Source: Pirellulimonas nuda | Lineage (GTDB): Bacteria > Planctomycetota > Planctomycetia > Pirellulales > Lacipirellulaceae | Direction of reading: 5' to 3' | NCBI RefSeq assembly: GCF_007750855.1 | Contig: NZ_CP036291.1 | Location: forward strand, 4,092,001-4,156,000 | DNA length: 64,000 nt | Shown: one piece after another, positions 1 to 64,000 of the stretch | Position numbering within the stretch: position 1 is the first letter of the stretch | Layout of the letters: each line of letters opens with the position of its first letter | Program-made: the position numbers and the translations under genes | Notes under the pieces: model-generated | Database searches by the model: none | Told to the model about the DNA's origin: nothing | The model's input: the letters and a program-made list of their open reading frames with translations, nothing else

Positions 1-165
1 CTTGCGGTACCACAGCGTCAGGGGCTCGGCCGGCGGGGGGGCGTCGTCGGTGAAGCGGAAATCCGCGGTGGGATTGTTGGCCTCTGAGGGGGGAGGGGTC
101 TTCGCCAACAGGGTTCCCGCCGCGGCGCACCCGGCGGCCAGCAGCGCAAGAGCGGTTCTATTCAT
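1..165 (-). CDS. Probable GH95-type glycoside hydrolase, N-terminus only
   Basis: Only the first 55 codons are in the window; the gene runs off the left edge on the minus strand. The protein opens with a signal peptide (MNRTALALLAAGCAAAGTLL, residues 1-20). After a Pro/Asp-rich linker it reaches PLTLWYRK (residues 48-55), which resembles the first strand of GH95 alpha-L-fucosidases and galactosidases, where PL.LWY.KPA precedes the GNGRLGAM motif. GH95 enzymes remove terminal fucose or galactose in the periplasm or outside the cell. The catalytic domain is not visible, so the family call rests on a short stretch and is an inference. A gap of 225 bp separates it from the upstream same-strand protease gene. 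Confidence 0.5.
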   Translation of the reverse strand, partial: MNRTALALLAAGCAAAGTLLAKTPPPSEANNPTADFRFTDDAPPPAEPLTLWYRK

Positions 166-195
166 ACTTATTCCGCCAACGGCGCCCAAGAGTTG

Positions 196-207
196 CATTG
201 ATCAATG
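196..207. promoter_or_regulatory. 12-bp perfect palindrome upstream of the GH95-like gene
   Basis: CATTGATCAATG is a perfect palindrome about 30 bp upstream of the start codon at 165. The position would suit an operator. There is no second copy nearby and no adjacent regulator gene, so chance is possible. The rest of the 166-390 gap shows no recognisable element. Confidence 0.2.
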
Positions 208-390
208 TCGCGAAAGAGATGTGCCTGACGAGAACGGCGTGGCCGGCAAAGCGGCGTGAACCTCGCCGCGTGCCGCACGGGCGCCGGAGACCTGCAACGC
301 GTGTTGCGCTGGGGCCCAGCGGCCTTGCCGTGCCGCTAGTCTATCGCCCCGCGTGCTCGGGTTCAATCAACGCGTGTCAGACGGCCGGGG

Positions 391-2337
391 CTACTTCGCG
401 GCCTTGACGTCGTCCGCCACGGCGCCCGCTTCGGCGCCCCCTTCTGGGGCCTGCTTGGCGAACCCGCCGAGGTAGGCGATGGTCCGCGCCACGGTGTTGG
501 CCTCCCAGTACCACTGCAGGGCTTGGAGTTGCTCGCCCTGATCGCCCCCGCGTAGCATCCCCGCCGAGACGTAATCGAACACCACGTCGGAGGGGTCGAC
601 GTCTTCGTTTCTCAGAAGCTGGATGTTCCGGCGCGTCTGGTCTTCGGCGAAGTCGAGCATGTACTTCAGCGGCGCGTCGCGCTTGACGTCGACGATATAG
701 CCTTCGTCGTCCATTTCTACCCCCAGCGAGTAGTGGTTGGCCACCAGCGACGACGACAGCGTGTAGGTGCGGATCGCGAGGGCCAGCCGCGCGAGCGACA
801 GTTGATCTCCCTCGAACTCGCGGAACATTTCTGCTTGGGAGAACTGCTGGGCGCCCCACGCCAGCAGGTACTGCTCGTCCTTGCTGAGCATGGCGTCCTT
901 GGCGCGGGAGTAGGTGACCCCCGCCCCGTCGGCCGCTTGGTCGATCACCAGCTTCTCGAACTGGTTCAGGTTCGCCTGGGCGGCGCGGCGGAAAAAGTCC
1001 GCCGTCGCCTCCAGGGGCATCGAAGCCGGGGTGGCGCGCCCCTCGACGCGGCTGGCCAGGTCGAGCACGTCTTCGACGTAGTCGTAATCGGCGGCGGCCA
1101 TCTGCATGTAATAGACCGCCTCGAGGATCCGCTCCAACTCTACGTCGTCTTCCTCGGTCACCCGTGTGAGGATCGGCTTTTCGAGCTTCCCGCTCAGCAT
1201 CAGGTTCCCGAGGTTCTCGTAGGTGATCCCTTCGGTCAGGCTCATGTAGGCGTAGATCGTGGTCCCCAGGGCGCCGAGCGTGCGGGGCGACGCGTTCTTC
1301 AGCCGGTCGATCGCCATGCGGCGCTTCATCGGCGCCTGGGCGAACAGGCGGGCGTACTCGATGGCCCCCTCGCGGCCGCGGTCATTGTCGACCCAGATCG
1401 TCCGGGCGACTTCATTGGCCAGCGCCGCCGAGCTGGCGGCTTCGGTGATGGCCACCAGCGCCGCCGGGGCCACCCCTTGTGCGAGATGGTCGTCTACATT
1501 TTCCTCCACCTCGCGCGCCCACTCCATCATCGCCTCGGTGTACTCGCTCTTGTGGTCTTCCGGAATGCGGTCGTACTCGGCCGCCTCTTCGCGGAAGCGG
1601 AGCCGCCACTTGCTGGTGATGATCTTTGCCTGTTGGTAGCTGGCGTTCCCCAGCGTCGGCACGGGCGCGGGGGCGGGGCGCGGGAGCTCCGATCCGGTCG
1701 CCAGGCGGTAGGCCTCGTAGATGTCGCCCACGGCGCGGAGCTCGATGCCGCGGTCGGCGGCCCGCTGGAACAGGTCGACGTCGCGGCCGAGGGTTTCGTC
1801 GCGGTCGTTGCGCATGCCGTAGGGGATCAGCACCAGCCGCATGCCCGCCGCGGCGGCGCCGTCGATCTTGTGGGGCACGCCCCCCACGGGGCCGATGGTG
1901 CCGTCGGGGTTGATGGTGCCGGTCATCGCCACGTCGCTCAGCACCTTGTCTCCGCGCAGCGCGGCCAGCACGCCGACGGTGGTCAGGGCGCCGGCGCTGG
2001 GGCCGTCGACCCGTCCGCTCCGCTGGAAGAAGAGCCGCACGCCGGCGACGTCGCGGCCCGAGAGGTCGGCGGCCACCAGCGAGGCCTGCCACGCAGCGGC
2101 GCGCCACAACTCGCCGTAGCCGTCGATCTCGTCCTCAATAAACGCCAGCCGGAACGACTTGCCGGGGTTCTGATCGAACCAGATCTCGACCGGCCCGCAG
2201 ACGCCCCCCACCTGGCCGCCGCTTTGGTAGTAGGAGAGCGCGTTTACCGTGACCGGTTCGGCCCCGAGGCACGCCGTCCAGTGGCCGGCGGCCAACAGCG
2301 CCATCGCCAAAGCCAGCGCGGATCGTCGTGCGTGCAT
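391..2337 (-). CDS. Secreted stand-alone Lon-type (S16) serine protease
   Basis: This 648-residue protein has a signal peptide (residues about 1-26) followed by a Lon proteolytic domain (about 30-215). The catalytic Ser is S114 in DGPSAG. The catalytic Lys is K157 in GGVPHKIDGA. Their spacing of 43 residues equals that of the E. coli Lon dyad (S679/K722). There is no AAA+ ATPase domain. The remaining 430 residues are helix-rich and not recognised. The start at 2337 was chosen because it gives the signal peptide and lies below a good promoter (2381-2409). The open frame continues further upstream, but only antisense to moxR. The role is probably ATP-independent proteolysis in the periplasm; the substrate is unknown. 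The C-terminus ends in a low-complexity Ala/Gly/Glu tail. Confidence 0.85.
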   Translation of the reverse strand: MHARRSALALAMALLAAGHWTACLGAEPVTVNALSYYQSGGQVGGVCGPVEIWFDQNPGKSFRLAFIEDEIDGYGELWRAAAWQASLVAADLSGRDVAGVRLFFQRSGRVDGPSAGALTTVGVLAALRGDKVLSDVAMTGTINPDGTIGPVGGVPHKIDGAAAAGMRLVLIPYGMRNDRDETLGRDVDLFQRAADRGIELRAVGDIYEAYRLATGSELPRPAPAPVPTLGNASYQQAKIITSKWRLRFREEAAEYDRIPEDHKSEYTEAMMEWAREVEENVDDHLAQGVAPAALVAITEAASSAALANEVARTIWVDNDRGREGAIEYARLFAQAPMKRRMAIDRLKNASPRTLGALGTTIYAYMSLTEGITYENLGNLMLSGKLEKPILTRVTEEDDVELERILEAVYYMQMAAADYDYVEDVLDLASRVEGRATPASMPLEATADFFRRAAQANLNQFEKLVIDQAADGAGVTYSRAKDAMLSKDEQYLLAWGAQQFSQAEMFREFEGDQLSLARLALAIRTYTLSSSLVANHYSLGVEMDDEGYIVDVKRDAPLKYMLDFAEDQTRRNIQLLRNEDVDPSDVVFDYVSAGMLRGGDQGEQLQALQWYWEANTVARTIAYLGGFAKQAPEGGAEAGAVADDVKAAK

Positions 2338-2380
2338 CAATCGTCTCGGTGGTAATTGCGTCGGAAGCGGCCGAAAAACC

Positions 2381-2409
2381 ACTATGCTCCGCCCGCGTCG
2401 GCAAGTCAA
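2381..2409 (-). promoter_or_regulatory. Sigma70-like promoter of the S16 protease gene
   Basis: Read on the minus strand there is TTGACT (2409-2404), a 17-bp spacer and CATAGT (2386-2381), followed by the start codon at 2337 after roughly 40 bp. Both hexamers are close to consensus and the spacing is ideal. The 2338-2610 gap also holds the upstream region of the divergent moxR operon, in which I see no equally clear promoter. Confidence 0.55.
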
Positions 2410-2610
2410 AAACCAGCAGCAACGCCCCACAATTGCCCGTTGACGCCGGCGGCCGGCCGAACATTCTTTCCCCGGAAGGGTGACTTTCGGCCCCCGTGCG
2501 TCAATAATCCCGGGGCGGCGGCGAAACGCTACCGTAGCCGCCGTGGCCGACCATCTTCGGCGCCCCGCTGCTCCAATCGCTAGAATCCGACCCCCCGCAT
2601 TGGGCCCGCT

Positions 2611-3675
2611 ATGTCGCTGACCTCCTCCTCGGACGCGCTGACCAACTCGGCCCCCGCCGCGCCGAACAACAACGAGGCCCTCAGCGCGAACGACGTCGAG
2701 GCGGTCGACCGGCTGCGGCAGGCCTACGCCAAGCTGCGCGAGGAGCTGGGCCGGGTGATCATCGGGCAGCACGACGTGATCGAGCTGCTGGCGATCAGCC
2801 TGTTCGCCCGCGGCCACGCGCTGCTGATGGGGGTGCCTGGGCTCGCCAAGACGCTGCTGGTGAGCAAGCTGGCCGAGACGATGACGCTGGACTTCAGCCG
2901 GATCCAGTTCACCCCCGACCTGATGCCGATGGACATCACCGGCACCGACATCTTGCAAGAAGACTCGGACGGGCGCCGGGTGTTCGAGTTCGTCAAAGGG
3001 CCGGTGTTCGCCAACGTGGTGCTGGCGGACGAGATCAACCGCGCCCCGCCGAAGACGCAGGCGTCGATGCTCGAGGCGATGCAAGAGTACCGGGTGACGA
3101 CGGTCGGCAAGACGTTCGACCTGTCGCCCCCGTTCTTGGTGCTGGCCACCCAGAACCCGGTGGAGCAGGAAGGGACCTACCCGCTCCCCGAGGCGCAGCT
3201 CGACCGGTTCATGTTCCTGATCGAGCTGGACTACCCCACCAGCGAGGCGGAGGAGATCGAGATCGCCCGCACCACCACGGGCGACGCGCTGCCGACGCTC
3301 GACCGGCTGATGGACGCCGAGCAAATCATCGCCCACCAGCACCTGGTGCGCCGCGTCCCGGTGCCCGACCACATCTACGCCTACGCCGCGCGGCTGGTGC
3401 GCAAGACACGGCCGGGCCGCGACGAGGCGCCCGAGTGGCTCCGCCCGCTGGTGGCGTGGGGCGCCGGCCCGCGTGCCGTGCAGAACCTCATCCTCGGCGC
3501 CAAGGCCCGCGCGGCGCTGCTGGGAAGCTACATGGTGCGGCTCGAAGACGTGCAGGAGGTGGCCGCGCCGGTGCTAACGCACCGCATCATCACCACCTTC
3601 GCGGCCCAGGCCGAAGGGATCGACGCCAAAGAGGTCGTGCGGCGGTTGTTGGAAGAGATGGACAGCGAAGCGTGA
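2611..3675 (+). CDS. MoxR-family AAA+ ATPase
   Basis: At 354 residues it has the normal length for MoxR proteins. After a Ser/Ala/Asn-rich N-terminus it shows Walker A GVPGLAKT (74-81), Walker B VVLADE (136-141) followed by INRAPPKTQASMLEAMQE, and sensor-1 ATQNP (179-183). The C-terminal half is the usual MoxR lid domain. MoxR ATPases act as chaperones that remodel or insert metal into partners, typically VWA-domain proteins encoded beside them. The next three genes (DUF58, BatA-like VWA, VWA/amidotransferase-like) are those expected partners. It is first in a nine-gene co-directional cluster. The 247-bp gap to the next gene contains a long inverted repeat, so readthrough may be attenuated. 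Confidence 0.93.
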   Translation: MSLTSSSDALTNSAPAAPNNNEALSANDVEAVDRLRQAYAKLREELGRVIIGQHDVIELLAISLFARGHALLMGVPGLAKTLLVSKLAETMTLDFSRIQFTPDLMPMDITGTDILQEDSDGRRVFEFVKGPVFANVVLADEINRAPPKTQASMLEAMQEYRVTTVGKTFDLSPPFLVLATQNPVEQEGTYPLPEAQLDRFMFLIELDYPTSEAEEIEIARTTTGDALPTLDRLMDAEQIIAHQHLVRRVPVPDHIYAYAARLVRKTRPGRDEAPEWLRPLVAWGAGPRAVQNLILGAKARAALLGSYMVRLEDVQEVAAPVLTHRIITTFAAQAEGIDAKEVVRRLLEEMDSEA

Positions 3676-3709
3676 GTGGTGAGTAGTGACTGGTGAGTGG
3701 GTTTGCGAT

Positions 3710-3849
3710 CGAGCCGGTAGCGTCAGCGCCCGGGGTGTGGCGCGAACCCACTCGACTCACGCGCGGACCGGAGCGGCGCGTGTCGTCGCTCTACTCCGGG
3801 TTGCGACGCGTGTACCCACCGCACTCCGGGCGCTGACGCTACCGGCTCG
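3710..3849. repeat. Long inverted repeat, family A (AGCGTCAGCGCCCGG core)
   Basis: The left arm 3710-3737 and right arm 3822-3849 are 28 nt each and pair at 27 positions. Both contain GTAGCGTCAGCGCCCGG or its complement. The arms enclose an 84-nt loop. The preceding 3672-3703 stretch is built of GTGAGT/GTGACT units. A second copy with the same core lies at 14651-14739. The element sits between moxR and the DUF58 gene. It could fold as an attenuator or an RNA-processing hairpin. Confidence 0.85.
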
Positions 3850-3922
3850 AAAGATTCGTTGTCGCCAGTTATCCGTGCAATCCGTGGTTCATCCCGTTTC
3901 TACCTAGCGTTATCGGCTACGC

Positions 3923-4840
3923 ATGCCCACCCAACAGCCACCGCGGTCGTTCCTCGAGCCGGCCGTGCTGGCGCGGCTGGCGGGCGTGCCGCTGTTTGCT
4001 CGCAAGCCGATGCAGGGGGGCGTTTCGGGCAAGCACCGCAGCCCCCACCGGGGTTCTAGTGTCGAGTTCGCCGAGTACCGCAAGTACGTGCCGGGCGACG
4101 ACCTCCGCCGGCTGCACTGGCGGGCGCTAGCGCGCACCGGGCGGCGGTATGTGAAGGAGTTTGAGGCCGACACCAACCTGCGTTGCTGCCTAGTGGTCGA
4201 CACCAGCGGCTCGATGCGGTTCGGCCCCGCGGGCGGGGGTTTGTCGAAGATCGAGTACGCCCGCCGCTTGGCCGGCACGCTGGGTTACTTGGCGATCCAG
4301 CAGGGCGACGCGGTGGGGCTGACCTGCGTCGCGGATGGCATCGTGCAAGACATCCCGCCTCGCCGCAACCCAGCGCACTTGGCGCACTTGTTCGACACGC
4401 TCGAGAAGGTCGTGCCGGTCGGCCCCACGCACCTGGTCGACGTGCTGCACCAGCTCGCCGAGACGGTCCGCCAGCGGGCGCTGATCATCGTTATCTCCGA
4501 CTTGTTCGCCGACCCCGCGCTGCTGCGCGAGTGCTTCGAGCACCTGCGGTTCCGCCACCACGACCTGGCGGCGTTCCACTTGTTGGAGCAGCAAGAGCTA
4601 GACTTCCAGTTCCGCCGCCCGACGCGGTTTGTGGACATGGAGGGGGGGACCAGCATCCTGGCCGAGCCGACCGAGATCGCTAGCCGCTACCAGAAGGCCC
4701 TGGCCGAGTACTTGGAGGGGCTGCGCACCGCGGTGCTAGAGACGGGGGTCGATTACCACCGCGTGCGGATCGACGAGCCGTACGAGCAGACGCTGATGAA
4801 GTTCCTCGTGCGCCGCACCCAGCAGCGGAGCGGGCGATGA
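3923..4840 (+). CDS. DUF58 domain protein
   Basis: This 305-residue soluble protein carries the DUF58 signature EYRKYVPGDDLRRLHWRAL (51-69). It then has a VWA-like fold with an intact MIDAS start, DTSGS (93-97). DUF58 proteins are regular partners of MoxR ATPases in operons linked to stress tolerance or envelope functions; the biochemical role is not settled. Its stop overlaps the next start as ATGA (4837-4840), so translation of the two is probably coupled. The start at 3923 gives the usual short lead-in before the domain. Confidence 0.92.
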   Translation: MPTQQPPRSFLEPAVLARLAGVPLFARKPMQGGVSGKHRSPHRGSSVEFAEYRKYVPGDDLRRLHWRALARTGRRYVKEFEADTNLRCCLVVDTSGSMRFGPAGGGLSKIEYARRLAGTLGYLAIQQGDAVGLTCVADGIVQDIPPRRNPAHLAHLFDTLEKVVPVGPTHLVDVLHQLAETVRQRALIIVISDLFADPALLRECFEHLRFRHHDLAAFHLLEQQELDFQFRRPTRFVDMEGGTSILAEPTEIASRYQKALAEYLEGLRTAVLETGVDYHRVRIDEPYEQTLMKFLVRRTQQRSGR

Positions 4841-6915
4841 GCTTCTTGCAACCCTGGATGCTGGCGGCGCTTCCGATCGCGGCGCTGCCGGTGATCATCC
4901 ACCTGATTAATCAGCGTCGCTACCAGACGCTCGACTGGGGGGCGATGCAGTTCCTGCTGTCCGCCAACCAGATGTCGCGCGGCTTCCGGCGGCTGCGGCA
5001 GTGGCTGATCATGGCGATGCGCGTGCTGGCGATCGCCGGGCTGCTGTTTGCCGTCAGCCGCCCGCTGGCCAGCGGCTGGTTGGGGCTGACCGCCGGCGGC
5101 CAGGCCGACACCACCATCGTGCTGCTGGACCGCTCCCCCAGCATGCAGCAGCGCACCGCCGGCGTATCGAAGCTGGACGCGGCCCGCCGGCAACTGGTCG
5201 ACACGCTCCAGACGCTCGGCTCGAAGCGGTGGGTGCTGATCGATAGCGCCACGCTCAAGCCGCAAGAGATCAGCTCGCCGGCGGCGCTGTTGGACGCGCC
5301 GCAGACCACCGGCGTGAGCGCTTCGGCCGACGTGCCGGCGATGCTCGGCGTGGTGCACGACTACATCAAAGCGAACAACCCGGGGCGGACCGAGGTGTGG
5401 ATCGCCTCCGACCTGCGCGAGAACGACTGGCAGCCGGAAGACGGGCGCTGGGGGTCGTTGCGCAGCGCCATCCTGGAGTTTCCGCAGGAGGTGCGATTCC
5501 ACCTGCTGACGTACGCGTCAGACGCGAGCGCCGCGCAGCCGAACCTGGCGGTCCGCGTCACCGACGCCCGCCGCGAGCCCTCCGGCGGCGGGTCGGACCT
5601 GGTGCTGTCGCTGGAGGTGACGCGCGATTCGGCCCCCCCCGGCCGGCCGGGCCGGCCAGACGCCCCCGCCAAGATCGCCCTGCCGTTGCGGCTAGAGATC
5701 GACGGCGCGCCGTCGGTGATGAACATCGAACTAACCAATGTCGGGTTCGAGCTGAAGGACCACCGCGTGCCGCTGGCCGCGGGCGCCACGCGCGGCTGGG
5801 GCCGGGTGTCGCTCCCCGCGGACTCGAACCCGGCGGACGACCAAGCGTTCTTCGTGTACGACGAGCCGGTGGTCCGCCGGACGCTGGTGGTGACCGACGC
5901 CCCCGACCGGGCCCGGGCCGTGCGGCTCGCGGCGTCCATCTCGCCCTCGCCGGCGGTGAGCAGCGCGGCCGAGACCGCCACGCCCGACGCACTGGGCGCC
6001 GTGGCGTGGGAGACGCTGGCGCTGGTGGTGTGGCAGGCGCCGCTGCCGACGGGCGACGCGGCCCAGCGGCTGCGTGAGCTGGTCGACCGCGGGGGCCAGG
6101 TGATCTTCCTGCCCCCTGCGGCGCCGACGGGCGCCTCGTTCGCCGGCGTCCGCTGGCAGGCCTGGCAAGAACCGGCCGAGCCCCTCACGCCCGACAACTG
6201 GCGCAGCGACCAAGACCTGCTCGTCAAGACCGAGAGCGGCGCGTCGCTCCCGGTGGGTCGCTGGAAGGTGAGCCGGTACTGCACGCTCTCCGGCGAGCTC
6301 AACACGCTGGCGACCCTGCCCGGCGGGGCGCCGCTGGTGGGCCGCGCCGTGACCGACCACGGCGGCGTGTACTTCATCGCCACCACTACCGAACCGCGCG
6401 ACTCAACACTCGCCTCGGACGGCGTCGTGCTGTACGCCGCGCTGCGGCGCGTGATCGACGCCGGCGCCCAGCGGCTGGGCGACACCCGCAACGAGCCGGC
6501 GGGCCAACCATTCGCCGCGTCACCCGAACCGTGGCGCCGCACCGCCGGCGACGACTCCCCCGCCGCGGCCGAGGCGCTCTCGACCGACTACTGCTTCTAC
6601 CAGGGAGTGTATGAAGGGGGCGACAAGCTGGCGGCCGTCAACCGGACCCTGGCGGAGGGACGCACCGACACGGTGCCGGCGGCCCGGGTCGATCGGCTGT
6701 TCGAGGGGCTCGCCTTCGACCGGGTCGCGGGGGTCGTCGGCGATGGCGCCGGTCTGCTGCGCGAGGTCTGGCGCCTGTTCCTGGGGGCGATGATCGTCGC
6801 CCTGGTGACCGAGGCGGCGCTCTGCCTGCCGCGCATCGCGGCGCCGGTCGCAGAGAAGCCGCAGACCGTGCCGATCGGCCGCCGCGCCGAGCGTCCCGTG
6901 GAGGCCGCGGTATGA
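4837..6915 (+). CDS. BatA-type membrane protein with VWA domain
   Basis: The 692-residue protein begins with the BatA N-terminal membrane segment (MSFLQPWMLAALPIAALPVI, then IHLINQRRYQTLDWGAMQFL). A second membrane helix lies at about 57-75. A VWA domain follows with MIDAS motif DRSPSM (98-103). The middle region resembles beta-rich domains and a Rossmann-like region. A C-terminal membrane helix lies near LFLGAMIVALVTEAALCL. It is the expected membrane partner of the MoxR ATPase and DUF58 protein. The next gene overlaps by 4 bp. The function is inferred from family and context (aerotolerance-type operons). Confidence 0.88.
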   Translation: MSFLQPWMLAALPIAALPVIIHLINQRRYQTLDWGAMQFLLSANQMSRGFRRLRQWLIMAMRVLAIAGLLFAVSRPLASGWLGLTAGGQADTTIVLLDRSPSMQQRTAGVSKLDAARRQLVDTLQTLGSKRWVLIDSATLKPQEISSPAALLDAPQTTGVSASADVPAMLGVVHDYIKANNPGRTEVWIASDLRENDWQPEDGRWGSLRSAILEFPQEVRFHLLTYASDASAAQPNLAVRVTDARREPSGGGSDLVLSLEVTRDSAPPGRPGRPDAPAKIALPLRLEIDGAPSVMNIELTNVGFELKDHRVPLAAGATRGWGRVSLPADSNPADDQAFFVYDEPVVRRTLVVTDAPDRARAVRLAASISPSPAVSSAAETATPDALGAVAWETLALVVWQAPLPTGDAAQRLRELVDRGGQVIFLPPAAPTGASFAGVRWQAWQEPAEPLTPDNWRSDQDLLVKTESGASLPVGRWKVSRYCTLSGELNTLATLPGGAPLVGRAVTDHGGVYFIATTTEPRDSTLASDGVVLYAALRRVIDAGAQRLGDTRNEPAGQPFAASPEPWRRTAGDDSPAAAEALSTDYCFYQGVYEGGDKLAAVNRTLAEGRTDTVPAARVDRLFEGLAFDRVAGVVGDGAGLLREVWRLFLGAMIVALVTEAALCLPRIAAPVAEKPQTVPIGRRAERPVEAAV

Positions 6916-9107
6916 CCTCCACCAGCTCGCTGATGTTCCTATCAACGCCGCTCAGCCTGGGGCTGTCGCTGCTGGCCGTGGTTGTGACCGCCGTGCTGGG
7001 CGTGGTCGCGTGGCGTCGCAGCGGCTACCGCCGCTCGATCGGCCTGCTGGAGCTGCTGCGGTTTGCGGTGGTCGCCGCTGCCGCGGTGCTCTTGAACCAG
7101 CCCGAGTGGGTCCAGGAGTTCCGCCCCGACGAGCGGCCGACCGTCGCCGTGCTGTGGGACGACTCGATCAGCATGCAGACGCGCGACGTCAACCGCCCCT
7201 CGTCGGTTGGCCAGTTGAGCACCCGCGGCGAGGCGATCGCGCCGCTCACCAAGCCCGATTTCTGGGAGAAGCTGGACCAGGACCTGAACGTAGTGATCAC
7301 GCCGTTCTCGTCCGCCGAATCAAACAAGGCGAGCGACCTGAACGCGCCGCTGGCCGCGGCCCTGGAGCAAAACCCGAACCTGCTGGGGGTGGTGATGATC
7401 TCCGACGGCGACTGGAACGCGGGCCCCCCGCCGGTCGAGGCGGCGGCGCGGCTTCGGCTGCGTTCGACCCCGGTGGTGGCCATCCCCGTCGGCAGCCCGA
7501 TCCCCCTGCCCGATATCGAGCTGGTGAGCCTCGACGCGCCGACGTTCGGCATCGCCGGCAAGCGGGTCCGCATCCCGTTCACCATCGAGAGCTCGCTGCC
7601 GCGCGACCACCTGGCCACGGTGCAACTGACCGTCTCTAGCGGCGAGACCATCACCAAAGAAGTCCGCATCGCGGCCATGGGCCGCTCGACCGACTCGATC
7701 GACTGGCAGCCCGCGTCGACGGGTGACTACACGGTGACGCTCGCCGTCCCGCCGGTGAGCGAGGAGACGCTCAGCGACAACAACACGCGCAAGGCGCCCA
7801 TCGCGGTGCGCGAAGAGAAGCTGCGGGTGCTGGTAGTGGAGAGCTACCCGCGGTGGGAGTACCGCTACCTGCGCAACGCGCTCTCACGCGACCCCGGCAT
7901 CGAGGTGGCGTGCCTGCTGTTCCATCCGGGGCTCACCAAGCAGGGGGGCGGCAACACCGACTACATTAAACAGTTCCCCGAGGGGCTCGACGAGCTGGCG
8001 AAGTTCGACGTGGTCTTCCTGGGAGACGTGGGCTGCGAAACCGGCCAGCTAACCACCGAACAGTGCCGGCTGCTCAAGGGGCTGGTAGAGCACCAGGCCA
8101 GCGGGCTGGTGGTGATGCCGGGCTGGCAGGGGAGGCAGCTCAGCCTGCTGGACACCGAGCTGGCCGACCTCTACCCGGTGACGCTCGACCCCTCGCAGCC
8201 CGACGGCTGGGGCACGGAGCGGGCGGAGCACTTCCAGCTCACCGCCCTGGGGCGCCGCAGCCTGCTGACCAAGCTGGCCGACACGCTGGACGAGAACGCA
8301 GAAATCTGGAACGAGCTGCCGGGCTTCCAGTGGCACGCCCCCGTGGTGCGCGCCAAGGCGGGGAGCGAGGTGCTGTGCGTGCACGAGTCGTCCGCCAACC
8401 AGTACGGGCGGCTGCCGCTGCTGGTGACGCGCACCTTCGGCGCCGGCAAGGTGCTGTTCATGGGGACCGACGGCGCGTGGCGGTGGCGCAAGGGGGTAGA
8501 AGACAAGTACCACTACCGCTTCTGGGGTCAGGTGGTGCGCTGGATGGCCTACCAACGCAACATGGCCAAGGGAGAAACCATGCGGCTCTACTACTCCCCC
8601 GACCAACCCGAGGTCCGCCAGACCATGACGCTCAGCGCGAACGTGATGGAGCGCTCAGGCGAGCCGCTGAGCGGCGGCGAGGTGGCGGCGCGGATCGTCG
8701 CCCCCTCCGGCGCCGTAGAGACGGTCCGCCTACGCTCCGTGGGAGACGAGTGGGGCGCCTACAGCGGCCAGTACGCCGCCGCCGAGCCGGGTAAGCACCA
8801 GGTGACCCTGAGCGCCCAGCCGACGGGCGAGTCGCTCGAGGCGTCGTTCTACGTGCAGGGAGACGCGGCCGAAAAGGTCGGCCGCCCGGCCCGCATCGAG
8901 GTGCTCGACGAGATCGCCCGCGTCACACGCGGCCGGACCATCGCTATCGACCGCGCCCAAGAAGCCATCACGCATCTTGCCTCACTCCCCGATCCCCCCC
9001 CGGCCATCCGCCGGTTGCAGCTCTGGAGCCACCCGATCGTCGCAGGCACGCTGATTTGCTTGCTGGGTGTATTCTGGGTGCTGCGGAAGACGGTAGGATT
9101 AATCTGA
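6912..9107 (+). CDS. Membrane VWA / glutamine-amidotransferase-like protein
   Basis: In these 731 residues, two N-terminal membrane helices (about 12-34 and 42-62) are followed by a VWA-like region with a DxSxS MIDAS form (WDDSISM, about 88-94). From about residue 305 to 440 there is a class-I amidotransferase-like fold beginning RVLVVESYPRWEYRYLRNAL, without an evident nucleophilic Cys-His-Glu triad. The C-terminal part is beta-rich and ends in a membrane helix (HPIVAGTLICLLGVFWVL). A GGAGG-type site lies 7 nt before the start. Planctomycetes often carry this architecture directly after BatA. It overlaps the BatA gene by 4 bp. The role is unknown; it is probably part of the same membrane complex. 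Confidence 0.82.
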   Translation: MTSTSSLMFLSTPLSLGLSLLAVVVTAVLGVVAWRRSGYRRSIGLLELLRFAVVAAAAVLLNQPEWVQEFRPDERPTVAVLWDDSISMQTRDVNRPSSVGQLSTRGEAIAPLTKPDFWEKLDQDLNVVITPFSSAESNKASDLNAPLAAALEQNPNLLGVVMISDGDWNAGPPPVEAAARLRLRSTPVVAIPVGSPIPLPDIELVSLDAPTFGIAGKRVRIPFTIESSLPRDHLATVQLTVSSGETITKEVRIAAMGRSTDSIDWQPASTGDYTVTLAVPPVSEETLSDNNTRKAPIAVREEKLRVLVVESYPRWEYRYLRNALSRDPGIEVACLLFHPGLTKQGGGNTDYIKQFPEGLDELAKFDVVFLGDVGCETGQLTTEQCRLLKGLVEHQASGLVVMPGWQGRQLSLLDTELADLYPVTLDPSQPDGWGTERAEHFQLTALGRRSLLTKLADTLDENAEIWNELPGFQWHAPVVRAKAGSEVLCVHESSANQYGRLPLLVTRTFGAGKVLFMGTDGAWRWRKGVEDKYHYRFWGQVVRWMAYQRNMAKGETMRLYYSPDQPEVRQTMTLSANVMERSGEPLSGGEVAARIVAPSGAVETVRLRSVGDEWGAYSGQYAAAEPGKHQVTLSAQPTGESLEASFYVQGDAAEKVGRPARIEVLDEIARVTRGRTIAIDRAQEAITHLASLPDPPPAIRRLQLWSHPIVAGTLICLLGVFWVLRKTVGLI

Positions 9108-9119
9108 CTTGTTGGACGG

Positions 9120-9340
9120 TTGCCCACGAATCACGCGAATGAAACGAATAGAAGACAGGTAGAAGAAGGTTCACCACAGAGTCGCAGAGAACACAGAGAC
9201 GGACGGCAAGATTTGAAACCGCCGATGCACGCCGATGGACGCAGATTTTCGAACATCCGTCTGATCCTCTTTTTCTATCTGCGTCCATCAGCGTGCATCG
9301 GCGGTTCCTTATTCGTTTGATTCGAGAGATTCGTGGGCAA
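9120..9340. repeat. Nested composite inverted repeat (families C, D and B)
   Basis: The outer arms 9120-9150 and 9310-9340 pair at 28 of 31 positions (word TGCCCACGAATCAC). The inner arms 9217-9246 and 9277-9306 pair at 29 of 30 (word AACCGCCGATGCACGC). Between the outer left arm and the inner arm lies a single family-D word, CACAGAGTCGCAGAGAACAC (9174-9193), without its complement. The element fills almost the whole gap between the 9107 stop and the 9379 start, on the transcribed path of the moxR cluster. Confidence 0.9.
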
Positions 9341-9378
9341 CAGTCGTCTTCCCATTACCAAACTAACGAGCGCCGACC

Positions 9379-12300
9379 ATGGCTAAGCAAGGCGATCCGC
9401 TGAGAGTTCCTAGCTCGCTCCAAGCGCAGCTACGCGCGTACCGCGGGCGGGTTTGGCTGCTCAAGCTCAGCGAGGCGTTGGCGATCGGCGTGGCGAGCGT
9501 GGCGATCGCCTACCTGGCGGTGTTCGTGATGGACCGCTTGGTCGACACCCCAGCGGCGGTCCGCACGGCGGTGTTCTTCGCGGCGCTGGCCGGATGCGCG
9601 GTGACGCCGTGGTTCTTGCACCGCTGGGTCTGGCGCCGCCGCACCCCCAAGCAACTGGCGCGGCTGCTCACGCGGCGGATGCCCCGCCTGGGCGACCAAC
9701 TGCTGGGCGTGATCGAGCTGGCCGAGAACCGCTCGGAGCAGTCGCGCTCCCCCGTGCTGGTTGAGGCCGCGATGAACCAAACCGCGCTCGACGCGGCCGC
9801 ACGCGACCTGTCGGAAGCGACCCCGCCGTCGCGGCGGCCGGCGTGGGGCGCCGTGGCCGGGCTCGGCGCCCTGGCCGCCGTCGCGCTGGCCGCGTTGCTC
9901 CCCGCGGCGGCCCAAAACGCCTGGGCGCGGCTGCTGCGGCCGTGGGGCGACGACCCGCGTTACACGTTCGCCGCGCTCGAGCCCCTGCCGCAAGCGCTGG
10001 TGGTGGCCCACGGCGAGCCGTTCGACCTGAACGTGGCGCTGCGTCCCGGCTCCGAGTGGCGCCCCGCCGAGGCCCACGCCCGCGTCGGCCGGCAGCAGCC
10101 CGTCGAGGCCTCGCTGGCCGAAGACGGCTACACGCTCGTCGTCCCCCCGCAGATCACCCCCGACGCGCTGCGGCTGAGCGTCGGCGACGCCCGGCAGACC
10201 ATCCGGATCGAGCCGACCGTCCGCCCCGAGCTCGTCAGCCTCACCGCCCGGGTCGAGCTGCCGGAGTACCTCGGCCGCACCGAGCCCCAAGAGCGCGACG
10301 CCCGCGGCGGCGCCCTCTCGGCCGTGAAGGGGAGCCGCGTGTCGCTCACGGCCACCGCCAGCCGGCCGCTGGCCTCGGCCGCGGTCGATGGCGCCCCCAG
10401 CACGCCCCGCGGCGCGGAGTTCGACGCGCCGGCCGCGCCGGTCGAAGAGAACACGTCGCGCCGGCTCGAATGGACCGACCGGCACGGCCTGACCGGCGCG
10501 GCGCCGCTGGAGCTCTCGATCTCTGCACTGGAAGACGCCTCGCCGACGCTGATCGTAGAAAACCTGCCGGGGCAAAAAGTCGTGCTTGAATCGGAGCTGA
10601 TCAACTTTACCGTCCGGGCGCGCGACGACTTCGGCGTGCGGCGCGTCGGATTCCAGTGGCGGGGATTCCCGGGCGCCGTCGAGGCGCCCTCCGAAGGGGA
10701 GCGGGTGCTCGCCTCCGGCGATCCGCACGCAGAATCTGCCGACGCACAGGGCGTCTTCTCGGCCGAGTCGTTGGGGATCCCGCCCCAGCCGCTGGCGGTG
10801 CGGGCGTTTGTTGAGGACTACTTCCCGGACCGCGGACGCGTCTACTCCGCCCCCCACGTGCTGTACGTCCTGTCGCCCGACCAGCACGCCATCTGGATGA
10901 CCGACCAACTGAGCAAGTGGCGCCGCCAGGCGCTGGAGGTCCGCGACCGCGAGCTGCAGCTCTACGAAGAGAACCGTGCGATCCGCGCCCTGGCGGCCGA
11001 CCAGCTCGACCTGCCCGAAACACGCAGCCGCGTGCAGGCGCAGGCCGACGCGGAGCAGGCCAACGGGCGCCGGCTGGCGCGGCTCACCGCGGCGGGGGCC
11101 GAGCTGGTGCGCGAGGCGTCTCGCAACCCCGAGATCGGCGTGGGGCACCTCGAGAAATGGGCGCAGATGCTGGGCCTGCTGGACGAAATCGCGGCCAACC
11201 GGATGCCGACGGTGGCCGACCTGCTGAAGCGCTCGTCCGCCGCGCCGAAGCTCGCCTCGAGCGTCAAGAAGCCGACCGCCCCGATGGCGGGCCAGGTGCG
11301 CGACACGTCGGGGGGGGGCAAGGCGGCCGAGGCCGACCCCAACTCCAAGCCCCCCGCCCCGTCGCTGGTCGACCGCGAGTCGAGCCAGCGCTCGCCCGAC
11401 GCGCTCGACGACGAGGCGGACCCCACCAAGAAGAAGGCCTCACGCGCCAAGCTCACGCTGCCGGTGACCACCGTCGCCGGCGCGGCCAAGAAGGGCGAGA
11501 AGAAAGAACCGTCGCCGGCCGGCGACAAGCTAGAAGAAGCGGTCACCGAGCAAGAGGGGCTGCTGGCCGAGTTCGACAAGATCGCCGACGAGCTCAACGA
11601 GATCCTCGCCAACCTGGAGGGGAGCACCCTGGTCAAACGCCTGAAGGCGGCCTCTCGCACGCAGTACCAGATCGCCGGCCGCGCCGGCGAGGCCGTGCCG
11701 GAGAGCTTCGGCAAGGTCCTCAGCGCGGTGCCCCAGCAGCCGCGCGAGGTGCTCAAGACGCTCGTCAAGAAGCAAGAAGAGAGCGGCCTGCAGGTCTCCT
11801 ACATCATGGACGACATGGACGCCTACTTCGAACGCCGGCAGATGACCCGCTTCAAGCAGGTGCTGGACGAGATGCGCGAGGGGGACGTGCTGGGGGGCCT
11901 GCGACGGCTCGAGGGGGACCTCACCCAGAAGCAGGGGATCGCGATCGCCGAGAGCGAGTACTGGTCCGACTCCCTCGACCGCTGGGGCGACGACCTGGTC
12001 GACCCGGCCTGCGCCGGGAGCTGCCCCGGGGGCGCGTCGCCCGAGAGCCTGCCTCCTTCGCTGGTGCTCGAAGCGATGAAGATCCTCGAAGGAGAGATCA
12101 ACCTCCGCGAAGAAACCCGCGTCGCAGAGCAGGCGCGGTCCGCGGTGGGTGAGGCCGACCACGCGGGCGAGGCCGAGCGGCTGAGCGTGGGCCAAGAGGG
12201 GCTGCGTATCCGCACGGTCGCGCTGAGCGAGCGGATCTTGGAGCTGCAGGACGCGTGGCGCCACTTCGGCAGGGAGCTGAACCTGCTAACCGCGGTCGAG

Positions 12301-12639
12301 GGGGTGATGGGCGACGCCACCGGGATCCTGGCCCGGCCCGACACCGGCCCACAGGCGGTCGCGGCCGAGACCGAGGCGATCGAGCTGCTGCTGGCCTCGA
12401 AGAAGATCAACCCCAAGGGTGGCGGGGGCGGGGGCGCTTCGCCCGGCGGCGGCGGCGGCGGCGACACCAACACCCCGGCCATCGCCCTGCTGGGACGCGG
12501 CGTCAACGAGAAAGAAGTACGCGAGGCGCACGAGGTCCAACAGACCACCGGCGAAACGGGCCAAGCCCTCCCCGCCGAGTTCCGCGCGGGCCTCGACGAG
12601 TACTTCAGCCGGCTGGAGAACCCCGGGGAGAACTCGTAA
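9379..12639 (+). CDS. Large membrane-anchored coiled-coil protein (DUF4175-like layout)
   Basis: The 1086 residues begin with two N-terminal membrane helices (about 35-55 and 60-75) and a third near 155-175. Beta-sandwich-like segments occupy about 215-480, then a long helical, charge-rich region with Lys/Pro/Ala low-complexity linkers (about 640-710) and coiled coils. A Gly-rich run near 1014-1032 precedes the C-terminus. The topology resembles DUF4175-type proteins found behind MoxR/BatA genes. No catalytic motif is visible. I infer a structural or scaffold role on the outer face of the cytoplasmic membrane. The stop overlaps a possible in-frame ATG of the next gene at 12639. Confidence 0.8.
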   Translation: MAKQGDPLRVPSSLQAQLRAYRGRVWLLKLSEALAIGVASVAIAYLAVFVMDRLVDTPAAVRTAVFFAALAGCAVTPWFLHRWVWRRRTPKQLARLLTRRMPRLGDQLLGVIELAENRSEQSRSPVLVEAAMNQTALDAAARDLSEATPPSRRPAWGAVAGLGALAAVALAALLPAAAQNAWARLLRPWGDDPRYTFAALEPLPQALVVAHGEPFDLNVALRPGSEWRPAEAHARVGRQQPVEASLAEDGYTLVVPPQITPDALRLSVGDARQTIRIEPTVRPELVSLTARVELPEYLGRTEPQERDARGGALSAVKGSRVSLTATASRPLASAAVDGAPSTPRGAEFDAPAAPVEENTSRRLEWTDRHGLTGAAPLELSISALEDASPTLIVENLPGQKVVLESELINFTVRARDDFGVRRVGFQWRGFPGAVEAPSEGERVLASGDPHAESADAQGVFSAESLGIPPQPLAVRAFVEDYFPDRGRVYSAPHVLYVLSPDQHAIWMTDQLSKWRRQALEVRDRELQLYEENRAIRALAADQLDLPETRSRVQAQADAEQANGRRLARLTAAGAELVREASRNPEIGVGHLEKWAQMLGLLDEIAANRMPTVADLLKRSSAAPKLASSVKKPTAPMAGQVRDTSGGGKAAEADPNSKPPAPSLVDRESSQRSPDALDDEADPTKKKASRAKLTLPVTTVAGAAKKGEKKEPSPAGDKLEEAVTEQEGLLAEFDKIADELNEILANLEGSTLVKRLKAASRTQYQIAGRAGEAVPESFGKVLSAVPQQPREVLKTLVKKQEESGLQVSYIMDDMDAYFERRQMTRFKQVLDEMREGDVLGGLRRLEGDLTQKQGIAIAESEYWSDSLDRWGDDLVDPACAGSCPGGASPESLPPSLVLEAMKILEGEINLREETRVAEQARSAVGEADHAGEAERLSVGQEGLRIRTVALSERILELQDAWRHFGRELNLLTAVEGVMGDATGILARPDTGPQAVAAETEAIELLLASKKINPKGGGGGGASPGGGGGGDTNTPAIALLGRGVNEKEVREAHEVQQTTGETGQALPAEFRAGLDEYFSRLENPGENS

Positions 12640-12687
12640 TGACGCGAACCACTAGTAGTACGGTGTACGACAGCCACAATGACGTTG

Positions 12688-12810
12688 GCCACGAAGAGGC
12701 ACAAACATGCACAAAGAAGATTTGCAGAGGCGTGCAGAGCTTTCTGCGCTTGCCGACATCGATGCCTACGGAGCGTTTCATTTCTGTGCTTTTTCGCGCC
12801 TTTTCGTGGC
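12688..12810. repeat. Degenerate inverted repeat, family E (GCCACGAAGAGGCACAAA)
   Basis: The left arm 12688-12716 (GCCACGAAGAGGCACAAA...) and right arm 12784-12810 (...GCGCCTTTTCGTGGC) pair imperfectly at about two thirds of positions. It lies between the coiled-coil protein and the next signal peptide. It overlaps any upstream-extended reading of that next gene. Confidence 0.6.
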
Positions 12811-13760
12811 GGTCCTTTTCCGTGAAAACCGTGCTATCCGTGGTTCTTCTCGTTCTTGCGGCCCCGGCTTCTGCCCCCGCTCAAGGCGAGCCGGTTGAGG
12901 TCGACGCCGACACGATGTTCCTAGAAGTAGAAGCGCCGGCCGTGGTCGAGGCAGCAGAGATCAAACCGGGCCAGCAGTTTCAGGTAGAGGTGCGGGTCCA
13001 GCCCGCCGCCGAGGCGCCGGCCGAAGAAGGGGTAAACCCTCAGGTCTTGGCGATGGAGCAGCAGTTGATGCCGCAGTTCCGCAGCCTGCTCGACGGCCGG
13101 CTGCACGGCCTGCGTGCTCTGTGCGACCTGACCCCCAAGCAGCAGACGCAGCTCTTGGAAGCGGGCGCCGGGGCGCTCGAGCGGTCCGTGAGGGCCGTGG
13201 CCCGTCAGCAGCTCGGGCAGCAAAACGGGTTGGTGCAGATCGGCGTCTTGTTTGCCGGCGGCAGGCAAACGGTGGTTGATCCACGGGTCGCGGTCAATAA
13301 GGCGCTGGACAAGGCGATCGCCGAAGTGTTGACCCCGGAGCAGCTCGTCGTTTTCAAGGCCGACGCGGAGAAGCGGGCCGAGTTCCGCAAGCGGGCCGCG
13401 GCGCGGGGCATCGTCAGCGCGATCGACCAGCAGCTCACGCTCAACGCAGACCAACGCAAGCGGCTGCTGGCCGCGTTGCAGGAGAAGTGGCAGGAAGAAT
13501 GGGCCGGGATCGCTCAGATGCTGCAGTACGGCCCGCAGTTCCTGCCGGCCATCCCCAACGGTCTGATCGTGCCGCTGTTGGACGCCGAGCAGAAGCAGCT
13601 TTGGTTGGGCAGGGTGAACCACGGGCACGTCTCCTTCGATCAAGCCGGCTTCCTCGCCAACAACAACCTCCGGATCGAGCCCTTCACGCCCGACGGCGCC
13701 GAGCCCCAACCCGCGGACCCGGCGGCTCCGATCGATCTCTTCGGCCCCATCGAACAATGA
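12762..13760 (+). CDS. Secreted LTxxQ-motif helical protein (first of a tandem pair)
   Basis: This reading is 332 residues. A signal peptide core VKTVLSVVLLVLAAPASAPA ends the N-region. The mature protein is helical and contains DLTPKQQTQ, LTPEQL and LTLNADQRKR, resembling the LTxxQ motifs of CpxP/Spy-type periplasmic proteins. The start is uncertain. An ATG at 12639 overlaps the previous stop but reads through inverted-repeat DNA. A GTG at 12822 gives a textbook signal peptide of about 21 residues. I list the ATG at 12762. Its stop overlaps the next ATG by 3 bp. The function is unknown; periplasmic binding or chaperone activity is an inference from the motif. Confidence 0.75.
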   Translation: MPTERFISVLFRAFSWRSFSVKTVLSVVLLVLAAPASAPAQGEPVEVDADTMFLEVEAPAVVEAAEIKPGQQFQVEVRVQPAAEAPAEEGVNPQVLAMEQQLMPQFRSLLDGRLHGLRALCDLTPKQQTQLLEAGAGALERSVRAVARQQLGQQNGLVQIGVLFAGGRQTVVDPRVAVNKALDKAIAEVLTPEQLVVFKADAEKRAEFRKRAAARGIVSAIDQQLTLNADQRKRLLAALQEKWQEEWAGIAQMLQYGPQFLPAIPNGLIVPLLDAEQKQLWLGRVNHGHVSFDQAGFLANNNLRIEPFTPDGAEPQPADPAAPIDLFGPIEQ

Positions 13761-14599
13761 ACCGCGCCCTGATTCTTCACGCATCGATCCGCCCGCTCGC
13801 GCTCGCCGCCGTCGCGGCCGTCGCGCTGGTGGGCCGCGCCGACGACGACGGCTGGGAGCCGTTCGAGGAAGCCAAGCCCGCGGCCGAGGCGCACCGGTGG
13901 GTCATCCCCCCCGATCAGTTCGAGGGCTGGGTGTTCCAGAACGCACGCACCGCCCAGGGGCAACGCAAGCAGTTCCAGGCCAAGCTCAAGCTAGCGCTCG
14001 ACAACATCGACAAGTCGTGCAGCCTCAGCGAGGCACAGCGCGAGAAGCTCCGGCTCACCGGCGAGCTGCAGATCGAGCGCTACTTTGAGAAGTACGAAAG
14101 GGTCCGGCGGACGTACATCCAGACCAAGCCGGGGCCGAACGATTTCAACGTCATCTGGCAAGAGATCCAGCCGCTGCAGCAGGAAGCGCAGTCCGGGATC
14201 TTCACGAACGATTCGCTGCTGCTGAAGGTGCTGCGCGGCGTGCTGGACGATTCCCAGCAGGCCCAGCACAAGCGGGACGAGAAGGCGCGCCGCGCCTTCC
14301 GCTACCGCGCGTTGGTCGAGGTGTTTGTGCTGCTAATCGACGAGTCGGCGCCCATGACCGACCAGCAGCGACGCGACCTGATCGAGCTGCTGCTCACCCA
14401 GACCAAGCCCCCCAGCGCCTTCGGCCAGCAGGACCAGTACTACATGATGTACCAACTGCACACGGTCCCCGCCGAGAAGCTCCGCAAGGTCGTGGGGGGC
14501 GCCCAGGGGGACCTGCTGACGAAGATCGGCGCCACGGGCCGCGCCTACGAAGCGCACCTCCGCGCCCAGGGCGTGCACCCCGTCGAGGAGGACCAATAG
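13757..14599 (+). CDS. Secreted LTxxQ-motif helical protein (second of a tandem pair)
   Basis: The 280-residue protein has a signal peptide ending near ALVGRADDD (about residue 25). It is highly helical with CSLSEAQREKLRL and APMTDQQRRDLIELL, again LTxxQ-like spacing of Leu/Met, Thr/Ser and Gln. The ATG overlaps the preceding stop (13758-13760), which fixes the start. It looks like a diverged partner of the preceding protein. The two may form a periplasmic hetero-complex with the downstream cyclase-fold and thioredoxin proteins. No enzymatic motif is seen. Confidence 0.8.
   Translation: MNRALILHASIRPLALAAVAAVALVGRADDDGWEPFEEAKPAAEAHRWVIPPDQFEGWVFQNARTAQGQRKQFQAKLKLALDNIDKSCSLSEAQREKLRLTGELQIERYFEKYERVRRTYIQTKPGPNDFNVIWQEIQPLQQEAQSGIFTNDSLLLKVLRGVLDDSQQAQHKRDEKARRAFRYRALVEVFVLLIDESAPMTDQQRRDLIELLLTQTKPPSAFGQQDQYYMMYQLHTVPAEKLRKVVGGAQGDLLTKIGATGRAYEAHLRAQGVHPVEEDQ
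14585..14592 (+). promoter_or_regulatory. Strong Shine-Dalgarno fixing the 14602 start
   Basis: GAGGAGGA lies inside the end of the previous gene, 9 nt before the ATG at 14602. Together with a gap of only 2 nt between genes it supports this start, and therefore translation of the inverted repeat that follows. Confidence 0.7.
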
Positions 14600-14601
14600 C
14601 A

Positions 14602-15786
14602 ATGCGCAGTTCTCTACGAAGGGAAGACGCGGGTAGAACGCCCCTTGCTCTGGAGCCGCAAGCGTCAGCGCCCGGAGCCATTGCCCAGCCACGGCTTCTA
14701 GCGCTGGCACGGCTCCGGGCGCTAACGCTTGCGGCTCCAACACTCTTGGGCGCGGCGGCATGTCTTCTCTTGTGTCTCTCGGCGCTCGCTCCTTCGCGCG
14801 CCCAGGGGCCCCTCCCCTTCTCCATGCACGGCGAGGCGGTGCCCCGCGACGTGCGTGAGATGTACGACCGCGGGCTCAAGTACCTGGCCTCCAAGCAGAC
14901 CCCCCAGGGGGGCTGGGGAGGCAGCTACCAGGGCCCCGGCACCACCGGCATGGCGGTGATGGCGCTGCTGGCCTCCGGCGAGGACCCCAACTTCGGCCCC
15001 TACGCCGACAACGTCCGCCGCGGCGTGAAGAGCATGATCGCAGCGCAGAACGAAGCAACCGGCTACTTCGGCAACAGCATGTACCACCACGGCTTCGCCA
15101 CGCTCGGCCTCGCCGAGGCGTACGGCGCAGTCGACGACCGCAAGCTGTGGTCCGCCGAAGACCGCGGCAAGGGGCGTTCGATCGGCGCGGCGCTCGAGCT
15201 GGCCGTCCGCGCCGCGCTCACCTCGCAAAAGAACAACCCCATCGGCGCCTGGCGCTACTCCCCCGAAGCGACCGACGCCGACACGTCGGTCAGCGGCGCG
15301 GTCTTCATGGGGCTGCTGGCCGCGCGGAACGCCGGCATTGAGGTGCCGGACGAGTCGATCGACCGGGCCATCAAGTACTTCACCGGCATGACCAGCGACG
15401 GGGGCCAGGTGGGCTACTCCGGGGGCTTCGGCAATGGATTCGACGAGTCGCTGCCGCGGATCTCGATCGCGGCCTTGGTGTACGCCGTCGCCCGCCGCAA
15501 GGACCTGGCCGAACACAAGGCGACCCTCGGCTACCTCACCGGCAACCTAGAAAAGACGGCCCAAGGCTCGTACCAGCAGTACAGCGACTACTACGAGGCG
15601 CAGGCGCTCTTCCAGGGCGACATCGACGCCTGGGAGAAATGGAACAAGCTGCTGGTGCGGCGCCTCAAGGAGGCGCAGCAGAAGGACGGCAGCTTCACCG
15701 GGCAGTTCGGCCCGGAGACCAGCACGCAGCTCTCGCTGCTGGCGCTGGCGCTCAACTACCGGTTCCTCCCTATCTATGAGCGGTAG
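14602..15786 (+). CDS. Secreted alpha/alpha-toroid protein (squalene-cyclase-like fold)
   Basis: The 394-residue protein has an unusual N-terminus of about 65 residues ending in a signal-peptide-like stretch (LLGAAACLLLCLSALAPSRA). The mature part has repeats of the prenyltransferase/squalene-oxidase type, such as GLKYLASKQTPQGGWGG and AIKYFTGMTSDGGQVGYSG, with QxDGSFTGQ near the C-terminus. The cyclase catalytic DxDD is replaced by a DADTS-like stretch, so terpene cyclisation is doubtful. Secreted toroid proteins of this kind are common in planctomycetes with unknown function. Residues about 17-46 are encoded by a family-A inverted repeat. The stop overlaps the next start by 11 bp. Confidence 0.85.
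   Translation: MRSSLRREDAGRTPLALEPQASAPGAIAQPRLLALARLRALTLAAPTLLGAAACLLLCLSALAPSRAQGPLPFSMHGEAVPRDVREMYDRGLKYLASKQTPQGGWGGSYQGPGTTGMAVMALLASGEDPNFGPYADNVRRGVKSMIAAQNEATGYFGNSMYHHGFATLGLAEAYGAVDDRKLWSAEDRGKGRSIGAALELAVRAALTSQKNNPIGAWRYSPEATDADTSVSGAVFMGLLAARNAGIEVPDESIDRAIKYFTGMTSDGGQVGYSGGFGNGFDESLPRISIAALVYAVARRKDLAEHKATLGYLTGNLEKTAQGSYQQYSDYYEAQALFQGDIDAWEKWNKLLVRRLKEAQQKDGSFTGQFGPETSTQLSLLALALNYRFLPIYER
14651..14739. repeat. Inverted repeat, family A, lying inside a coding region
   Basis: The arms 14651-14679 and 14711-14739 are 29 nt long and pair at 28 positions. The core AAGCGTCAGCGCCCGGAG is shared with the copy at 3710-3849. Unlike that copy, it is read in frame and encodes part of the N-terminal region of the cyclase-fold protein. 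The loop is 31 nt. Confidence 0.9.
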
Positions 15787-18700
15787 CCGCGTGAGATACG
15801 TGCAGAGCCGGAGTTGGAGCTTGCTGTTCGCACTAGCGTGCGCCGCGCCGCTGTGCGCAGGCCCAACCTCCGAAGGCCCTGCGCCCGTGGGCCGGTTGCT
15901 GCTGGGCAGCGGCGACTACCTGGAGGGGACGTGGCGCGACAGCCCGGCGGGGGGCGCGGTGCGGTGGGAGTCGCCGCTGGCGGCCGGCGCGTACGAGTTC
16001 CCCTGGCCCGCGGTCGAGAGCCTCACGTTCCCGTCGCCCGAGAGTGGCGCGGAGCCGACCGGCGCGCTGCGTTTTGAGCTGGTCGGGGGCGACCTGCTGT
16101 ACGGCGACCTGTTGGACGTGTCGCCCGAGTCGTTCACCGTGCAATCGGCCGCTGCCCCCGACGCGCCGCTCAAGATCCGCCGCGAGAGCGTCTGCCGGAT
16201 CACGCCCCGGCAGGCGGGCAGCAACGTGATCTACTCCGGCCCCGGCCACCCGTCCCAATGGAAGTCGCCGGCCATCGACGACTGGCGGCTGATGCACGGC
16301 GCGCTCGCCACCGACGCGTCGGGCGCCTCGATCGGGCAAGACGTGGGCCTCTCGGACCCGGTGCGGATCGAGCTCGAGCTCGCGTGGCAAGAGACCCCCA
16401 GCTTTGTGCTGGAGCTGGGCGACTCGCCGACCGCCCGCGCCATCGCCGAACAACAGCGGGACCAGCGGCTCAAGGGGATTATCAACCGCGCGCAGCAAGA
16501 AGAGGTGGATTCCGAATCGGTCGCGTTCGCGTTAGAGACGGTCGGCGACCGGTTGGTCGTGATGCGGGACCTGCAGGACGCGGCCGACCTGGCCGTTGTC
16601 GGGCCGGTCCAACCGGGGCCGGGCCGATTGAACTGCGTCGTGTACCTCGATCTGGCCAAGGGCCGGTTCATCGCGGTCACCCCCTCCGAAGAGCCCATGG
16701 CGGAGCTAACGGTCGCCGGCCAGATCGACGCCACACGGCACGGCGGCATCCGGCTCACCAACCGCGGCGGCGACATCCGCCTCGAACGGCTCCGCGTCAG
16801 CGCGTGGGACGGCAAGCCCCCGACCCCGCTGCGCGGCGAGGGGCCGCGGGTCGTACGCGTCGGCGCCGAGCCTGCCGCGGCCGAGCTGGTCGGCTACGAC
16901 GCCGCCACGAAGACGCTGCGTTTCACAGAGATTGCCGGTGGGTCCGATGAAGAGAAAGACAAAGTAAAGAGCGGGGACGAGAACGACGAAGAGCCCACGG
17001 CGCCTCCCGCCGGCGATCCCTTCACGGTGACGCTCGACCAACTCGCCGTGGTGGTGCTACGCCCCGACGCCTCGTCGCCGAGGCCGCCGGTGTCGGTCGA
17101 CCTGCACAGCGGCGAGCGGCTGGGCGGAGCGCCGGGCCAAGTAGCCCGGGGGCGGCTGAAGCTCGCCTGCCCCTGGAGCGAGACGCCCGTCCAGACGCCG
17201 ATCGAGGCGATCCGCTCGGTCCACACGCTCGAACAACCCCCCTACGAGCCGCGCGGCTTGACGGGCCCCAGCGTCGGGCTCGAAACAGACGCCTCGAACA
17301 CCAAGGGAGAGCTCACCGGCGGACCCGCGAGCCGGGGCAAGTCGTGCCTGGTGTGGCGGCCCCGTGACAGCCAGAACGCCCTGCCGCTGCGCAGCAGCGT
17401 GCGCGGGACGCTGGTGCTGCGTGAGCCGCGGCCTAAGGTGAGCCGGGTCCAGTCGCAGCCCCCCAGGGCCGCCCGCCGCAAGGTTCAAGGTTTTTTTGGG
17501 GCGATCGCGGGGGTCTTCGGCGTGGCGCCCGCCGTCGGCCCCGCGGCCGACGCCGAACCGGCCGCCCCGCGTGACGAGCCCCGGCCGGCGGCGCCGACGC
17601 TCCCGCCCCACATCGTCTATCTCCGCGGCGGCGACAAGCTGCCGTGCACGGTCGAGTCGATCGACCAGCAGGGGGTCCACCTCCGCTCCCCGTACGCCGA
17701 GACCGACTTCGTGCCACACACGCACGTCAAGGCGATCGAGCTGGTCACCCGCGGCGTCGACGGGCGGATCACCGACGACCGGCGGCAAGAGCTGCTGACC
17801 CTCCCCCGCATGCAGGAGGGGAACGCCCCCACGCACCTGCTGGTCTCGACCAAGGGGGACTACCTCCGCTGCCGGCTGCTGGGGCTGTCCGACGAGGCCG
17901 CCACGGTGGAGGTGCGGCTAGAAGAAGTCCAGCTCGAGCGGTCGCGGATCGCACGGGCGATCTGGCTCGACCCGCCGCCGAAGAACGACGCCCCCGCAGA
18001 CCCAGACGCAGCGCCCCCCAAGCCGGCGGCCCCCCCCGGCGACTCGCTGCGTGTGCAGTTGCTGCGGACCGACGGCGTGCGGCTCTCGTTCGTGCTCGAA
18101 GCGTTCGAGTCGACCGTCGACGAGCCGGTGGGGCCGCTCGTCGGCGTTAGCGACGTGCTAGGCAAGTGCCGCGCGTTGCTGTCGGAAGTCGACGCGATCC
18201 GGCTGGGCGCCGACCCCGAGCAGTCCCCAGCGCCGCGGTCGTACCACGAGTGGGTGATGATCCCGGCCAAGCAGCCTCGGGAGGACCCCGACGCCCCGGA
18301 CGACGGCGCGTCGGGGGGCTCGCCCCTGGTCGGCCAGCCGGCGCCCCCGGTGACGCTCCCCTGGCTGGACGACGCGCTCGCCGGCGGCGAGCCCTTCGCC
18401 CCGGACCGGTTCCACGGCCAGGTGCTGGTGCTTGACTTCTGGGCTTCGTGGTGCGGGCCCTGCATGCAGGCGATGCCGGTCGTCGACCGGGTGTGCGCCG
18501 AGTACGAGGCGCAGGGGGTGCAGTTGGTGGCGGTGAACCTGCAAGAAGAAGCAGACGAGATCGGCGCCGCCCTCGAGCGGCTGGGGCTGCGGCCCCGCGT
18601 GGCGCTCGACCGCGACGGCGTCGCCGCGCAGCGCTACCGCGTGACCGGGATCCCCCAGACGGTGATCATCAACCGCGCCGGCGACGTAACGCACGTGCTG

Positions 18701-18802
18701 GTGGGCGGCGGCGGCGCCCTTGAGCAGCGCCTCCGCGACGCGCTGGACGAGGCGCTGGACGACGCCCTGGCGGAACCAACCGGCCCCCCGGCGGCGCCCT
18801 GA
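15776..18802 (+). CDS. Multi-repeat secreted protein with C-terminal thioredoxin domain
   Basis: The 1008 residues begin with a signal peptide of about 26 residues. Several copies of a short beta-rich unit follow; each begins with a hydrophobic strand and Gly-Asp/Glu-x-Leu (GSGDYLEGTW, GGDLLYGDLL, SGERLGGAP, GGDKLPCTV, KGDYLRCRL) and ends with I..I.L-type strands. An acidic linker (about 385-410) separates two groups. The C-terminal domain (about 865-1000) is TlpA-like thioredoxin with WASWCGPC near residue 890 and the cis-Pro loop GIPQT. It is therefore probably a periplasmic disulfide or redox protein tethered to a ligand- or wall-binding array. It closes the moxR cluster. Confidence 0.85.
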   Translation: MSGSRVRYVQSRSWSLLFALACAAPLCAGPTSEGPAPVGRLLLGSGDYLEGTWRDSPAGGAVRWESPLAAGAYEFPWPAVESLTFPSPESGAEPTGALRFELVGGDLLYGDLLDVSPESFTVQSAAAPDAPLKIRRESVCRITPRQAGSNVIYSGPGHPSQWKSPAIDDWRLMHGALATDASGASIGQDVGLSDPVRIELELAWQETPSFVLELGDSPTARAIAEQQRDQRLKGIINRAQQEEVDSESVAFALETVGDRLVVMRDLQDAADLAVVGPVQPGPGRLNCVVYLDLAKGRFIAVTPSEEPMAELTVAGQIDATRHGGIRLTNRGGDIRLERLRVSAWDGKPPTPLRGEGPRVVRVGAEPAAAELVGYDAATKTLRFTEIAGGSDEEKDKVKSGDENDEEPTAPPAGDPFTVTLDQLAVVVLRPDASSPRPPVSVDLHSGERLGGAPGQVARGRLKLACPWSETPVQTPIEAIRSVHTLEQPPYEPRGLTGPSVGLETDASNTKGELTGGPASRGKSCLVWRPRDSQNALPLRSSVRGTLVLREPRPKVSRVQSQPPRAARRKVQGFFGAIAGVFGVAPAVGPAADAEPAAPRDEPRPAAPTLPPHIVYLRGGDKLPCTVESIDQQGVHLRSPYAETDFVPHTHVKAIELVTRGVDGRITDDRRQELLTLPRMQEGNAPTHLLVSTKGDYLRCRLLGLSDEAATVEVRLEEVQLERSRIARAIWLDPPPKNDAPADPDAAPPKPAAPPGDSLRVQLLRTDGVRLSFVLEAFESTVDEPVGPLVGVSDVLGKCRALLSEVDAIRLGADPEQSPAPRSYHEWVMIPAKQPREDPDAPDDGASGGSPLVGQPAPPVTLPWLDDALAGGEPFAPDRFHGQVLVLDFWASWCGPCMQAMPVVDRVCAEYEAQGVQLVAVNLQEEADEIGAALERLGLRPRVALDRDGVAAQRYRVTGIPQTVIINRAGDVTHVLVGGGGALEQRLRDALDEALDDALAEPTGPPAAP

Positions 18803-18815
18803 GGCGTACGCAAGA

Positions 18816-18895
18816 AGCCGCCGATACGCGCCGATACGCTCTACGAACCGAAGGTTCTTCGCTCGATCGGCGTTAAACCGCGCGTATCGGCGGCT
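18816..18895. repeat. Inverted repeat related to family B (GCCGCCGATACGCG)
   Basis: AGCCGCCGATACGCG at 18816-18830 pairs perfectly with 18881-18895. The word is a variant of the CCGCCGATGcACGC word at 9217-9246. It lies just after the end of the moxR cluster and may act as a terminator or RNA-end hairpin. Confidence 0.75.
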
Positions 18896-19012
18896 CCTGT
18901 CGTTCGTCCTAGGTGCGGCGACTTTGACGCCGCGCCGGCGAACTGTTGCAAGGGGACGTGCGGGGCGCCGACAACAACTCCGTAGGCTCGTGCTGCGCCA
19001 CGGAGGGTCGCC

Positions 19013-19810
19013 ATGCGTTGGGTTCTATTGCTCGCTCTGTTGGGCGCCCTCGGTCCACGGCCCGCCGCTGCGCAGGTGGGCGAAGAGCACATCGAGACCG
19101 ACCGCGACTCGTTCACCCCGTCGACGGCGACCGCGGGCTGCGGGCTGACGATCGTCGAATCGGCCTACTCGTTCATTGACAACCGCGACGTCGCCGAGAC
19201 GCACAGCTTCCCGGAGCTGCTGGTGCGGTACGGCGTCTGCGACTGGCTGGAGCTGAGGTTCGGCGCCAACTACGAGGTCGGCGGCGCTTCGAACTCTATC
19301 TCGAGCTCCTCGGGGAGCTTCGGCGACATCGAGGAGCCCGGCATTGAAACCGAGGCCAACCTGTCGTACGGCTTCAAGGCGCAGATCACCCAGCAGCAAG
19401 GCTGGCGGCCGCAGAGCGCCGCGATCGTGCAGGCCAGCACCCCCACCAGCGGGCGTGAGACCGCCACCCACCTGGTGGCCACGTACGCGTGGGGCTGGCA
19501 GCTCCCGAACGACTGGCTGTGGGACACCGCGATCCGCTACGGCGACGGCTCGGAAGAAGGGGACAACTTCGCCCGCTGGGCGCCCTCAACGGTGGTGAAG
19601 GTCCCGCTTACCGAGCAATGGGATATCCACGCCGAGTACTTCGGCATCTTCACCGACGGCCGCGAAGCGGAGTCGTCGACCCACTACTTCAGCCCCGGCG
19701 TCCACTACCTGGTCACCCCCAACCTCGAAGTGGGCGTCCGCACCGGCTGGGGGCTGAACGACCAATCGGCCAACTTCTTTTCGAACGTCGGCTTCGGGTG
19801 GCGCTACTAG
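19013..19810 (+). CDS. Putative outer-membrane transporter (MetA-pathway/phenol-degradation family)
   Basis: The 265-residue protein has a signal peptide cleaved near AAAQVGEE (about residue 21). The body has alternating polar/hydrophobic strands with aromatic girdles. Motifs such as ETDRDSFTPSTAT and PELLVRYGVCDWLELRFG match the family annotated as putative MetA-pathway phenol-degradation or transporter proteins (PF13557). It ends with an aromatic beta-strand (NVGFGWRY), as outer-membrane barrels do. GGAGG lies 6 nt before the ATG. Substrate is unknown. It is the only gene between two repeat-filled gaps, so probably monocistronic. Confidence 0.75.
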   Translation: MRWVLLLALLGALGPRPAAAQVGEEHIETDRDSFTPSTATAGCGLTIVESAYSFIDNRDVAETHSFPELLVRYGVCDWLELRFGANYEVGGASNSISSSSGSFGDIEEPGIETEANLSYGFKAQITQQQGWRPQSAAIVQASTPTSGRETATHLVATYAWGWQLPNDWLWDTAIRYGDGSEEGDNFARWAPSTVVKVPLTEQWDIHAEYFGIFTDGREAESSTHYFSPGVHYLVTPNLEVGVRTGWGLNDQSANFFSNVGFGWRY

Positions 19811-19831
19811 ACGCGCGACCGGGGAAGACGC

Positions 19832-20086
19832 AAGGGAGAGGTGGGGATGGTTGGGGATAGGGGGATGGTCTCACGGTGCGCTAGCGTCGCTCGATAGACG
19901 CGGGCGCCTACGTGCCAAGAGCTAAGCAAGCAAGTAGCTCTCCTGCGCTGTGACGGAAAGTCTGGCGCAACGACGCAAAAAACTGCTTCCCATTCTTTGC
20001 GTCGTCGCGCCTCTGCGAGACGCCTTGCGGTCGGCCCCGCCCAAAACCCATCCCCACATCTCCACACCATCCCCACCTCCCCCTTC
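19832..20086. repeat. Nested inverted repeats, families K and F
   Basis: Outer arms AAGGGAGAGGTGGGGATGGT (19832-19851) and 20067-20086 pair at 19 of 20 positions. Inner arms GGCGCAACGACGCAAA (19964-19979) and 19996-20011 pair at 15 of 16. They occupy the 294-bp space between the stop at 19810 and the convergent stop at 20105. Confidence 0.85.
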
Positions 20087-20104
20087 CGTGGTGCTCCGAA
20101 AGAC

Positions 20105-20305
20105 CTAATCCTTGCCGAGCGCCTCGTCGATGATCGACTGCAGGTTGAACTTGCCGGCGTCGATCGAGTCGAAGACCGACTCGTGCACCATCCGGTCGTC
20201 GTACTCGGCCACCTTGTCGAGGATCTTCTCGATCGCGTCGGCGTCGTGCCCCTGGTCTTCTAACCACGCGACCAGTTGGGCGTGACGGAGCTCTTCGGTG
20301 CTCAT
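20105..20305 (-). CDS. Small acidic helical protein, unknown function
   Basis: The 66-residue protein is strongly acidic and helical (MSTEELRHAQLVAWLEDQGH...). It has no signal peptide, Cys or known motif. Coding is supported by codon bias, a clean start and its placement convergent to the previous gene. Similar short proteins occur in planctomycete genomes, but I cannot assign a family. It is transcribed divergently from the methyltransferase gene across a perfect palindrome. Confidence 0.7.
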   Translation of the reverse strand: MSTEELRHAQLVAWLEDQGHDADAIEKILDKVAEYDDRMVHESVFDSIDAGKFNLQSIIDEALGKD

Positions 20306-20369
20306 GGCAAGGGTCTCTCGGCGGGGTCGTCGGGCGGCAATCTGCGGCTCAGAAAGGCGTGCCGTTGTT

Positions 20370-20400
20370 TATGCTAGCCTAGCATCCAGCCTAGGCTAGC
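20370..20400. promoter_or_regulatory. Operator-like perfect inverted repeat in a divergent promoter region
   Basis: GCTAGCCTAG (20373-20382) and CTAGGCTAGC (20391-20400) form a perfect 10-bp inverted repeat with an 8-nt spacer. It overlaps a possible plus-strand -10 element TATGCT (20370-20375). It lies 6 nt before the methyltransferase start and 65 bp upstream of the small protein start. This is a good geometry for a repressor site. Confidence 0.4.
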
Positions 20401-20405
20401 GCCGC

Positions 20406-21167
20406 GTGGTTGCGTCGGCCATTTTTGGGGTTGGCGCCCGGCGCCACCCTAGTCCCCCGGCGGAGAGCTCCACCTTGCCCGGCGATCGGCGGCTTTTCTG
20501 GCGGCAGTTCCGCTCCCAGTTCCACACCACCGGCGCCGTGGCGCCCAGCAGCCGGTGGCTGGCCAAGGAGTTGTGCCGCTACGCCCCGCCGCCGACCGCT
20601 GGCGCCCCGCCGCGACGCTGGCTGGAAGCGGGCCCGGGCTCGGGCTCGGTGACCGACCGGCTGATCCGCCGGCTGGGGCCCGCCGACCGGCTCGACCTGG
20701 TCGAGATCAACGCGGCGTTTGTCGCGACCCTGCAGGAGCGCCTCGCCACGGCGCCCCACTGGCGGGCGGTTGCGCCGCGCGTCCGGGTGTTCCATCAGCC
20801 GCTGGAGGACTTCGCGCCGGAGGCGCCCTACGACGCGGTCGTGGCGGGGCTCCCGCTGAACAACTTCACCGTGGGCGAGGTCGCCGCGGTCTTGCAGCGG
20901 TTTGCGGACCTGCTTACGCCGGGGGGCTCGGCCTCGTACTTCGAGTACCTGGCGGTCCGCTGGCTGAAGATCCGCGTAGGCGCCAAGCAGGCCAGGCCGC
21001 GGCTGATCGAGCTCGACCGCTTCTTGCGGCCGACGCTCTCAGAGGTCTCGTTCGATCGGCGCCGTGTGTGGTGGAACCTGCCGCCGGCGGTGGTCCACCA
21101 CTGCCGGTTCCCGGCCGGCTGGCGGGCGTGCATGGATGGCCCGCCGGCGCCGTCCGACCTAACCTAG
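20406..21167 (+). CDS. SAM-dependent methyltransferase, phospholipid N-methyltransferase-like
   Basis: The reading is 253 residues from a GTG start. Motif I is LEAGPGSGSVTDRLI and motif II DLVEINAAFVATL. A motif IV-like DAVVAGLPLNNF resembles the PmtA/KsgA-type fold rather than NPPY. The segment FRSQFHTTGAVAPSSRWLAK matches the amino-terminal motif of PmtA-like enzymes, which methylate phosphatidylethanolamine at the membrane. The start is uncertain: GTG at 20406 lies directly after the palindrome, and a TTG at 20475 would begin at LPGDRRLFWRQF. An rRNA methyltransferase role is less likely because the NLPY-type motif is missing. Confidence 0.75.
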   Translation: MVASAIFGVGARRHPSPPAESSTLPGDRRLFWRQFRSQFHTTGAVAPSSRWLAKELCRYAPPPTAGAPPRRWLEAGPGSGSVTDRLIRRLGPADRLDLVEINAAFVATLQERLATAPHWRAVAPRVRVFHQPLEDFAPEAPYDAVVAGLPLNNFTVGEVAAVLQRFADLLTPGGSASYFEYLAVRWLKIRVGAKQARPRLIELDRFLRPTLSEVSFDRRRVWWNLPPAVVHHCRFPAGWRACMDGPPAPSDLT

Positions 21168-21250
21168 TGCCTAGTCGAAGCCAAGGACTTGCCCGGGGCG
21201 AGCCCCAACCTCATCCACGCGAGCGGACGTCGCCCGCACCACACAGACCG

Positions 21251-24200
21251 ATGGACCTACGCCGGCGACACTTGGAGCTGTTCGTCCCCGAGCTCGCCAA
21301 GCGCCGGGTCGCCGAGCGGCCGGGCGAGGCGCTGGGGGGCTGGACCCAGACGCTCGACGCCGCGGTAGTGTTTGCCGACGTCAGCGGCTTCACCCGGCTG
21401 GCGGGCCGGCTCACCGGGCTGGGCGCCGAAGGCGCCGAGCAGCTCACGCAGCTTCTGAACACCTACTACGGCGCCCTGATCGACCTGGTCGAGCTGCACG
21501 GGGGCGACGTGGTGAGGTTCGCCGGCGACGCGTTGATGGCCGTGTGGCCCGTCCCCGAGACCGCCCACGACCGGCCCACACTGCTGGCCGACGAGGTCGT
21601 GCGGGCCGCGCAGTGCTGCCTCGAGATACAAGCCCGGCTGACGGACTTCCCGGTCGCCGAAGGGGTGCGGCTGTCGCTCCGCGTCAGCGTCGCGGCGGGC
21701 GAGCTCACGGCCTGCTGCCTGGGGGGCATCGACGACAATTGGCAGATTGCGTTGTTGGGGAGCCCGCTAGAGCAGCTCCGGATCGCCGACGCACGGTGCC
21801 CGGTCGGCGCGGTGGTGGCGTCGCCCCAGGCCGCCGATGCGGCGGGCGACCGGCTGGTGGGGCGCCGGTACGAGGACGGCTGCCTCGCCTGCGACGGCGT
21901 ATTGGCCGCGCCCGCGCCCCGCCCGCTGGAACAACGCGAGGCGGCCGAAAGCGCGTGGGACCAGCTCTGCAAGCTCGTCCCGCAGGCGGTGCTGGCCCGC
22001 ATCGACGCCGGGCAGGGTGACTGGCTGGCCGACCTGATGCAGGTGACCGCCGTGTTCCTGCGGTTCTCTTGGCCCGACAGCCCGGGCCCCCCCGACGCGG
22101 CGCGGATGCAGTCGGCGATGCGGCTGCTGCAGCAGTCCGCGGCCCAGTGCGGCGGCGCCGTGCTCCAGTTGACGCAGGAAGAAAAAGGGACCGTCGGCAT
22201 CGTCGTGTTCGGGCTCCCCCCCCACGCGGGCGAACAGCGTGCGGCACGGGCGCTGTCGATGATCGACCGGCTCGGCCCCGCGCTGGCCGAGGCGGGGATC
22301 CGCGCGGGGGCGGGCGCGGCCTCTGGCCAGGCGTTCTGCGGCCCGCTGGGGAGCGCCCGCCGCCAACAGTACACGGTGATGGGAAACGTGATGAACCTGG
22401 CGGCGCGGCTGATGCAGCACGCCCACGAAGAGACACTCTGCGACGAGCAGACGCAGCAGCAGGCGCCCGCACGGTTCGGCTTCGAGCCGCTGCCGCCGCT
22501 GCGCCTGAAGGGGTTCGAGCGCGCCCAGGGGGTGTTCCGCCTGGGCGCCGATCGGCGGGCGCCCTCCCTCGGGCCCGCGGCGCCTCGCCCGCTGGTCGGC
22601 CGCGGGCCAGAAATGGCCCTGCTGCGCGACGCGCTGCAGGCGGGCCGCGACAACGCCAACGCGTGGGTGATGGTTGAGGGAGAGCCGGGGGTCGGCAAGT
22701 CGGAGCTGCTACGCGCCACGCAGTCCCACGCGATCGAGCTGGGCGTCACCCCGTTCGTCGGCGAGTGCAGCCTGATCGAGACCAGCACGGCGTACTTCCC
22801 GTGGCGGCAGGCGCTCTCGCGGATGCTCGGGCTCGACGAAGAGTCCCAAACCGACGCGCGGCAAGCCAAGCTCCTGGAGCAGCTCCCCGCCGACCTGCAC
22901 CGGCTCGCTCCCTTGCTCAACCCGCTGCTCGACCTGCGCCTGCCCGAGACAGAGATCGTCAAGCAGCTCACCGGCTCGACACGGGCCGTGAACCTGCACG
23001 AGACGCTGGTGGCGCTGCTGACCGGCGTGGCGTCGCGACGCGGCCCGCTGGCGATCTTGCTGGACGACATGCAGTGGGCGGACTGGAGCAGCTGGGAGTT
23101 CACCGCGCTGGCGCTCCGCCGGGTCAAGCCGCTTTCGATCGGGCTGTTCCTGCGCACCCCGCAAGAGCCGCGGCCGCCGGCCTACGGCCAGTGGCTCGCG
23201 GAACCGGGCCTGCTGCGCCTCAGGCTCGACCTGCTGCCGGTCGAGCAAATCGCTGAGCTGGCGCAGGACCGGCTGAAGGTGGACCGCGTGACGCCGCGGC
23301 TCGCCCACTTCGTCTTTGAACGCTCGCAGGGGAACCCGCTGTTCGCCGAAGAACTCATCAGCCTGCTCCGCAGCAGCAACGCCGTGAGCACCGGCGACGG
23401 AGTCGGCGACTTGGTGGGTGACGGCCCGGTAGGCGTACCCGCACGCGTGAATGACCTGATCACCGGCCGCGTGAATCAGCTCCCTCCGCCCGAGCGCCTG
23501 ACGCTGCAGGTGGCCAGCGTGGTAGGCCGGGTCTTCGGCCGCCGTGTGCTTTCGGACGTCTACCCGGTGCGGCAAGACGCCGACTGCATCCCCGGGTACC
23601 TGGGCGACCTGCAGCAGCGCGACCTGGTGCGGCCCGGCACGGCGCTGCCCGAGCCGACCATGGCGTTCCGGCACGGCACGGTCCAGCAGGTGGCCTACGG
23701 CCAGCTCCCGCGTCGGCAGCGCGGGGCGCTGCACCGCGACATTGCGCGTTGGTACGAGGGGTCCGACCAAGAGCCCAGCTCGCGCTACCCGCTGCTGGCT
23801 CACCACTGGGGCGCGGGGGGCGAGTTGCAGCACGAGCTGAAGTACCTCGACCTGGCCGGCGAGCAGGCGCTGCGAGGCGGCGCGGGCCGCGAGGCCTTCG
23901 AGCTGTTCGAGAAGGCCCGCCGGCGGCTCGCCGATTCGCAGCCGCACGCCGATCCAACGCGCGACGCGCGGTGGGCCCGGCTGATGGGCGAGGCGAGCTT
24001 CGTGCTGGGCGACCTGGAGGGCGCGCGCCGCTACGCCGAAGAGTCGCTGCGGCTGTTCGGCTACCCGTCGCCCAAGACATCGACCGAGATCGCGCTGAGC
24101 ACGGCGGCGCAGGTGGCGGTTCAGCTCGGCCACCGGGCCCGCGGGGTGCGTCCGCGCAAGTCGGCCGAGCCGCTCTCAGGCAACAACGCCAAGCGGCTCG

Positions 24201-25240
24201 AGGCGGCGCTGGCCAGCCAGCGGATCGCGCAGATCTGCTACTTCACCAACGACATCGGCGTGGGGGTCAACCGCACACTCGCCGCGCTCAACCACGCCGA
24301 GGGGGTGCAAGAATCCCCCGTGCTGGCCGTGTCGTACGCCAGCATGTCGATCATCGCCTCGCTGCTGCGCGTCGATCCGTTGGCGCGCCTGTACGCCAAC
24401 GCGGCCGAACGCGTGGGACACGACGTCGACGACCTGCCGGCGCTGGCGTACACGCTGGCGGTGGTCGGCATGTACTGGATGGGTCGCGGCGCATGGGACC
24501 GGGTCGAGCGGGTCAGCCTCGAGGCGATCGAGATCAGCGAGCGGCTCGGCGACCACCGCCAGTTGGCCGAGTCGGTGACGGTGCTCGCCATGCACGACTG
24601 CTTCCTCGCCAAGTACGACCAGAGCCGCAGGCATTTCGAGCGGCTGCGTTGGCTCGGCGAGCAGGCCGGCAACGACCTGCACCGCGCCTGGGGCCACTGC
24701 GGCCGCGGCGAGTGCCTGTATCGGCAAGGGAGGCTCGAGGGCGCCCGGTCGGAGCTCAACAAAGCCTTGGCGCTGCTCGAAAACCGCAAGGACCGCACCG
24801 AGGAGCTCCGCGCCGCCGGGCTGCTGGCCATCGTCCACTGGCGGCTCGGCGACGCCGGGGCCGCGGAACGGCACGCCGCCACGGTCGACCGGCTGATCGC
24901 CGAGAGCCCGCACGTGACGGTCTCGGCGTTGGAGGGCATCGCCGGGGTCGCGGAGCTCCGCCTCGGGCTGTGGCGCCGCGACCCCGCCAACCGCGGGGCG
25001 CGGCGTGCGGCCGTGGGGTCCGTGGGGGTCGTGCGCCGCTTTGCGAAGGTCTTCCCGATCGGCAGGCCGCGCGCCTGGCGGTTGCGCGGCGCCGTGGCGC
25101 GGCTCGAGGGCCGCCTGGGCCGGGCAGAGCGTTGCTTCCGCCGGAGCCTCGCCGAGGCGGGCCGGCTGGGGATCGAGCTGGAGACGCGGCTGACCCAGGC
25201 CGAGCTGGATGCCGGCAGCGAGCCGGCCGAGCGTCGCTGA
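21251..25240 (+). CDS. Class III adenylate cyclase - AAA ATPase - TPR giant regulator
   Basis: The 1329-residue protein is soluble. The first cyclase domain (about 35-215) has metal-binding Asp in FADVSGFTRL and RFAGDALM. A second cyclase-like domain (about 265-410) has QEEKGTVGIVVFGLPPHA and the GNVMNLAARLM helix but no metal Asp pair. A P-loop ATPase follows with EGEPGVGKSEL near 475-485 and Walker B-like LAILLDDMQWAD. TPR-like helical repeats cover about 850-1320. This is the layout of soluble adenylyl cyclase-type sensors, which make cAMP in response to cytoplasmic signals. The start at 21251 gives MDLRRRHLELFVPELAKRR; upstream in-frame sequence overlaps the methyltransferase gene. Confidence 0.9.
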   Translation: MDLRRRHLELFVPELAKRRVAERPGEALGGWTQTLDAAVVFADVSGFTRLAGRLTGLGAEGAEQLTQLLNTYYGALIDLVELHGGDVVRFAGDALMAVWPVPETAHDRPTLLADEVVRAAQCCLEIQARLTDFPVAEGVRLSLRVSVAAGELTACCLGGIDDNWQIALLGSPLEQLRIADARCPVGAVVASPQAADAAGDRLVGRRYEDGCLACDGVLAAPAPRPLEQREAAESAWDQLCKLVPQAVLARIDAGQGDWLADLMQVTAVFLRFSWPDSPGPPDAARMQSAMRLLQQSAAQCGGAVLQLTQEEKGTVGIVVFGLPPHAGEQRAARALSMIDRLGPALAEAGIRAGAGAASGQAFCGPLGSARRQQYTVMGNVMNLAARLMQHAHEETLCDEQTQQQAPARFGFEPLPPLRLKGFERAQGVFRLGADRRAPSLGPAAPRPLVGRGPEMALLRDALQAGRDNANAWVMVEGEPGVGKSELLRATQSHAIELGVTPFVGECSLIETSTAYFPWRQALSRMLGLDEESQTDARQAKLLEQLPADLHRLAPLLNPLLDLRLPETEIVKQLTGSTRAVNLHETLVALLTGVASRRGPLAILLDDMQWADWSSWEFTALALRRVKPLSIGLFLRTPQEPRPPAYGQWLAEPGLLRLRLDLLPVEQIAELAQDRLKVDRVTPRLAHFVFERSQGNPLFAEELISLLRSSNAVSTGDGVGDLVGDGPVGVPARVNDLITGRVNQLPPPERLTLQVASVVGRVFGRRVLSDVYPVRQDADCIPGYLGDLQQRDLVRPGTALPEPTMAFRHGTVQQVAYGQLPRRQRGALHRDIARWYEGSDQEPSSRYPLLAHHWGAGGELQHELKYLDLAGEQALRGGAGREAFELFEKARRRLADSQPHADPTRDARWARLMGEASFVLGDLEGARRYAEESLRLFGYPSPKTSTEIALSTAAQVAVQLGHRARGVRPRKSAEPLSGNNAKRLEAALASQRIAQICYFTNDIGVGVNRTLAALNHAEGVQESPVLAVSYASMSIIASLLRVDPLARLYANAAERVGHDVDDLPALAYTLAVVGMYWMGRGAWDRVERVSLEAIEISERLGDHRQLAESVTVLAMHDCFLAKYDQSRRHFERLRWLGEQAGNDLHRAWGHCGRGECLYRQGRLEGARSELNKALALLENRKDRTEELRAAGLLAIVHWRLGDAGAAERHAATVDRLIAESPHVTVSALEGIAGVAELRLGLWRRDPANRGARRAAVGSVGVVRRFAKVFPIGRPRAWRLRGAVARLEGRLGRAERCFRRSLAEAGRLGIELETRLTQAELDAGSEPAERR

Positions 25241-25392
25241 CGGGCGCAGCGCCGCGCCCCACTATCTTGCCCAACAGTCACCGCCCCTTCTGCCGAACCG
25301 ATCCGTGATGGCGCCCCGCGGCTCCGCCGATAACGAATCACAAGCGGCGGAACCTGCCCGAGGGCGCCTGACTCACGCAAGGAAGCGACGGG

Positions 25393-26826
25393 ATGACGAA
25401 TCGATTGAGCACGCGTGCGGCCCTGGTTCTCGGTGGGCGCGGTCTGATCGCCTCGGCGTTGCTGCTTGGCGCCGGCTCACAGGCCCGCGGCAGCGACGGC
25501 GTGAACGACATCCAGTTCGCCACCAGCCAGTGGGAAGCGTCCCCGCAGGCGGTCGGCACGGCCGACCCGGTCTCACTCGCCTCGTGCGATTCGCAGCCCT
25601 GCCGGTGCTGCTGCTGCCCCGATCCGCCCGGCTACGGCTACTGCATCCACACCGAACTGGGCGACCACCTGGCCCAGAGCCTGACGTCGGCCACCGAGGC
25701 GATGGCGGCCCACGGCGTCACCTACCTCGGCCAGGCGACCCAGTTCTACCAAGGGGTCGCCAGCGGGGGAGCCGAGCAGACCTTCGACTACGGCGGCAAG
25801 ATCGACCAGTTCCTGATCCTCGACAGCACCAAGCTGGGGCTGTGGGAAGGGACCACCATGACGATGCACGCAGAGACCCGCTTCGGCGAGGACGTGAACT
25901 TCGACGCGGTCGGCCTGGCGCCGGTCAACGGCGCGATGCTCTACCCCCAAGAAGGAGAGCACAGCACCGCGATCACCGGGCTGAGCCTGGCGCAGAACCT
26001 TACCGAAGACCTGCAGGCGACCGCCGGCAAGTTCAACGGGTTCGATTTGTTCTACAGCCTGTACCCGCAGACCGGACGCGGGGTGAACGGCTTCATGAAC
26101 GTGTCGATGATCATCCCGGTGTCCGTCGCACGCACGGTGCCGCTGTCGTTTATGGGGGCGGGCGCCATGAAGATGAACGGCACGCAGCCCCAGGCGGGCC
26201 TGATTGTCTTCGACAATCAGAGCGTGGCCACGACAAGCGGTTTCGACGACATGTTTAACAACGGGGCCAACATCATGGGCTTCGTGCGGTTCTTTACCGA
26301 CGTGGCCGACCTGCCGGGGTCGCACTTCTTCTCGGGCATCTGGTCGACCGGCGAGTACACCTCGCTCGACCGGACCGACTTTGTGTTCGTCCCGGGCCAG
26401 GGGATCCAGTCGACCCCGGTCGGGGGCGCCTACACGCTGCTGTACATCTACGAGAAGGCGTTGTGGATGGACGGCTGCAACCCCAAACGCAACATCAGCG
26501 TGCTGAGCATGTGGGGCCTGGCCGATCAGCAGACCAGCCCCGTCGGCTGGAGCGCCAACGTAGCGTTGCAGGCCTCCGGCTTCCGCGACTCGCGTCCGCA
26601 CGACGCGGTGGGCATCGGCTACTTCCACACCGGCCTGAGCAACGACTTCGTCAACCTGCTCAGCCCCGTGCTGGACCTGCGTGACGTGGACGGGGTCGAG
26701 CTGTACTACAGCGCCGCGATCTCCCAGTCCTTCCAGCTCACCGGCGACCTACAGGTCATCGAGCCCGCTATCGCGGACAACGACACCGCGGTCGTGGTGG
26801 GGCTGCGTGGAACCGTGGGCTTCTAG
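25393..26826 (+). CDS. OprB-family carbohydrate-selective porin with N-terminal Cys cluster
   Basis: The 477-residue protein has a signal peptide ending near GSQARGSDG (about residue 33). The body fits OprB porins: TFDYGGKIDQFLILDS, LSLAQNLTEDLQATAGKFNG, an FNNGANIMGF loop, and a C-terminal strand ending VVVGLRGTVGF with terminal Phe. OprB porins pass sugars through the outer membrane. An unusual stretch at 65-84 holds seven Cys (four consecutive at 72-75) before the barrel. A hairpin terminator follows immediately. Context does not fix the sugar, but nearby fucosidases and sulfatases suggest plant or algal oligosaccharides. Confidence 0.85.
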   Translation: MTNRLSTRAALVLGGRGLIASALLLGAGSQARGSDGVNDIQFATSQWEASPQAVGTADPVSLASCDSQPCRCCCCPDPPGYGYCIHTELGDHLAQSLTSATEAMAAHGVTYLGQATQFYQGVASGGAEQTFDYGGKIDQFLILDSTKLGLWEGTTMTMHAETRFGEDVNFDAVGLAPVNGAMLYPQEGEHSTAITGLSLAQNLTEDLQATAGKFNGFDLFYSLYPQTGRGVNGFMNVSMIIPVSVARTVPLSFMGAGAMKMNGTQPQAGLIVFDNQSVATTSGFDDMFNNGANIMGFVRFFTDVADLPGSHFFSGIWSTGEYTSLDRTDFVFVPGQGIQSTPVGGAYTLLYIYEKALWMDGCNPKRNISVLSMWGLADQQTSPVGWSANVALQASGFRDSRPHDAVGIGYFHTGLSNDFVNLLSPVLDLRDVDGVELYYSAAISQSFQLTGDLQVIEPAIADNDTAVVVGLRGTVGF

Positions 26827-26836
26827 CCCTCGGCTC

Positions 26837-26855
26837 GCCGGCCCCTCGGGCCGGC
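26837..26855 (+). terminator. GC-rich hairpin after the porin gene
   Basis: GCCGGCCC (26837-26844) pairs perfectly with GGGCCGGC (26848-26855) around a CTC loop, 10 nt after the stop. There is no T-run, so it may stop transcription poorly on its own or serve as an mRNA 3' end. Confidence 0.45.
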
Positions 26856-27022
26856 CGCTGCTAGCGACGCGCCCAGACCGGGGCCCCCGGGGCTCCGGGT
26901 TCACTTGGCCCCGCTAGGCGTGTGTGCATACTGGTCTGGCCGGAGCAGGTTTGTCTCGGCCGCGGCCGCCGGCACGCATCGCCGGGCGCGCGATTCGATC
27001 TCGGTGCGATCCTCGGGCGTTT

Positions 27023-28750
27023 ATGATTTGCGGCATCGCGGCAGGGACGGAGATCGTTGACTTCGGGGTGTGGGACTCGCTGCGCGACGCCCTGCTGCTG
27101 CTGCTGGCGGCGATGGTGCTCGGCACGGTCGCGGAGCGTCTTCGGCAGAGCTCCATCGTGGGGTACCTGGTGGCGGGGACGCTGGCCGGCCCCAACGTGC
27201 TGGGCTGGATCAGCAAGCAAGAAGCGATCCACAACTTCGCCGAACTCGGCGTGGCGCTGCTGCTGTTCGTGATCGGGCTGGAGTTCTCCCCCCGCCGGCT
27301 GCTGGACCTGGGCGCCGCCGCCCTGGGCGTGGGCGTGCTGCAGGTGGTCCTCACCACCGCCGCGGGCTGGGCCGGCGCCGTGGCGTGCGGCGTCGGCGGG
27401 CAGGAGGCGCTCGTGATCGGCATGATGATCGCGATGAGCTCGACCGCCTGCGTGCTGCGGATGCTCACCGACCGGGCGGAGCTGGACGGCATCCACGGCC
27501 GAGCGGCCCTGGGCGTGCTGCTGGTGCAAGACGTGGCCGTGGTGCCGATGATGCTCGCCGTGAGCGCCATGGCGGGCGGCCAAGCGATGGGCGCGATGGC
27601 GTGGAAGCTGACCCTCAGCCTGCTGCTGGCGGTCGGGCTGATCGGCGGGTTCTACCTGGTGTTCGGCCTGCTGGCGCCGCGGCTGCTGAAGCAACGCGCC
27701 TGGCGGCGCAACCGCGACCTGCCGATCCTGCTGGCCATGATCCTGGCGCTCGGCTCGGCCTGGGCGGCCCACCAGTTGGGGCTCAGCCCCGCGTTGGGCG
27801 CGTTCGCGGGGGGGGTGATGCTGGCGGCCTCGCCGTTCGCCACTCAGGTGCGGGCCGACGTGCGGCCCCTGAGCACCTTGCTGGTGACCCTCTTCTTCGC
27901 GTCGATCGGCATGTTCGGCGACCCGTGGTGGCTTGTGCAGCACCTGCCGCTGGTGGGCGCCATCTTGGTCGCCATCGTGATCGGCAAGCCACTGATCATC
28001 GCGCTGGTCGGACGGCTGATGGGCCAACCGCTGCGCTACTCGGTGGCCACCGGGCTCTGCCTGGCGCAGATCGGCGAGTTCTCCTTCGTGCTGGCCACGA
28101 TCGCCCAGACGCCCATCGACGGCGTCGCGCTGATGTCGGTCGACACGTTCCGGGCCCTCATCTCGGCCACCATCCTCAGCCTGATCCTCACCCCCTACTT
28201 CGTGGCGGCCGCCCCGCGGATCGGGGCCTGGTTCGCCGCGCGGCTCGGACGCTTCGGAGGAGACTCGCTGCTGAGCGGCGTGGCGGCGCCGGACTCCGAG
28301 GAGGTGCCGATCGACCCCGACACGGTGATGATCATCGGCTTCGGCCCCGCCGGCCAGCGGGTCGCAGAAGGGATCCTCGGCTCAAAGCCGGGGCCGATCG
28401 TCGTGGTCGACATGAACCCAGACAACATCGCCGTGGCCGAGCGCTACGGGCTGACCGGGTTCTTGGGAGACGCGACCCAGTCGGAGGTGCTGGAGCACGC
28501 CGGCGTGCACCGCGCGCGGGTGGTAGTGCTGGTGGTGCCAGACCACAAGGCGACGCGGCAACTCATCGACAACGTCCGCGACCTCGCCCCGGAAGCCTAT
28601 TTAATCGTCCGCTGCCGCTACCACGTCTGGCACTGGGAGCTGCTAAACGCCGGCGCCCACGAGGTAGCCGACGAAGAGGACGAGATCGGCCGCCGCATGG
28701 CCCAACGCGTCCGCCGGGTGATCGCGGGCGAGCCGCCGACGCCAGAGTAG
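27023..28750 (+). CDS. Kef-type potassium/proton antiporter with RCK domain
   Basis: This reading is 575 residues. A CPA2-type membrane domain (about 15-390, roughly 12 helices) contains SIVGYLVAGTLAGP, GVALLLFVIGLEFS and the helix-5 region MSSTACVLRML. A TrkA-N/RCK domain starts with the Rossmann loop GFGPAGQ near 438-446 and continues to TRQLIDNVRDL. The usual role is nucleotide- or glutathione-gated K+ efflux for pH or electrophile protection. The ATG at 27023 was preferred because the membrane domain begins soon after it. A GTG at 26924 would add 33 Arg-rich residues. No KefF-like partner is seen next to it. Confidence 0.88.
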   Translation: MICGIAAGTEIVDFGVWDSLRDALLLLLAAMVLGTVAERLRQSSIVGYLVAGTLAGPNVLGWISKQEAIHNFAELGVALLLFVIGLEFSPRRLLDLGAAALGVGVLQVVLTTAAGWAGAVACGVGGQEALVIGMMIAMSSTACVLRMLTDRAELDGIHGRAALGVLLVQDVAVVPMMLAVSAMAGGQAMGAMAWKLTLSLLLAVGLIGGFYLVFGLLAPRLLKQRAWRRNRDLPILLAMILALGSAWAAHQLGLSPALGAFAGGVMLAASPFATQVRADVRPLSTLLVTLFFASIGMFGDPWWLVQHLPLVGAILVAIVIGKPLIIALVGRLMGQPLRYSVATGLCLAQIGEFSFVLATIAQTPIDGVALMSVDTFRALISATILSLILTPYFVAAAPRIGAWFAARLGRFGGDSLLSGVAAPDSEEVPIDPDTVMIIGFGPAGQRVAEGILGSKPGPIVVVDMNPDNIAVAERYGLTGFLGDATQSEVLEHAGVHRARVVVLVVPDHKATRQLIDNVRDLAPEAYLIVRCRYHVWHWELLNAGAHEVADEEDEIGRRMAQRVRRVIAGEPPTPE

Positions 28751-28788
28751 CGGGTCAATCGTAGATTCCCATTCCTAAGACGGAGGGT

Positions 28789-28860
28789 TGCCCACCAATC
28801 ACACGAACGAAGCGAATACGTTGAAGACCCCATTTGTTCTATTCGTGTGATTCGTGGGCA
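28789..28860. repeat. Inverted repeat, family C (TGCCCACCAATCACACGAA)
   Basis: Arms 28789-28807 and 28842-28860 are 19 nt and pair at 18 positions. The words are variants of the outer arms at 9120-9340. The element lies between the convergent stops of the antiporter (28750) and the sulfatase (28879), where a bidirectional terminator would be expected. Confidence 0.85.
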
Positions 28861-28878
28861 GCCTTCCGTGCTTTCGGC

Positions 28879-30255
28879 TCAGCGTGCCGACGCTTTGAGC
28901 TGGGCGAAGCGGGCCCGCATCTCCGCCAGCCGCTCGGCCGACGCGGGGTCGCCCGCCAGGTCGTTTTCTTCGCGCGGGTCTGCCTTGAGGTCGAAGAGCT
29001 GCTCGCGGTCGAAGTCGGGCCAGAACATGTACTTCCAGTCCCTGCGCACCAGCGCCTCGGACGACGGGATGAAGCTCACGTCGCGGATGGTGGGGTGCTC
29101 GTAGAAGAACTCCTCGCGCCACTCGGGCCTTTGCTGGGCAAGGTACAACGGGCTCAGGTCGCGCCCCTGCATCCCCGGGGGCGCCGCAACGCCGGCGGCC
29201 GCTAGCACGGTTGGCGCCAGGTCGACGTTCAGAGTCATCGCGTCGTCGGTCGAGCCGCGCTCGGCTTCGGGCATCCGCGGGTCGCGGATGATTAGCGGCA
29301 CGCGGATGCTTTCTTGGTGGGGGTACCACTTGTCGGCCAGCCCGTGCTCGGCGTGGTAGTAGCCGTTATCGGTAGTGAAGATCACGAGGGTGTCCTCGAG
29401 CGTCCCCTGCCGACGCAGCTCCTCGATCACGCGGCCGCAAGTTGCGTCGACCTCGGTCGCCAGCCGGTAGTAGTTTTTCATCATCGTCTGGTGCTTCTCG
29501 GGAGTGTCGAAGCGCCAGTGCCAGCGATTGCGTCCCTCGTTCTTCTCGTTGGCGACGAAGTCCGGCAGCCGACGGAACGACGCGTCGGTGGCGTTCGGCG
29601 CCACCGGGACCGTCACGTCCTTGTACAGCTCCATGCTTTCGGGTTGGGGCAAGAACTGCAGCGGGTTGCTGTCTTCGGCGTGCGTCGCGAAGAAGGCCAC
29701 GGTCAGGCAGAACGGCTTGTTCGCGGGCCGGGTGTTGAGGAACTCGATCGCGTCGTCTTGGTTCTTCTGCGTCACGTGGATCTTGGAGCCGTCTGGCTGG
29801 TCGATCCAGTGCTTGCCGGAGTACGAGCGGCCGAAGTCGAAGTTCTGGGCCGGGAACTTGCCGTTGTGCCACTTGCCAACGTGCCCGACGAAGTAGCCTT
29901 GCTGGCGCAGCAGCCCGGGGAAGGTCTCTTGCCACGGCGTGTTGAAGGGCCCGAACGCCCGGTTGCCGTGCCGGGTCATCCACTGCCCGGTAAACAGCGT
30001 GGCGCGGCTCACGCCGCAGATCGATGTGGTCACGTAGTTGTCCGTGAACCGCACCCCCTGGCCCGCCAGCCGGTCGAGGTTGGGGGTCAACACCACGGGG
30101 TTGCCCGCAACGCCCAGCGTGTCGTGCCGCCAGTCGTCGGCGTACAGCACCACTATGTTCATCGGCCGACCCGCCGAGTCGGCGCCGCGGACACACGCGG
30201 GGGGGCAGGCGACGGAGCAGACAAACGCAGCAGCAACAATCAGCACGTAGCGCAT
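28879..30255 (-). CDS. Secreted type-I sulfatase with CGVSR active-site variant
   Basis: The 458-residue protein starts with a signal peptide ([20 protein letters not shown], cleavage near 25). Metal-binding Asp residues are in LYADDWRHD (about 38-45). The formylglycine Cys is C80 in [13 protein letters not shown], with Val where the consensus has Pro or Ala. The C-terminal part has [17 protein letters not shown], the second metal site. Sulfatases hydrolyse sulfate esters of polysaccharides in the periplasm or outside, and need FGE for Cys maturation; no FGE gene is in the window. An in-frame upstream start exists, but the chosen ATG gives the signal peptide. Confidence 0.92.
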
Positions 30256-30346
30256 CGAAGAGGTCCCGCGTCGGGTTGGAGGGTACAGGAGCAGGCGGCC
30301 CACCGAGTATAACCTCTTGCGTGACGCATCGCCGCTGCCCGCGTCC

Positions 30347-31600
30347 CTACTTCCAATCGTACACGGCCAGGGCGTTCAGCTCGCGGACGATCACCACCCC
30401 CTGGCACACGGCTAGGTGCGCCCAAGTTTCTTCGTCGCTCACCTTGCGCGCATCGATCTGCTCAAAGGCCTCCGGCGTAGCGCGGAACAGGATTAGTTCG
30501 CCGCGTGCGTCGAGCGCCAAGATGCGGTCTCCCAGCACGACCAGGCTCTGATACTTGCCAAACGGCTTGGTGCGCCACTTTTCTTCGCCGGTGGCGAGGT
30601 CGAGGCACTGCAGCCGCTGGTTCCGCAGGTGCATGTACAGGTAGCCGCCCACAACCACGGGAGACGACATGTAGGCCTGCGATTTGTTCTGCCACAACTC
30701 TTCGATCTGTCCTGGATCCTCATCGCTCAATCGCCACATCTGCGAACGCCCCGTGTGGGCGCTGGTGAACAGGCTGTCTCGATAGACCACTGGGGTGAGG
30801 ATGTTCATGCCTTGGAAGGCGTCGATGGGCTGCGACCAACGCACCTCGCCCGACTCGGGGTCGACCCCCTTGAGCTCTTGACGCGTCTGCACTACCAAAC
30901 ACGTCCTGCCCCCAACCTCTGCCAGGTACGGGGAGCTGAACGCCCCAGACGACGCCATCCCTGGTCCGCTGCGGGCGACGTTCCACAGCACCTCGCCGGT
31001 CTTCTTGTCGATCTTCGCGAGCCCGCCCCCCATCTGCGCATAGAGGAATTGCTCGGTGACGATCGGCGACGAGGCCGCGCCAAACGCCGGCGGCTCAGAC
31101 CCGAAGTCCTTCGGGAAATCGATCCGCCAGCGCTCCGCCCCAGACTGCTGGTCGAGCGCAACCAGAACGTCTCGGATGCCGACCACGTACAGCGCGTCGT
31201 CATCCGCGGCCGGTGTGGCGCGGATCCAGCTGCCGTTCGAAGCAGCAAAAAACGGAACCTTCATGGCGCCGGGCCACTGCGTCTCCCATAGCCGTTCTCC
31301 CGTGGTCAGGTCGAAGGCCGACGTGACTTCGGTCTTCTCGTCGCGCGTCTCGGTGGTGAAGACGCGGTTTCCGACAACGATCGGGCCCGAGTAGCTGGGC
31401 CCCAGCTCTGCCCGCCAGCGCTGCTTCAAGTGGTCCTCGCCAAGCGACTCGGGCCAAACGTCCCCCAGGGCCCGGCCGTCACGCAGCGGCCCCCGCCATT
31501 GGGGCCAGCCTGCGTCTGCCCCTGTATCGGCTGACGCGGAAGCCGTACCCAGAACCACGGCGACCAGTGCGCACCAAGTAACCGCTTGTCTTAGCATCAT
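30347..31600 (-). CDS. Secreted PQQ-like beta-propeller protein
   Basis: The 417-residue protein has a signal peptide ending near ASASADTG (about 25). It then has the family hallmark WPQWRGP (residues 33-39) and repeated propeller blades such as [36 protein letters not shown] and [13 protein letters not shown]. These PQQ/BamB-like eight-bladed propellers are abundant in planctomycetes and lack evidence for PQQ binding in most cases. It lies 91 bp upstream of the sulfatase start on the same strand, so co-transcription is possible. Function is unknown. Confidence 0.85.
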
Positions 31601-31685
31601 GCCGGCTCCAGTGAGAATTAGGGACGATTAAGGAGCGCAGCGAGACCGCCATAGATCGAACCAGCTCCGTTATGCACGTTAGGAG

Positions 31686-32516
31686 CTATCTCGGATCTGG
31701 ACAGCCCGCGGAACCATCGGAAGACCTGCGGCTCGGCTGGCAGGCGGGGCACCAGTAGGTCGACCGCCCCGCTTCCCCCTGCCGCTGCATGGCGATCGGC
31801 CCCTCGCACTTCAGGCAGGGCCCCCCGCTGCGGTGGTACACCCACAGCCGGGCGCCGGCGCCGACGCGGGTCGCCCGCGGCCGGCCGTCGAGGTTGCGGA
31901 GCATGTGCCGGCGGGCCACGGCGAGCACGGCCCGCAGCTCGTCGTCCGAATAGGCCGCGACGTCGGCGAACGGGTCGAGCTTCTGCAGGAACAGCACCTC
32001 CGACTTGTAGACGTTGCCGATGCCGCTCACCAATCGCTGGTTCATCACCGCCACCCCCAGGGGCGTCCCCTCGGCCCCGCGCAGCCGTGCGACCGCTTCC
32101 TCCATGGCGAACTCCCCGGCAAGCAGGTCGGGTCCCAAGCCCGAGAGGTGCGGGTGCCGCCGCAGGGCGTCGCTGCTCAGGTGCTCGAGCGTCTTGGGCG
32201 TGAAGCAGACCGCCTGCAGGCCGTCGAACGTCAGTGTGAGCGCGGCGTACGACGCCGGCTTCTGCCACGGCTCGCCGGCCGGGTAGAGGTGCCAAGAGCC
32301 GGTCATCCCCATGTGGGAATGGATGGCGCCCCCTTGCGAGAGGTGCATCAGCAGGTGCTTGCCGCGGGCCTCGACGGCCGTAATGGTGCGCCCCGCCAGC
32401 CCGCCCAGCAGGCTGTCGCGCAGCCGATCCCACACATCGGCGCGGTCGATCGCACGGCCCTCGATCGCCCTACGCAACTGAACGGCCGAACGGAAGATGG
32501 TGTCGCCTTCGGGCAT
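31686..32516 (-). CDS. nei: Fpg/Nei-family DNA glycosylase (endonuclease VIII-like)
   Basis: The 276-residue protein begins MPEGDTIFRSA, giving the catalytic Pro1-Glu2 after Met removal. Lys53 in ARGKHLLMH matches the catalytic Lys position. The H2TH region contains NQRLVSGIGNVYKSEVLF. A zinc finger with C-x2-C-x18-C-x2-C lies near the C-terminus, with the DNA-contacting Arg in EAGRSTYWC. MPEGDT rather than MPELPE points to the Nei side of the family. The enzyme excises oxidised pyrimidines and cuts the strand by beta,delta-elimination. The start at 32516 is fixed by the need for an N-terminal Pro. Lhr helicase lies upstream on the same strand, a DNA-repair neighbour. Confidence 0.93.
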   Translation of the reverse strand: MPEGDTIFRSAVQLRRAIEGRAIDRADVWDRLRDSLLGGLAGRTITAVEARGKHLLMHLSQGGAIHSHMGMTGSWHLYPAGEPWQKPASYAALTLTFDGLQAVCFTPKTLEHLSSDALRRHPHLSGLGPDLLAGEFAMEEAVARLRGAEGTPLGVAVMNQRLVSGIGNVYKSEVLFLQKLDPFADVAAYSDDELRAVLAVARRHMLRNLDGRPRATRVGAGARLWVYHRSGGPCLKCEGPIAMQRQGEAGRSTYWCPACQPSRRSSDGSAGCPDPR

Positions 32517-32553
32517 AGTATCTAGGGGTTTGACGAACACGCAAGAAGCAAAC

Positions 32554-32725
32554 CACAGAGTCACAGAGAACACTGAGCCGAAAACGAGAAACCAACCGCC
32601 GATGGGCGACGATCAACGTAGATGACAAACGGGAACACTGCTCGAACGTATCGGCGTGTATCCGCGTTCATCGGCGGTTCCCTTCTCTTGGCCTTCCCGT
32701 TCTCGGTGCTCTGCGTGGCTCTGTG
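32554..32725. repeat. Nested inverted repeat, family D outside family B
   Basis: Outer arms 32554-32577 (CACAGAGTCACAGAGAAC...) and 32702-32725 pair at 19 of 24 positions. Inner arms AACCGCCGATG (32594-32604) and CATCGGCGGTT (32669-32679) pair perfectly. The families and their order parallel the composite at 9120-9340. It separates lhr from nei, both on the minus strand. Confidence 0.85.
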
Positions 32726-32761
32726 ACTTTCTTCCAGCCGCAAACTACGATTGCGAACCAT

Positions 32762-35700
32762 CTACTCTGTTTCGCGTTCGAGATCGCCGTCCAGCTCTGC
32801 CGGGTCGCGACGCGACGCCATCACGTCGAGCCGCGTCATCCGGCCGACGCCGCGGTGGAGGTAGCCGCGGCTGGTCGAGACGAACCCCGCCCGCCGCAGC
32901 GCGTCGCACAGCGGCGACTCGCCGATCGGCGCGCCGTCGATGCGGTCCAGCAGCAGCGGGCCGGTCGCTTCGGCCAGCTTGGCCAGCCGCTGAGCGAGCA
33001 GGTCGCCGGAGTCGTCGGCGGTAGCGCCCCCTTCGCTGGGGACCGTCGCCAAGCGCCGCGTCGACCGGGCGAGGTAGGCCAGCATCTGCCCGCTCGCGGC
33101 GTCGATCAGCACCGCGGCGCCGGCGGTGCGTTGCAGCTGGGCGGCGGGGTCGCGCGTGGCGGGCCACTTCAGCAGCGACCCGTAGGCGCAGGCCGGGTCC
33201 GCGGCCGAGAGCGCCAGCACCCGCTCTTCGATGGCCGCGTCGGGGGCGATCCGGGGATCGCGACGCAGCAGGTCCTCTGAGCCCGGCAGCGCGAACTGGG
33301 CGCCCCCCATCCCTTCGACAAAGTAGCCACGCCGCACCTTGCCCGCTTCTTCCATCGCGCGGAGCACCGGGTAGAGCGCGCCGAACCCGCCGACGACGGT
33401 CTCGCGACCCACGACCCCGCGCGTCACCACGCCGTAGCGACGCAAGAGCTGCTCAACGAGCGCCGTCTGCCGGACGGTCGGCGAGAGGGCCTCGGCTTCG
33501 GCCCCGGGCAGCAGCGACCAACGCCCCTCGGAACCGGCAAGCGCCGAGGTCCGCCGCGACCGGAAGCGGACCCGCGGGTCGCGTCCCCCCCGGACGCGGC
33601 TCCGCGTAGCGCTCGCCGGCTTCGAGACGCGCAGCCGCGAGCGCATCGGCGCCAGCGTATCGTTGGTGACCGCGCCGCTCCACACCAACCGCCATAGCGA
33701 ATCGATCATGTCGTGCTTGAAGCCCCCAACGCTGCGCAGCAACTCGTCAAAGAACTGGGCGCCCCGCTCACGCAGCGCGGTAATGATGGCCGCCTCGGCG
33801 GCGCCCTCTTCCGCAGTCGCCGGCGGGGCCAGTAGCGGGAAGCTGTCGGCCAGGTAGAGCGCAATCCGCCCGTCGCTGGGCCCCGACGCCTCGACGCCCC
33901 GCCACACCACCTCGCCCGCCGCGCAAAGCTCGTCGAGCTGCCCCGGCAGGTAGTCGACAACACGCGCCGGGAGGATGTCGCGCTCGAGCGCCGAGGCGGC
34001 CAGCGGCGCCCCCTGCAACTGCTCGACCGCGTCGAGCAGCCCATCGAGCCCGCGACGCGGCTTGTCGAGCCCTTGCCACACCGGCAAAAACCGAGCGAGC
34101 ACCTCGGGCGCTACGGGCTCGACTTGCTTGCGCAGCCGGGCCAGCGACAGCCGCTTGATCCGCTTGAGCACGCCGGCGTCGACCCACTCTTCGCCCACGC
34201 CGCCGGGCAAGAACTCTCCCCGCAGCACGCGGCCCGCCGCGGCGAGCGTCTCCAGCACGCCGCGAGCGGTCGCCTCGCCCAGCCCAAACCGGGCCGCGGC
34301 GTCGGCCGCGGTGAAAGGGCCACGCGTGCGCGCGTAGCGCGACAACAAATCGGCCAGCGGCGCGGCGCCGGTCTCGAGGAACGCCTCGGGCAGGCCCGGC
34401 GGGGGCTGCACACCCAGGGCGTCGCGCAGCCGCGCCGCGTCCTCGGCCGCCGCCAGCCGCGGCTCGCCAGCGATGCGCACGCGGATGATGCGACGCGCCC
34501 GCAGCAGCCCCTCCACCCAGCCCGTCGCCAATCCGGCCGCCGCCGCGTCTGGCTGCACGCGTTGCATCAGCTCGTGCTCGCTGAGGTCTCCCAGGTAGAG
34601 CAGCAGGTCGTGCACCGCGTCGGCGTCGCCCACCCGCCGCTCGTCGAGCCGCTGCAAACCGAGCGCGACCTCGTCGATCGCGTCGGCGTCCAGCAGCTCG
34701 CGGTAGTCGGCGGCGCCCAGCAGCTCGCGGAGCTGGGCGTGGTCGAGCGCCAGCGATTGTGCCCGCCGCTCTGCCAGCGGCGCGTCTCCCTCGTAGAGGA
34801 AGTTGGCCGTGTAGTTGAACATCAACGACGCCGCAAACGGCGACGGCGAGTCGGTCTCCACCGCGTGCACACGCACCTGCTGCCGCGCGATCTCCCCCAA
34901 GAGCTGCTTCAGCCCCGGGACGTCGAACACGTCGCGTAGACACTCGCGGTAGGTCTCTAGCAAGATGGGGAACCGCTCGTACCGCGAGGCGACCGCCAGC
35001 AGGTCGGCCGACTTGCGTCGCTGCAGCCACAGCGGCGTCCGCCGGCCCGGCTGCCGCCGGGGCAGCAGCAGCGCCCGGGCCGCGTTCTCGCGGAAGTGCG
35101 ACGCGAACAGCGCCGTCGAGCCCAGGTGCCGCACCACCAGGTCCTCGACCTCGCCCGCGCCCATCAGCAGCGCGTCGACGCCCGGCAGCGGTTCGCTCTC
35201 GGGGAGCCGCAGCACGATGCCGTCGTCGGACCACATCAGGTCGAGCTCCAGCCCCGACTGCTCGCGCAGCCGCTGCGCGATGGCCAGCGCCCAAGGGGCG
35301 TGCACCCGCGCGCCGAACGGCGAGAGCACCACCACGCGCCAGTCGCCGATCTCGTCGAGGAACGTCTCGACGACGATCGTCTTGTCGGTCGGCGGCTCGC
35401 CCGCGGCGGCCGTTTGTTCGTCGATGTACTGCAGCAGGTTGCTGACGGCGCGGTCGTCGAGGCCCGCCTCGTCGCGGAGCGCGCGGACCGTCTCCTCACG
35501 GCCGGCGCCCGCGAGCTTGCGCGTCAGCTCCCCCACCACGCGGCCGAAGTCGAGCGGGCGCCCCGGCCCGTCGCCGCGCCAGAAGGGCATCTTGCCGGGC
35601 TCGCCCGGCGCGGGGGTCACGATCACCCGGTCGCGCGTGATCTCTAGCACCCGCCACGACGACGCCCCCAGCAAGAACACCTCGCCGGCCCGTGTCTCGA

Positions 35701-37369
35701 ACACCATCTCTTCGTCCAGCTCACCCACGCGCAGCCCCACGGCGCCGGGCTCTGCGGCGAGGAACACGCCGTACAGGCCGCGGTCGGGGATGGCGCCGGC
35801 GTTGAGCACGGCGATCCGCTGCGAGGTCTTCCGCGGGCCGACCGTGCCGGCCAGGCGGTCCCAGTTCAGCCGTGGCCGCAGCTCAGAAAACTCGTCGCTG
35901 GGGTAGCGCCCGGCGAGCAGGTCAAGCACGCCGTCGAACAGCGCGCGCGGGAGCTCGGCGAACGGCGCCGCGCCGCGGACCATGGCGTACAGATCGTCGA
36001 CGCCTAGGGGCTCCATCGCGGCGATGGCCACCATCTGCTGCGCCAGCACGTCCAGCGTGTTGCGTGGGTAGCGCGTCGTCTCGACCAGCCCGCTACGCAT
36101 CCGCAGCGTGGCGGCCGCGCACGCCAGCAGGTCGCCGCGGAACTTGGGAAAGATCACCCCCTTGGAGGGCGCCCCGATGTGGTGCCCCGCGCGGCCGATC
36201 CGCTGCATTCCGGACGCCACCGACGGGGGCGCCTCGATTTGCACGACCAGGTCGACGGCGCCCATGTCGATCCCCAGCTCCAATGAGCTGGTCGCGACAA
36301 TGGCCGGAAGCTGGCCGCGTTTGAGCCGGTCTTCGATCGCCACGCGCTGCGCGTGGGCGATCGAGCCGTGGTGCGCCAGGGCGATTTCTTCTTCGGCCAG
36401 CTCGTTGATCGCTGCGGCGAGCCGCTCGGCCAGCCGACGGCTGTTGACGAAGATCATCGTCGAGCGGTGCCCGCGGATCAGCTCAACCAGCCGGGGGTGG
36501 ATCGCCGGCCAGATGGACGGCGGCGCCGACGGGCCCGACGTGGGGCCCGGCGTGACGTCTTGCGGCCGGCTGAGGTTGGCCATGTCGTCCACCGGCACCT
36601 CAACGGTCAGCTCCAGCCGCTTCGGCTCGCTGGCGTCGATGATCTCTACCGGCCGCGGCCGCGGGGGAAGGTCGGGGTCGGCCGTCGCGTCGGCGCCCCC
36701 CAAGAGGCGGGCGATCTCCTCCAGCGGCCGCTGGGTGGCCGACAACCCGATCCGCTGCAGCGGCGCCGCGTCGGGCCGCGCCCCGCGCCGCAGCCGCTCT
36801 AGCCGCTCGAGCGACAAGAACAAGTGGACGCCGCGCTTGGTCGCCGCCACGGCGTGGATCTCGTCGATGATCACCGAGTCGACCGTCGCCAGCGCCTCGC
36901 GGCTCTTCGACGTGAGCATCAGGTACAGCGACTCGGGGGTCGTGATCAAGATGTCCGGGGGGTCGCGCTGGATCTCACGCCGCTCGGCCGCGGAGGTGTC
37001 GCCCGAACGCACCGCAACCCGCGGCAGGCGGTGGGGGGTGGCCGAGCGATCGGCCGCGGCGTGGATCCCGGCCAGCGGCGCCCGCAGGTTGCGGTCGATG
37101 TCGACCGCCAGCGCCTTCAGCGGCGAGATGTAGAGCACGCGCACCCCTTTGGCCGGGGGCGTGTCGGGTCCGGCGCCGCCCGCCGGGGGGAACATCAACC
37201 GGTCGATCGCAGCCAGGAACGCGGCCAGCGTCTTCCCCGACCCGGTGGGCGCCAGCAACAGCCCACTGCGGCCCGCCGACAGCACCGGCCACGCGGCCCG
37301 CTGGATGCCGGTGGGCCCCGAGAACGAGTCTTCGAACCATCCACGCGTGCAGGCGTGCAGCGACTGCAT
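32762..37369 (-). CDS. lhr: Full-length Lhr superfamily-2 DNA helicase
   Basis: The 1535 residues match the E. coli Lhr length (1538). Motif I is APTGSGKT (40-47), motif II DEIH in VIIDEIHAVAATKRG, and motif VI QRIGRAGHH. After the helicase core come winged-helix and Lhr-core domains. The long C-terminal part (about 870-1535) is the Lhr-CTD found only in full-length proteins, for which uracil-DNA glycosylase activity has been reported in E. coli. The start at 37369 was chosen because MQSLHACTRGWFEDSF leads straight into the Q-motif-like region; an in-frame extension upstream to 37531 is Pro/Ala-rich and unlikely. Its neighbour nei suggests a base-repair grouping. Confidence 0.93.
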   Translation of the reverse strand: MQSLHACTRGWFEDSFSGPTGIQRAAWPVLSAGRSGLLLAPTGSGKTLAAFLAAIDRLMFPPAGGAGPDTPPAKGVRVLYISPLKALAVDIDRNLRAPLAGIHAAADRSATPHRLPRVAVRSGDTSAAERREIQRDPPDILITTPESLYLMLTSKSREALATVDSVIIDEIHAVAATKRGVHLFLSLERLERLRRGARPDAAPLQRIGLSATQRPLEEIARLLGGADATADPDLPPRPRPVEIIDASEPKRLELTVEVPVDDMANLSRPQDVTPGPTSGPSAPPSIWPAIHPRLVELIRGHRSTMIFVNSRRLAERLAAAINELAEEEIALAHHGSIAHAQRVAIEDRLKRGQLPAIVATSSLELGIDMGAVDLVVQIEAPPSVASGMQRIGRAGHHIGAPSKGVIFPKFRGDLLACAAATLRMRSGLVETTRYPRNTLDVLAQQMVAIAAMEPLGVDDLYAMVRGAAPFAELPRALFDGVLDLLAGRYPSDEFSELRPRLNWDRLAGTVGPRKTSQRIAVLNAGAIPDRGLYGVFLAAEPGAVGLRVGELDEEMVFETRAGEVFLLGASSWRVLEITRDRVIVTPAPGEPGKMPFWRGDGPGRPLDFGRVVGELTRKLAGAGREETVRALRDEAGLDDRAVSNLLQYIDEQTAAAGEPPTDKTIVVETFLDEIGDWRVVVLSPFGARVHAPWALAIAQRLREQSGLELDLMWSDDGIVLRLPESEPLPGVDALLMGAGEVEDLVVRHLGSTALFASHFRENAARALLLPRRQPGRRTPLWLQRRKSADLLAVASRYERFPILLETYRECLRDVFDVPGLKQLLGEIARQQVRVHAVETDSPSPFAASLMFNYTANFLYEGDAPLAERRAQSLALDHAQLRELLGAADYRELLDADAIDEVALGLQRLDERRVGDADAVHDLLLYLGDLSEHELMQRVQPDAAAAGLATGWVEGLLRARRIIRVRIAGEPRLAAAEDAARLRDALGVQPPPGLPEAFLETGAAPLADLLSRYARTRGPFTAADAAARFGLGEATARGVLETLAAAGRVLRGEFLPGGVGEEWVDAGVLKRIKRLSLARLRKQVEPVAPEVLARFLPVWQGLDKPRRGLDGLLDAVEQLQGAPLAASALERDILPARVVDYLPGQLDELCAAGEVVWRGVEASGPSDGRIALYLADSFPLLAPPATAEEGAAEAAIITALRERGAQFFDELLRSVGGFKHDMIDSLWRLVWSGAVTNDTLAPMRSRLRVSKPASATRSRVRGGRDPRVRFRSRRTSALAGSEGRWSLLPGAEAEALSPTVRQTALVEQLLRRYGVVTRGVVGRETVVGGFGALYPVLRAMEEAGKVRRGYFVEGMGGAQFALPGSEDLLRRDPRIAPDAAIEERVLALSAADPACAYGSLLKWPATRDPAAQLQRTAGAAVLIDAASGQMLAYLARSTRRLATVPSEGGATADDSGDLLAQRLAKLAEATGPLLLDRIDGAPIGESPLCDALRRAGFVSTSRGYLHRGVGRMTRLDVMASRRDPAELDGDLERETE

Positions 37370-37751
37370 CCCCGAGGGGCCCGGGGCGTCGGCGGCGGTT
37401 GGGGCGTGCTTCAAGGCTGGGGCGGGCGTCACGGGCAGCGCCGCTGGGCGGGGCCGGGCGGTACACAGGGGGAAAACGCGGAACGACACAACGTCGCGCG
37501 GGCATCCACAACCGGATGGAGGACGAGGCATTCTACCGCCTCACCCGCCAACGGCGCGCAGGATCCCTCGAAGTGGCCCGATTCTGCGGCGATTTTCGAC
37601 GCTTCCCCTCTTCCTGCGCGGGGCGGGGGGCCCGGCGGGCTAGGCGCCGACGACCGCAAGACACGCGGTTGCCAGGGGGTTATAATACGAACTTGTTGTT
37701 CCCCTTATCGCAAAACCTTTTCGCCAGCGAACCTCCCTGAGAAAGGCAAAC
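37370..37751. other. 382-bp divergent intergenic region
   Basis: This is the longest gene-free stretch. It separates lhr (minus) from the Gfo/Idh gene (plus). It holds one good plus-strand promoter (37658-37686). I see no inverted repeat, RNA gene or small reading frame with convincing coding character. Confidence 0.7.
37658..37686 (+). promoter_or_regulatory. Sigma70-like promoter with consensus -10
   Basis: AAGACA (37658-37663), a 17-bp spacer and a perfect TATAAT (37681-37686) precede the Gfo/Idh start at 37752, predicting a leader of about 60 nt. A perfect -10 is striking in such GC-rich DNA. Confidence 0.55.
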
Positions 37752-39119
37752 ATGACCCCCAACACCAACTCCGACCGCCGCGGCTTCCTCAAGACGTCGC
37801 TCGCCGGCGGCGCCGCGCTCGCCACCCCCTACTTCTTCTCGACCCCGCGTGCGTTGGGCGCCGAGCTCGCAAGCGACAAGGTGAACATCGGCATCATCGG
37901 CGCAGGGGGCATGGCCACGGGCAACATCAACGCGGCGAAGGATTGGCTGAACGTCGTCGCCGTCTCCGACGTCGACGCGGGCCGCGCCCGCCAGTTCAAC
38001 AAGCGGTTTGCCGGCGGCAAAGCCGAGCTGCACGAGGACTACCGCGCCATCCTCGACCGCAAAGACATCGGCGTCATCCACATCGCCACCCCCGACCACT
38101 GGCACACCAAGCCGCTGATCGAGGCGATGCTGGCCGGCAAGGACGTCTACTGCGAGAAGCCGCTGACCCTCACCATCGACGAAGGGAAGCAGATCCGCAA
38201 AGTGCAGAAGGAGACCGGCCGGATCGTTCAGGTAGGCACCCAGCAACGCAGCACGTTCCGGCTGTTCACCAAGGCGATGGCGATCGTCGCCGACGGCCGG
38301 CTGGGCAAGATCACTCAGGTGCAGGCCGCCATCGGCGGCGCCCCCACCAGCCCCGCCATCCCCGTGGCCGATGCGCCCGAGGGCCTCAACTGGGACCGCT
38401 GGCTCGGCCCCGTGCCGTCGGCCGACTACCGGTACCTTTCGAACCGTGGCAAGCGCGGCTTCACCAACGGGCACTACGAGTTCCGCTGGTGGTACGAGTA
38501 CTCCGGCGGCAAGCTGACCGACTGGGGCGCCCACCACGTCGACATCTGCAACTGGGCCCTCAAGCTCAACGGCCAGACCGACGGCCCCCTCTCGATCGAA
38601 GGCGACGCCACGCACCCGGTCGACTTCAAGGACGGCAAGGCGGTGCTGAACGACCGCTACAACACCGCCACGAAGTTCAACTTCACCGTGAAGTACCCCG
38701 GCGGGACCGAGATGATCATCCGCGACGACACCGACAACGGCGCCCTGATCACCGGCGACAAGGGCCGCATCTTCGTCAACCGCGGCAAGCTGGTGGGCGC
38801 CCCGGTAGACGAACTGAAGGACAACCCGCTCCCCGAGGGCGCCATCCAGGCCGCCTACAAGGGGCTGCCGATGGAGGGCAACGAACGCGGCGCCCACTGG
38901 GCCAGCTTCTTGTACTGCGCCCGCGAGCAAAAAGAGCCCATCTCCGATGTCCACTCCCACATGGAGATGCTCAACGTCTGCCACATGGCGGGCATCTCGG
39001 CCCGGCTCGGCCGCGGCTTTCAGTGGGACAACGCCACGGAGCAGGTCGTCGGCGACGAGCAGGCCAACAGCATGCTGGCCCGGCCCTACCGCGAGGGCTA
39101 CGAGATCGAGCAGGGCTAA
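37752..39119 (+). CDS. Tat-exported Gfo/Idh/MocA-family oxidoreductase
   Basis: The 455-residue protein has a twin-arginine signal (DRRGFLKTSLAGGAALATP, residues 8-26). The NAD(P)-binding loop is GIIGAGGMATGN (about 47-58). The family EKP motif appears in YCEKPLTLTIDEG near 132-145. The C-terminal domain has WWYEYSGGKLTDWGAHHVDI, typical of planctomycete and Bacteroidetes secreted members. These enzymes oxidise or reduce sugar hydroxyls, and exported ones fold with cofactor before Tat transport. It is monocistronic between a clear promoter and a strong hairpin. Substrate is unknown; sugars released by the local glycosidases are plausible. Confidence 0.92.
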   Translation: MTPNTNSDRRGFLKTSLAGGAALATPYFFSTPRALGAELASDKVNIGIIGAGGMATGNINAAKDWLNVVAVSDVDAGRARQFNKRFAGGKAELHEDYRAILDRKDIGVIHIATPDHWHTKPLIEAMLAGKDVYCEKPLTLTIDEGKQIRKVQKETGRIVQVGTQQRSTFRLFTKAMAIVADGRLGKITQVQAAIGGAPTSPAIPVADAPEGLNWDRWLGPVPSADYRYLSNRGKRGFTNGHYEFRWWYEYSGGKLTDWGAHHVDICNWALKLNGQTDGPLSIEGDATHPVDFKDGKAVLNDRYNTATKFNFTVKYPGGTEMIIRDDTDNGALITGDKGRIFVNRGKLVGAPVDELKDNPLPEGAIQAAYKGLPMEGNERGAHWASFLYCAREQKEPISDVHSHMEMLNVCHMAGISARLGRGFQWDNATEQVVGDEQANSMLARPYREGYEIEQG

Positions 39120-39124
39120 AGTCC

Positions 39125-39180
39125 GCGCCCTGCGCCCGATCGGCCGAAAGGCCGATCGGGTGCGCTCGGGCGCAGGGCGC
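39125..39180. terminator. Long GC hairpin between convergent genes
   Basis: GCGCCCTGCGCCCGATCGGCC (split here as GCGCCCTGCG and CCCGATCGGCC, 39125-39145) folds back through a GAAA loop onto GGCCGATCGGG (39150-39160) and CGGGCGCAGGGCGC (39167-39180), with one internal bulge. It starts 6 nt after the Gfo/Idh stop and 27 nt before the convergent DUF1559 gene end. A tetraloop and long stem favour a bidirectional terminator, although there is no T-run. Confidence 0.65.
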
Positions 39181-39206
39181 TTGCTGCACGGGACGGGCGC
39201 CGAACG

Positions 39207-40226
39207 TCACTCGCCGGCGGGCGACTCGTCTGCGTCGCGGGTGGCCAGCGCTCGCAGCACGCCCAGCGCGGCCGACTGGTGCAGGTGCTGCACCGACCCG
39301 TCTGCCAGGGCGAAGTTCGCCCCCCCGGGGTGGCCGCTGCCGTACGCGCTGAGACGCTGGTCGCGGACGGACGCAAACCTGCTTCCCAGGTCGGCCTGCG
39401 AAGCGGCCGAGCCCGACCCCCCCGGCGAGAACGGCACCTGGTAGTTGATGGGCCCCTGCGCGCTGAGCGTCACGTGGCCGATGGCCTTGCGTCCGCCGGA
39501 GGGCGCCCACCACCCCCAGGTCGTCAGGCTCTGCTCCCAGCCCGCCGCGGCAAACGCCTCGAAGTTCGCGTCAATGCGGCTGCGTTCGCCCAGCAGCAGC
39601 GTGCGGCTCGCCCCGTCGACCACCTCGCGATGCCGCACCGGCTTCTGGTTGGGCAGCGGCTCGGAGGCCGGCCCGGTGAGGTGGAACATGCCGTCGCACG
39701 CCGCGCTCGTCGGGAAGTAGGTACGCGTGCCGCCGTTGCCGCCGTAGCTGGCCAGCGCGTAACGCCACCCTTGCTGCGAGATAGGGTTCGTCTCGATCTG
39801 CTCCGACGGACAGACCAGCACCGGCAGCACCGTGGCGGTGAGCGCCGAATCGCCCCCGAACGCGTTGTTCTGCGGGTCGGCGAAGTCCCATGCCTGCCGC
39901 ACCCCCGACTGCTCGAGGTAGGGCAGCAGGTGCACGAACAGCGACGACCCCCGGTACGCCGGCGCCGCGGAGAAAAACTCCTGCCGCACCCCCGGCGGAA
40001 AACTACGCACAGCAGACTCGTAATTCAGCGTCGCCAGCGCGAGCTGCCGCAGTTGGTTCTGGCACTGCGAGCGCCGAGCAGACTCTCGGGCGCCCTGCAC
40101 CGCCGGCAGCAGCAGCCCCAGCAGCACGCCGATGATGGCGACCGTCGTCAGCAGCTCGACCAGCGTAAAACCGGCCCGGCCGCGGAGCGGGGCGTCTGTC
40201 CCCTGCTTACAGCACGCGTTGGGCAT
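39207..40226 (-). CDS. DUF1559 protein with prepilin-type N-terminus
   Basis: The 339-residue protein has the type IV prepilin cleavage and methylation motif RAGFTLVELLTTVAIIGVLL (18-37), followed by LPAVQGARESARRSQC and the DUF1559 body. It ends with the family signature GGANFALADGSVQHLHQS. Hundreds of paralogues occur in planctomycete genomes; they are thought to be pseudopilin-like and their role is unclear. The ATG at 40226 overlaps the 3' end of the TiaS-like gene by 20 bp, so they share a transcript. The start gives MPNACCKQGTDAPLRGR before the cleavage site. Confidence 0.92.
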   Translation of the reverse strand: MPNACCKQGTDAPLRGRAGFTLVELLTTVAIIGVLLGLLLPAVQGARESARRSQCQNQLRQLALATLNYESAVRSFPPGVRQEFFSAAPAYRGSSLFVHLLPYLEQSGVRQAWDFADPQNNAFGGDSALTATVLPVLVCPSEQIETNPISQQGWRYALASYGGNGGTRTYFPTSAACDGMFHLTGPASEPLPNQKPVRHREVVDGASRTLLLGERSRIDANFEAFAAAGWEQSLTTWGWWAPSGGRKAIGHVTLSAQGPINYQVPFSPGGSGSAASQADLGSRFASVRDQRLSAYGSGHPGGANFALADGSVQHLHQSAALGVLRALATRDADESPAGE

Positions 40227-40938
40227 CCCAGTCGATCCCCTCCTGTTGGCTGGGGAGGACGTACAGCACGATCTTGCCCGCCCGGTAGTTGGGCCGCAGC
40301 CGCTTGCCGAGCGCAACCACGCCGTCGTCGACCCCCCGTTGGTTGTCGAGCCGGCGGACCTCGTCGACCCCGAACACGCCCAGCGTAGCCACGGCGTGAT
40401 CGCCCGACACGTCGAAGTGGTCGCGCTCGGCGGCGCCGTTGTAGATCACGCGGCCGTCGTCGCGTGAGGCCGCCAGGCCGATCGCGGCCAGCGCGCCGAT
40501 CACCCCGTCCTGGGTCCCCCCCAGGCCGCGCAGCAGGATGCCGTGCTGGGCGGCTAGGCCGCGTGCCCTTGGCTGGTCGACCAGCTCGCGTTTGCACTCT
40601 AGGCCGAACGCGACGACCGGCGCCGGCGGCTCGCCCACGCAAACGCACAGCCCCGGGTCGCTGCCGACGGGGCACCAGGGGGCCATCAACTCGGCGATCG
40701 CTCCCGCCAGAAGTTCGTCGCCCCCGGCCAGCGCGTCGGCAGCGTCGAGCGGATCGAACGAGACCGCCACGCAGCCGTTCTTGCGGGTGCAAGGAACGCG
40801 CGGGTCTTCCAGAAGCTGGTGCCGGGTGATCAGGCGCCCACGCCACCGCCCCGCGAGCCGCTGCACCACGTGCCGCGCCAACTGGTTGGTGCCGGGCGTG
40901 TCGGGCATGTCGGTGTCGTCGAGGCCAACGTAGAACAC
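40207..40938 (-). CDS. TiaS N-terminal-like protein in a bacterium
   Basis: The 243-residue protein begins MFYVGLDDTDMPDTPGTNQL, matching the catalytic opening of archaeal TiaS (IGIDDTDSP-type). Further shared features are RVPCTRKNGCVAV (compare PWKTRGNGAV) and GTQDGVIGALAAIGLAAS near 135-160. Archaeal TiaS attaches agmatine to C34 of tRNA-Ile2. This protein lacks the OB-fold and zinc-ribbon C-terminal domains used to bind tRNA, and bacteria normally use TilS. A different ATP-dependent reaction or small-molecule substrate is likely. It is the middle gene of three: 7 nt after the membrane protein gene, and overlapping the DUF1559 gene. Family resemblance is by motif only. Confidence 0.7.
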   Translation of the reverse strand: MFYVGLDDTDMPDTPGTNQLARHVVQRLAGRWRGRLITRHQLLEDPRVPCTRKNGCVAVSFDPLDAADALAGGDELLAGAIAELMAPWCPVGSDPGLCVCVGEPPAPVVAFGLECKRELVDQPRARGLAAQHGILLRGLGGTQDGVIGALAAIGLAASRDDGRVIYNGAAERDHFDVSGDHAVATLGVFGVDEVRRLDNQRGVDDGVVALGKRLRPNYRAGKIVLYVLPSQQEGIDWDAQRVL

Positions 40939-40945
40939 GGGTGTT

Positions 40946-41554
40946 TCACTCCGGCGGCGCAGCGCCGCGGAAGCAGAGCACGCCGCTCACCAGCCCGGCC
41001 GCCAGCCCGCACAGGGCGAACGACGCCAGCGCCCCCGGCCCGATCTGCTGCATGGTGTGGAGACGCGCGCCGTCGAGCGCCAGCCAGGCAACGCCCCACC
41101 GCACCGCGAACGCAAACAGGTTTGCCGCCAGCCCGGCCAGGGCGAACCGCAGGTAGAGCGTCCAACCGCCCCGCCCCGCGCCGCGCATCGCCAAGTCGAT
41201 GGCGGGCCCGATGGCGAGCAGCGCAGCGACGGCGGCGGGCTGCAGGTTCCCCAAGCCCAGGCCCAGCATCAGCCCCGTGCTGGCCGCGGCAGCGGCGCCG
41301 CACAGCGAACCGGCCCACAACCGCGGCGCCAGCGCCACGCCCGCAACGATCGGCAGCGTCGCCTTGAGGATCGCGTGGCCCGGCGCCCGGATCGGCGTGG
41401 GCAGGAAGGTCACGGCGCACGCGGCCAGCACCCCCGCGACCGCCAAGAGGGCTGCTTCTCGCGACCAGAGCCCCGCGGCGCCCCCTGCGAGCGCCGGGCG
41501 CAACCGGCTGGCCCGCCAGTAATCGCCGTACGGCCAAGAGCCCGACTCTGTCAT
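40946..41554 (-). CDS. Polytopic membrane protein, unknown family
   Basis: In these 202 residues I count about five to six hydrophobic helices, rich in Ala, Gly and Leu, with short loops. The first region is WSREAALLAVAGVLAACAVTF and the last ASFALCGLAAGLVSGVLCF. The size and compact topology resemble substrate-binding components of ECF transporters, but I see no diagnostic motif. It lies immediately upstream of the TiaS-like gene with 7 nt between, so the two are likely co-transcribed. The start could be further downstream at an internal GTG or ATG. Confidence 0.65.
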   Translation of the reverse strand: MTESGSWPYGDYWRASRLRPALAGGAAGLWSREAALLAVAGVLAACAVTFLPTPIRAPGHAILKATLPIVAGVALAPRLWAGSLCGAAAAASTGLMLGLGLGNLQPAAVAALLAIGPAIDLAMRGAGRGGWTLYLRFALAGLAANLFAFAVRWGVAWLALDGARLHTMQQIGPGALASFALCGLAAGLVSGVLCFRGAAPPE

Positions 41555-41730
41555 TTGTGTAACCTCGCAACGCGGCGCCGACCGGCATCACGCCGGTCGG
41601 CCGGGTGACGCAGCAGGATCGCAGCGCCCACGCCCCTGAGGATAGACGATCCAGCCCCCCAAGTAACGCCCACGGAGGGGGCGCGTGCTTCTGCATCCCG
41701 CGCTGCGAAGCGTGCCCGCCGCGGAAACAA

Positions 41731-41760
41731 TTGCACCCCGATCCTGGGGGCGGCTAAGAT
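41731..41760 (+). promoter_or_regulatory. Promoter candidate for the beta-helix/fucosidase operon
   Basis: TTGCAC (41731-41736), an 18-bp spacer and TAAGAT (41755-41760) precede the start at 41854. The same -10 variant occurs at 49664 and 62103. The rest of the 41555-41853 gap shows nothing else recognisable. Confidence 0.45.
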
Positions 41761-41853
41761 AGCGTCGCGGGGCGCCTCGGCCGGTTTCCGATCTCGCCGC
41801 TGCAGACGCCGGTGGAGCGCAGTTCCGCCGGCCCTTTTCTTTCGAGGGACGCC

Positions 41854-44046
41854 ATGCGGCCAGCGAGCTTGATCTTCTTTTTCGGCGCCGTGCTCTCGGC
41901 CGCGCTACACGCCCAGTGTGCCGAGCCCGTCGAACCGAGCGGCCCCGCCGCCAGCTTCTATGTAGCGACCGACGGCTCGGACGCCTGGTCGGGCGCCCTG
42001 CCCGAGCCGAACCAGGACCGAACCGATGGGCCCTTCGCCACCCTAGCGCGGACGCGGGACGCCGTGCGGGGGTTGCCCCAAGACCGCCGTGAGGCCGACG
42101 TGTTGGTGCACATCCGCGGCGGCGTCTACCGCTTAGATGAAACCGTGCGGTTCGGCCTTGAGGACTCGGGCCGCGGCGACGCCACCGTGACGTACGCGGC
42201 CTACCCGGGAGAGAAGCCCGTGTTCAGTTCGGGGCAAGCGGTAGGGGATTGGCGCCAAGCGCCCGACTCGCTGCCGGGCCTGCCAGAGGCGGCGCGCGGC
42301 AAGGTGAAGGTCGCCGACGTCTCGCGGCGGTTCTACACCCTGTACGATTCCGACGGCCCCCTGCCACGGGCGCGCACGGCCGGCTTCATCCCGCTGGACG
42401 GGGGGAGCCGCAACGCGTTGCGTTTCCCGCGGGGCCGGCTGAGAGAGTGGGCGAACGTCGAAGACGTCGAGATCATCGTCCGCCCCCACCACGCCTGGAT
42501 CGTGAACGTGCTGCCGCTGACGTCGGTCGACGAGCAGACGCAAACCGCCCGCACTTCGCTCGACGCCACCTACGCGATGAACCGGCTCCACTTCCTCAAA
42601 GAGACGCCGTCGTGCTGGGTGGAGAACGTGCTCGAAGGGCTCGACGAGCCGGGTGAGTGGGTGCTGAACACAGACGAGGGGAAGCTGTACCTGTGGCCGC
42701 GGGGCGACTCGCCCGTTGTGGCGCCTCGGTTGACGGAGCTGATCCTGGTTGAGGGCGAGGTCGACAAGGCGGGGCCCAGCGACACGCCGGTGCGCAACCT
42801 GTGCTTCCGCGGCCTGACGTTCATGCACGGCGAGCGCTACCTGCTTAGCAAGGACGACGCCGGGCTGCAGCACGACTGGGACATGCACGACAAGGCCAAC
42901 GCGCTGGTCCGCCTGCGGGGCGCCGAGCGGTGCGCGATCCAGCAGTGCCGCTTTGCCCACAGCGGCAGCGGGGCCGTGCGTATCGACCTGCACGGGCAGC
43001 AGAACGAGGTCTCCGGGAACCACATCGAGCAGATGGGGGGCGCCGGCGTGCTGCTGTGCGGCTACGGCCCGGGGACCAAGGACGTCAACCACCACAACGT
43101 CGTTACAAACAACCACATCCACCACGTCGGCCGAATCTACTCCCACTCGCCCGGCATCATGGTCTGGCAGAGCGGCGAGAACCGTGTGGCGAACAACCTG
43201 ATCCACCACACCCCCTACACCGGCGTGATTATCAGCGGGTGCATGACCGACTTCTTCGCCAAACGCGGTCGGGAGCTCGGCCGAACCATCCGCCGGCACG
43301 AGGTGGTCGGCCTGCCGGCCAGGCCGACGCTGGACGACGTGCGTCCCTACCTGCACACGCGTGGCAACCAGATCGAGCTCAACGAGATCCACCACGTCAT
43401 GCAGCAGTTGGGGGACGGCAACGCCATCTACGTGCGCGGCGCGGGCCCGGGCAACGTGATCCGCCGCAACTACGTCCACCACATGGTCGCCCCGATGATC
43501 ATGCAGTGCGCCATCCGCACCGACGGCGGCCAGACAGACACCCTGATCGCCGAGAACCTGATCTACAAGTGCGTTTCCCAGGGCATCATGCTGAAGCTGA
43601 ACAACCGCTGCGAGAACAACATCGTGGCAGACATCATCGCGCCGCCACGCGGCTACTACCTGGCGGTGCGCGAGGGCCCCATGACGGGCGCGGTGATCAA
43701 GCAGAACATCTTCTACTCCTCCGGCACGGAGTGCGTCTTTATCGACGAGCTGCCCCCCGCCGGGCGGAGCGCTTCGGAAGACCGCCGGGGGCGGGGGCTG
43801 GCGCGCTCCAAGGACGCCGACACCGACTACAACCTCTACTTCTGCGCGGCCGATCCCCAGTTGGGCGAGGCGATGCTGGCCAAGCAGCGGGCCGACGGCG
43901 TCGACCAGCACAGCCTGGCCGTGGACCCGTTGTTCGTCGACCCAGAAAGCGGCGACTTCCGCTTCAAGCCCGGCTCGCCCGCGCTCGGGCTGGGCATTAA
44001 GCCGATCGACTGGTCGCGGTGCGGACTTCTCAAATCAGAAAACTAG
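41854..44046 (+). CDS. Secreted right-handed beta-helix protein
   Basis: The 730-residue protein has a signal peptide (MRPASLIFFFGAVLSAALHA, cleavage near 22) and then the common opening FYVATDGSDAWSG.LPEPNQDRTDGPFATLARTRDAVR. A beta-sandwich-like insertion lies about 100-300. Parallel beta-helix repeats follow from about 310 to 620, with many Asn-rich turns (NEVSGNHIEQMGG, NVVTNNHIHHVGR, NRVANNLIHHTPYTG, NIVADIIA). Such proteins are often polysaccharide lyases, epimerases or GH120/GH110-type hydrolases; I cannot choose. The GH29 gene starts 12 nt downstream, so the pair probably acts on one glycan. Confidence 0.85.
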   Translation: MRPASLIFFFGAVLSAALHAQCAEPVEPSGPAASFYVATDGSDAWSGALPEPNQDRTDGPFATLARTRDAVRGLPQDRREADVLVHIRGGVYRLDETVRFGLEDSGRGDATVTYAAYPGEKPVFSSGQAVGDWRQAPDSLPGLPEAARGKVKVADVSRRFYTLYDSDGPLPRARTAGFIPLDGGSRNALRFPRGRLREWANVEDVEIIVRPHHAWIVNVLPLTSVDEQTQTARTSLDATYAMNRLHFLKETPSCWVENVLEGLDEPGEWVLNTDEGKLYLWPRGDSPVVAPRLTELILVEGEVDKAGPSDTPVRNLCFRGLTFMHGERYLLSKDDAGLQHDWDMHDKANALVRLRGAERCAIQQCRFAHSGSGAVRIDLHGQQNEVSGNHIEQMGGAGVLLCGYGPGTKDVNHHNVVTNNHIHHVGRIYSHSPGIMVWQSGENRVANNLIHHTPYTGVIISGCMTDFFAKRGRELGRTIRRHEVVGLPARPTLDDVRPYLHTRGNQIELNEIHHVMQQLGDGNAIYVRGAGPGNVIRRNYVHHMVAPMIMQCAIRTDGGQTDTLIAENLIYKCVSQGIMLKLNNRCENNIVADIIAPPRGYYLAVREGPMTGAVIKQNIFYSSGTECVFIDELPPAGRSASEDRRGRGLARSKDADTDYNLYFCAADPQLGEAMLAKQRADGVDQHSLAVDPLFVDPESGDFRFKPGSPALGLGIKPIDWSRCGLLKSEN

Positions 44047-44058
44047 TGGAGCTTTCGT

Positions 44059-45552
44059 ATGCGATTTTTCAATGCAGGGGTTTTGGCGCTGGTGTTGGCC
44101 GGCGCGGCTTCGGCCGCCGAGGTGGAGCCGACATGGGAGTCGCTGGCCGCCCACTACGACTTGCCCGACTGGTTTGTGGACGGCAAGATCGGCGTGTGGA
44201 TGCACTGGGGGATCTCCTCGGCGGCCGATGAGAACCGCCCCAACGACGGGTCGCACTACGCCCGTCGTATGTACGCGATCGTCCCGGACGACTACACGGG
44301 CAAGCTGGGCATGTCGGAGACCCTGACCCGGTGGCACACCCAGCACTACGGGCACCCCTCGGAGTTCGGCTACGAGGACCTGATCCCGTTGTTCAAGGCA
44401 GAGAAGTGGGACCCCGACGCGCTGGTGGCGTTCTTCAAAGACAACGGCGCCCGCTTCATCATGCCGGTCGCCTGCCACCACGACAACTTCGACATGTACG
44501 ACTCCTTCTTTCCGTGGAACTCGGTCAAGATGGGCCCGCACCGCGACACGCTTCGGGAGTGGAAGGAAGCCGCTACAAAGCACGGGCTGAAGTTCGGCGT
44601 CTCGACCCACCTCTACTGGTCGCCGCGCTTCTTGGCGTCTGCCCGCCAGTACCAGAAGCCCGGCACGCCCGAGTGGGAGTTCTTCAACATGGACTACAGC
44701 CCCCGGGGCTACGCCACCCAAGACAGTTGGAACGAGCACTGGTACGCCCGCTGCTGGGACCTGATCGAGAAGTACGACCCCGACATGTTCAACAACGACA
44801 GCCCCTACCCGTCCATCGGCGGCGGCAAAGGGCTGGGGATCAAGCTCTTCACCGACTACATCAACCGCGACCTCGAGGAAAACAACGGCAAGCAGACCGT
44901 TGTGCTCTCCTTCAAGGACGCCAAGGCCGACCGCGCCGCCTTCACCTACAACCTGGAGCGGGGCAGCGCCGGCGAGATCAAGCCGCAGCCCTGGATGTGG
45001 GCGACCGACCTGTCCGGCGGCTGGTTCTACCGCAAGAACGCGGTCAACAAGATGAGCATCCCCGTGATGGTGGGCAACGCCATCGACGCCATCAGCAAGA
45101 ACGGGGTCGTGATGCTCAACGTCGCGCTGCGTGGCGACGGCACCCTGCCCGAGAACCAGGCCGCCTACCTAACCGCCTTCGGCGACTTCCTGAAGATCAA
45201 CGGCGAAGGGATCTACGGCTCGCGCCCCTGGAAGGTGTACGGCGAGGGACCGCTGAAGATGAAGGATGGCCGCCAGGGCGAGAACCACCAAGACTTCTCT
45301 CAAGCAGACATCCGCTTCACCAGCAACAACGGGGTGCTGTACGCGTTCGTGCTGGCGCCGCCGACCGAGGACATCGTGATCAAGACCCTCGCAACCGGCG
45401 GCCCGCTAGATCGTGAGGTTGCGTCGGTCCGGATGATGGGCAGCGACGCGAAGATCGACTGGAAGCGTGGCGCCGACGGGCTGACGATCCAACTGCCCGC
45501 GGAGCTCCCCGACGCGCTGGTGACCGGCTTTGCGATCACGTTGCAGGAGTAG
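44059..45552 (+). CDS. GH29 alpha-L-fucosidase
   Basis: The 497-residue protein has a signal peptide ending near AGAASAAEV (about 20). Family features are WFVDGKIGVWMHWGISS, RFIMPVACHHDNFDMYDS (usually KHHDGFCLWDS) and KFGVSTHLYWS. In the nucleophile region, YDPDMFNNDSPYPS stands in for the more common YDPDLIWFDG. The C-terminal beta domain ends in FAITLQE. Secreted GH29 enzymes release terminal alpha-L-fucose with retention. It lies 12 nt after the beta-helix gene in one operon. The altered motifs suggest a divergent subfamily with an unusual substrate preference. No terminator is obvious in the 53-bp gap that follows. Confidence 0.88.
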   Translation: MRFFNAGVLALVLAGAASAAEVEPTWESLAAHYDLPDWFVDGKIGVWMHWGISSAADENRPNDGSHYARRMYAIVPDDYTGKLGMSETLTRWHTQHYGHPSEFGYEDLIPLFKAEKWDPDALVAFFKDNGARFIMPVACHHDNFDMYDSFFPWNSVKMGPHRDTLREWKEAATKHGLKFGVSTHLYWSPRFLASARQYQKPGTPEWEFFNMDYSPRGYATQDSWNEHWYARCWDLIEKYDPDMFNNDSPYPSIGGGKGLGIKLFTDYINRDLEENNGKQTVVLSFKDAKADRAAFTYNLERGSAGEIKPQPWMWATDLSGGWFYRKNAVNKMSIPVMVGNAIDAISKNGVVMLNVALRGDGTLPENQAAYLTAFGDFLKINGEGIYGSRPWKVYGEGPLKMKDGRQGENHQDFSQADIRFTSNNGVLYAFVLAPPTEDIVIKTLATGGPLDREVASVRMMGSDAKIDWKRGADGLTIQLPAELPDALVTGFAITLQE

Positions 45553-45605
45553 GCGGAGGGGCGGCGGCGAGCGGACTACGAGCTATCTTCGCGAGGGGTA
45601 AACGG

Positions 45606-46673
45606 ATGGGCTTCTTGCGGAGATGGATCTGCGGGCGGTTCTCGGTTCGTTCCCTATTGGTCGTGAGTGCGCTTTTTGCTGGTCTCTTTTGCCTACTTGG
45701 GGGCGCACTTCAACGGGCCCGCGTGCAGCAAGCGGCCGTGCGGGAGCTTACGGCCTGCGGCTATCTGCTTAGATACGACTTCCAAGTGGCCCGCGGCGAC
45801 CTGCCACGCTTAGCAACGCATGAGCCCGTCGATCGACAACACAAGCAACTCGCGCGGTCGTTGCTGCTGACGGTCACGGCTCCACCTCCCGCAGCCTGGC
45901 CGATGTCGCTGCTGCCGTTCGACATGCGTCATTCGGTGGTGTCGGCTCAGCCCGGCAGAGAGTCCGACCTGAAGGCAGCATCACTCGCAAAACTGCATGG
46001 CCTCCAACGCCTCTTTCTGCATGACAAAACCGTTAGCAGCGATGACTGGAGAACAATCAGCCAGCTTGACGATCTGGAAGTTCTCTTCGTCAGCCGAATT
46101 TCGATGGACGCACCGGCGCTGCAGTGCGTAAGCGGCCTGAAAGGGCTGACCTATCTTGCGCTACGAGACGGCGAGTTGGACGTAAAAGCCCTGCCTTCGG
46201 CCATTAGCGACCACCGCCAACTGGAGAGTCTGGACCTCAGTTTTTCTACGGTGTCGGGTGACGCGTTTCGACAGGTCAACGGTCTTTTTCGGCTAGTTGC
46301 ACTCTCGCTCGAAGGCACGGGGCTTACGGACGAAGGCCTCGCCCACGTGGCGGCAAGCCTGCCCCATTTGGAGCGTTTAGACCTGAGCAAAACACTAATC
46401 TCTGACCGTGGATGCACGCACCTGGCAAAACTGGAGAAGTTGCAGACCTTGATCCTGCAAGACGTGGCGATTGACGCCGGGCTCGAGCGCCTGGGCGCCC
46501 TGCAACACTTGAGGCATCTTGACCTGTCTTATTCGGACGCAAGCGATTCTGGCGTCGCCCACCTTCTAGGCCTCAAATCGCTGCGATGGCTCAACGTGCG
46601 GGGCCCGCACGTTACTGACGGAATGGTGAAGCAACTCAGAGAGCGCTTGCCGGCTTGCCAGGTCATCAATTGA
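45606..46673 (+). CDS. Membrane-anchored leucine-rich-repeat protein
   Basis: The 355-residue protein opens with GRFSVRSLLVVSALFAGLFC, a RFS.R-type motif followed by one membrane helix, typical of planctomycete hypothetical proteins. Residues about 120-350 hold eight or more LRR units (LKGLTYLALRDGEL, HRQLESLDLSFSTVSG, LPHLERLDLSKTLISDRG, LQHLRHLDLSYSDASDSG). LRR arrays bind proteins; the partner is unknown. Base composition is noticeably less GC-rich than the neighbours, which may mean a recent acquisition or relaxed constraint. It probably faces the periplasm or paryphoplasm. Confidence 0.8.
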   Translation: MGFLRRWICGRFSVRSLLVVSALFAGLFCLLGGALQRARVQQAAVRELTACGYLLRYDFQVARGDLPRLATHEPVDRQHKQLARSLLLTVTAPPPAAWPMSLLPFDMRHSVVSAQPGRESDLKAASLAKLHGLQRLFLHDKTVSSDDWRTISQLDDLEVLFVSRISMDAPALQCVSGLKGLTYLALRDGELDVKALPSAISDHRQLESLDLSFSTVSGDAFRQVNGLFRLVALSLEGTGLTDEGLAHVAASLPHLERLDLSKTLISDRGCTHLAKLEKLQTLILQDVAIDAGLERLGALQHLRHLDLSYSDASDSGVAHLLGLKSLRWLNVRGPHVTDGMVKQLRERLPACQVIN

Positions 46674-46718
46674 GTGCGTCGCCAGCTTCCGTGAGAGCTG
46701 CGCGCCATCCGCTGCCCG

Positions 46719-46937
46719 CTACCACCGGATCCCGCTCATCCACCGGTACCAGTAGATAAACTTCTCGTGCCACCGGCGCCTTGCGTGCATGGTGATCTGG
46801 CACTCGGCCTGCGCGAGGCGGCCCGCGTCGGGGTCGAAGTTGTTCGTGCCGCAGGCGACACAGAAGCGGATGCCGCCGGGCAGCTCGTCGCCGCAGCGGG
46901 AGCACTTGCGGGGGGCGTCGTGGGTTTCAGGGGTCAT
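46719..46937 (-). CDS. Small zinc-ribbon membrane-associated protein
   Basis: The 72-residue protein has two CxxC pairs, CSRCGDELPGGIRFCVACG (12-30), a zinc ribbon. A basic and aromatic C-terminus follows (ARRRWHEKFIYWYRWMSGIRW). No membrane helix is certain. Similar short zinc-ribbon proteins accompany many planctomycete genes without known function. It is convergent with the LRR gene and 45 bp from it. Confidence 0.7.
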   Translation of the reverse strand: MTPETHDAPRKCSRCGDELPGGIRFCVACGTNNFDPDAGRLAQAECQITMHARRRWHEKFIYWYRWMSGIRW

Positions 46938-46995
46938 TGTTGAGGCCGCTCAATTCGCGATCGTGTTCCTGACGCCATTTCAGTGCCGAGGCGCT

Positions 46996-47994
46996 TCACC
47001 GAGCAGCGCTGGTCGGTCGAGCAAGCCTAGTTCTGCCTATCTCTCTCCGCTGGCCCCCCTCCGAGTAGAGGTAGCGCACCTGCATGTTAGGATCTAGCAG
47101 ATCGAAGACCTGGGCGCCGGACGGGAACGCCAAGCAGAAGAGACCGGGGTCCAGCGAGGCGTTGGTGCGGCAGGCCTCGACTTCACACACGCAACGGCTC
47201 ACTAGCCTCCCTCTACGGTGGTGCGTCGCCACCCAGCGCTTGGGCGCCCAGCCTGGGGTTTTGTCCCGGGCGTACTCAACCTCGAGTTGGCCGCGATTGC
47301 GTAGGCCTCCGTTGGGGCCATTCTCTGAGCTGTACCGCACTATGGAGTAGTCGCGACCCGGGTCGACCACGAGCACGCGCGCACCATCGGCGGAAGTGAG
47401 CTCGATGGTCTCTCCACCGTCATCGCTCGCTCCGAGCCCAGTGACGCTGAAATCGTCTAGCTGATGAATCGGGGGGCGGCAGAAATCAAGCATCGGTCGG
47501 TTCCTGAGCTCCTCAAGCTCAATGGCTCTGCTCGTAATCGTCCCCTGTAATCGCGTTTGCCCGCCGGGTTCGTACTCGGCGAGCTTTCGCACCTCTCCTC
47601 CCTGCTGAACGACGAGGACACCCTTCTCAGGCACTCGTGCCTGCTCGCTCGAATTGAAAGTCTCTCCTTCGTACTCAAGCCGCCTCAGTTCACCAGAGAC
47701 ACTGAGCGTGACGCGGCGGGCGGCGTGCAGATCATGAGCCGGAGAATCGCCGCCTGTGGGATCGTGTCCCCGCTTGCCGTTGAGCGCCCCTGTTGCCGTC
47801 ATCGTTTCCATGGTGACGCTCATCACGAGGTCGCCCACTTGTGCTTCACGGTCTGCCCACGCCTTCTGGATATCCTTCTTGTAGTCCTCACCGCGGAGCG
47901 GAGACGGGAGGGCAACGGCGGAGAGACAGATCGCAACGGCGGGAGCGAGGCGTGCGATGTGCGATGCTCGTAGATCCACGTGGACGGTCAGCAT
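46996..47994 (-). CDS. Secreted protein of unknown function
   Basis: The 332-residue protein has a signal peptide (LAPAVAICLSAVALPSPLRG, cleavage near 35). A helical segment KKDIQKAWADREAQVGDLVM begins the mature part, followed by beta-rich sequence (about 90-310) reminiscent of LolA/RseB-type lipoprotein-binding folds. The resemblance is in pattern only. The start at 47994 gives the signal peptide; an upstream in-frame extension crosses a hairpin (48062-48084). Base composition is lower in GC than average. It is next to the zinc-ribbon gene on the same strand, 58 bp apart. Confidence 0.7.
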   Translation of the reverse strand: MLTVHVDLRASHIARLAPAVAICLSAVALPSPLRGEDYKKDIQKAWADREAQVGDLVMSVTMETMTATGALNGKRGHDPTGGDSPAHDLHAARRVTLSVSGELRRLEYEGETFNSSEQARVPEKGVLVVQQGGEVRKLAEYEPGGQTRLQGTITSRAIELEELRNRPMLDFCRPPIHQLDDFSVTGLGASDDGGETIELTSADGARVLVVDPGRDYSIVRYSSENGPNGGLRNRGQLEVEYARDKTPGWAPKRWVATHHRRGRLVSRCVCEVEACRTNASLDPGLFCLAFPSGAQVFDLLDPNMQVRYLYSEGGQRREIGRTRLARPTSAAR

Positions 47995-48061
47995 GCCGAA
48001 CTCCTTCGCCGAATCTTGCTTGGCAGTGCAGAAACACTGCACATGTTTTCTGAGGGTGCGT

Positions 48062-48084
48062 GCCCCTCTCGTCACGAGAGGGGC
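48062..48084. repeat. 10-bp perfect hairpin upstream of the 47994 start
   Basis: GCCCCTCTCG (48062-48071) pairs with CGAGAGGGGC (48075-48084) around a 3-nt loop. It could be a leader hairpin of the minus-strand gene that starts at 47994. Confidence 0.5.
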
Positions 48085-48214
48085 GCCATCACTGGCGGTC
48101 CGGCGGCGCGCCACGGCTGCATTTGGTAAACGACGCCCGCTGTAATCTTACGAAACTCTTGACCCGCAAGCAGCCACCCGGTGCGGCGTGGGGGTGGAAT
48201 TGCAGATTTGGGGC

Positions 48215-48300
48215 TGCTCCGCTTCCTGACGGGCGCGGCTCGATCGAGCGCTGCGAGAGAATGCTCCGTGTTCGAGCCGCGCCCGTCAGGAAGCGGAGCA
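48215..48300. repeat. Perfect 29-bp inverted repeat, family G
   Basis: Arms 48215-48243 (TGCTCCGCTTCCTGACGGGC...) and 48272-48300 pair at all 29 positions around a 28-nt loop. The element begins 10 bp downstream of the esterase stop (48311) on the minus strand, in the position of a terminator. Perfect pairing over this length in non-coding DNA implies recent origin or active maintenance. Confidence 0.92.
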
Positions 48301-48310
48301 CCGTCCCGAC

Positions 48311-49600
48311 CTACCTCACGATCGCCGCGCTCAGCAGCTCGTCCATCGCGGACGCCTCGGGCGCCACGGCCGTTGCTTGGGCGATGTTAGCAGCGGCGGG
48401 GGGGTCGGCCTTCATCCGCTGGCCCAGCCAACGCCAGGCGTATTGGTTGCTCTGGCGGAAGTAGTCGAGGCTGTGGCCCATGCCCGGGTAGCAGGCGGTG
48501 TAGACCCGCACGCCGGGGCAGCTGCGGGCCAGGTGGGCGAACGACTGGGCGTGGGCGTCGAAGTTTAGGTTGTCCTCGTCGCCGTAGCTCAGCAGCACGT
48601 CAAGCTCGCCCGGCAGCGGCGCGGTGCGTAGCAGCAGGTCGGCCGGGTTGTTGCAGGTGACCCGCGGGATGACTTCGGGGCCCGAGCCGAAGACCGGCTT
48701 GACGTACATCTTGGCCCGGATGGGGATGCACGCAAACCGGCCGATCACCTGCCGGGGGCGGTAGTAGTCTTTCCAGCGGTACGTGCAGGGAGAAAAGTCT
48801 TCCAGCGGCGCGTGGTTGAGGTTGTCGTACCGCATGTTGATGGCGCCGGCGTGCGACACCGCGTAGGCGAAGCAGTCGCGGTGCTTCAGCGCGATCCCCA
48901 ACGCTCCAAAGCCCCCGGCCGACACGCCGACGATGGCGTGGCGCGAGCGGTCGGGGTCGATCGAGTAGCGGCCGATCACCAGCGGCAACACCTCGTCCAG
49001 CAGGTGGTCCTGGAACCGCCCGCTGCAGCCGTTCACGTAGAACGAGTGCTTGCTGAGCAGGCGGTCTTCTCCTTTGATGGTCCCGTCTGCGCAGACGACG
49101 ATCATCGGCGGCGCCGCGCCGCAGCGGATCAAGCGGTCGAGGTAGTCGATCTGGGCGGTGTCCAGGAACGCGTGCTCGTCGCCGAACGCGCCGTGGCACC
49201 ACACCACCAGCGGGTAGCAGCGGGCCGGGTCGTAGCACGGCGGGAGGTAGACGTAGAGGTCGCGGCGTTGGCACAGCACGCGCGACTCGATCCGCCGGTC
49301 GGCGCCGTGGTTGTGGGTGCAGTCGACGATCCGCCCCGCCATGCGGGCGTTGATGGCGGCCAGCTCGTCCTGGGCGGCCGACGCGTGGTCGGGGGCGCCA
49401 CAGGCGCAGGCCAGCCCGACCAGCAGCCAAACGCGCAGGATGGAGGACAAAAAGGACAAAATAGGGGGCCGCGTCGGGGGGCTGGGGCCGGTAAAGCTGG
49501 GTAGGGGGCGGCCTTTCGGCGGCGCCGTACCCGCTACATCGGTCGCCCCGGTTGCGATCCTGAAAGCCTCTCTGGAAGGTCGATCCGCGAGACCCCGCAA
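48311..49600 (-). CDS. Secreted esterase of the alpha/beta-hydrolase (esterase D-like) family
   Basis: The longest reading is 429 residues. The hydrophobic export segment is ILRVWLLVGLACACGAPDHA (54-73), so the true start may be one of two TTG codons at 49459 or 49450 that place it at the N-terminus. The catalytic domain has YPLVVWCHGAFGDEHA (oxyanion region), the nucleophile elbow GVSAGGFG and a late MGHSLDYF with the His. This matches the putative esterase family (PF00756), which includes feruloyl and acetyl-xylan esterases. It is probably involved in removing acyl groups from plant or algal glycans. It is divergent from the DUF1592 gene. Confidence 0.8.
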   Translation of the reverse strand: MRGLADRPSREAFRIATGATDVAGTAPPKGRPLPSFTGPSPPTRPPILSFLSSILRVWLLVGLACACGAPDHASAAQDELAAINARMAGRIVDCTHNHGADRRIESRVLCQRRDLYVYLPPCYDPARCYPLVVWCHGAFGDEHAFLDTAQIDYLDRLIRCGAAPPMIVVCADGTIKGEDRLLSKHSFYVNGCSGRFQDHLLDEVLPLVIGRYSIDPDRSRHAIVGVSAGGFGALGIALKHRDCFAYAVSHAGAINMRYDNLNHAPLEDFSPCTYRWKDYYRPRQVIGRFACIPIRAKMYVKPVFGSGPEVIPRVTCNNPADLLLRTAPLPGELDVLLSYGDEDNLNFDAHAQSFAHLARSCPGVRVYTACYPGMGHSLDYFRQSNQYAWRWLGQRMKADPPAAANIAQATAVAPEASAMDELLSAAIVR

Positions 49601-49640
49601 AGTTTGCCCGACCGATCGCGTCGCACGGGGGGCTTACGGA

Positions 49641-49669
49641 CTGACCTGGCTAGCCAATCACGGTAAGAT
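49641..49669 (+). promoter_or_regulatory. Promoter candidate for the DUF1592/DUF1552 operon
   Basis: CTGACC (49641-49646), a 17-bp spacer and TAAGAT (49664-49669) lie 50 bp before the start at 49720. AGGAGG at 49710-49715 serves as ribosome binding site. Confidence 0.45.
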
Positions 49670-49719
49670 GTAACGGGGGCGGCCCAGGCTCGCCCGCGGC
49701 GAGCGTCACAGGAGGCTTA

Positions 49720-52119
49720 ATGTTGAGCTTTTCGAACTCAGGGTGGCCAGCGGCAGCCATGGCGGCGTGCGGACTGCTGTCGTCGGCGCTCGCCGCCGGC
49801 CCCGACCGCGTGGGAGCGGCCGCGTTCGCAGACAAGTGCGCGGCCTGCCACGGCGCCGACGGCCAGGGCGAGAGCGGCGCCTTCGAGTCGCCCCTGGCGG
49901 GAGACCTGTCGGTCGCCGAGCTGACGCGGGTGATCGAGCGGACGATGCCCGAGGGCTCCCCCGAAGACTGCGTGGGGGAAGAAGCCGAGGCGATCGCGGG
50001 CTACGTGTTCGAGTCGTTCTACTCGCCCGCCGCGCGGGCCCGCGCGGGTCACGCGCCGCGGATCGTGATATCGCGACTCACCGTCCCGCAGCACCGCAAC
50101 GCGCTGGCCGACCTGGTGGGCCGGTTCACGCCGGGTCGCGAGAACGCCGCGGCCGGGGCGCCGGGCTGGCACGCCGAGTACTACAAGTCCGACGGCATGA
50201 ACAAGGCCCAAGGAGACGCGCTGCAGCGGGTGGATGCGGCGATCGATTTCGACTTCGACACGGGGAGCCCCGCCGAGGGGATCGGCGCCGATCAGTTCTC
50301 GATCGTGTGGCGCGGCGCGGTGTCTGCCCCACACACGGGCGACTACGAGTTCCGGTTGCGGACGCAGAACGGCGCGCGGCTCTACCTGAACCGCGACGGC
50401 ATGGCGCAGGGGCGCATCATGCGTGACGACGGCGGCGAGGCCGGCAACGCGCCGCTCATCGATCAGTGGGTCGGCTCCGGCAAGATGCGCGAGGACACGG
50501 CGCGCGTTTTCCTGCTGGCGGGTCGGCGGTACCCGATCCGCGTTGAGTTCTTCAAGTACCTCGACAAGACCGCCAGCGTGCGGCTCGAGTGGCGGACGCC
50601 GCACGGCGCCTGGGAAGTCCTCGGCCAACAGAATGTCGACAACGCCACGCCCGGGCGCACCTTCGTGCTGCAAACGCCCCTGCCGGCCGACGACCGCAGC
50701 CTGGGTTATGAGCAAGGTTCCTCGGTGTCGCAGGCGTGGCTGACCGCCATCAGCGAGGCCGCGCTCGAGACCGCGGACGAGGTCGTGGCGAAGCTCCCGG
50801 CCCTTGCGGGCAGGAAGGCCGACCGGCTGCCGGAGTTCCTTTCCCGGTTTGTCGCCGCGGCCTACCGCCGCCCCCTGACCCCGGCCGAGCAGCAGCTGTT
50901 CCGCGAAGAGCTGTTCGCAACGACCGACAGCGCCGAGGGCGCCGTGCGTAAGGGGGTGCTGCTGGCGCTCACGTCGCCCCACTTCCTCTACGTCGACCTG
51001 AGCACGGGGGCCGACCTGAAGGCGGGGGCCGACCAGAGCGCGGGCGACCGAGGCCCCGACCCGCACGCGGTCGCCGCGCGGCTGGCGCTGGCGCTGTGGG
51101 ACTCGATCCCCGACGCCCAACTGGCGGCCGCCGCAGACAAGGGAAAGCTGAAAACCGCACAGCAGATCGAGGCCCAGGCCGCGCGGATGCTGCAAGACCC
51201 CCGCACCCGCGCCAAAGTGCAGGAGTTCTTCGCAGACTGGCTGGAGCTGGACGAACGCGACCTCGCCAAGGACCAGAAGCTCTACCCCGACTTTGACGAA
51301 CCGGTGGCCGCGGACCTGCGGCGCTCGCTGGAGCTGTTCCTCGACCGGGCGGTGTGGGAGGGGGACTCCGACTACCGCCAGTTGCTGTTGGCGGACTACC
51401 TGCTGCTGAACGATCGGCTCGCCGCGCTGTACGGCGAAGGGGGCGCCGCGGACGCGAGCGCCGAGCCAGACGCCGGCGGCTTCCGCCGGTACGTGTTCTC
51501 GGACGCACAGCGGTCGGGGGTGCTGACCCACCCCTACCTGCTCAGCGCGTTCGCGTACCACAACAACACCTCGCCCATCCACCGCGGGGTGTTCCTGACC
51601 CGCCGGATCGTGGGACGCACGCTGAGGCCGCCCCCCGTGGCGGTGGCGTTCAGCGACGATTCGTTCGCGGCGGACCTCAGCATGCGCGAGAAGGTCACCG
51701 AGCTGACGCGCGACCAGGCGTGCATGTCGTGCCACGAAGTCATCAACCCGCTGGGCTTTGCGCTGGAGCACTTCGACGCGGTCGGCCGGTGGCGCCAGCA
51801 CGACGGCGTCAAGCCGATCGACAGCCGCGGCCTCTACACCGCGGCCGACGGGGCCACGGTGGAACTGAGCCGGGCGCGAGACATCGCCGCCTACGCCGCG
51901 GGGAGCACCGCGGCGCACCGGGCGTTCATCAAACACCTCTTCCACCACTTGGTGAAGCAAGACCCCTCGGCCTATGGGCCCGATGCCGCCGAGGCGCTGC
52001 GTCGCGATTTCACGGCGAACGGGTTCGCCGTGCGGGGATTAATCGAAAAGATTGCCGTGGTATCGGCCAGCCACGGACTGTCGGATGATTCAGCGGCCGC
52101 TCCGGAGACCTCGCTATGA
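49720..52119 (+). CDS. DUF1592-family protein with cytochrome c motif and PA14 domain
   Basis: The 799-residue protein has a signal peptide (cleavage near 26) and a heme c motif CAACH (40-44). A PA14 carbohydrate-binding domain begins at GWHAEYYKSDG (about 150-320). The DUF1592 region has LPEFLSRFVAAAYRRPLTPAE. DUF1588 and DUF1585 follow, with a second CxxCH (CMSCH, near 668) before EVINPLGFALEHFDAVGRWR. Such proteins are exclusive to planctomycetes and relatives and are paired with DUF1552 proteins. The function is unproven; an extracytoplasmic redox step on a carbohydrate is inferred. The next gene overlaps by 4 bp. Confidence 0.93.
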   Translation: MLSFSNSGWPAAAMAACGLLSSALAAGPDRVGAAAFADKCAACHGADGQGESGAFESPLAGDLSVAELTRVIERTMPEGSPEDCVGEEAEAIAGYVFESFYSPAARARAGHAPRIVISRLTVPQHRNALADLVGRFTPGRENAAAGAPGWHAEYYKSDGMNKAQGDALQRVDAAIDFDFDTGSPAEGIGADQFSIVWRGAVSAPHTGDYEFRLRTQNGARLYLNRDGMAQGRIMRDDGGEAGNAPLIDQWVGSGKMREDTARVFLLAGRRYPIRVEFFKYLDKTASVRLEWRTPHGAWEVLGQQNVDNATPGRTFVLQTPLPADDRSLGYEQGSSVSQAWLTAISEAALETADEVVAKLPALAGRKADRLPEFLSRFVAAAYRRPLTPAEQQLFREELFATTDSAEGAVRKGVLLALTSPHFLYVDLSTGADLKAGADQSAGDRGPDPHAVAARLALALWDSIPDAQLAAAADKGKLKTAQQIEAQAARMLQDPRTRAKVQEFFADWLELDERDLAKDQKLYPDFDEPVAADLRRSLELFLDRAVWEGDSDYRQLLLADYLLLNDRLAALYGEGGAADASAEPDAGGFRRYVFSDAQRSGVLTHPYLLSAFAYHNNTSPIHRGVFLTRRIVGRTLRPPPVAVAFSDDSFAADLSMREKVTELTRDQACMSCHEVINPLGFALEHFDAVGRWRQHDGVKPIDSRGLYTAADGATVELSRARDIAAYAAGSTAAHRAFIKHLFHHLVKQDPSAYGPDAAEALRRDFTANGFAVRGLIEKIAVVSASHGLSDDSAAAPETSL

Positions 52120-53498
52120 ACCCCAACGCGCCGACGCCGTTTGCTATGACGCCCAGCCAAGACCGCCGCCGGTTCCTCCGCGACCTCGGGGTGGGGGCCG
52201 CGGCGCTGCCGTTCCTGTACGGGCTGCCCAGCGCCCGCGCCGGCGCCCCCGGGCCCGCCGCCGCGCGCAAGCGGCTGGTGGTGGTGTTCACCCCCAACGG
52301 CACGCTGCCGGACGAGTTCTGGCCCGACCGGTTCGGCCTCGACAAAGCGGGGCGGCCCCACCCGCTGCAGGTGAAGCCGATGCTCGCGGCGCTCGAGCCG
52401 CTGCGTGACCAGTTGCTGTTCCTCAAGGGGGTGAACAACGAGATCCGCGGCGACGGCGACGGCCACATGCGCGGCATGTCGTGCCTGCTGACCGCCACGC
52501 ACCTCAACCCGGGCAACATCCAAGGCGGCTCCGACAAGCCGGCCGGGTGGGCGTCGGGCATCTCCATCGACCAAGAGATGGCCCGCTTCTTCCAGTCGCA
52601 GGACGCGGGCCGCACGCGGTTCGCCTCGCTCGAGCTGGGCGTCGCGGTCCCCAACCGCGCCGACCCGTGGACCCGTATGTGCTACGCAGGCGACGACCGC
52701 CCGGTCGCCCCGCTGGACGACCCGCACCAGGTGTTCGACAAGCTCTACCGCGGCGCCGCCGACCGCCGGCGGATCGCGGGGGTGCTGGACCACGTGCAGG
52801 AAGACCTACGCCGCGTGGCGCCGCGGCTCAGCCCCGAGGACCGCGCGTTGCTGGAGGAGCACATGCAGCAGGTGAGCCAACTAGAACGCGACATCGCGGC
52901 CGCCTCGGTCGAGACCGAGCTGGCGCACCCCGAACCCGAGATCGATCCAGAGATCGAGCTGGTCAACGACAACACGCCGGCGATCAGCCGGATGCAGATC
53001 GAGCTGATCGTGAGCGCCCTGGCCAACGGCATGACGCGGGTCGCAAGCCTGCAGTTCATGCGCTCGGTCGGCCAGGCGCGGATGCGTTGGCTGGGCATCG
53101 AAGACGGGCACCACGGGCTGTCGCACGAGCCCGACTCCGACAAGGCCGCCTACGACAAGCTCAAGCGGATCAACTCCTGGTTCGCGGGCGAGGTGGCCCA
53201 CCTGGCTAAGCGGCTCGCCGAAACCCCCGAGCCGGGGGGCGCGGGGGGCAACATGCTGGACAACACCCAGATCGTGTGGGTCAACGAGCTGGGCAAGGGG
53301 AACTCGCACACGCTCAACAACATCCCCTTCTTGCTGGTGGGCGGGGGCGCCGGCTTCCAGCGCGGCCGCGCGCTCGACATGAAGGGCGTGCCGCACAACC
53401 GGCTGTGGATGGCGCTGGCGCACGGGCTCGGGCACACGGGGCTGAAGAGCTTCGGCGCGGAGAAATACTGCGCCGACGGGCCGCTGGTGCTTGGGTAG
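52116..53498 (+). CDS. DUF1552 protein, Tat-exported
   Basis: The 460-residue protein has a twin-arginine signal DRRRFLRDLGVGAAALPFLY (17-36). The body has the alkaline-phosphatase/sulfatase-like DUF1552 features: RLVVVFTPNGTLPDEFWPD, LKGVNNEIRGDGDGHMRGMS, and GIEDGHHGLSHEPDSDKAA (about 327-345), whose Asp and His residues could bind metal. The start codon overlaps the DUF1592 stop (ATGA). The partner gene is always upstream in such pairs. It ends the operon; a family-D inverted repeat follows 18 bp after the stop. Confidence 0.92.
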   Translation: MNPNAPTPFAMTPSQDRRRFLRDLGVGAAALPFLYGLPSARAGAPGPAAARKRLVVVFTPNGTLPDEFWPDRFGLDKAGRPHPLQVKPMLAALEPLRDQLLFLKGVNNEIRGDGDGHMRGMSCLLTATHLNPGNIQGGSDKPAGWASGISIDQEMARFFQSQDAGRTRFASLELGVAVPNRADPWTRMCYAGDDRPVAPLDDPHQVFDKLYRGAADRRRIAGVLDHVQEDLRRVAPRLSPEDRALLEEHMQQVSQLERDIAAASVETELAHPEPEIDPEIELVNDNTPAISRMQIELIVSALANGMTRVASLQFMRSVGQARMRWLGIEDGHHGLSHEPDSDKAAYDKLKRINSWFAGEVAHLAKRLAETPEPGGAGGNMLDNTQIVWVNELGKGNSHTLNNIPFLLVGGGAGFQRGRALDMKGVPHNRLWMALAHGLGHTGLKSFGAEKYCADGPLVLG

Positions 53499-53516
53499 AC
53501 GTCGAGGACGCTTAAC

Positions 53517-53668
53517 CACGGAGCCACAGAGGGCACAGGAACGGACGGAGAATCTTGAAAACGCCGCTATGCAAGCCTCGATGACTGACGAAGCCGTGGC
53601 GCCGGGTATTGGTCACTGAGGCTGGAACTTTTTTCTCCTTACGTCTCTGTGCCCTCTGTGACTCTGTG
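53517..53668. repeat. Inverted repeat, family D (CACAGAGGGCACAG)
   Basis: Arms 53517-53538 and 53647-53668 pair at 20 of 22 positions. The CACAGAG words are shared with 32554-32725 and the single arm at 9174-9193. It lies between the convergent stops at 53498 and 53685, where a two-way terminator is expected. Confidence 0.88.
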
Positions 53669-53684
53669 TTTACTACTGCGGTCG

Positions 53685-54635
53685 CTAGCGGAGCGCCGGC
53701 GGTCCGGCATCGAGGACCTGTGAGTTCGACGCCGCGTTGCCGAACAGGTCGAAGCGGTCGAACGTCCACACAACCCGCTTGGACTCCGGCTCGATCTCGA
53801 TCAGCAGCGGGTTGTCGGGCCCCGCGTGGCAGTTGCCGATCACGTAGTTTCCGCCGGGGAGCACCTCGAGCGTGGTCACCCAGGCGAGCGTGACGCCCGG
53901 CAGGTCGTGCTGGTCGAGCCGCCAGACGACTTCTTTCTGAGGAGTCACCTCGATGACGCCGTGCCCGTTGCCGGTAGCGATCAGCGTGCTGCCGCCGGCG
54001 AGCCGCAGCGCCGCGAACGCCTGATTGCCAAACGCCTCGGGCCCGTGCCCATCCGCGCGGGCGCGCCCGAACAGCGGGACCGGGTACTCCCATACGACGT
54101 CGCCGGTCTGGCCGTGGTACTCGCGCACCACCCCCTCCCCTTCGTGGCAAACCAGGTAGTTGCCGCCGGCGATCTTCCGCACCAGGCGCGTGTCGCGGTG
54201 CGCGTCGGGCCGGGCGATCTTCAGCTTGACCTGATGCACGATGGCGCCGCTGCGGTCGACCTCGATGATCCTGCCGGGCCCCGATTCGGCGATCATCACC
54301 CGGCCGTCCGCCAGCGGCTGCACGGCGTGCACTTCTACCGGCCGGCCGGCGTTGCCCCCGGCCGAGGCCGAGTCGTAGGACCAGACCACTTTCTTCTGGA
54401 TCGTATCGATTTCGACAACGCGTCGCATGCGGTCTTGCGTGAGGATGTTGCCGCCGGGGAGCACGTGGAGGTCGTGAATGGGTCCCCAGGGCATCTCCCA
54501 CTCCACCGCGCCATCGGCGGCGACGATCGCCAGTTTTCCTTCTCCCTGCATCAGCACTCGGTGGTCCGCGTGGCCGAAGCCAGCGGGGCCGAGCAGGAAG
54601 GCGATCGCCAGCAGAGTGACGTAGCGGGTTCGCAT
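53685..54635 (-). CDS. Secreted beta-propeller protein
   Basis: The 316-residue protein has a signal peptide (MRTRYVTLLAIAFLLGPAGF, cleavage near 23). Repeated propeller blades have a shared pattern LPGGNILTQD, LADGRVMIAESG, IAGGNYLVCHEG, LAGGSTLIATGNG and LPGGNYVIGNCH, about every 40-45 residues, giving six blades. The pattern resembles arylsulfotransferase/PQQ-like propellers, but the catalytic His of arylsulfotransferases is not evident. It is divergent from the polygalacturonase-like gene with 94 bp between the starts. Confidence 0.8.
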   Translation of the reverse strand: MRTRYVTLLAIAFLLGPAGFGHADHRVLMQGEGKLAIVAADGAVEWEMPWGPIHDLHVLPGGNILTQDRMRRVVEIDTIQKKVVWSYDSASAGGNAGRPVEVHAVQPLADGRVMIAESGPGRIIEVDRSGAIVHQVKLKIARPDAHRDTRLVRKIAGGNYLVCHEGEGVVREYHGQTGDVVWEYPVPLFGRARADGHGPEAFGNQAFAALRLAGGSTLIATGNGHGVIEVTPQKEVVWRLDQHDLPGVTLAWVTTLEVLPGGNYVIGNCHAGPDNPLLIEIEPESKRVVWTFDRFDLFGNAASNSQVLDAGPPALR

Positions 54636-54666
54636 GGCGCTCTCAGTCTTTCTGAACGAGGGGAGT

Positions 54667-54695
54667 TTGCGGCACGTACCCGCGACGGCTATATT
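54667..54695 (+). promoter_or_regulatory. Promoter candidate for the polygalacturonase-like gene
   Basis: TTGCGG (54667-54672), a 17-bp spacer and TATATT (54690-54695) precede the start at 54730 by 34 bp. Confidence 0.45.
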
Positions 54696-54729
54696 GCGTG
54701 CTATCGCACTTTTCTTTTGGATTCGCGCA

Positions 54730-56319
54730 ATGAAACTCTACGTTGCTTGCCTTCATCTTACTCTCCTGACTACCGCCTCCGCAGGGCCGGCCCTGACGAC
54801 CCACGACTGGCCTACCGCGCCCGGCCAGGGGGTTCTTTCGCCGCACTACCGGGTTTGGGCCCGCGTGGGCGACGGGCCCGAGCAAGAAGTCCAGGTGCTC
54901 AAGTCGGACGCCATCTACGAGGGGGGCCAGTACGTGGACGGCGAGGCCTCCGACCTCAAGGGACGCACGTTCTCGTTTGCTTCGCTGGGCTACGACCCCG
55001 CCGGGGGGCCGCTCAGGGTGCGGGTCGAGCGCCTCTCGAACGAGCCCGTGGAGGGGGTCCGCCTCGCTCCGCGGAGCTACGGCCTGACGCCCGAAGCAGC
55101 AGACGACCGGCAGAGCGTCGGGTTTACGCTCGACCGGCCGCAGCGGTACGTGGCGGTCGACTTCGAAGCCGCCGACAACCGCACCACCCGCCACGGCTGG
55201 ATCAAGCACATGCTGTGCGTGCTGGTCGATCCGCCGGAGCGCGACGCGCCCAAGCCGGACGACGCGGGGGTCGTGGTCTTCTCCGCAGACGCCGACGCAG
55301 TGGCGCTCGCCGCCGCCCGGGTGATCTACTTCCCGCCCGGCTACTACAACCTGGCGAAGACCGCCCAGCCGCAGGTCATCCAGGGGCAGGGCGGCTTGGT
55401 GCTGCGGGAGGGGCAGTCGGCCTACCTTGCCAGAGGAGCGTTCGTCGAAGGGCACATCGCCGGCCGCGGCGACAATCAGCGCGTCTACGGCCGCGGCGTG
55501 CTCTCCGGCCGGCAGTACTCCTGGGACAAGAGCGTGCGGCGGAGCTTTGTCCACCTGGGCCACAACGCCGTGGTGCAAGGGGTGACCATCATCGAGGCGC
55601 CGCTGCACGGCGTGGTGTGCGGCGACGACTCCTTGATCGAGGACGTCAAGATCATCGGCTGGCACTGGAACAACGACGGCTTCCGCCCCGGCTGGCGCAC
55701 CGTGGTGCGCAACTGCTTCATGCGCTGCGCCGACGATTTCTTCTACAACTTCGCGCTCAAGGTGAGCGACTGCGTGCTGTGGCCCGGCCACAACGGCAGC
55801 ATCATGACCTACGGCTGGCGCGACTACACCACCGGCGGCTCGGTGATGGAGGACATCGACATCATCAACCCGGAGTGGCTGACGCTGCAGAACAACAACG
55901 GACTGGTCATGAGCCAGACGCTGTACAGCTTCCGCCCCACGGGCGAGACGACCGTCTTCCGCAGCATCCGCATCGAAGGGAGCATCCCGGCGCTGTTCAA
56001 CATCAAGGCCAACCGCCGCGAACCGGGCGAGTATCCGCCGGCGCTGGCGCCGGGCCAGGCGAAGCGTCTGGGCTACATCGGAGACATCCTGCTGGAGGAC
56101 GTCACCGTCGACCATCAGTTCGGCCGGGGCGTGATCCAGGGGGGCCCCGGCGCGGTCGAGGGGACCGAAGCGGTATGGCCCGCCAAGAACATCGTGGTGC
56201 GCAACGTACGCATCGGCGGCGTTTGCCTGGATGATTCGACCAAGGACCGCTTCATCCAGATCGACCCTGCGACCACCGAGAACCTAGTGTTCGACGGCTG
56301 CAAACCAACCCAGCCGTAA
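54730..56319 (+). CDS. Polygalacturonase/dextranase-like beta-helix protein
   Basis: The 529-residue protein has a signal peptide (MKLYVACLHLTLLTTASAG). An N-terminal beta-sandwich (about 20-170) begins LSPHYRVWARVGDGPEQEV. A right-handed beta-helix follows with the turn YFPPGYYNLAK and the strands YLARGAFVEGHIAGRGDNQR and YGRGVLSGRQYSW, which resemble GH28 and GH49 enzymes. NNDGFRPGW and CADDFF could supply the acidic catalytic pair. The ATG at 54730 was chosen because it gives the signal peptide and lies just below the promoter. Likely role: hydrolysis of an acidic or branched glycan. Family assignment between GH28 and GH49 is open. Confidence 0.75.
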   Translation: MKLYVACLHLTLLTTASAGPALTTHDWPTAPGQGVLSPHYRVWARVGDGPEQEVQVLKSDAIYEGGQYVDGEASDLKGRTFSFASLGYDPAGGPLRVRVERLSNEPVEGVRLAPRSYGLTPEAADDRQSVGFTLDRPQRYVAVDFEAADNRTTRHGWIKHMLCVLVDPPERDAPKPDDAGVVVFSADADAVALAAARVIYFPPGYYNLAKTAQPQVIQGQGGLVLREGQSAYLARGAFVEGHIAGRGDNQRVYGRGVLSGRQYSWDKSVRRSFVHLGHNAVVQGVTIIEAPLHGVVCGDDSLIEDVKIIGWHWNNDGFRPGWRTVVRNCFMRCADDFFYNFALKVSDCVLWPGHNGSIMTYGWRDYTTGGSVMEDIDIINPEWLTLQNNNGLVMSQTLYSFRPTGETTVFRSIRIEGSIPALFNIKANRREPGEYPPALAPGQAKRLGYIGDILLEDVTVDHQFGRGVIQGGPGAVEGTEAVWPAKNIVVRNVRIGGVCLDDSTKDRFIQIDPATTENLVFDGCKPTQP

Positions 56320-56398
56320 CCCAGGCGAGCCGCCGGCGTCAGCCGACGGAGGTTTCGCTTGTTCTACTCCGCCGCCTTACGCCGGCGGCTCGCCTGGG
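56320..56398. repeat. Perfect inverted repeat, family H, overlapping a gene end
   Basis: Arms CCCAGGCGAGCCGCCGGCGT (56320-56339) and its complement (56379-56398) pair at all 20 positions. The right arm overlaps the last seven codons and the first base of the stop of the symporter gene (stop at 56377-56379). The left arm begins 1 bp after the polygalacturonase-like stop. It is placed as a bidirectional terminator between convergent genes. Confidence 0.92.
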
Positions 56399-57939
56399 GT
56401 GGGATTGGCGGCCGTGATCAACGGCTGGACCGCCAGCCCCACCAGGAACACCGTGAGCGTGCCGACGACCATCGTCATGTGCACGTGCAGCGGGTAACGC
56501 CACGCGGCGGGCACCTCGATGAGCTGCGGCGCCGAGCACCACAACACCACCAGCACCCCCACCGCGGCCGCGATCGCCGCCGCGGCGTTCTTGACCCAGC
56601 GGGCGAACTGCCCCAGCAAGAACAGCCCCAAGATGCCCCCCGCGAAGACCCCGGAGAGCGCCCAGTACGCGTCCAGCACGCTCTCGGCGCGCATCAATAG
56701 CAACGCGATGGCGACGCCCAGCGCGCCCACCACCGCCGTGGCGCCGTACAGCACCGCCATCGACTCGCGCTCGCCGCAGCCGGGCCGCAGCATCCGCTGG
56801 TAGATATCGATTAGCACGACCGTGGCGGTGCTGTTCAACGAGGTGTCGATGCTGCTCATCGCCGCGGCGCAGATCGCGGCGATCAGCAGCCCCGTGGCGC
56901 CCGCGGGGAGCCCGTGCACGATGAAGTGCGGCAGCACGCTGTCGGCCACCTCGCTGTCCGACAGGCTTGCCGGGTCGACCGCCTCGCCGCCGGCGGCGCT
57001 ACGCCGCTCGGCCACCTGCTGCTGGACGTCCGCCAGCATCTGGGGGTGGGTTTGGTAGTATGCAAACGACGCCGTGCCGATGGCGAAGAACAACGCACAG
57101 GTCGGCACGTAGAGCGACACCCCCAGCCACAGGCTGCGCTGCGCCGCCTGGGCGCTCCGCGCGGCGTGGTAGCGCTGCACGTAGCCCTGGTCGATGCCGA
57201 AGTTGCGGAGGTTCTCTACCAGGCCGTACAGCAGCGGGACCCAAAAGGTGGAGCGGACGAGGTCGAGGTCGAGGCTGCCGAGCGACGTTTTGTTCGCTTC
57301 CCGGGCGATCTGCAGCGTCTGGCCCGGCCCCTCCGGCATGCCCCCCAGCAGCAACCCGAACAGCACCAGCGCCCCCGCCAACAACACCACCGCCTGCACC
57401 ACGTCGGTCCAGATGACCGCTTCGATGCCGCCGATGGCGGTGTAGACGGTCACCAGCACCCCCGCGGCGATGATCACGTAGTGCTGCGGCCAACCGGTCA
57501 GCGTTGAGAGCACCAGCGACATGCCGAACATCACCGCGCCGACCCGGGCGAGCTGCACCAGCAGGTAGCAGGCGACCCCGTAGGTGCGGGCCCAGAGGCC
57601 GAATTTTTCTTCCAGGTGCTCGTAGGCAGAGATCGACCGTCCGGCGCGGTAGAACGGGATAAAGTAGACCGTGGCCAGCAACGCCGCGACGGGGATGGCG
57701 AGCGTGAACGCAAACGCGTTCCAGTCTCCGCCGTACGCCTTGCCGGGGTAGAGCAGGAAGGTGTTGCTGGAGAGGTAGGTGCCGAAGATCGACAGGCCGA
57801 TCGCCCACCCCGGCGCCCCGCCGCCGGCGGTCATGAAGCCGCTGGTGTTGCTGCTGCGGCGGGCAAACCAGCAACCAAACAGGAACACCCCGACCCCGTA
57901 GGCCGCGATGACAAACAAGTCGAGTGTGGGGAGCTTCAC
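56377..57939 (-). CDS. Sodium:solute symporter (SSS family)
   Basis: The 520-residue protein has about 13 membrane helices. The first region, LFVIAAYGVGVFLFGCWFARR, is followed by GWAIGLSIFGTYLSSNTFL, the conserved Na2-site region. GRSISAYEHLEEKFG is the usual family motif (R.....YEYL..RFG). Later helices include ITAAICAAAMSSIDTSLNS-type sequence (seen as LIAAICAAAMSSIDTSLNS), the Na1 site. Such symporters import sugars or related solutes with sodium. The likely cargo is a monosaccharide released by nearby hydrolases. The C-terminal residues are encoded by an inverted-repeat arm. Confidence 0.92.
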   Translation of the reverse strand: MKLPTLDLFVIAAYGVGVFLFGCWFARRSSNTSGFMTAGGGAPGWAIGLSIFGTYLSSNTFLLYPGKAYGGDWNAFAFTLAIPVAALLATVYFIPFYRAGRSISAYEHLEEKFGLWARTYGVACYLLVQLARVGAVMFGMSLVLSTLTGWPQHYVIIAAGVLVTVYTAIGGIEAVIWTDVVQAVVLLAGALVLFGLLLGGMPEGPGQTLQIAREANKTSLGSLDLDLVRSTFWVPLLYGLVENLRNFGIDQGYVQRYHAARSAQAAQRSLWLGVSLYVPTCALFFAIGTASFAYYQTHPQMLADVQQQVAERRSAAGGEAVDPASLSDSEVADSVLPHFIVHGLPAGATGLLIAAICAAAMSSIDTSLNSTATVVLIDIYQRMLRPGCGERESMAVLYGATAVVGALGVAIALLLMRAESVLDAYWALSGVFAGGILGLFLLGQFARWVKNAAAAIAAAVGVLVVLWCSAPQLIEVPAAWRYPLHVHMTMVVGTLTVFLVGLAVQPLITAANPTPGEPPA

Positions 57940-58074
57940 CGCTGCCTCGCGCTAGACGCGTGAACCGAACTGCTTGCAGTTTCTAGTCCAAGTCAGGCGT
58001 TCGGACCAGGAGCGATTTGCCGAAGCCCGGCGGCCCCATGGTTAAGGGCCCCATCGCTGGGAGCCCAGCCGGCG

Positions 58075-59907
58075 TTACGGCAAGCGCAACGCCTCGATGC
58101 TGTCCAGCTCCGGGTTGCCTCCGCGTCGGCCGGAGCCCGCCGCGACGAACAGCCGTCCGTCGAACGAGAGGATCCCCGTGCCGTGGCGACCGCGGGCGAA
58201 CCGCGGCAGCGAGCGCCACTGGCCCGTCTGGGTGTCGAAGGCCTCGACCTCGTCGTGGGCCAGCGGGCGGCCCGATTCGCCCCCGGCCACGATCAGCAGG
58301 TCGCCGACGGAAGTCGCGAAGCTCCCCCCGCGCGGCGTGGGGATGCGGGTGGGGGTCGACCACTTGCCGGTCTCAAAATCGTAGCGGTCGACGTCGTCGA
58401 TCGTCAGCTCGAACACCTTGCCGGTGTCCTTGCTGGTGGTCCGCCCCCCCGCGGCCCACAGCGCGCCGCCGGCCACCGCGGCGTGGAAGTGGTCGCGGGC
58501 GTGCGGCGCGTCGGGGAGCCGCGTCCACTTGCCGGTCTTGAGGTCGTAGCGGTCGAACCAGGGGATGAAGCCCCCGTTGTGCCCGTCAACGATCCCCCCC
58601 ACCAGGTACAGGCCGCCGTCGTGCAGCACGGCGCCCGCGGCGCCGCGGCGGCGGTCGGCGGGGATCTCGGGGCCCTGGCGCCAGCGGTCTTGCTTGGGGT
58701 CGTAGATCAGCACGTTGGCCAGCGGCTTCTCGTTGGGGTACGGGCCCGTCATGCCGCCGGCGATCCAGACCTCGCCGTCCACGGCCGCCGCCTGGAAGTG
58801 GTGCACCTCCACCGGCGGGATGGCGCCCTCGGTCCAGGCGTTCACCACCGGGTCGTAGATGCCGATCGACTGCTGGCGTCTCCCCCCCAGCAGGTAGAAC
58901 TTGCCGCCGCACTCCACGAAGCCGCACTCGTGCCGCTTGTCGGGGACGCCGCGCGGGTCGAGCGTCTGCCACGCCGACTCCGCTGCTTGGTCTTTCACCG
59001 GGGCCGATCCCGCGGGCTGGGCCGCCGGGGCCTCGAGCCCGACCGCCGCGGCGAGCTCGGCCGGGAACCGGCGGATCGGGCGGACCCGGATGCGGCGGTA
59101 CTCGATCTCGGCCGCTTCGGATTGGATCTGGATCTTGCCTTTGGTGAGCGGCTCGAATCCGTCGCCCTTCTTCTGGCGGGTGTTCTCCAGCAGCATCACC
59201 GGGACGCCGTTCACGACGTGGATCGCCTTGTCGCCGACCGTGTAGACCTCGACCCGGTTCCACTCACCGTCTGGCCGCTCCGCGTTGGGGCCCCGGCGGG
59301 CAGAACCGATCCCCGGGCCGTTGCGGGCCCCGACCACCGTCGACTTGCCCTCCGGGTTGAACCGGTTGCGGTTCTTCCCCGACGGGTTCAGCTTGACGTC
59401 TGCCGCCGTGCCGGCGAGCGGGTAGAAGTCGCCGAAGTCTCCCTGCTGCACCTGGCACTCGAGGCACCGCATCCACACTTTCCAGAACGCGCCGTGGTCG
59501 CCGACGCAGTGGTAGAGCACGCCGCTGTCCTTGAGCGTGTCTGCCCGGGGGGGCCACTTCTTGTCGAGCCAACGTGTCTCCACGGACAACTGGTAGTCCT
59601 CGAACTCTTCAAGCGACGTTAATCCGCCGTAGACCTGGCCGCTGATGTGCAGCACCGTCTCGCCGTCGATCTGGCGGGTGGTGAAGACCTTCAGCGGGTC
59701 GTTCCCCAGCCCGAGAGGCTTGCCGGTGCGGCAGTTCTCTGACTTGCCCTGCCACTCGATCGGCGTCGAGACGTGCGGGATGCCCATGTACAGCTCCCAC
59801 TGGGACAGCTCCGGGTCCAGCAGCTCCCGCCACGGGGCGTCTTCCCCGAGAGCCAATGGCGCAGAAACGCAAGTGGTCGCTAGCAGCAGCAAGATTCGGA
59901 GTCGCAT
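58075..59907 (-). CDS. DUF1080 domain fused to a Kelch beta-propeller
   Basis: The 610-residue protein has a signal peptide (MRLRILLLLATTCVSAPLAL). The DUF1080 (3-keto-disaccharide hydrolase, concanavalin-like) domain covers about 25-275, with the typical WELYMGIP, DYQLSVETRWLDKKWPP, DSGVLYHCVGDHG and GKIQIQSEAAEIEYRRIRV. A six-blade Kelch propeller follows (about 310-610), with GGKFYLLGGR, DGEVWIAGGM, DGGLYLVGGI, GGALWAAGGR, VGDLLIVAGG and DGRLFVAAGS. DUF1080 proteins cleave 3-keto-glycosides. The fusion may bind a glycan through the propeller. The symporter is downstream on the same strand (135-bp gap). Confidence 0.88.
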   Translation of the reverse strand: MRLRILLLLATTCVSAPLALGEDAPWRELLDPELSQWELYMGIPHVSTPIEWQGKSENCRTGKPLGLGNDPLKVFTTRQIDGETVLHISGQVYGGLTSLEEFEDYQLSVETRWLDKKWPPRADTLKDSGVLYHCVGDHGAFWKVWMRCLECQVQQGDFGDFYPLAGTAADVKLNPSGKNRNRFNPEGKSTVVGARNGPGIGSARRGPNAERPDGEWNRVEVYTVGDKAIHVVNGVPVMLLENTRQKKGDGFEPLTKGKIQIQSEAAEIEYRRIRVRPIRRFPAELAAAVGLEAPAAQPAGSAPVKDQAAESAWQTLDPRGVPDKRHECGFVECGGKFYLLGGRRQQSIGIYDPVVNAWTEGAIPPVEVHHFQAAAVDGEVWIAGGMTGPYPNEKPLANVLIYDPKQDRWRQGPEIPADRRRGAAGAVLHDGGLYLVGGIVDGHNGGFIPWFDRYDLKTGKWTRLPDAPHARDHFHAAVAGGALWAAGGRTTSKDTGKVFELTIDDVDRYDFETGKWSTPTRIPTPRGGSFATSVGDLLIVAGGESGRPLAHDEVEAFDTQTGQWRSLPRFARGRHGTGILSFDGRLFVAAGSGRRGGNPELDSIEALRLP

Positions 59908-60147
59908 GGTCAAGATGAGCACCAACTGGGAGGGGGTGGAACGAGAGGGACAAGAAGCAGCAAGAAAGAGCCGTATCCGGCCGAAGACGCGGGGATAAGT
60001 CTGAACCAAACCCACTCTGATAGCAAGTTGGCGGCGCCGCGACCGCGTGGTTCGGGACGGGGCTTGGTTGAGGCCTTCGAATGCGGCCCCCCTGTGGGGT
60101 ACGATGCGGGGCCTGCCCCGTGCTTCCCACCCCTACCTACGGCTTCC

Positions 60148-61941
60148 ATGGCGCTCGTTCAGCTCAACAATATCTCTATCGGTTTCCGCGGCCCCACGCT
60201 GCTGGACGACGTCACCTGCCGCATCGAGCCGGGCCAACGCATCGGGCTGGTCGGCCGCAACGGCGCCGGCAAGACCACGCTGATGAAGCTGCTGTCGGGC
60301 GCCCTGACCCCCGACCACGGCGAGCGCTGGGTCGGCCCCGGGGTGCGGGTCGCCCAGCTCCCCCAGAACGTGCCCGAAGGGCTGGCCGGCACGATCGCCG
60401 ACGTGGTGTCTCAGGCGGCCCACGACCCGCACGACGCCGAGGCGTGGCGCTCCGACCACCGCGTTGAGCGTCTGCTAACCCAGATGTCCCTCGACGGCGA
60501 CCGCCAGGTCGCCCAGCTCTCCTCCGGCATGAAACGCCGCGTGCTGCTGGCGCAGACCATTATCTCCGAGCCCGACGTGCTGCTGCTGGACGAGCCGACC
60601 AACCACCTCGACCTAGAAGCCATCGACTGGCTCGAAAACTTCTTGCTGCGCTGGCCGGCGACGCTGCTGTTTGTGACCCACGACCGGGCGTTCCTGCAGA
60701 ACCTGGCGACCCGCATCCTGGAGATCGACCGCGGCCGGCTGTTCGACTGGTCGTGCGACTACCCGACGTTCTTGGAGCGGAAAGAAGCGGCGCTCGAGGC
60801 AGAAGAGAAGCAGAACGCGCTATTCGACAAGCGGCTGGCCGAAGAAGAGGTGTGGCTCCGCCGCGGGGTCAAGGCGCGGCGTGCGCGTAACGAGGGACGC
60901 GTGCGGGCGCTGATGCAGATGCGCGACGAGCGCAGCCAGCGCCGCGCCAAGGTCGGCACCGCCCGCATCGAGGCGCCCAGCGGCGCGGCGAGCGGCGCCC
61001 TGGTGGCCAAGGTGGAGGGCGTCTCGTTCGCCTTCCCCAACCGCACAATCGTCGACGACTTTTCAACCACCATTATGCGGGGCGACAAGATCGGCCTGAT
61101 CGGGCCCAACGGCGCGGGCAAGACCACGCTGCTCAAGCTGCTGCTGGGGCAGCTCAAGCCGCAGTCCGGCTCGGTGAAGCTGGGCACCAAGCTCCAGGTC
61201 GCCTACTTCGACCAGCTCCGGCAGACGCTCGACGAGAACGCCACCGTGCAGGACAACCTGGGCGCGGGGGGCGAGACGCTCACCATCGACGGCAAGCCGC
61301 GGCACGTGCTCTCCTACCTGCAAGACTTTCTGTTCTCTCCGGAGCGTTCCCGCACCCTGGTGAAGGTGCTCTCTGGGGGCGAGCGCAACCGCTTGTTGCT
61401 GGCGCGGCTCTTCTCGAAGCCGGCCAACGTGCTGGTGATGGACGAACCAACCAACGACCTCGACATCGAAACGCTGGAGCTGCTGGAGTCGCGGCTGGTG
61501 GAGTTCGAGGGGACGCTGCTGCTGGTGAGCCACGACCGGGCGTTCCTGAACAACGTGGTCGCCAGCACGATGGTGTTCGAGCCCGAGGGGGTGTGCGAGT
61601 ACGTGGGGGGCTACGACGACTGGGTCCGCCAACGCAAGCAGAAGCCCGCCGCGCCCGCCGAACCCGCCGCCAAAAAGACCGCCAAGGCGCCCGCCGCCCC
61701 GGCGCCGAAGAAGCAGAAGCTTTCCTACCAGGACCAACGCGACCTCCAGCGGCTGCCGGCGCGGATCGAGAAGCTCGAGGCCGAGATCGCCAAGCTGCAC
61801 GAAGCGATGGCCGAGCCCGGCTTCTACCAGCAGCCCTCCGCAGAAATAGCCGCCGCACAGGCCGACCTGTCGAAGCTAGACGCCGAGCTGGCCGGCGTTT
61901 ACCAGCGCTGGGAAGCGCTCGAAATGCTCGCCAACACGTAG
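60148..61941 (+). CDS. uup: Uup-type ABC-F ATPase
   Basis: The 597-residue protein has two ABC domains. The first has Walker A GRNGAGKT (36-43), signature LSSGMKRR and LLLDEPTNHLD. The second has GPNGAGKT, LSGGERNR and LVMDEPTNDLD. A linker of about 80 residues between them is Arg/Lys/Glu-rich (the ribosome-contacting arm). The C-terminal coiled coil (KLSYQDQRDLQRLPARIEKL, then EAEIAKLHEAM) matches Uup, which binds branched DNA and ribosomes and affects transposon excision and translation. There is no membrane domain. The stop codon lies inside the left arm of an inverted repeat. Confidence 0.9.
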   Translation: MALVQLNNISIGFRGPTLLDDVTCRIEPGQRIGLVGRNGAGKTTLMKLLSGALTPDHGERWVGPGVRVAQLPQNVPEGLAGTIADVVSQAAHDPHDAEAWRSDHRVERLLTQMSLDGDRQVAQLSSGMKRRVLLAQTIISEPDVLLLDEPTNHLDLEAIDWLENFLLRWPATLLFVTHDRAFLQNLATRILEIDRGRLFDWSCDYPTFLERKEAALEAEEKQNALFDKRLAEEEVWLRRGVKARRARNEGRVRALMQMRDERSQRRAKVGTARIEAPSGAASGALVAKVEGVSFAFPNRTIVDDFSTTIMRGDKIGLIGPNGAGKTTLLKLLLGQLKPQSGSVKLGTKLQVAYFDQLRQTLDENATVQDNLGAGGETLTIDGKPRHVLSYLQDFLFSPERSRTLVKVLSGGERNRLLLARLFSKPANVLVMDEPTNDLDIETLELLESRLVEFEGTLLLVSHDRAFLNNVVASTMVFEPEGVCEYVGGYDDWVRQRKQKPAAPAEPAAKKTAKAPAAPAPKKQKLSYQDQRDLQRLPARIEKLEAEIAKLHEAMAEPGFYQQPSAEIAAAQADLSKLDAELAGVYQRWEALEMLANT

Positions 61942-62086
61942 GCCGGAACAAACGAGCGGAGCGAGCGTGGTTCCGGCAGGCCCCCAGAGCAGGCGGGCAG
62001 GCCCCCGGAGCAGGCTGCGCTATGGAATCAAACGACCCCGCTGCACGCCGGAACGGCGCCCGCTTGCGCGGGCTTGTTCCGGCCTA
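61939..62086. repeat. Inverted repeat family I with an internal 18-nt tandem
   Basis: TAGGCCGGAACAA (61939-61951) and TTGTTCCGGCCTA (62074-62086) pair perfectly, and the left arm contains the uup stop codon. Inside, CAGGCCCCCAGAGCAGGC (61977-61994) is repeated as CAGGCCCCCGGAGCAGGC (61998-62015) with one difference. It lies between uup and the next gene, in the terminator position. Confidence 0.85.
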
Positions 62087-62099
62087 CGGGCCTTTTGTC

Positions 62100-62108
62100 T
62101 GGTAAGAT
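62100..62108 (+). promoter_or_regulatory. Extended -10 promoter candidate for the sulfatase gene
   Basis: TGG directly precedes TAAGAT (62103-62108), giving an extended -10 element 51 bp before the start at 62159. No good -35 is visible, as is usual for extended -10 promoters. Confidence 0.35.
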
Positions 62109-62158
62109 AGTGGGGCTGCTGTTGACGCTGAACGCCGCGATCTCCGGGAACACTACTT

Positions 62159-63922
62159 ATGAGACTTGCTCTTCTTCGCTGTTTGACGCTCTCAGGCGTG
62201 GTTGCTCTGGCGCTTCCAAGCACGGCCGCCGAGCCTGCGCGTCCTAACATCGTGTACATCTTCGCGGACGACATGGGTTGGGGCGAAGGCCAGTTCAACA
62301 ACGCCGACTCGCCGATCAAGACACCCAACCTCAACGCCCTGGCCGCCAGCGGCGTGAACTTCACCCGCCACTACTCGGCCACCGTCTGCTCGCCGAGCCG
62401 CAGCATGCTGATGACCGGCCTGCACACCGGCCACGGGTCGAACGACCGCAACGCCAACATCGGCGCGGGCCTGCTGCCGGAAGAAAAAACCGTGGCCGAC
62501 GTGCTTAAGTCTGCCGGCTACGCCACCAGCATCTTCGGCAAGTGGGGCTGGGGGGGCTCAGGCGGGAGCGGCGAGCTGCGTCCCAACCCCACCATCGAGC
62601 GCGCCGCTACGCTGCCGCAAAACAAGGGGTTCGACGAGTTCTACGGCTACCTCAACCACGGCCGGGCCCATTCCTATCAGGTCGATTCGCTCTGGACGAC
62701 TGTCGAGCCCGCGGACGACGACAACGACGGCGTGGATGAGATCGGCGAGAAATACCAGCCCCAATCGGACCACGGGCTGTGGCTCGAGAAGACCGGCAAC
62801 AACCCGGCCAACCTGCACGCGGCGTACACGCACGACATCGTGGGCCTGAAGAGCGAGGCGTACGTCCGCGACCACGCCGGCAAGGCCGAGCCGTTCTACA
62901 TGCAGGTGAACTACACGATCCCCCACTTCGACCTCGACGAGATCGCTGCGGTCGGTCCGCTGCTGAACCTCGAGGGAGAAGAGATTGCTCCGGCCGGCCT
63001 GGGCGCCTACGCCAACGCCGCGGGCATGAACGAGAAGGAACAGAAGCACGCCGCCATGGTGTCGCGGATGGACGCCAGCATCGGCTCGCTCGTCGCGCGG
63101 CTCAGCGATCCAGACGGCGACGGCGACACGTCGGATTCCATCCTGGAGAACACGGTCGTCATTTTCTCCTCGGACAACGGCCCCACCCCCGAGGACGGCC
63201 TGGGGAGAGAGGGGCTGTTGAACCTCGACCTCACCGCCGGCCTGCGCGGGGGCAAGCGTGACTTGTTCGAGGGGGGGATCCGATCGCCGCTGATTGTGCG
63301 TTGGGACGCGGAGCTGGGGCCCGATGAGCGCGGCAAGACCAACGCCACGCCGACCGACCTGTGCGACTTTATGGCTACCGCCGCGGAGCTGGCCGGGGCC
63401 GACGCGCCGGCCGGCATCGACGGCGTGTCGCTTGCCAGCACGCTTACCGGCCGTGGGGCGCCGCGTCCGAAGAAGATGATCGTCTCAGAGAACTTTGAGA
63501 GGAGCCAGACCGGCAACCCGACCGCCAGTTGGACGATCATCCGCGGCGACCAGAAGCTGATTAAGCTCCGCGACGGCGAGTTTCGGCTGTACGACCTGGC
63601 GACCGACCCGACCGAGTCGAAAGCGATCGATCTGACCGACCCGACCAAGAACGCGCAGAAGAAGGTGCTCGAGCGGGCCGCGCTGCTGCAGGGCGTCGGC
63701 GAAGACGACGACTGGTACGTCGCCAACCCCGCTTGGGCCGGCCCGGACCTGCGGCACCTGACGCCGGGCGACTACAACCTCGACGGCGCCGTCGACGCGG
63801 CCGACTACACCGTGTGGCGCGACACGCTGGGTCAGAAGGTCCCCCCCTACACCGGCGCCGACGGCAACGGCGACGGCGTAGTGGACCAGGCCGACTCCGA
63901 GGTGTGGAAGCAAGCGAGGTAG
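62159..63922 (+). CDS. Secreted type-I sulfatase with dockerin-like C-terminus
   Basis: The 587-residue protein has a signal peptide cleaved near STAAEPARP (about 24). Metal Asp residues are in IFADDMGWGEG (35-45). The active-site Cys is C77 in CSPSR, the full CxPxR form. DNG in FSSDNGPTPEDG marks the second metal site. The last 50 residues (about 537-587) have two Ca-binding-type repeats, GDYNLDGAVDAADYTVWRDT and DGNGDGVVDQADSEVW. Such tails are common in Lacipirellulaceae and probably bind calcium or the cell surface rather than a cohesin. It hydrolyses sulfate esters; substrate unknown. The start gives the signal peptide and follows an extended -10. Confidence 0.93.
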   Translation: MRLALLRCLTLSGVVALALPSTAAEPARPNIVYIFADDMGWGEGQFNNADSPIKTPNLNALAASGVNFTRHYSATVCSPSRSMLMTGLHTGHGSNDRNANIGAGLLPEEKTVADVLKSAGYATSIFGKWGWGGSGGSGELRPNPTIERAATLPQNKGFDEFYGYLNHGRAHSYQVDSLWTTVEPADDDNDGVDEIGEKYQPQSDHGLWLEKTGNNPANLHAAYTHDIVGLKSEAYVRDHAGKAEPFYMQVNYTIPHFDLDEIAAVGPLLNLEGEEIAPAGLGAYANAAGMNEKEQKHAAMVSRMDASIGSLVARLSDPDGDGDTSDSILENTVVIFSSDNGPTPEDGLGREGLLNLDLTAGLRGGKRDLFEGGIRSPLIVRWDAELGPDERGKTNATPTDLCDFMATAAELAGADAPAGIDGVSLASTLTGRGAPRPKKMIVSENFERSQTGNPTASWTIIRGDQKLIKLRDGEFRLYDLATDPTESKAIDLTDPTKNAQKKVLERAALLQGVGEDDDWYVANPAWAGPDLRHLTPGDYNLDGAVDAADYTVWRDTLGQKVPPYTGADGNGDGVVDQADSEVWKQAR

Positions 63923-63925
63923 TGG

Positions 63926-63954
63926 GGTGTGATGGAGCGCAGCGGAATCGCACC
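63926..63954. repeat. Short inverted repeat after the sulfatase gene
   Basis: GGTGTGAT (63926-63933) and ATCGCACC (63947-63954) pair at 7 of 8 positions, starting 4 nt after the stop. It may be the left part of a larger element cut by the window edge. The last 46 bp show nothing else. Confidence 0.35.
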
Positions 63955-64000
63955 TTGGATGTAGCAATCTAAACAGCGGTAACGCCTACGGGAGTTGCGA

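Follow-up and report, generated by a model that had tools for sequence, protein, structure and literature searches.

A REP-like hairpin within the reading frame of a putative signal peptide in Pirellulimonas nuda

The locus and its embedded repeat

The window analysed here, a 64,000-nt stretch of the chromosome of the planctomycete Pirellulimonas nuda (NZ_CP036291.1, positions 4,092,001 to 4,156,000), contains an operon gene whose first codons harbour one copy of a dispersed palindromic repeat. The relevant features are listed below in window coordinates.

13757..14599, forward strand: preceding gene of the operon, with synteny kept in orthologues and its stop coupled to the start at 14602
14585..14592, forward strand: Shine-Dalgarno site GAGGAGGA, with GGAGG retained at this junction in orthologues L013-L015
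14602..15786, forward strand: gene carrying the repeat at codons 17-46, encoding a predicted secreted alpha/alpha-toroid-like protein of 394 aa
14651..14739, no strand assigned: 89-nt palindromic repeat with arms of about 28 nt and a loop of about 33 nt, family consensus TGGAGCCGGAAGCGTCAGCGCCCGGAGG...CCTCCGGGCGCTGACGCTTCCGGCTCCA
3709..3850, no strand assigned: second family copy, intergenic, with a loop of 64 nt
56325..56393, no strand assigned: hairpin of a sister type (GCGAGCCG...CGTCAG...CGGAG)

The protein encoded from 14602 is weakly related to the C-terminal repeats of squalene-hopene cyclase, falling just under the Pfam cut-off, and its mature part is well conserved, with up to 77% identity to orthologues. 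The position of the repeat inside this gene, the strong Shine-Dalgarno site and nearby stop ahead of it, and the encoding of residues 17-46 or thereabouts by the repeat had all been proposed in the initial annotation, and each was confirmed when the coordinates were checked. The ATG lies 2 nt past the upstream stop codon (TAG, 14597-14599), with GAGGAGGA 9 nt ahead; the repeat, running from TGGAGCC at 14651 to GGCTCCA at 14739, corresponds exactly to one 89-nt family copy; and the frame 14602-15786 remains open throughout, with no stop across the repeat, which contributes approximately 30 residues (LEPQASAPGAIAQPRLLALARLRALTLAAP).

Folded alone as RNA, the repeat forms a single long hairpin (-73.5 kcal/mol), and the fold of the region reaches z = -5.7 relative to shuffled sequences. 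The arm variant GCCGCAAGCG of this copy is accompanied by a matching CGCTTGCGGC in the opposite arm. An Rfam search with the repeat returned only sub-threshold matches to microRNA precursors, reflecting the long stem. In addition, other inverted-repeat families are present in the window at 9115-9345, 28832-28867, and 53513-53672, representing the types CCCACGAATCACGCGAAT and CCACAGAG...CTCTGTG.

Start codon and leader of the host gene

The three closest orthologues with a conserved junction (in genomes G002, G015, and G018) were compared at the start codon. In each of them the ATG overlaps the upstream stop (ATGA), and GGAGG stands ahead at the same place as GAGGAGGA. The comparison of these residues among orthologues, as advised in the initial annotation, revealed that the repeat is absent from all three. 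The distance from the ATG to a conserved VPRD anchor is 112, 106, and 115 nt in G002, G015, and G018, respectively, versus 226 nt in the 14602 gene, and the leader ahead of the conserved A/Q cleavage region counts 31, 29, and 32 residues, versus 67 here (a hand count on the translations). An exact match to the core of the repeat is found nowhere in the genomes of G002 and G015, and the 27 matches in G018 include none at the locus equivalent to 14602. Because orthologues with the same upstream gene keep the stop/start junction together with GGAGG, the ATG at 14602 appears from this comparison to be the ancestral start, and the extra 35-38 residues would include the 30 derived from the repeat. 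Translation beginning downstream of 14739, which the initial annotation had named as the observation that would overturn its reading, is at odds with the conservation of this start in orthologues without the repeat.

The signal peptide of the protein likely comprises residues 1-67. Based on general signal peptide architecture, the repeat would largely precede the hydrophobic core, forming part of the n-region, and would be removed with the signal peptide. The intact and conserved stop/start junction with its Shine-Dalgarno site also makes it unlikely that the old start was lost and that the repeat now belongs to an untranslated leader, with translation from TTG 14746 just past it. Such an arrangement is suggested by in-frame TTG codons at 14746 and 14770, by the published warning that REPs annotated as N-terminal frequently lie ahead of the actual start (PMC3733652), and by the poor codon score ahead of residue 75, which is also low where the leader is free of the repeat; however, TTG 14746 is unconserved and adjoins the hairpin without a Shine-Dalgarno site ahead of it, and its product would have a 19-residue signal peptide without a positively charged n-region.

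With the start at 14602 retained, the manner of insertion deserves attention. An 89-nt segment is not divisible by three and would shift the frame if cleanly inserted, such that an extra indel or an altered flank is needed. Moreover, the leader without the repeat still spans about 45 codons to the anchor, versus 35-38 in the relatives (approximately 7-10 residues longer). For these two reasons, the event was not a clean insertion, or small indels came after it. The exact empty site was not recovered among the relatives compared, which include none of the same genus. The initial annotation had proposed that an intergenic element entered coding DNA without loss of function; the in-frame insertion, with the start kept in repeat-free orthologues, stands, whereas preserved function is plausible in view of the full-length reading frame and its conservation among orthologues.

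The hairpin family and its association with a Y1 transposase

A whole-genome BLAST search with the repeat yielded 71 matches (E ≤ 0.001). Exact occurrences of the 15-mer core AGCGTCAGCGCCCGG in the genome number 52, versus 0 for the reversed control, and a core-pattern search allowing at most one mismatch gave 91 matches, versus 14 with the reversed control. A chance palindrome at 14651-14739 was ruled out by this copy number and by the reversed control. A covariance model built from 21 copies placed the family at no fewer than 53 distinct genomic places, almost all of them intergenic, a lower bound counted by hand from a two-strand list and missing long-loop copies such as that at 3709-3850. 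Copies share conserved arms (TGGAGCCGGAAGCGTCAGCGCCCGGAGG) and differ in their loops, with two-sided changes at five pairs in the arms, a level reached in none of 500 shuffles. Copies are dense at 0-1.3 Mb and 4.1-6.6 Mb of the chromosome and sparse at 2-4 Mb. Over 97 genomes (this one and relatives), the exact core was counted 73 times in G071, 52 times here, 32 times in G006, 27 times in G018, and 14 times each in G024 and G038, with 0 or 1 in most others; judging from these counts, such patchiness is that of a mobile element. A literature search for this hairpin family in planctomycetes retrieved only general papers that bear on it.

The repeat had been described as intergenic elsewhere, which holds for almost all of the places located, but other copies also lie in frame within genes. 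A copy at 299536-299650 interrupts the condensation domain of a nonribosomal peptide synthetase (NRPS) whose open reading frame begins at about 299149; PDB 6p1j has 14 residues where this domain has 49, about 35 of them extra. A second copy at 303302-303421 (120 nt, same frame) occupies the linker before AMP-binding_C. Across this gene as a whole (L059 and L150, genome 299149 to approximately 304680), one copy lies within the condensation domain, and the other is flanked by the methyltransferase and the end of the adenylation domain. A further in-frame copy (580233-580334) lies within a multihaem cytochrome (CxxCH motifs), in its Pro-rich linker, and that at 481874 forms the C-terminal tail of a YcxB-like protein. 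Gene context was judged by a simple codon score on sequence stretches rather than with a full gene caller; apparent coding copies at 6336912 and 6380127, together with several overlaps, were set aside, because the upstream codon score is below zero and the start has probably been placed too early. Since the remaining copies checked are intergenic, supply stop codons, or overlap doubtful ORF ends, intragenic copies are rare and located at tolerant sites.

The genome has 15 matches to the Pfam family Y1_Tnp, and one of these genes lies between two copies of the family hairpin:

Genome 6337084-6337638 (L089:2163-2717): Y1/HUH (IS200-like) transposase gene, 184 aa, Pfam E = 3e-8, hairpins on both sides

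Its product contains NHFH and YVRFKQ. Homologous transposases of other genomes (L105, L107, and L113) bear related arms on both sides, as do L106 and L111 in a more diverged form, and the reversed-arm control matched at none of 30 loci. The gene and its flanking hairpins form a REPtron-like unit. Sister hairpins sharing, at least approximately, the skeleton GAGCCG....CGTCAG....CGGAG flank a paralogue in this genome (L151) and the homologues L109 and L110 on both sides; around the paralogue (L151:1467-1991), the framing hairpin is GAGCCGCGCCCGTCAGGAAGCGGAG, in which the inner blocks GAAG and CGCC of the family arm are swapped.

Among 40 copies, no target-site duplication of 1-9 nt rose above the shuffled level. 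IS200-type transposition is not expected to generate such duplications, in contrast to that of DDE MITEs. These sequence data indicate that the family is probably a non-autonomous REP-like mobile hairpin spread by an IS200-like (Y1/HUH) transposase, with the enzyme encoded at 6337084-6337635 as the candidate for its mobilization. The long, near-perfect terminal inverted repeats and variable loops do look MITE-like, yet the lack of a target-site duplication at any length in those copies and the linkage to a Y1 transposase in several genomes make a DDE-type MITE, itself likewise a mobile insertion within coding sequence, decidedly unlikely.

Interpretation and comparison with known systems

The suggestion in the initial annotation that the hairpin tunes translation was not borne out. 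Computed accessibility of nt -20 to +18 of the 14602 gene is 0.38 both with the repeat and with its flanks joined, and the hairpin begins at about +50, outside the initiation footprint; occlusion of the start site was rejected as having no effect on this accessibility. Slower elongation at the hairpin may nevertheless occur. Retention of the hairpin as a regulator that slows early elongation or tunes operon expression, as a very stable stem 50 nt into the ORF and the maintained pairing of its arms might suggest, is highly improbable, given that the repeat leaves accessibility unchanged, that no orthologue has the hairpin, and that pairing characterizes the family in general, pointing to a transposition substrate rather than local regulation.

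The explanation in which we have good confidence is that a mobile REP-like hairpin was inserted in the 14602 gene and is translated within an elongated signal peptide, leaving the mature protein unaffected. The Y1 transposase, with its own gene framed by the same hairpins, would spread the repeat as single-stranded DNA, and one copy would have entered the signal peptide region after the start codon and ahead of the hydrophobic core. As the hairpin arms are stop-free in most frames, a copy in the right frame would be translated, and its n-region residues would be lost when the signal peptide is cleaved after export, so that the mature protein would remain unchanged. A broader proposal is that Y1-linked hairpins repeatedly supply in-frame segments at tolerant sites (signal-peptide n-region, NRPS loops and linkers, and cytochrome linker), in a Rickettsia-like manner with an identifiable transposase, and that some inserts are functional in targeting or co-translational folding; we regard this as unlikely. 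The 14602 case is clean in that orthologues allow a reply to the common criticism of N-terminal insertions, namely that the start codon is misplaced, and the gene offers a tractable place to study the entry of mobile hairpins into coding DNA and the tolerance of n-region length.

In-frame palindrome insertion is already known from Rickettsia and from intragenic REPs, and what is new is this planctomycete example, in which palindromes of a transposase-linked family can become protein sequence outside Rickettsia. Rickettsia palindromic elements (RPEs) are described as palindromic inserts that occupy the reading frames of unrelated proteins (Ogata et al. 2000, 2002; via PMC10969869, PMC3733652). 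The present hairpins resemble RPEs in behaviour, as in-frame inserts at tolerant sites in unrelated protein genes that are absent from orthologues; in-frame copies in intact genes whose relatives lack the repeat were found in the 14602 gene and, by comparison with PDB relatives, in the NRPS condensation domain. In contrast, they occur in a different phylum, have a Y1 gene framed by the repeat whereas RPEs in those accounts are without a known transposase, and are in frame in approximately 4 of 53 places compared with nearly half of RPEs.

REP/GTAG and CGTC repeats and TIRtrons, for which intragenic and N-terminal copies are known (PMC3733652), are likewise short, mostly intergenic hairpins that are sometimes found in ORFs and N-termini, and the GTAG and TIR types have tyrosine transposases flanked by inverted repeats, as is the case here. 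A Y1 gene flanked by the repeat, the arrangement that characterizes transposase-associated REPs and REPtrons, is present in this genome at L089:2163-2717. Unlike REP/GTAG and CGTC repeats, however, the arms of about 28 nt pair together across a variable loop without a terminal tag: instead of the unpaired terminal tag and 5-13 bp stem of the GTAG/CGTC superfamily, the ends are TGGAGCC/GGCTCCA, with CGTC located internally and base-paired. Planctomycete class 3 TnpA-Y1 proteins, their genes flanked by atypical multi-copy hairpins, are known in outline (PMC6006769). The transposase at L089:2163-2717 is similar in its planctomycete origin, its HUH motif NH.H (NHFH) and Y....Q motif (YVRFKQ), the hairpins on both sides, and a flanking repeat present at 53 places or more, a putative assignment by motif reading; the 5' foot of class 3 systems is CnGA, and CGGA occurs in the family arms, at positions that may or may not correspond to a foot. 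As far as tested, the 14602 insertion works like an RPE insertion, while the element itself belongs with the Y1-linked REP-like hairpins.
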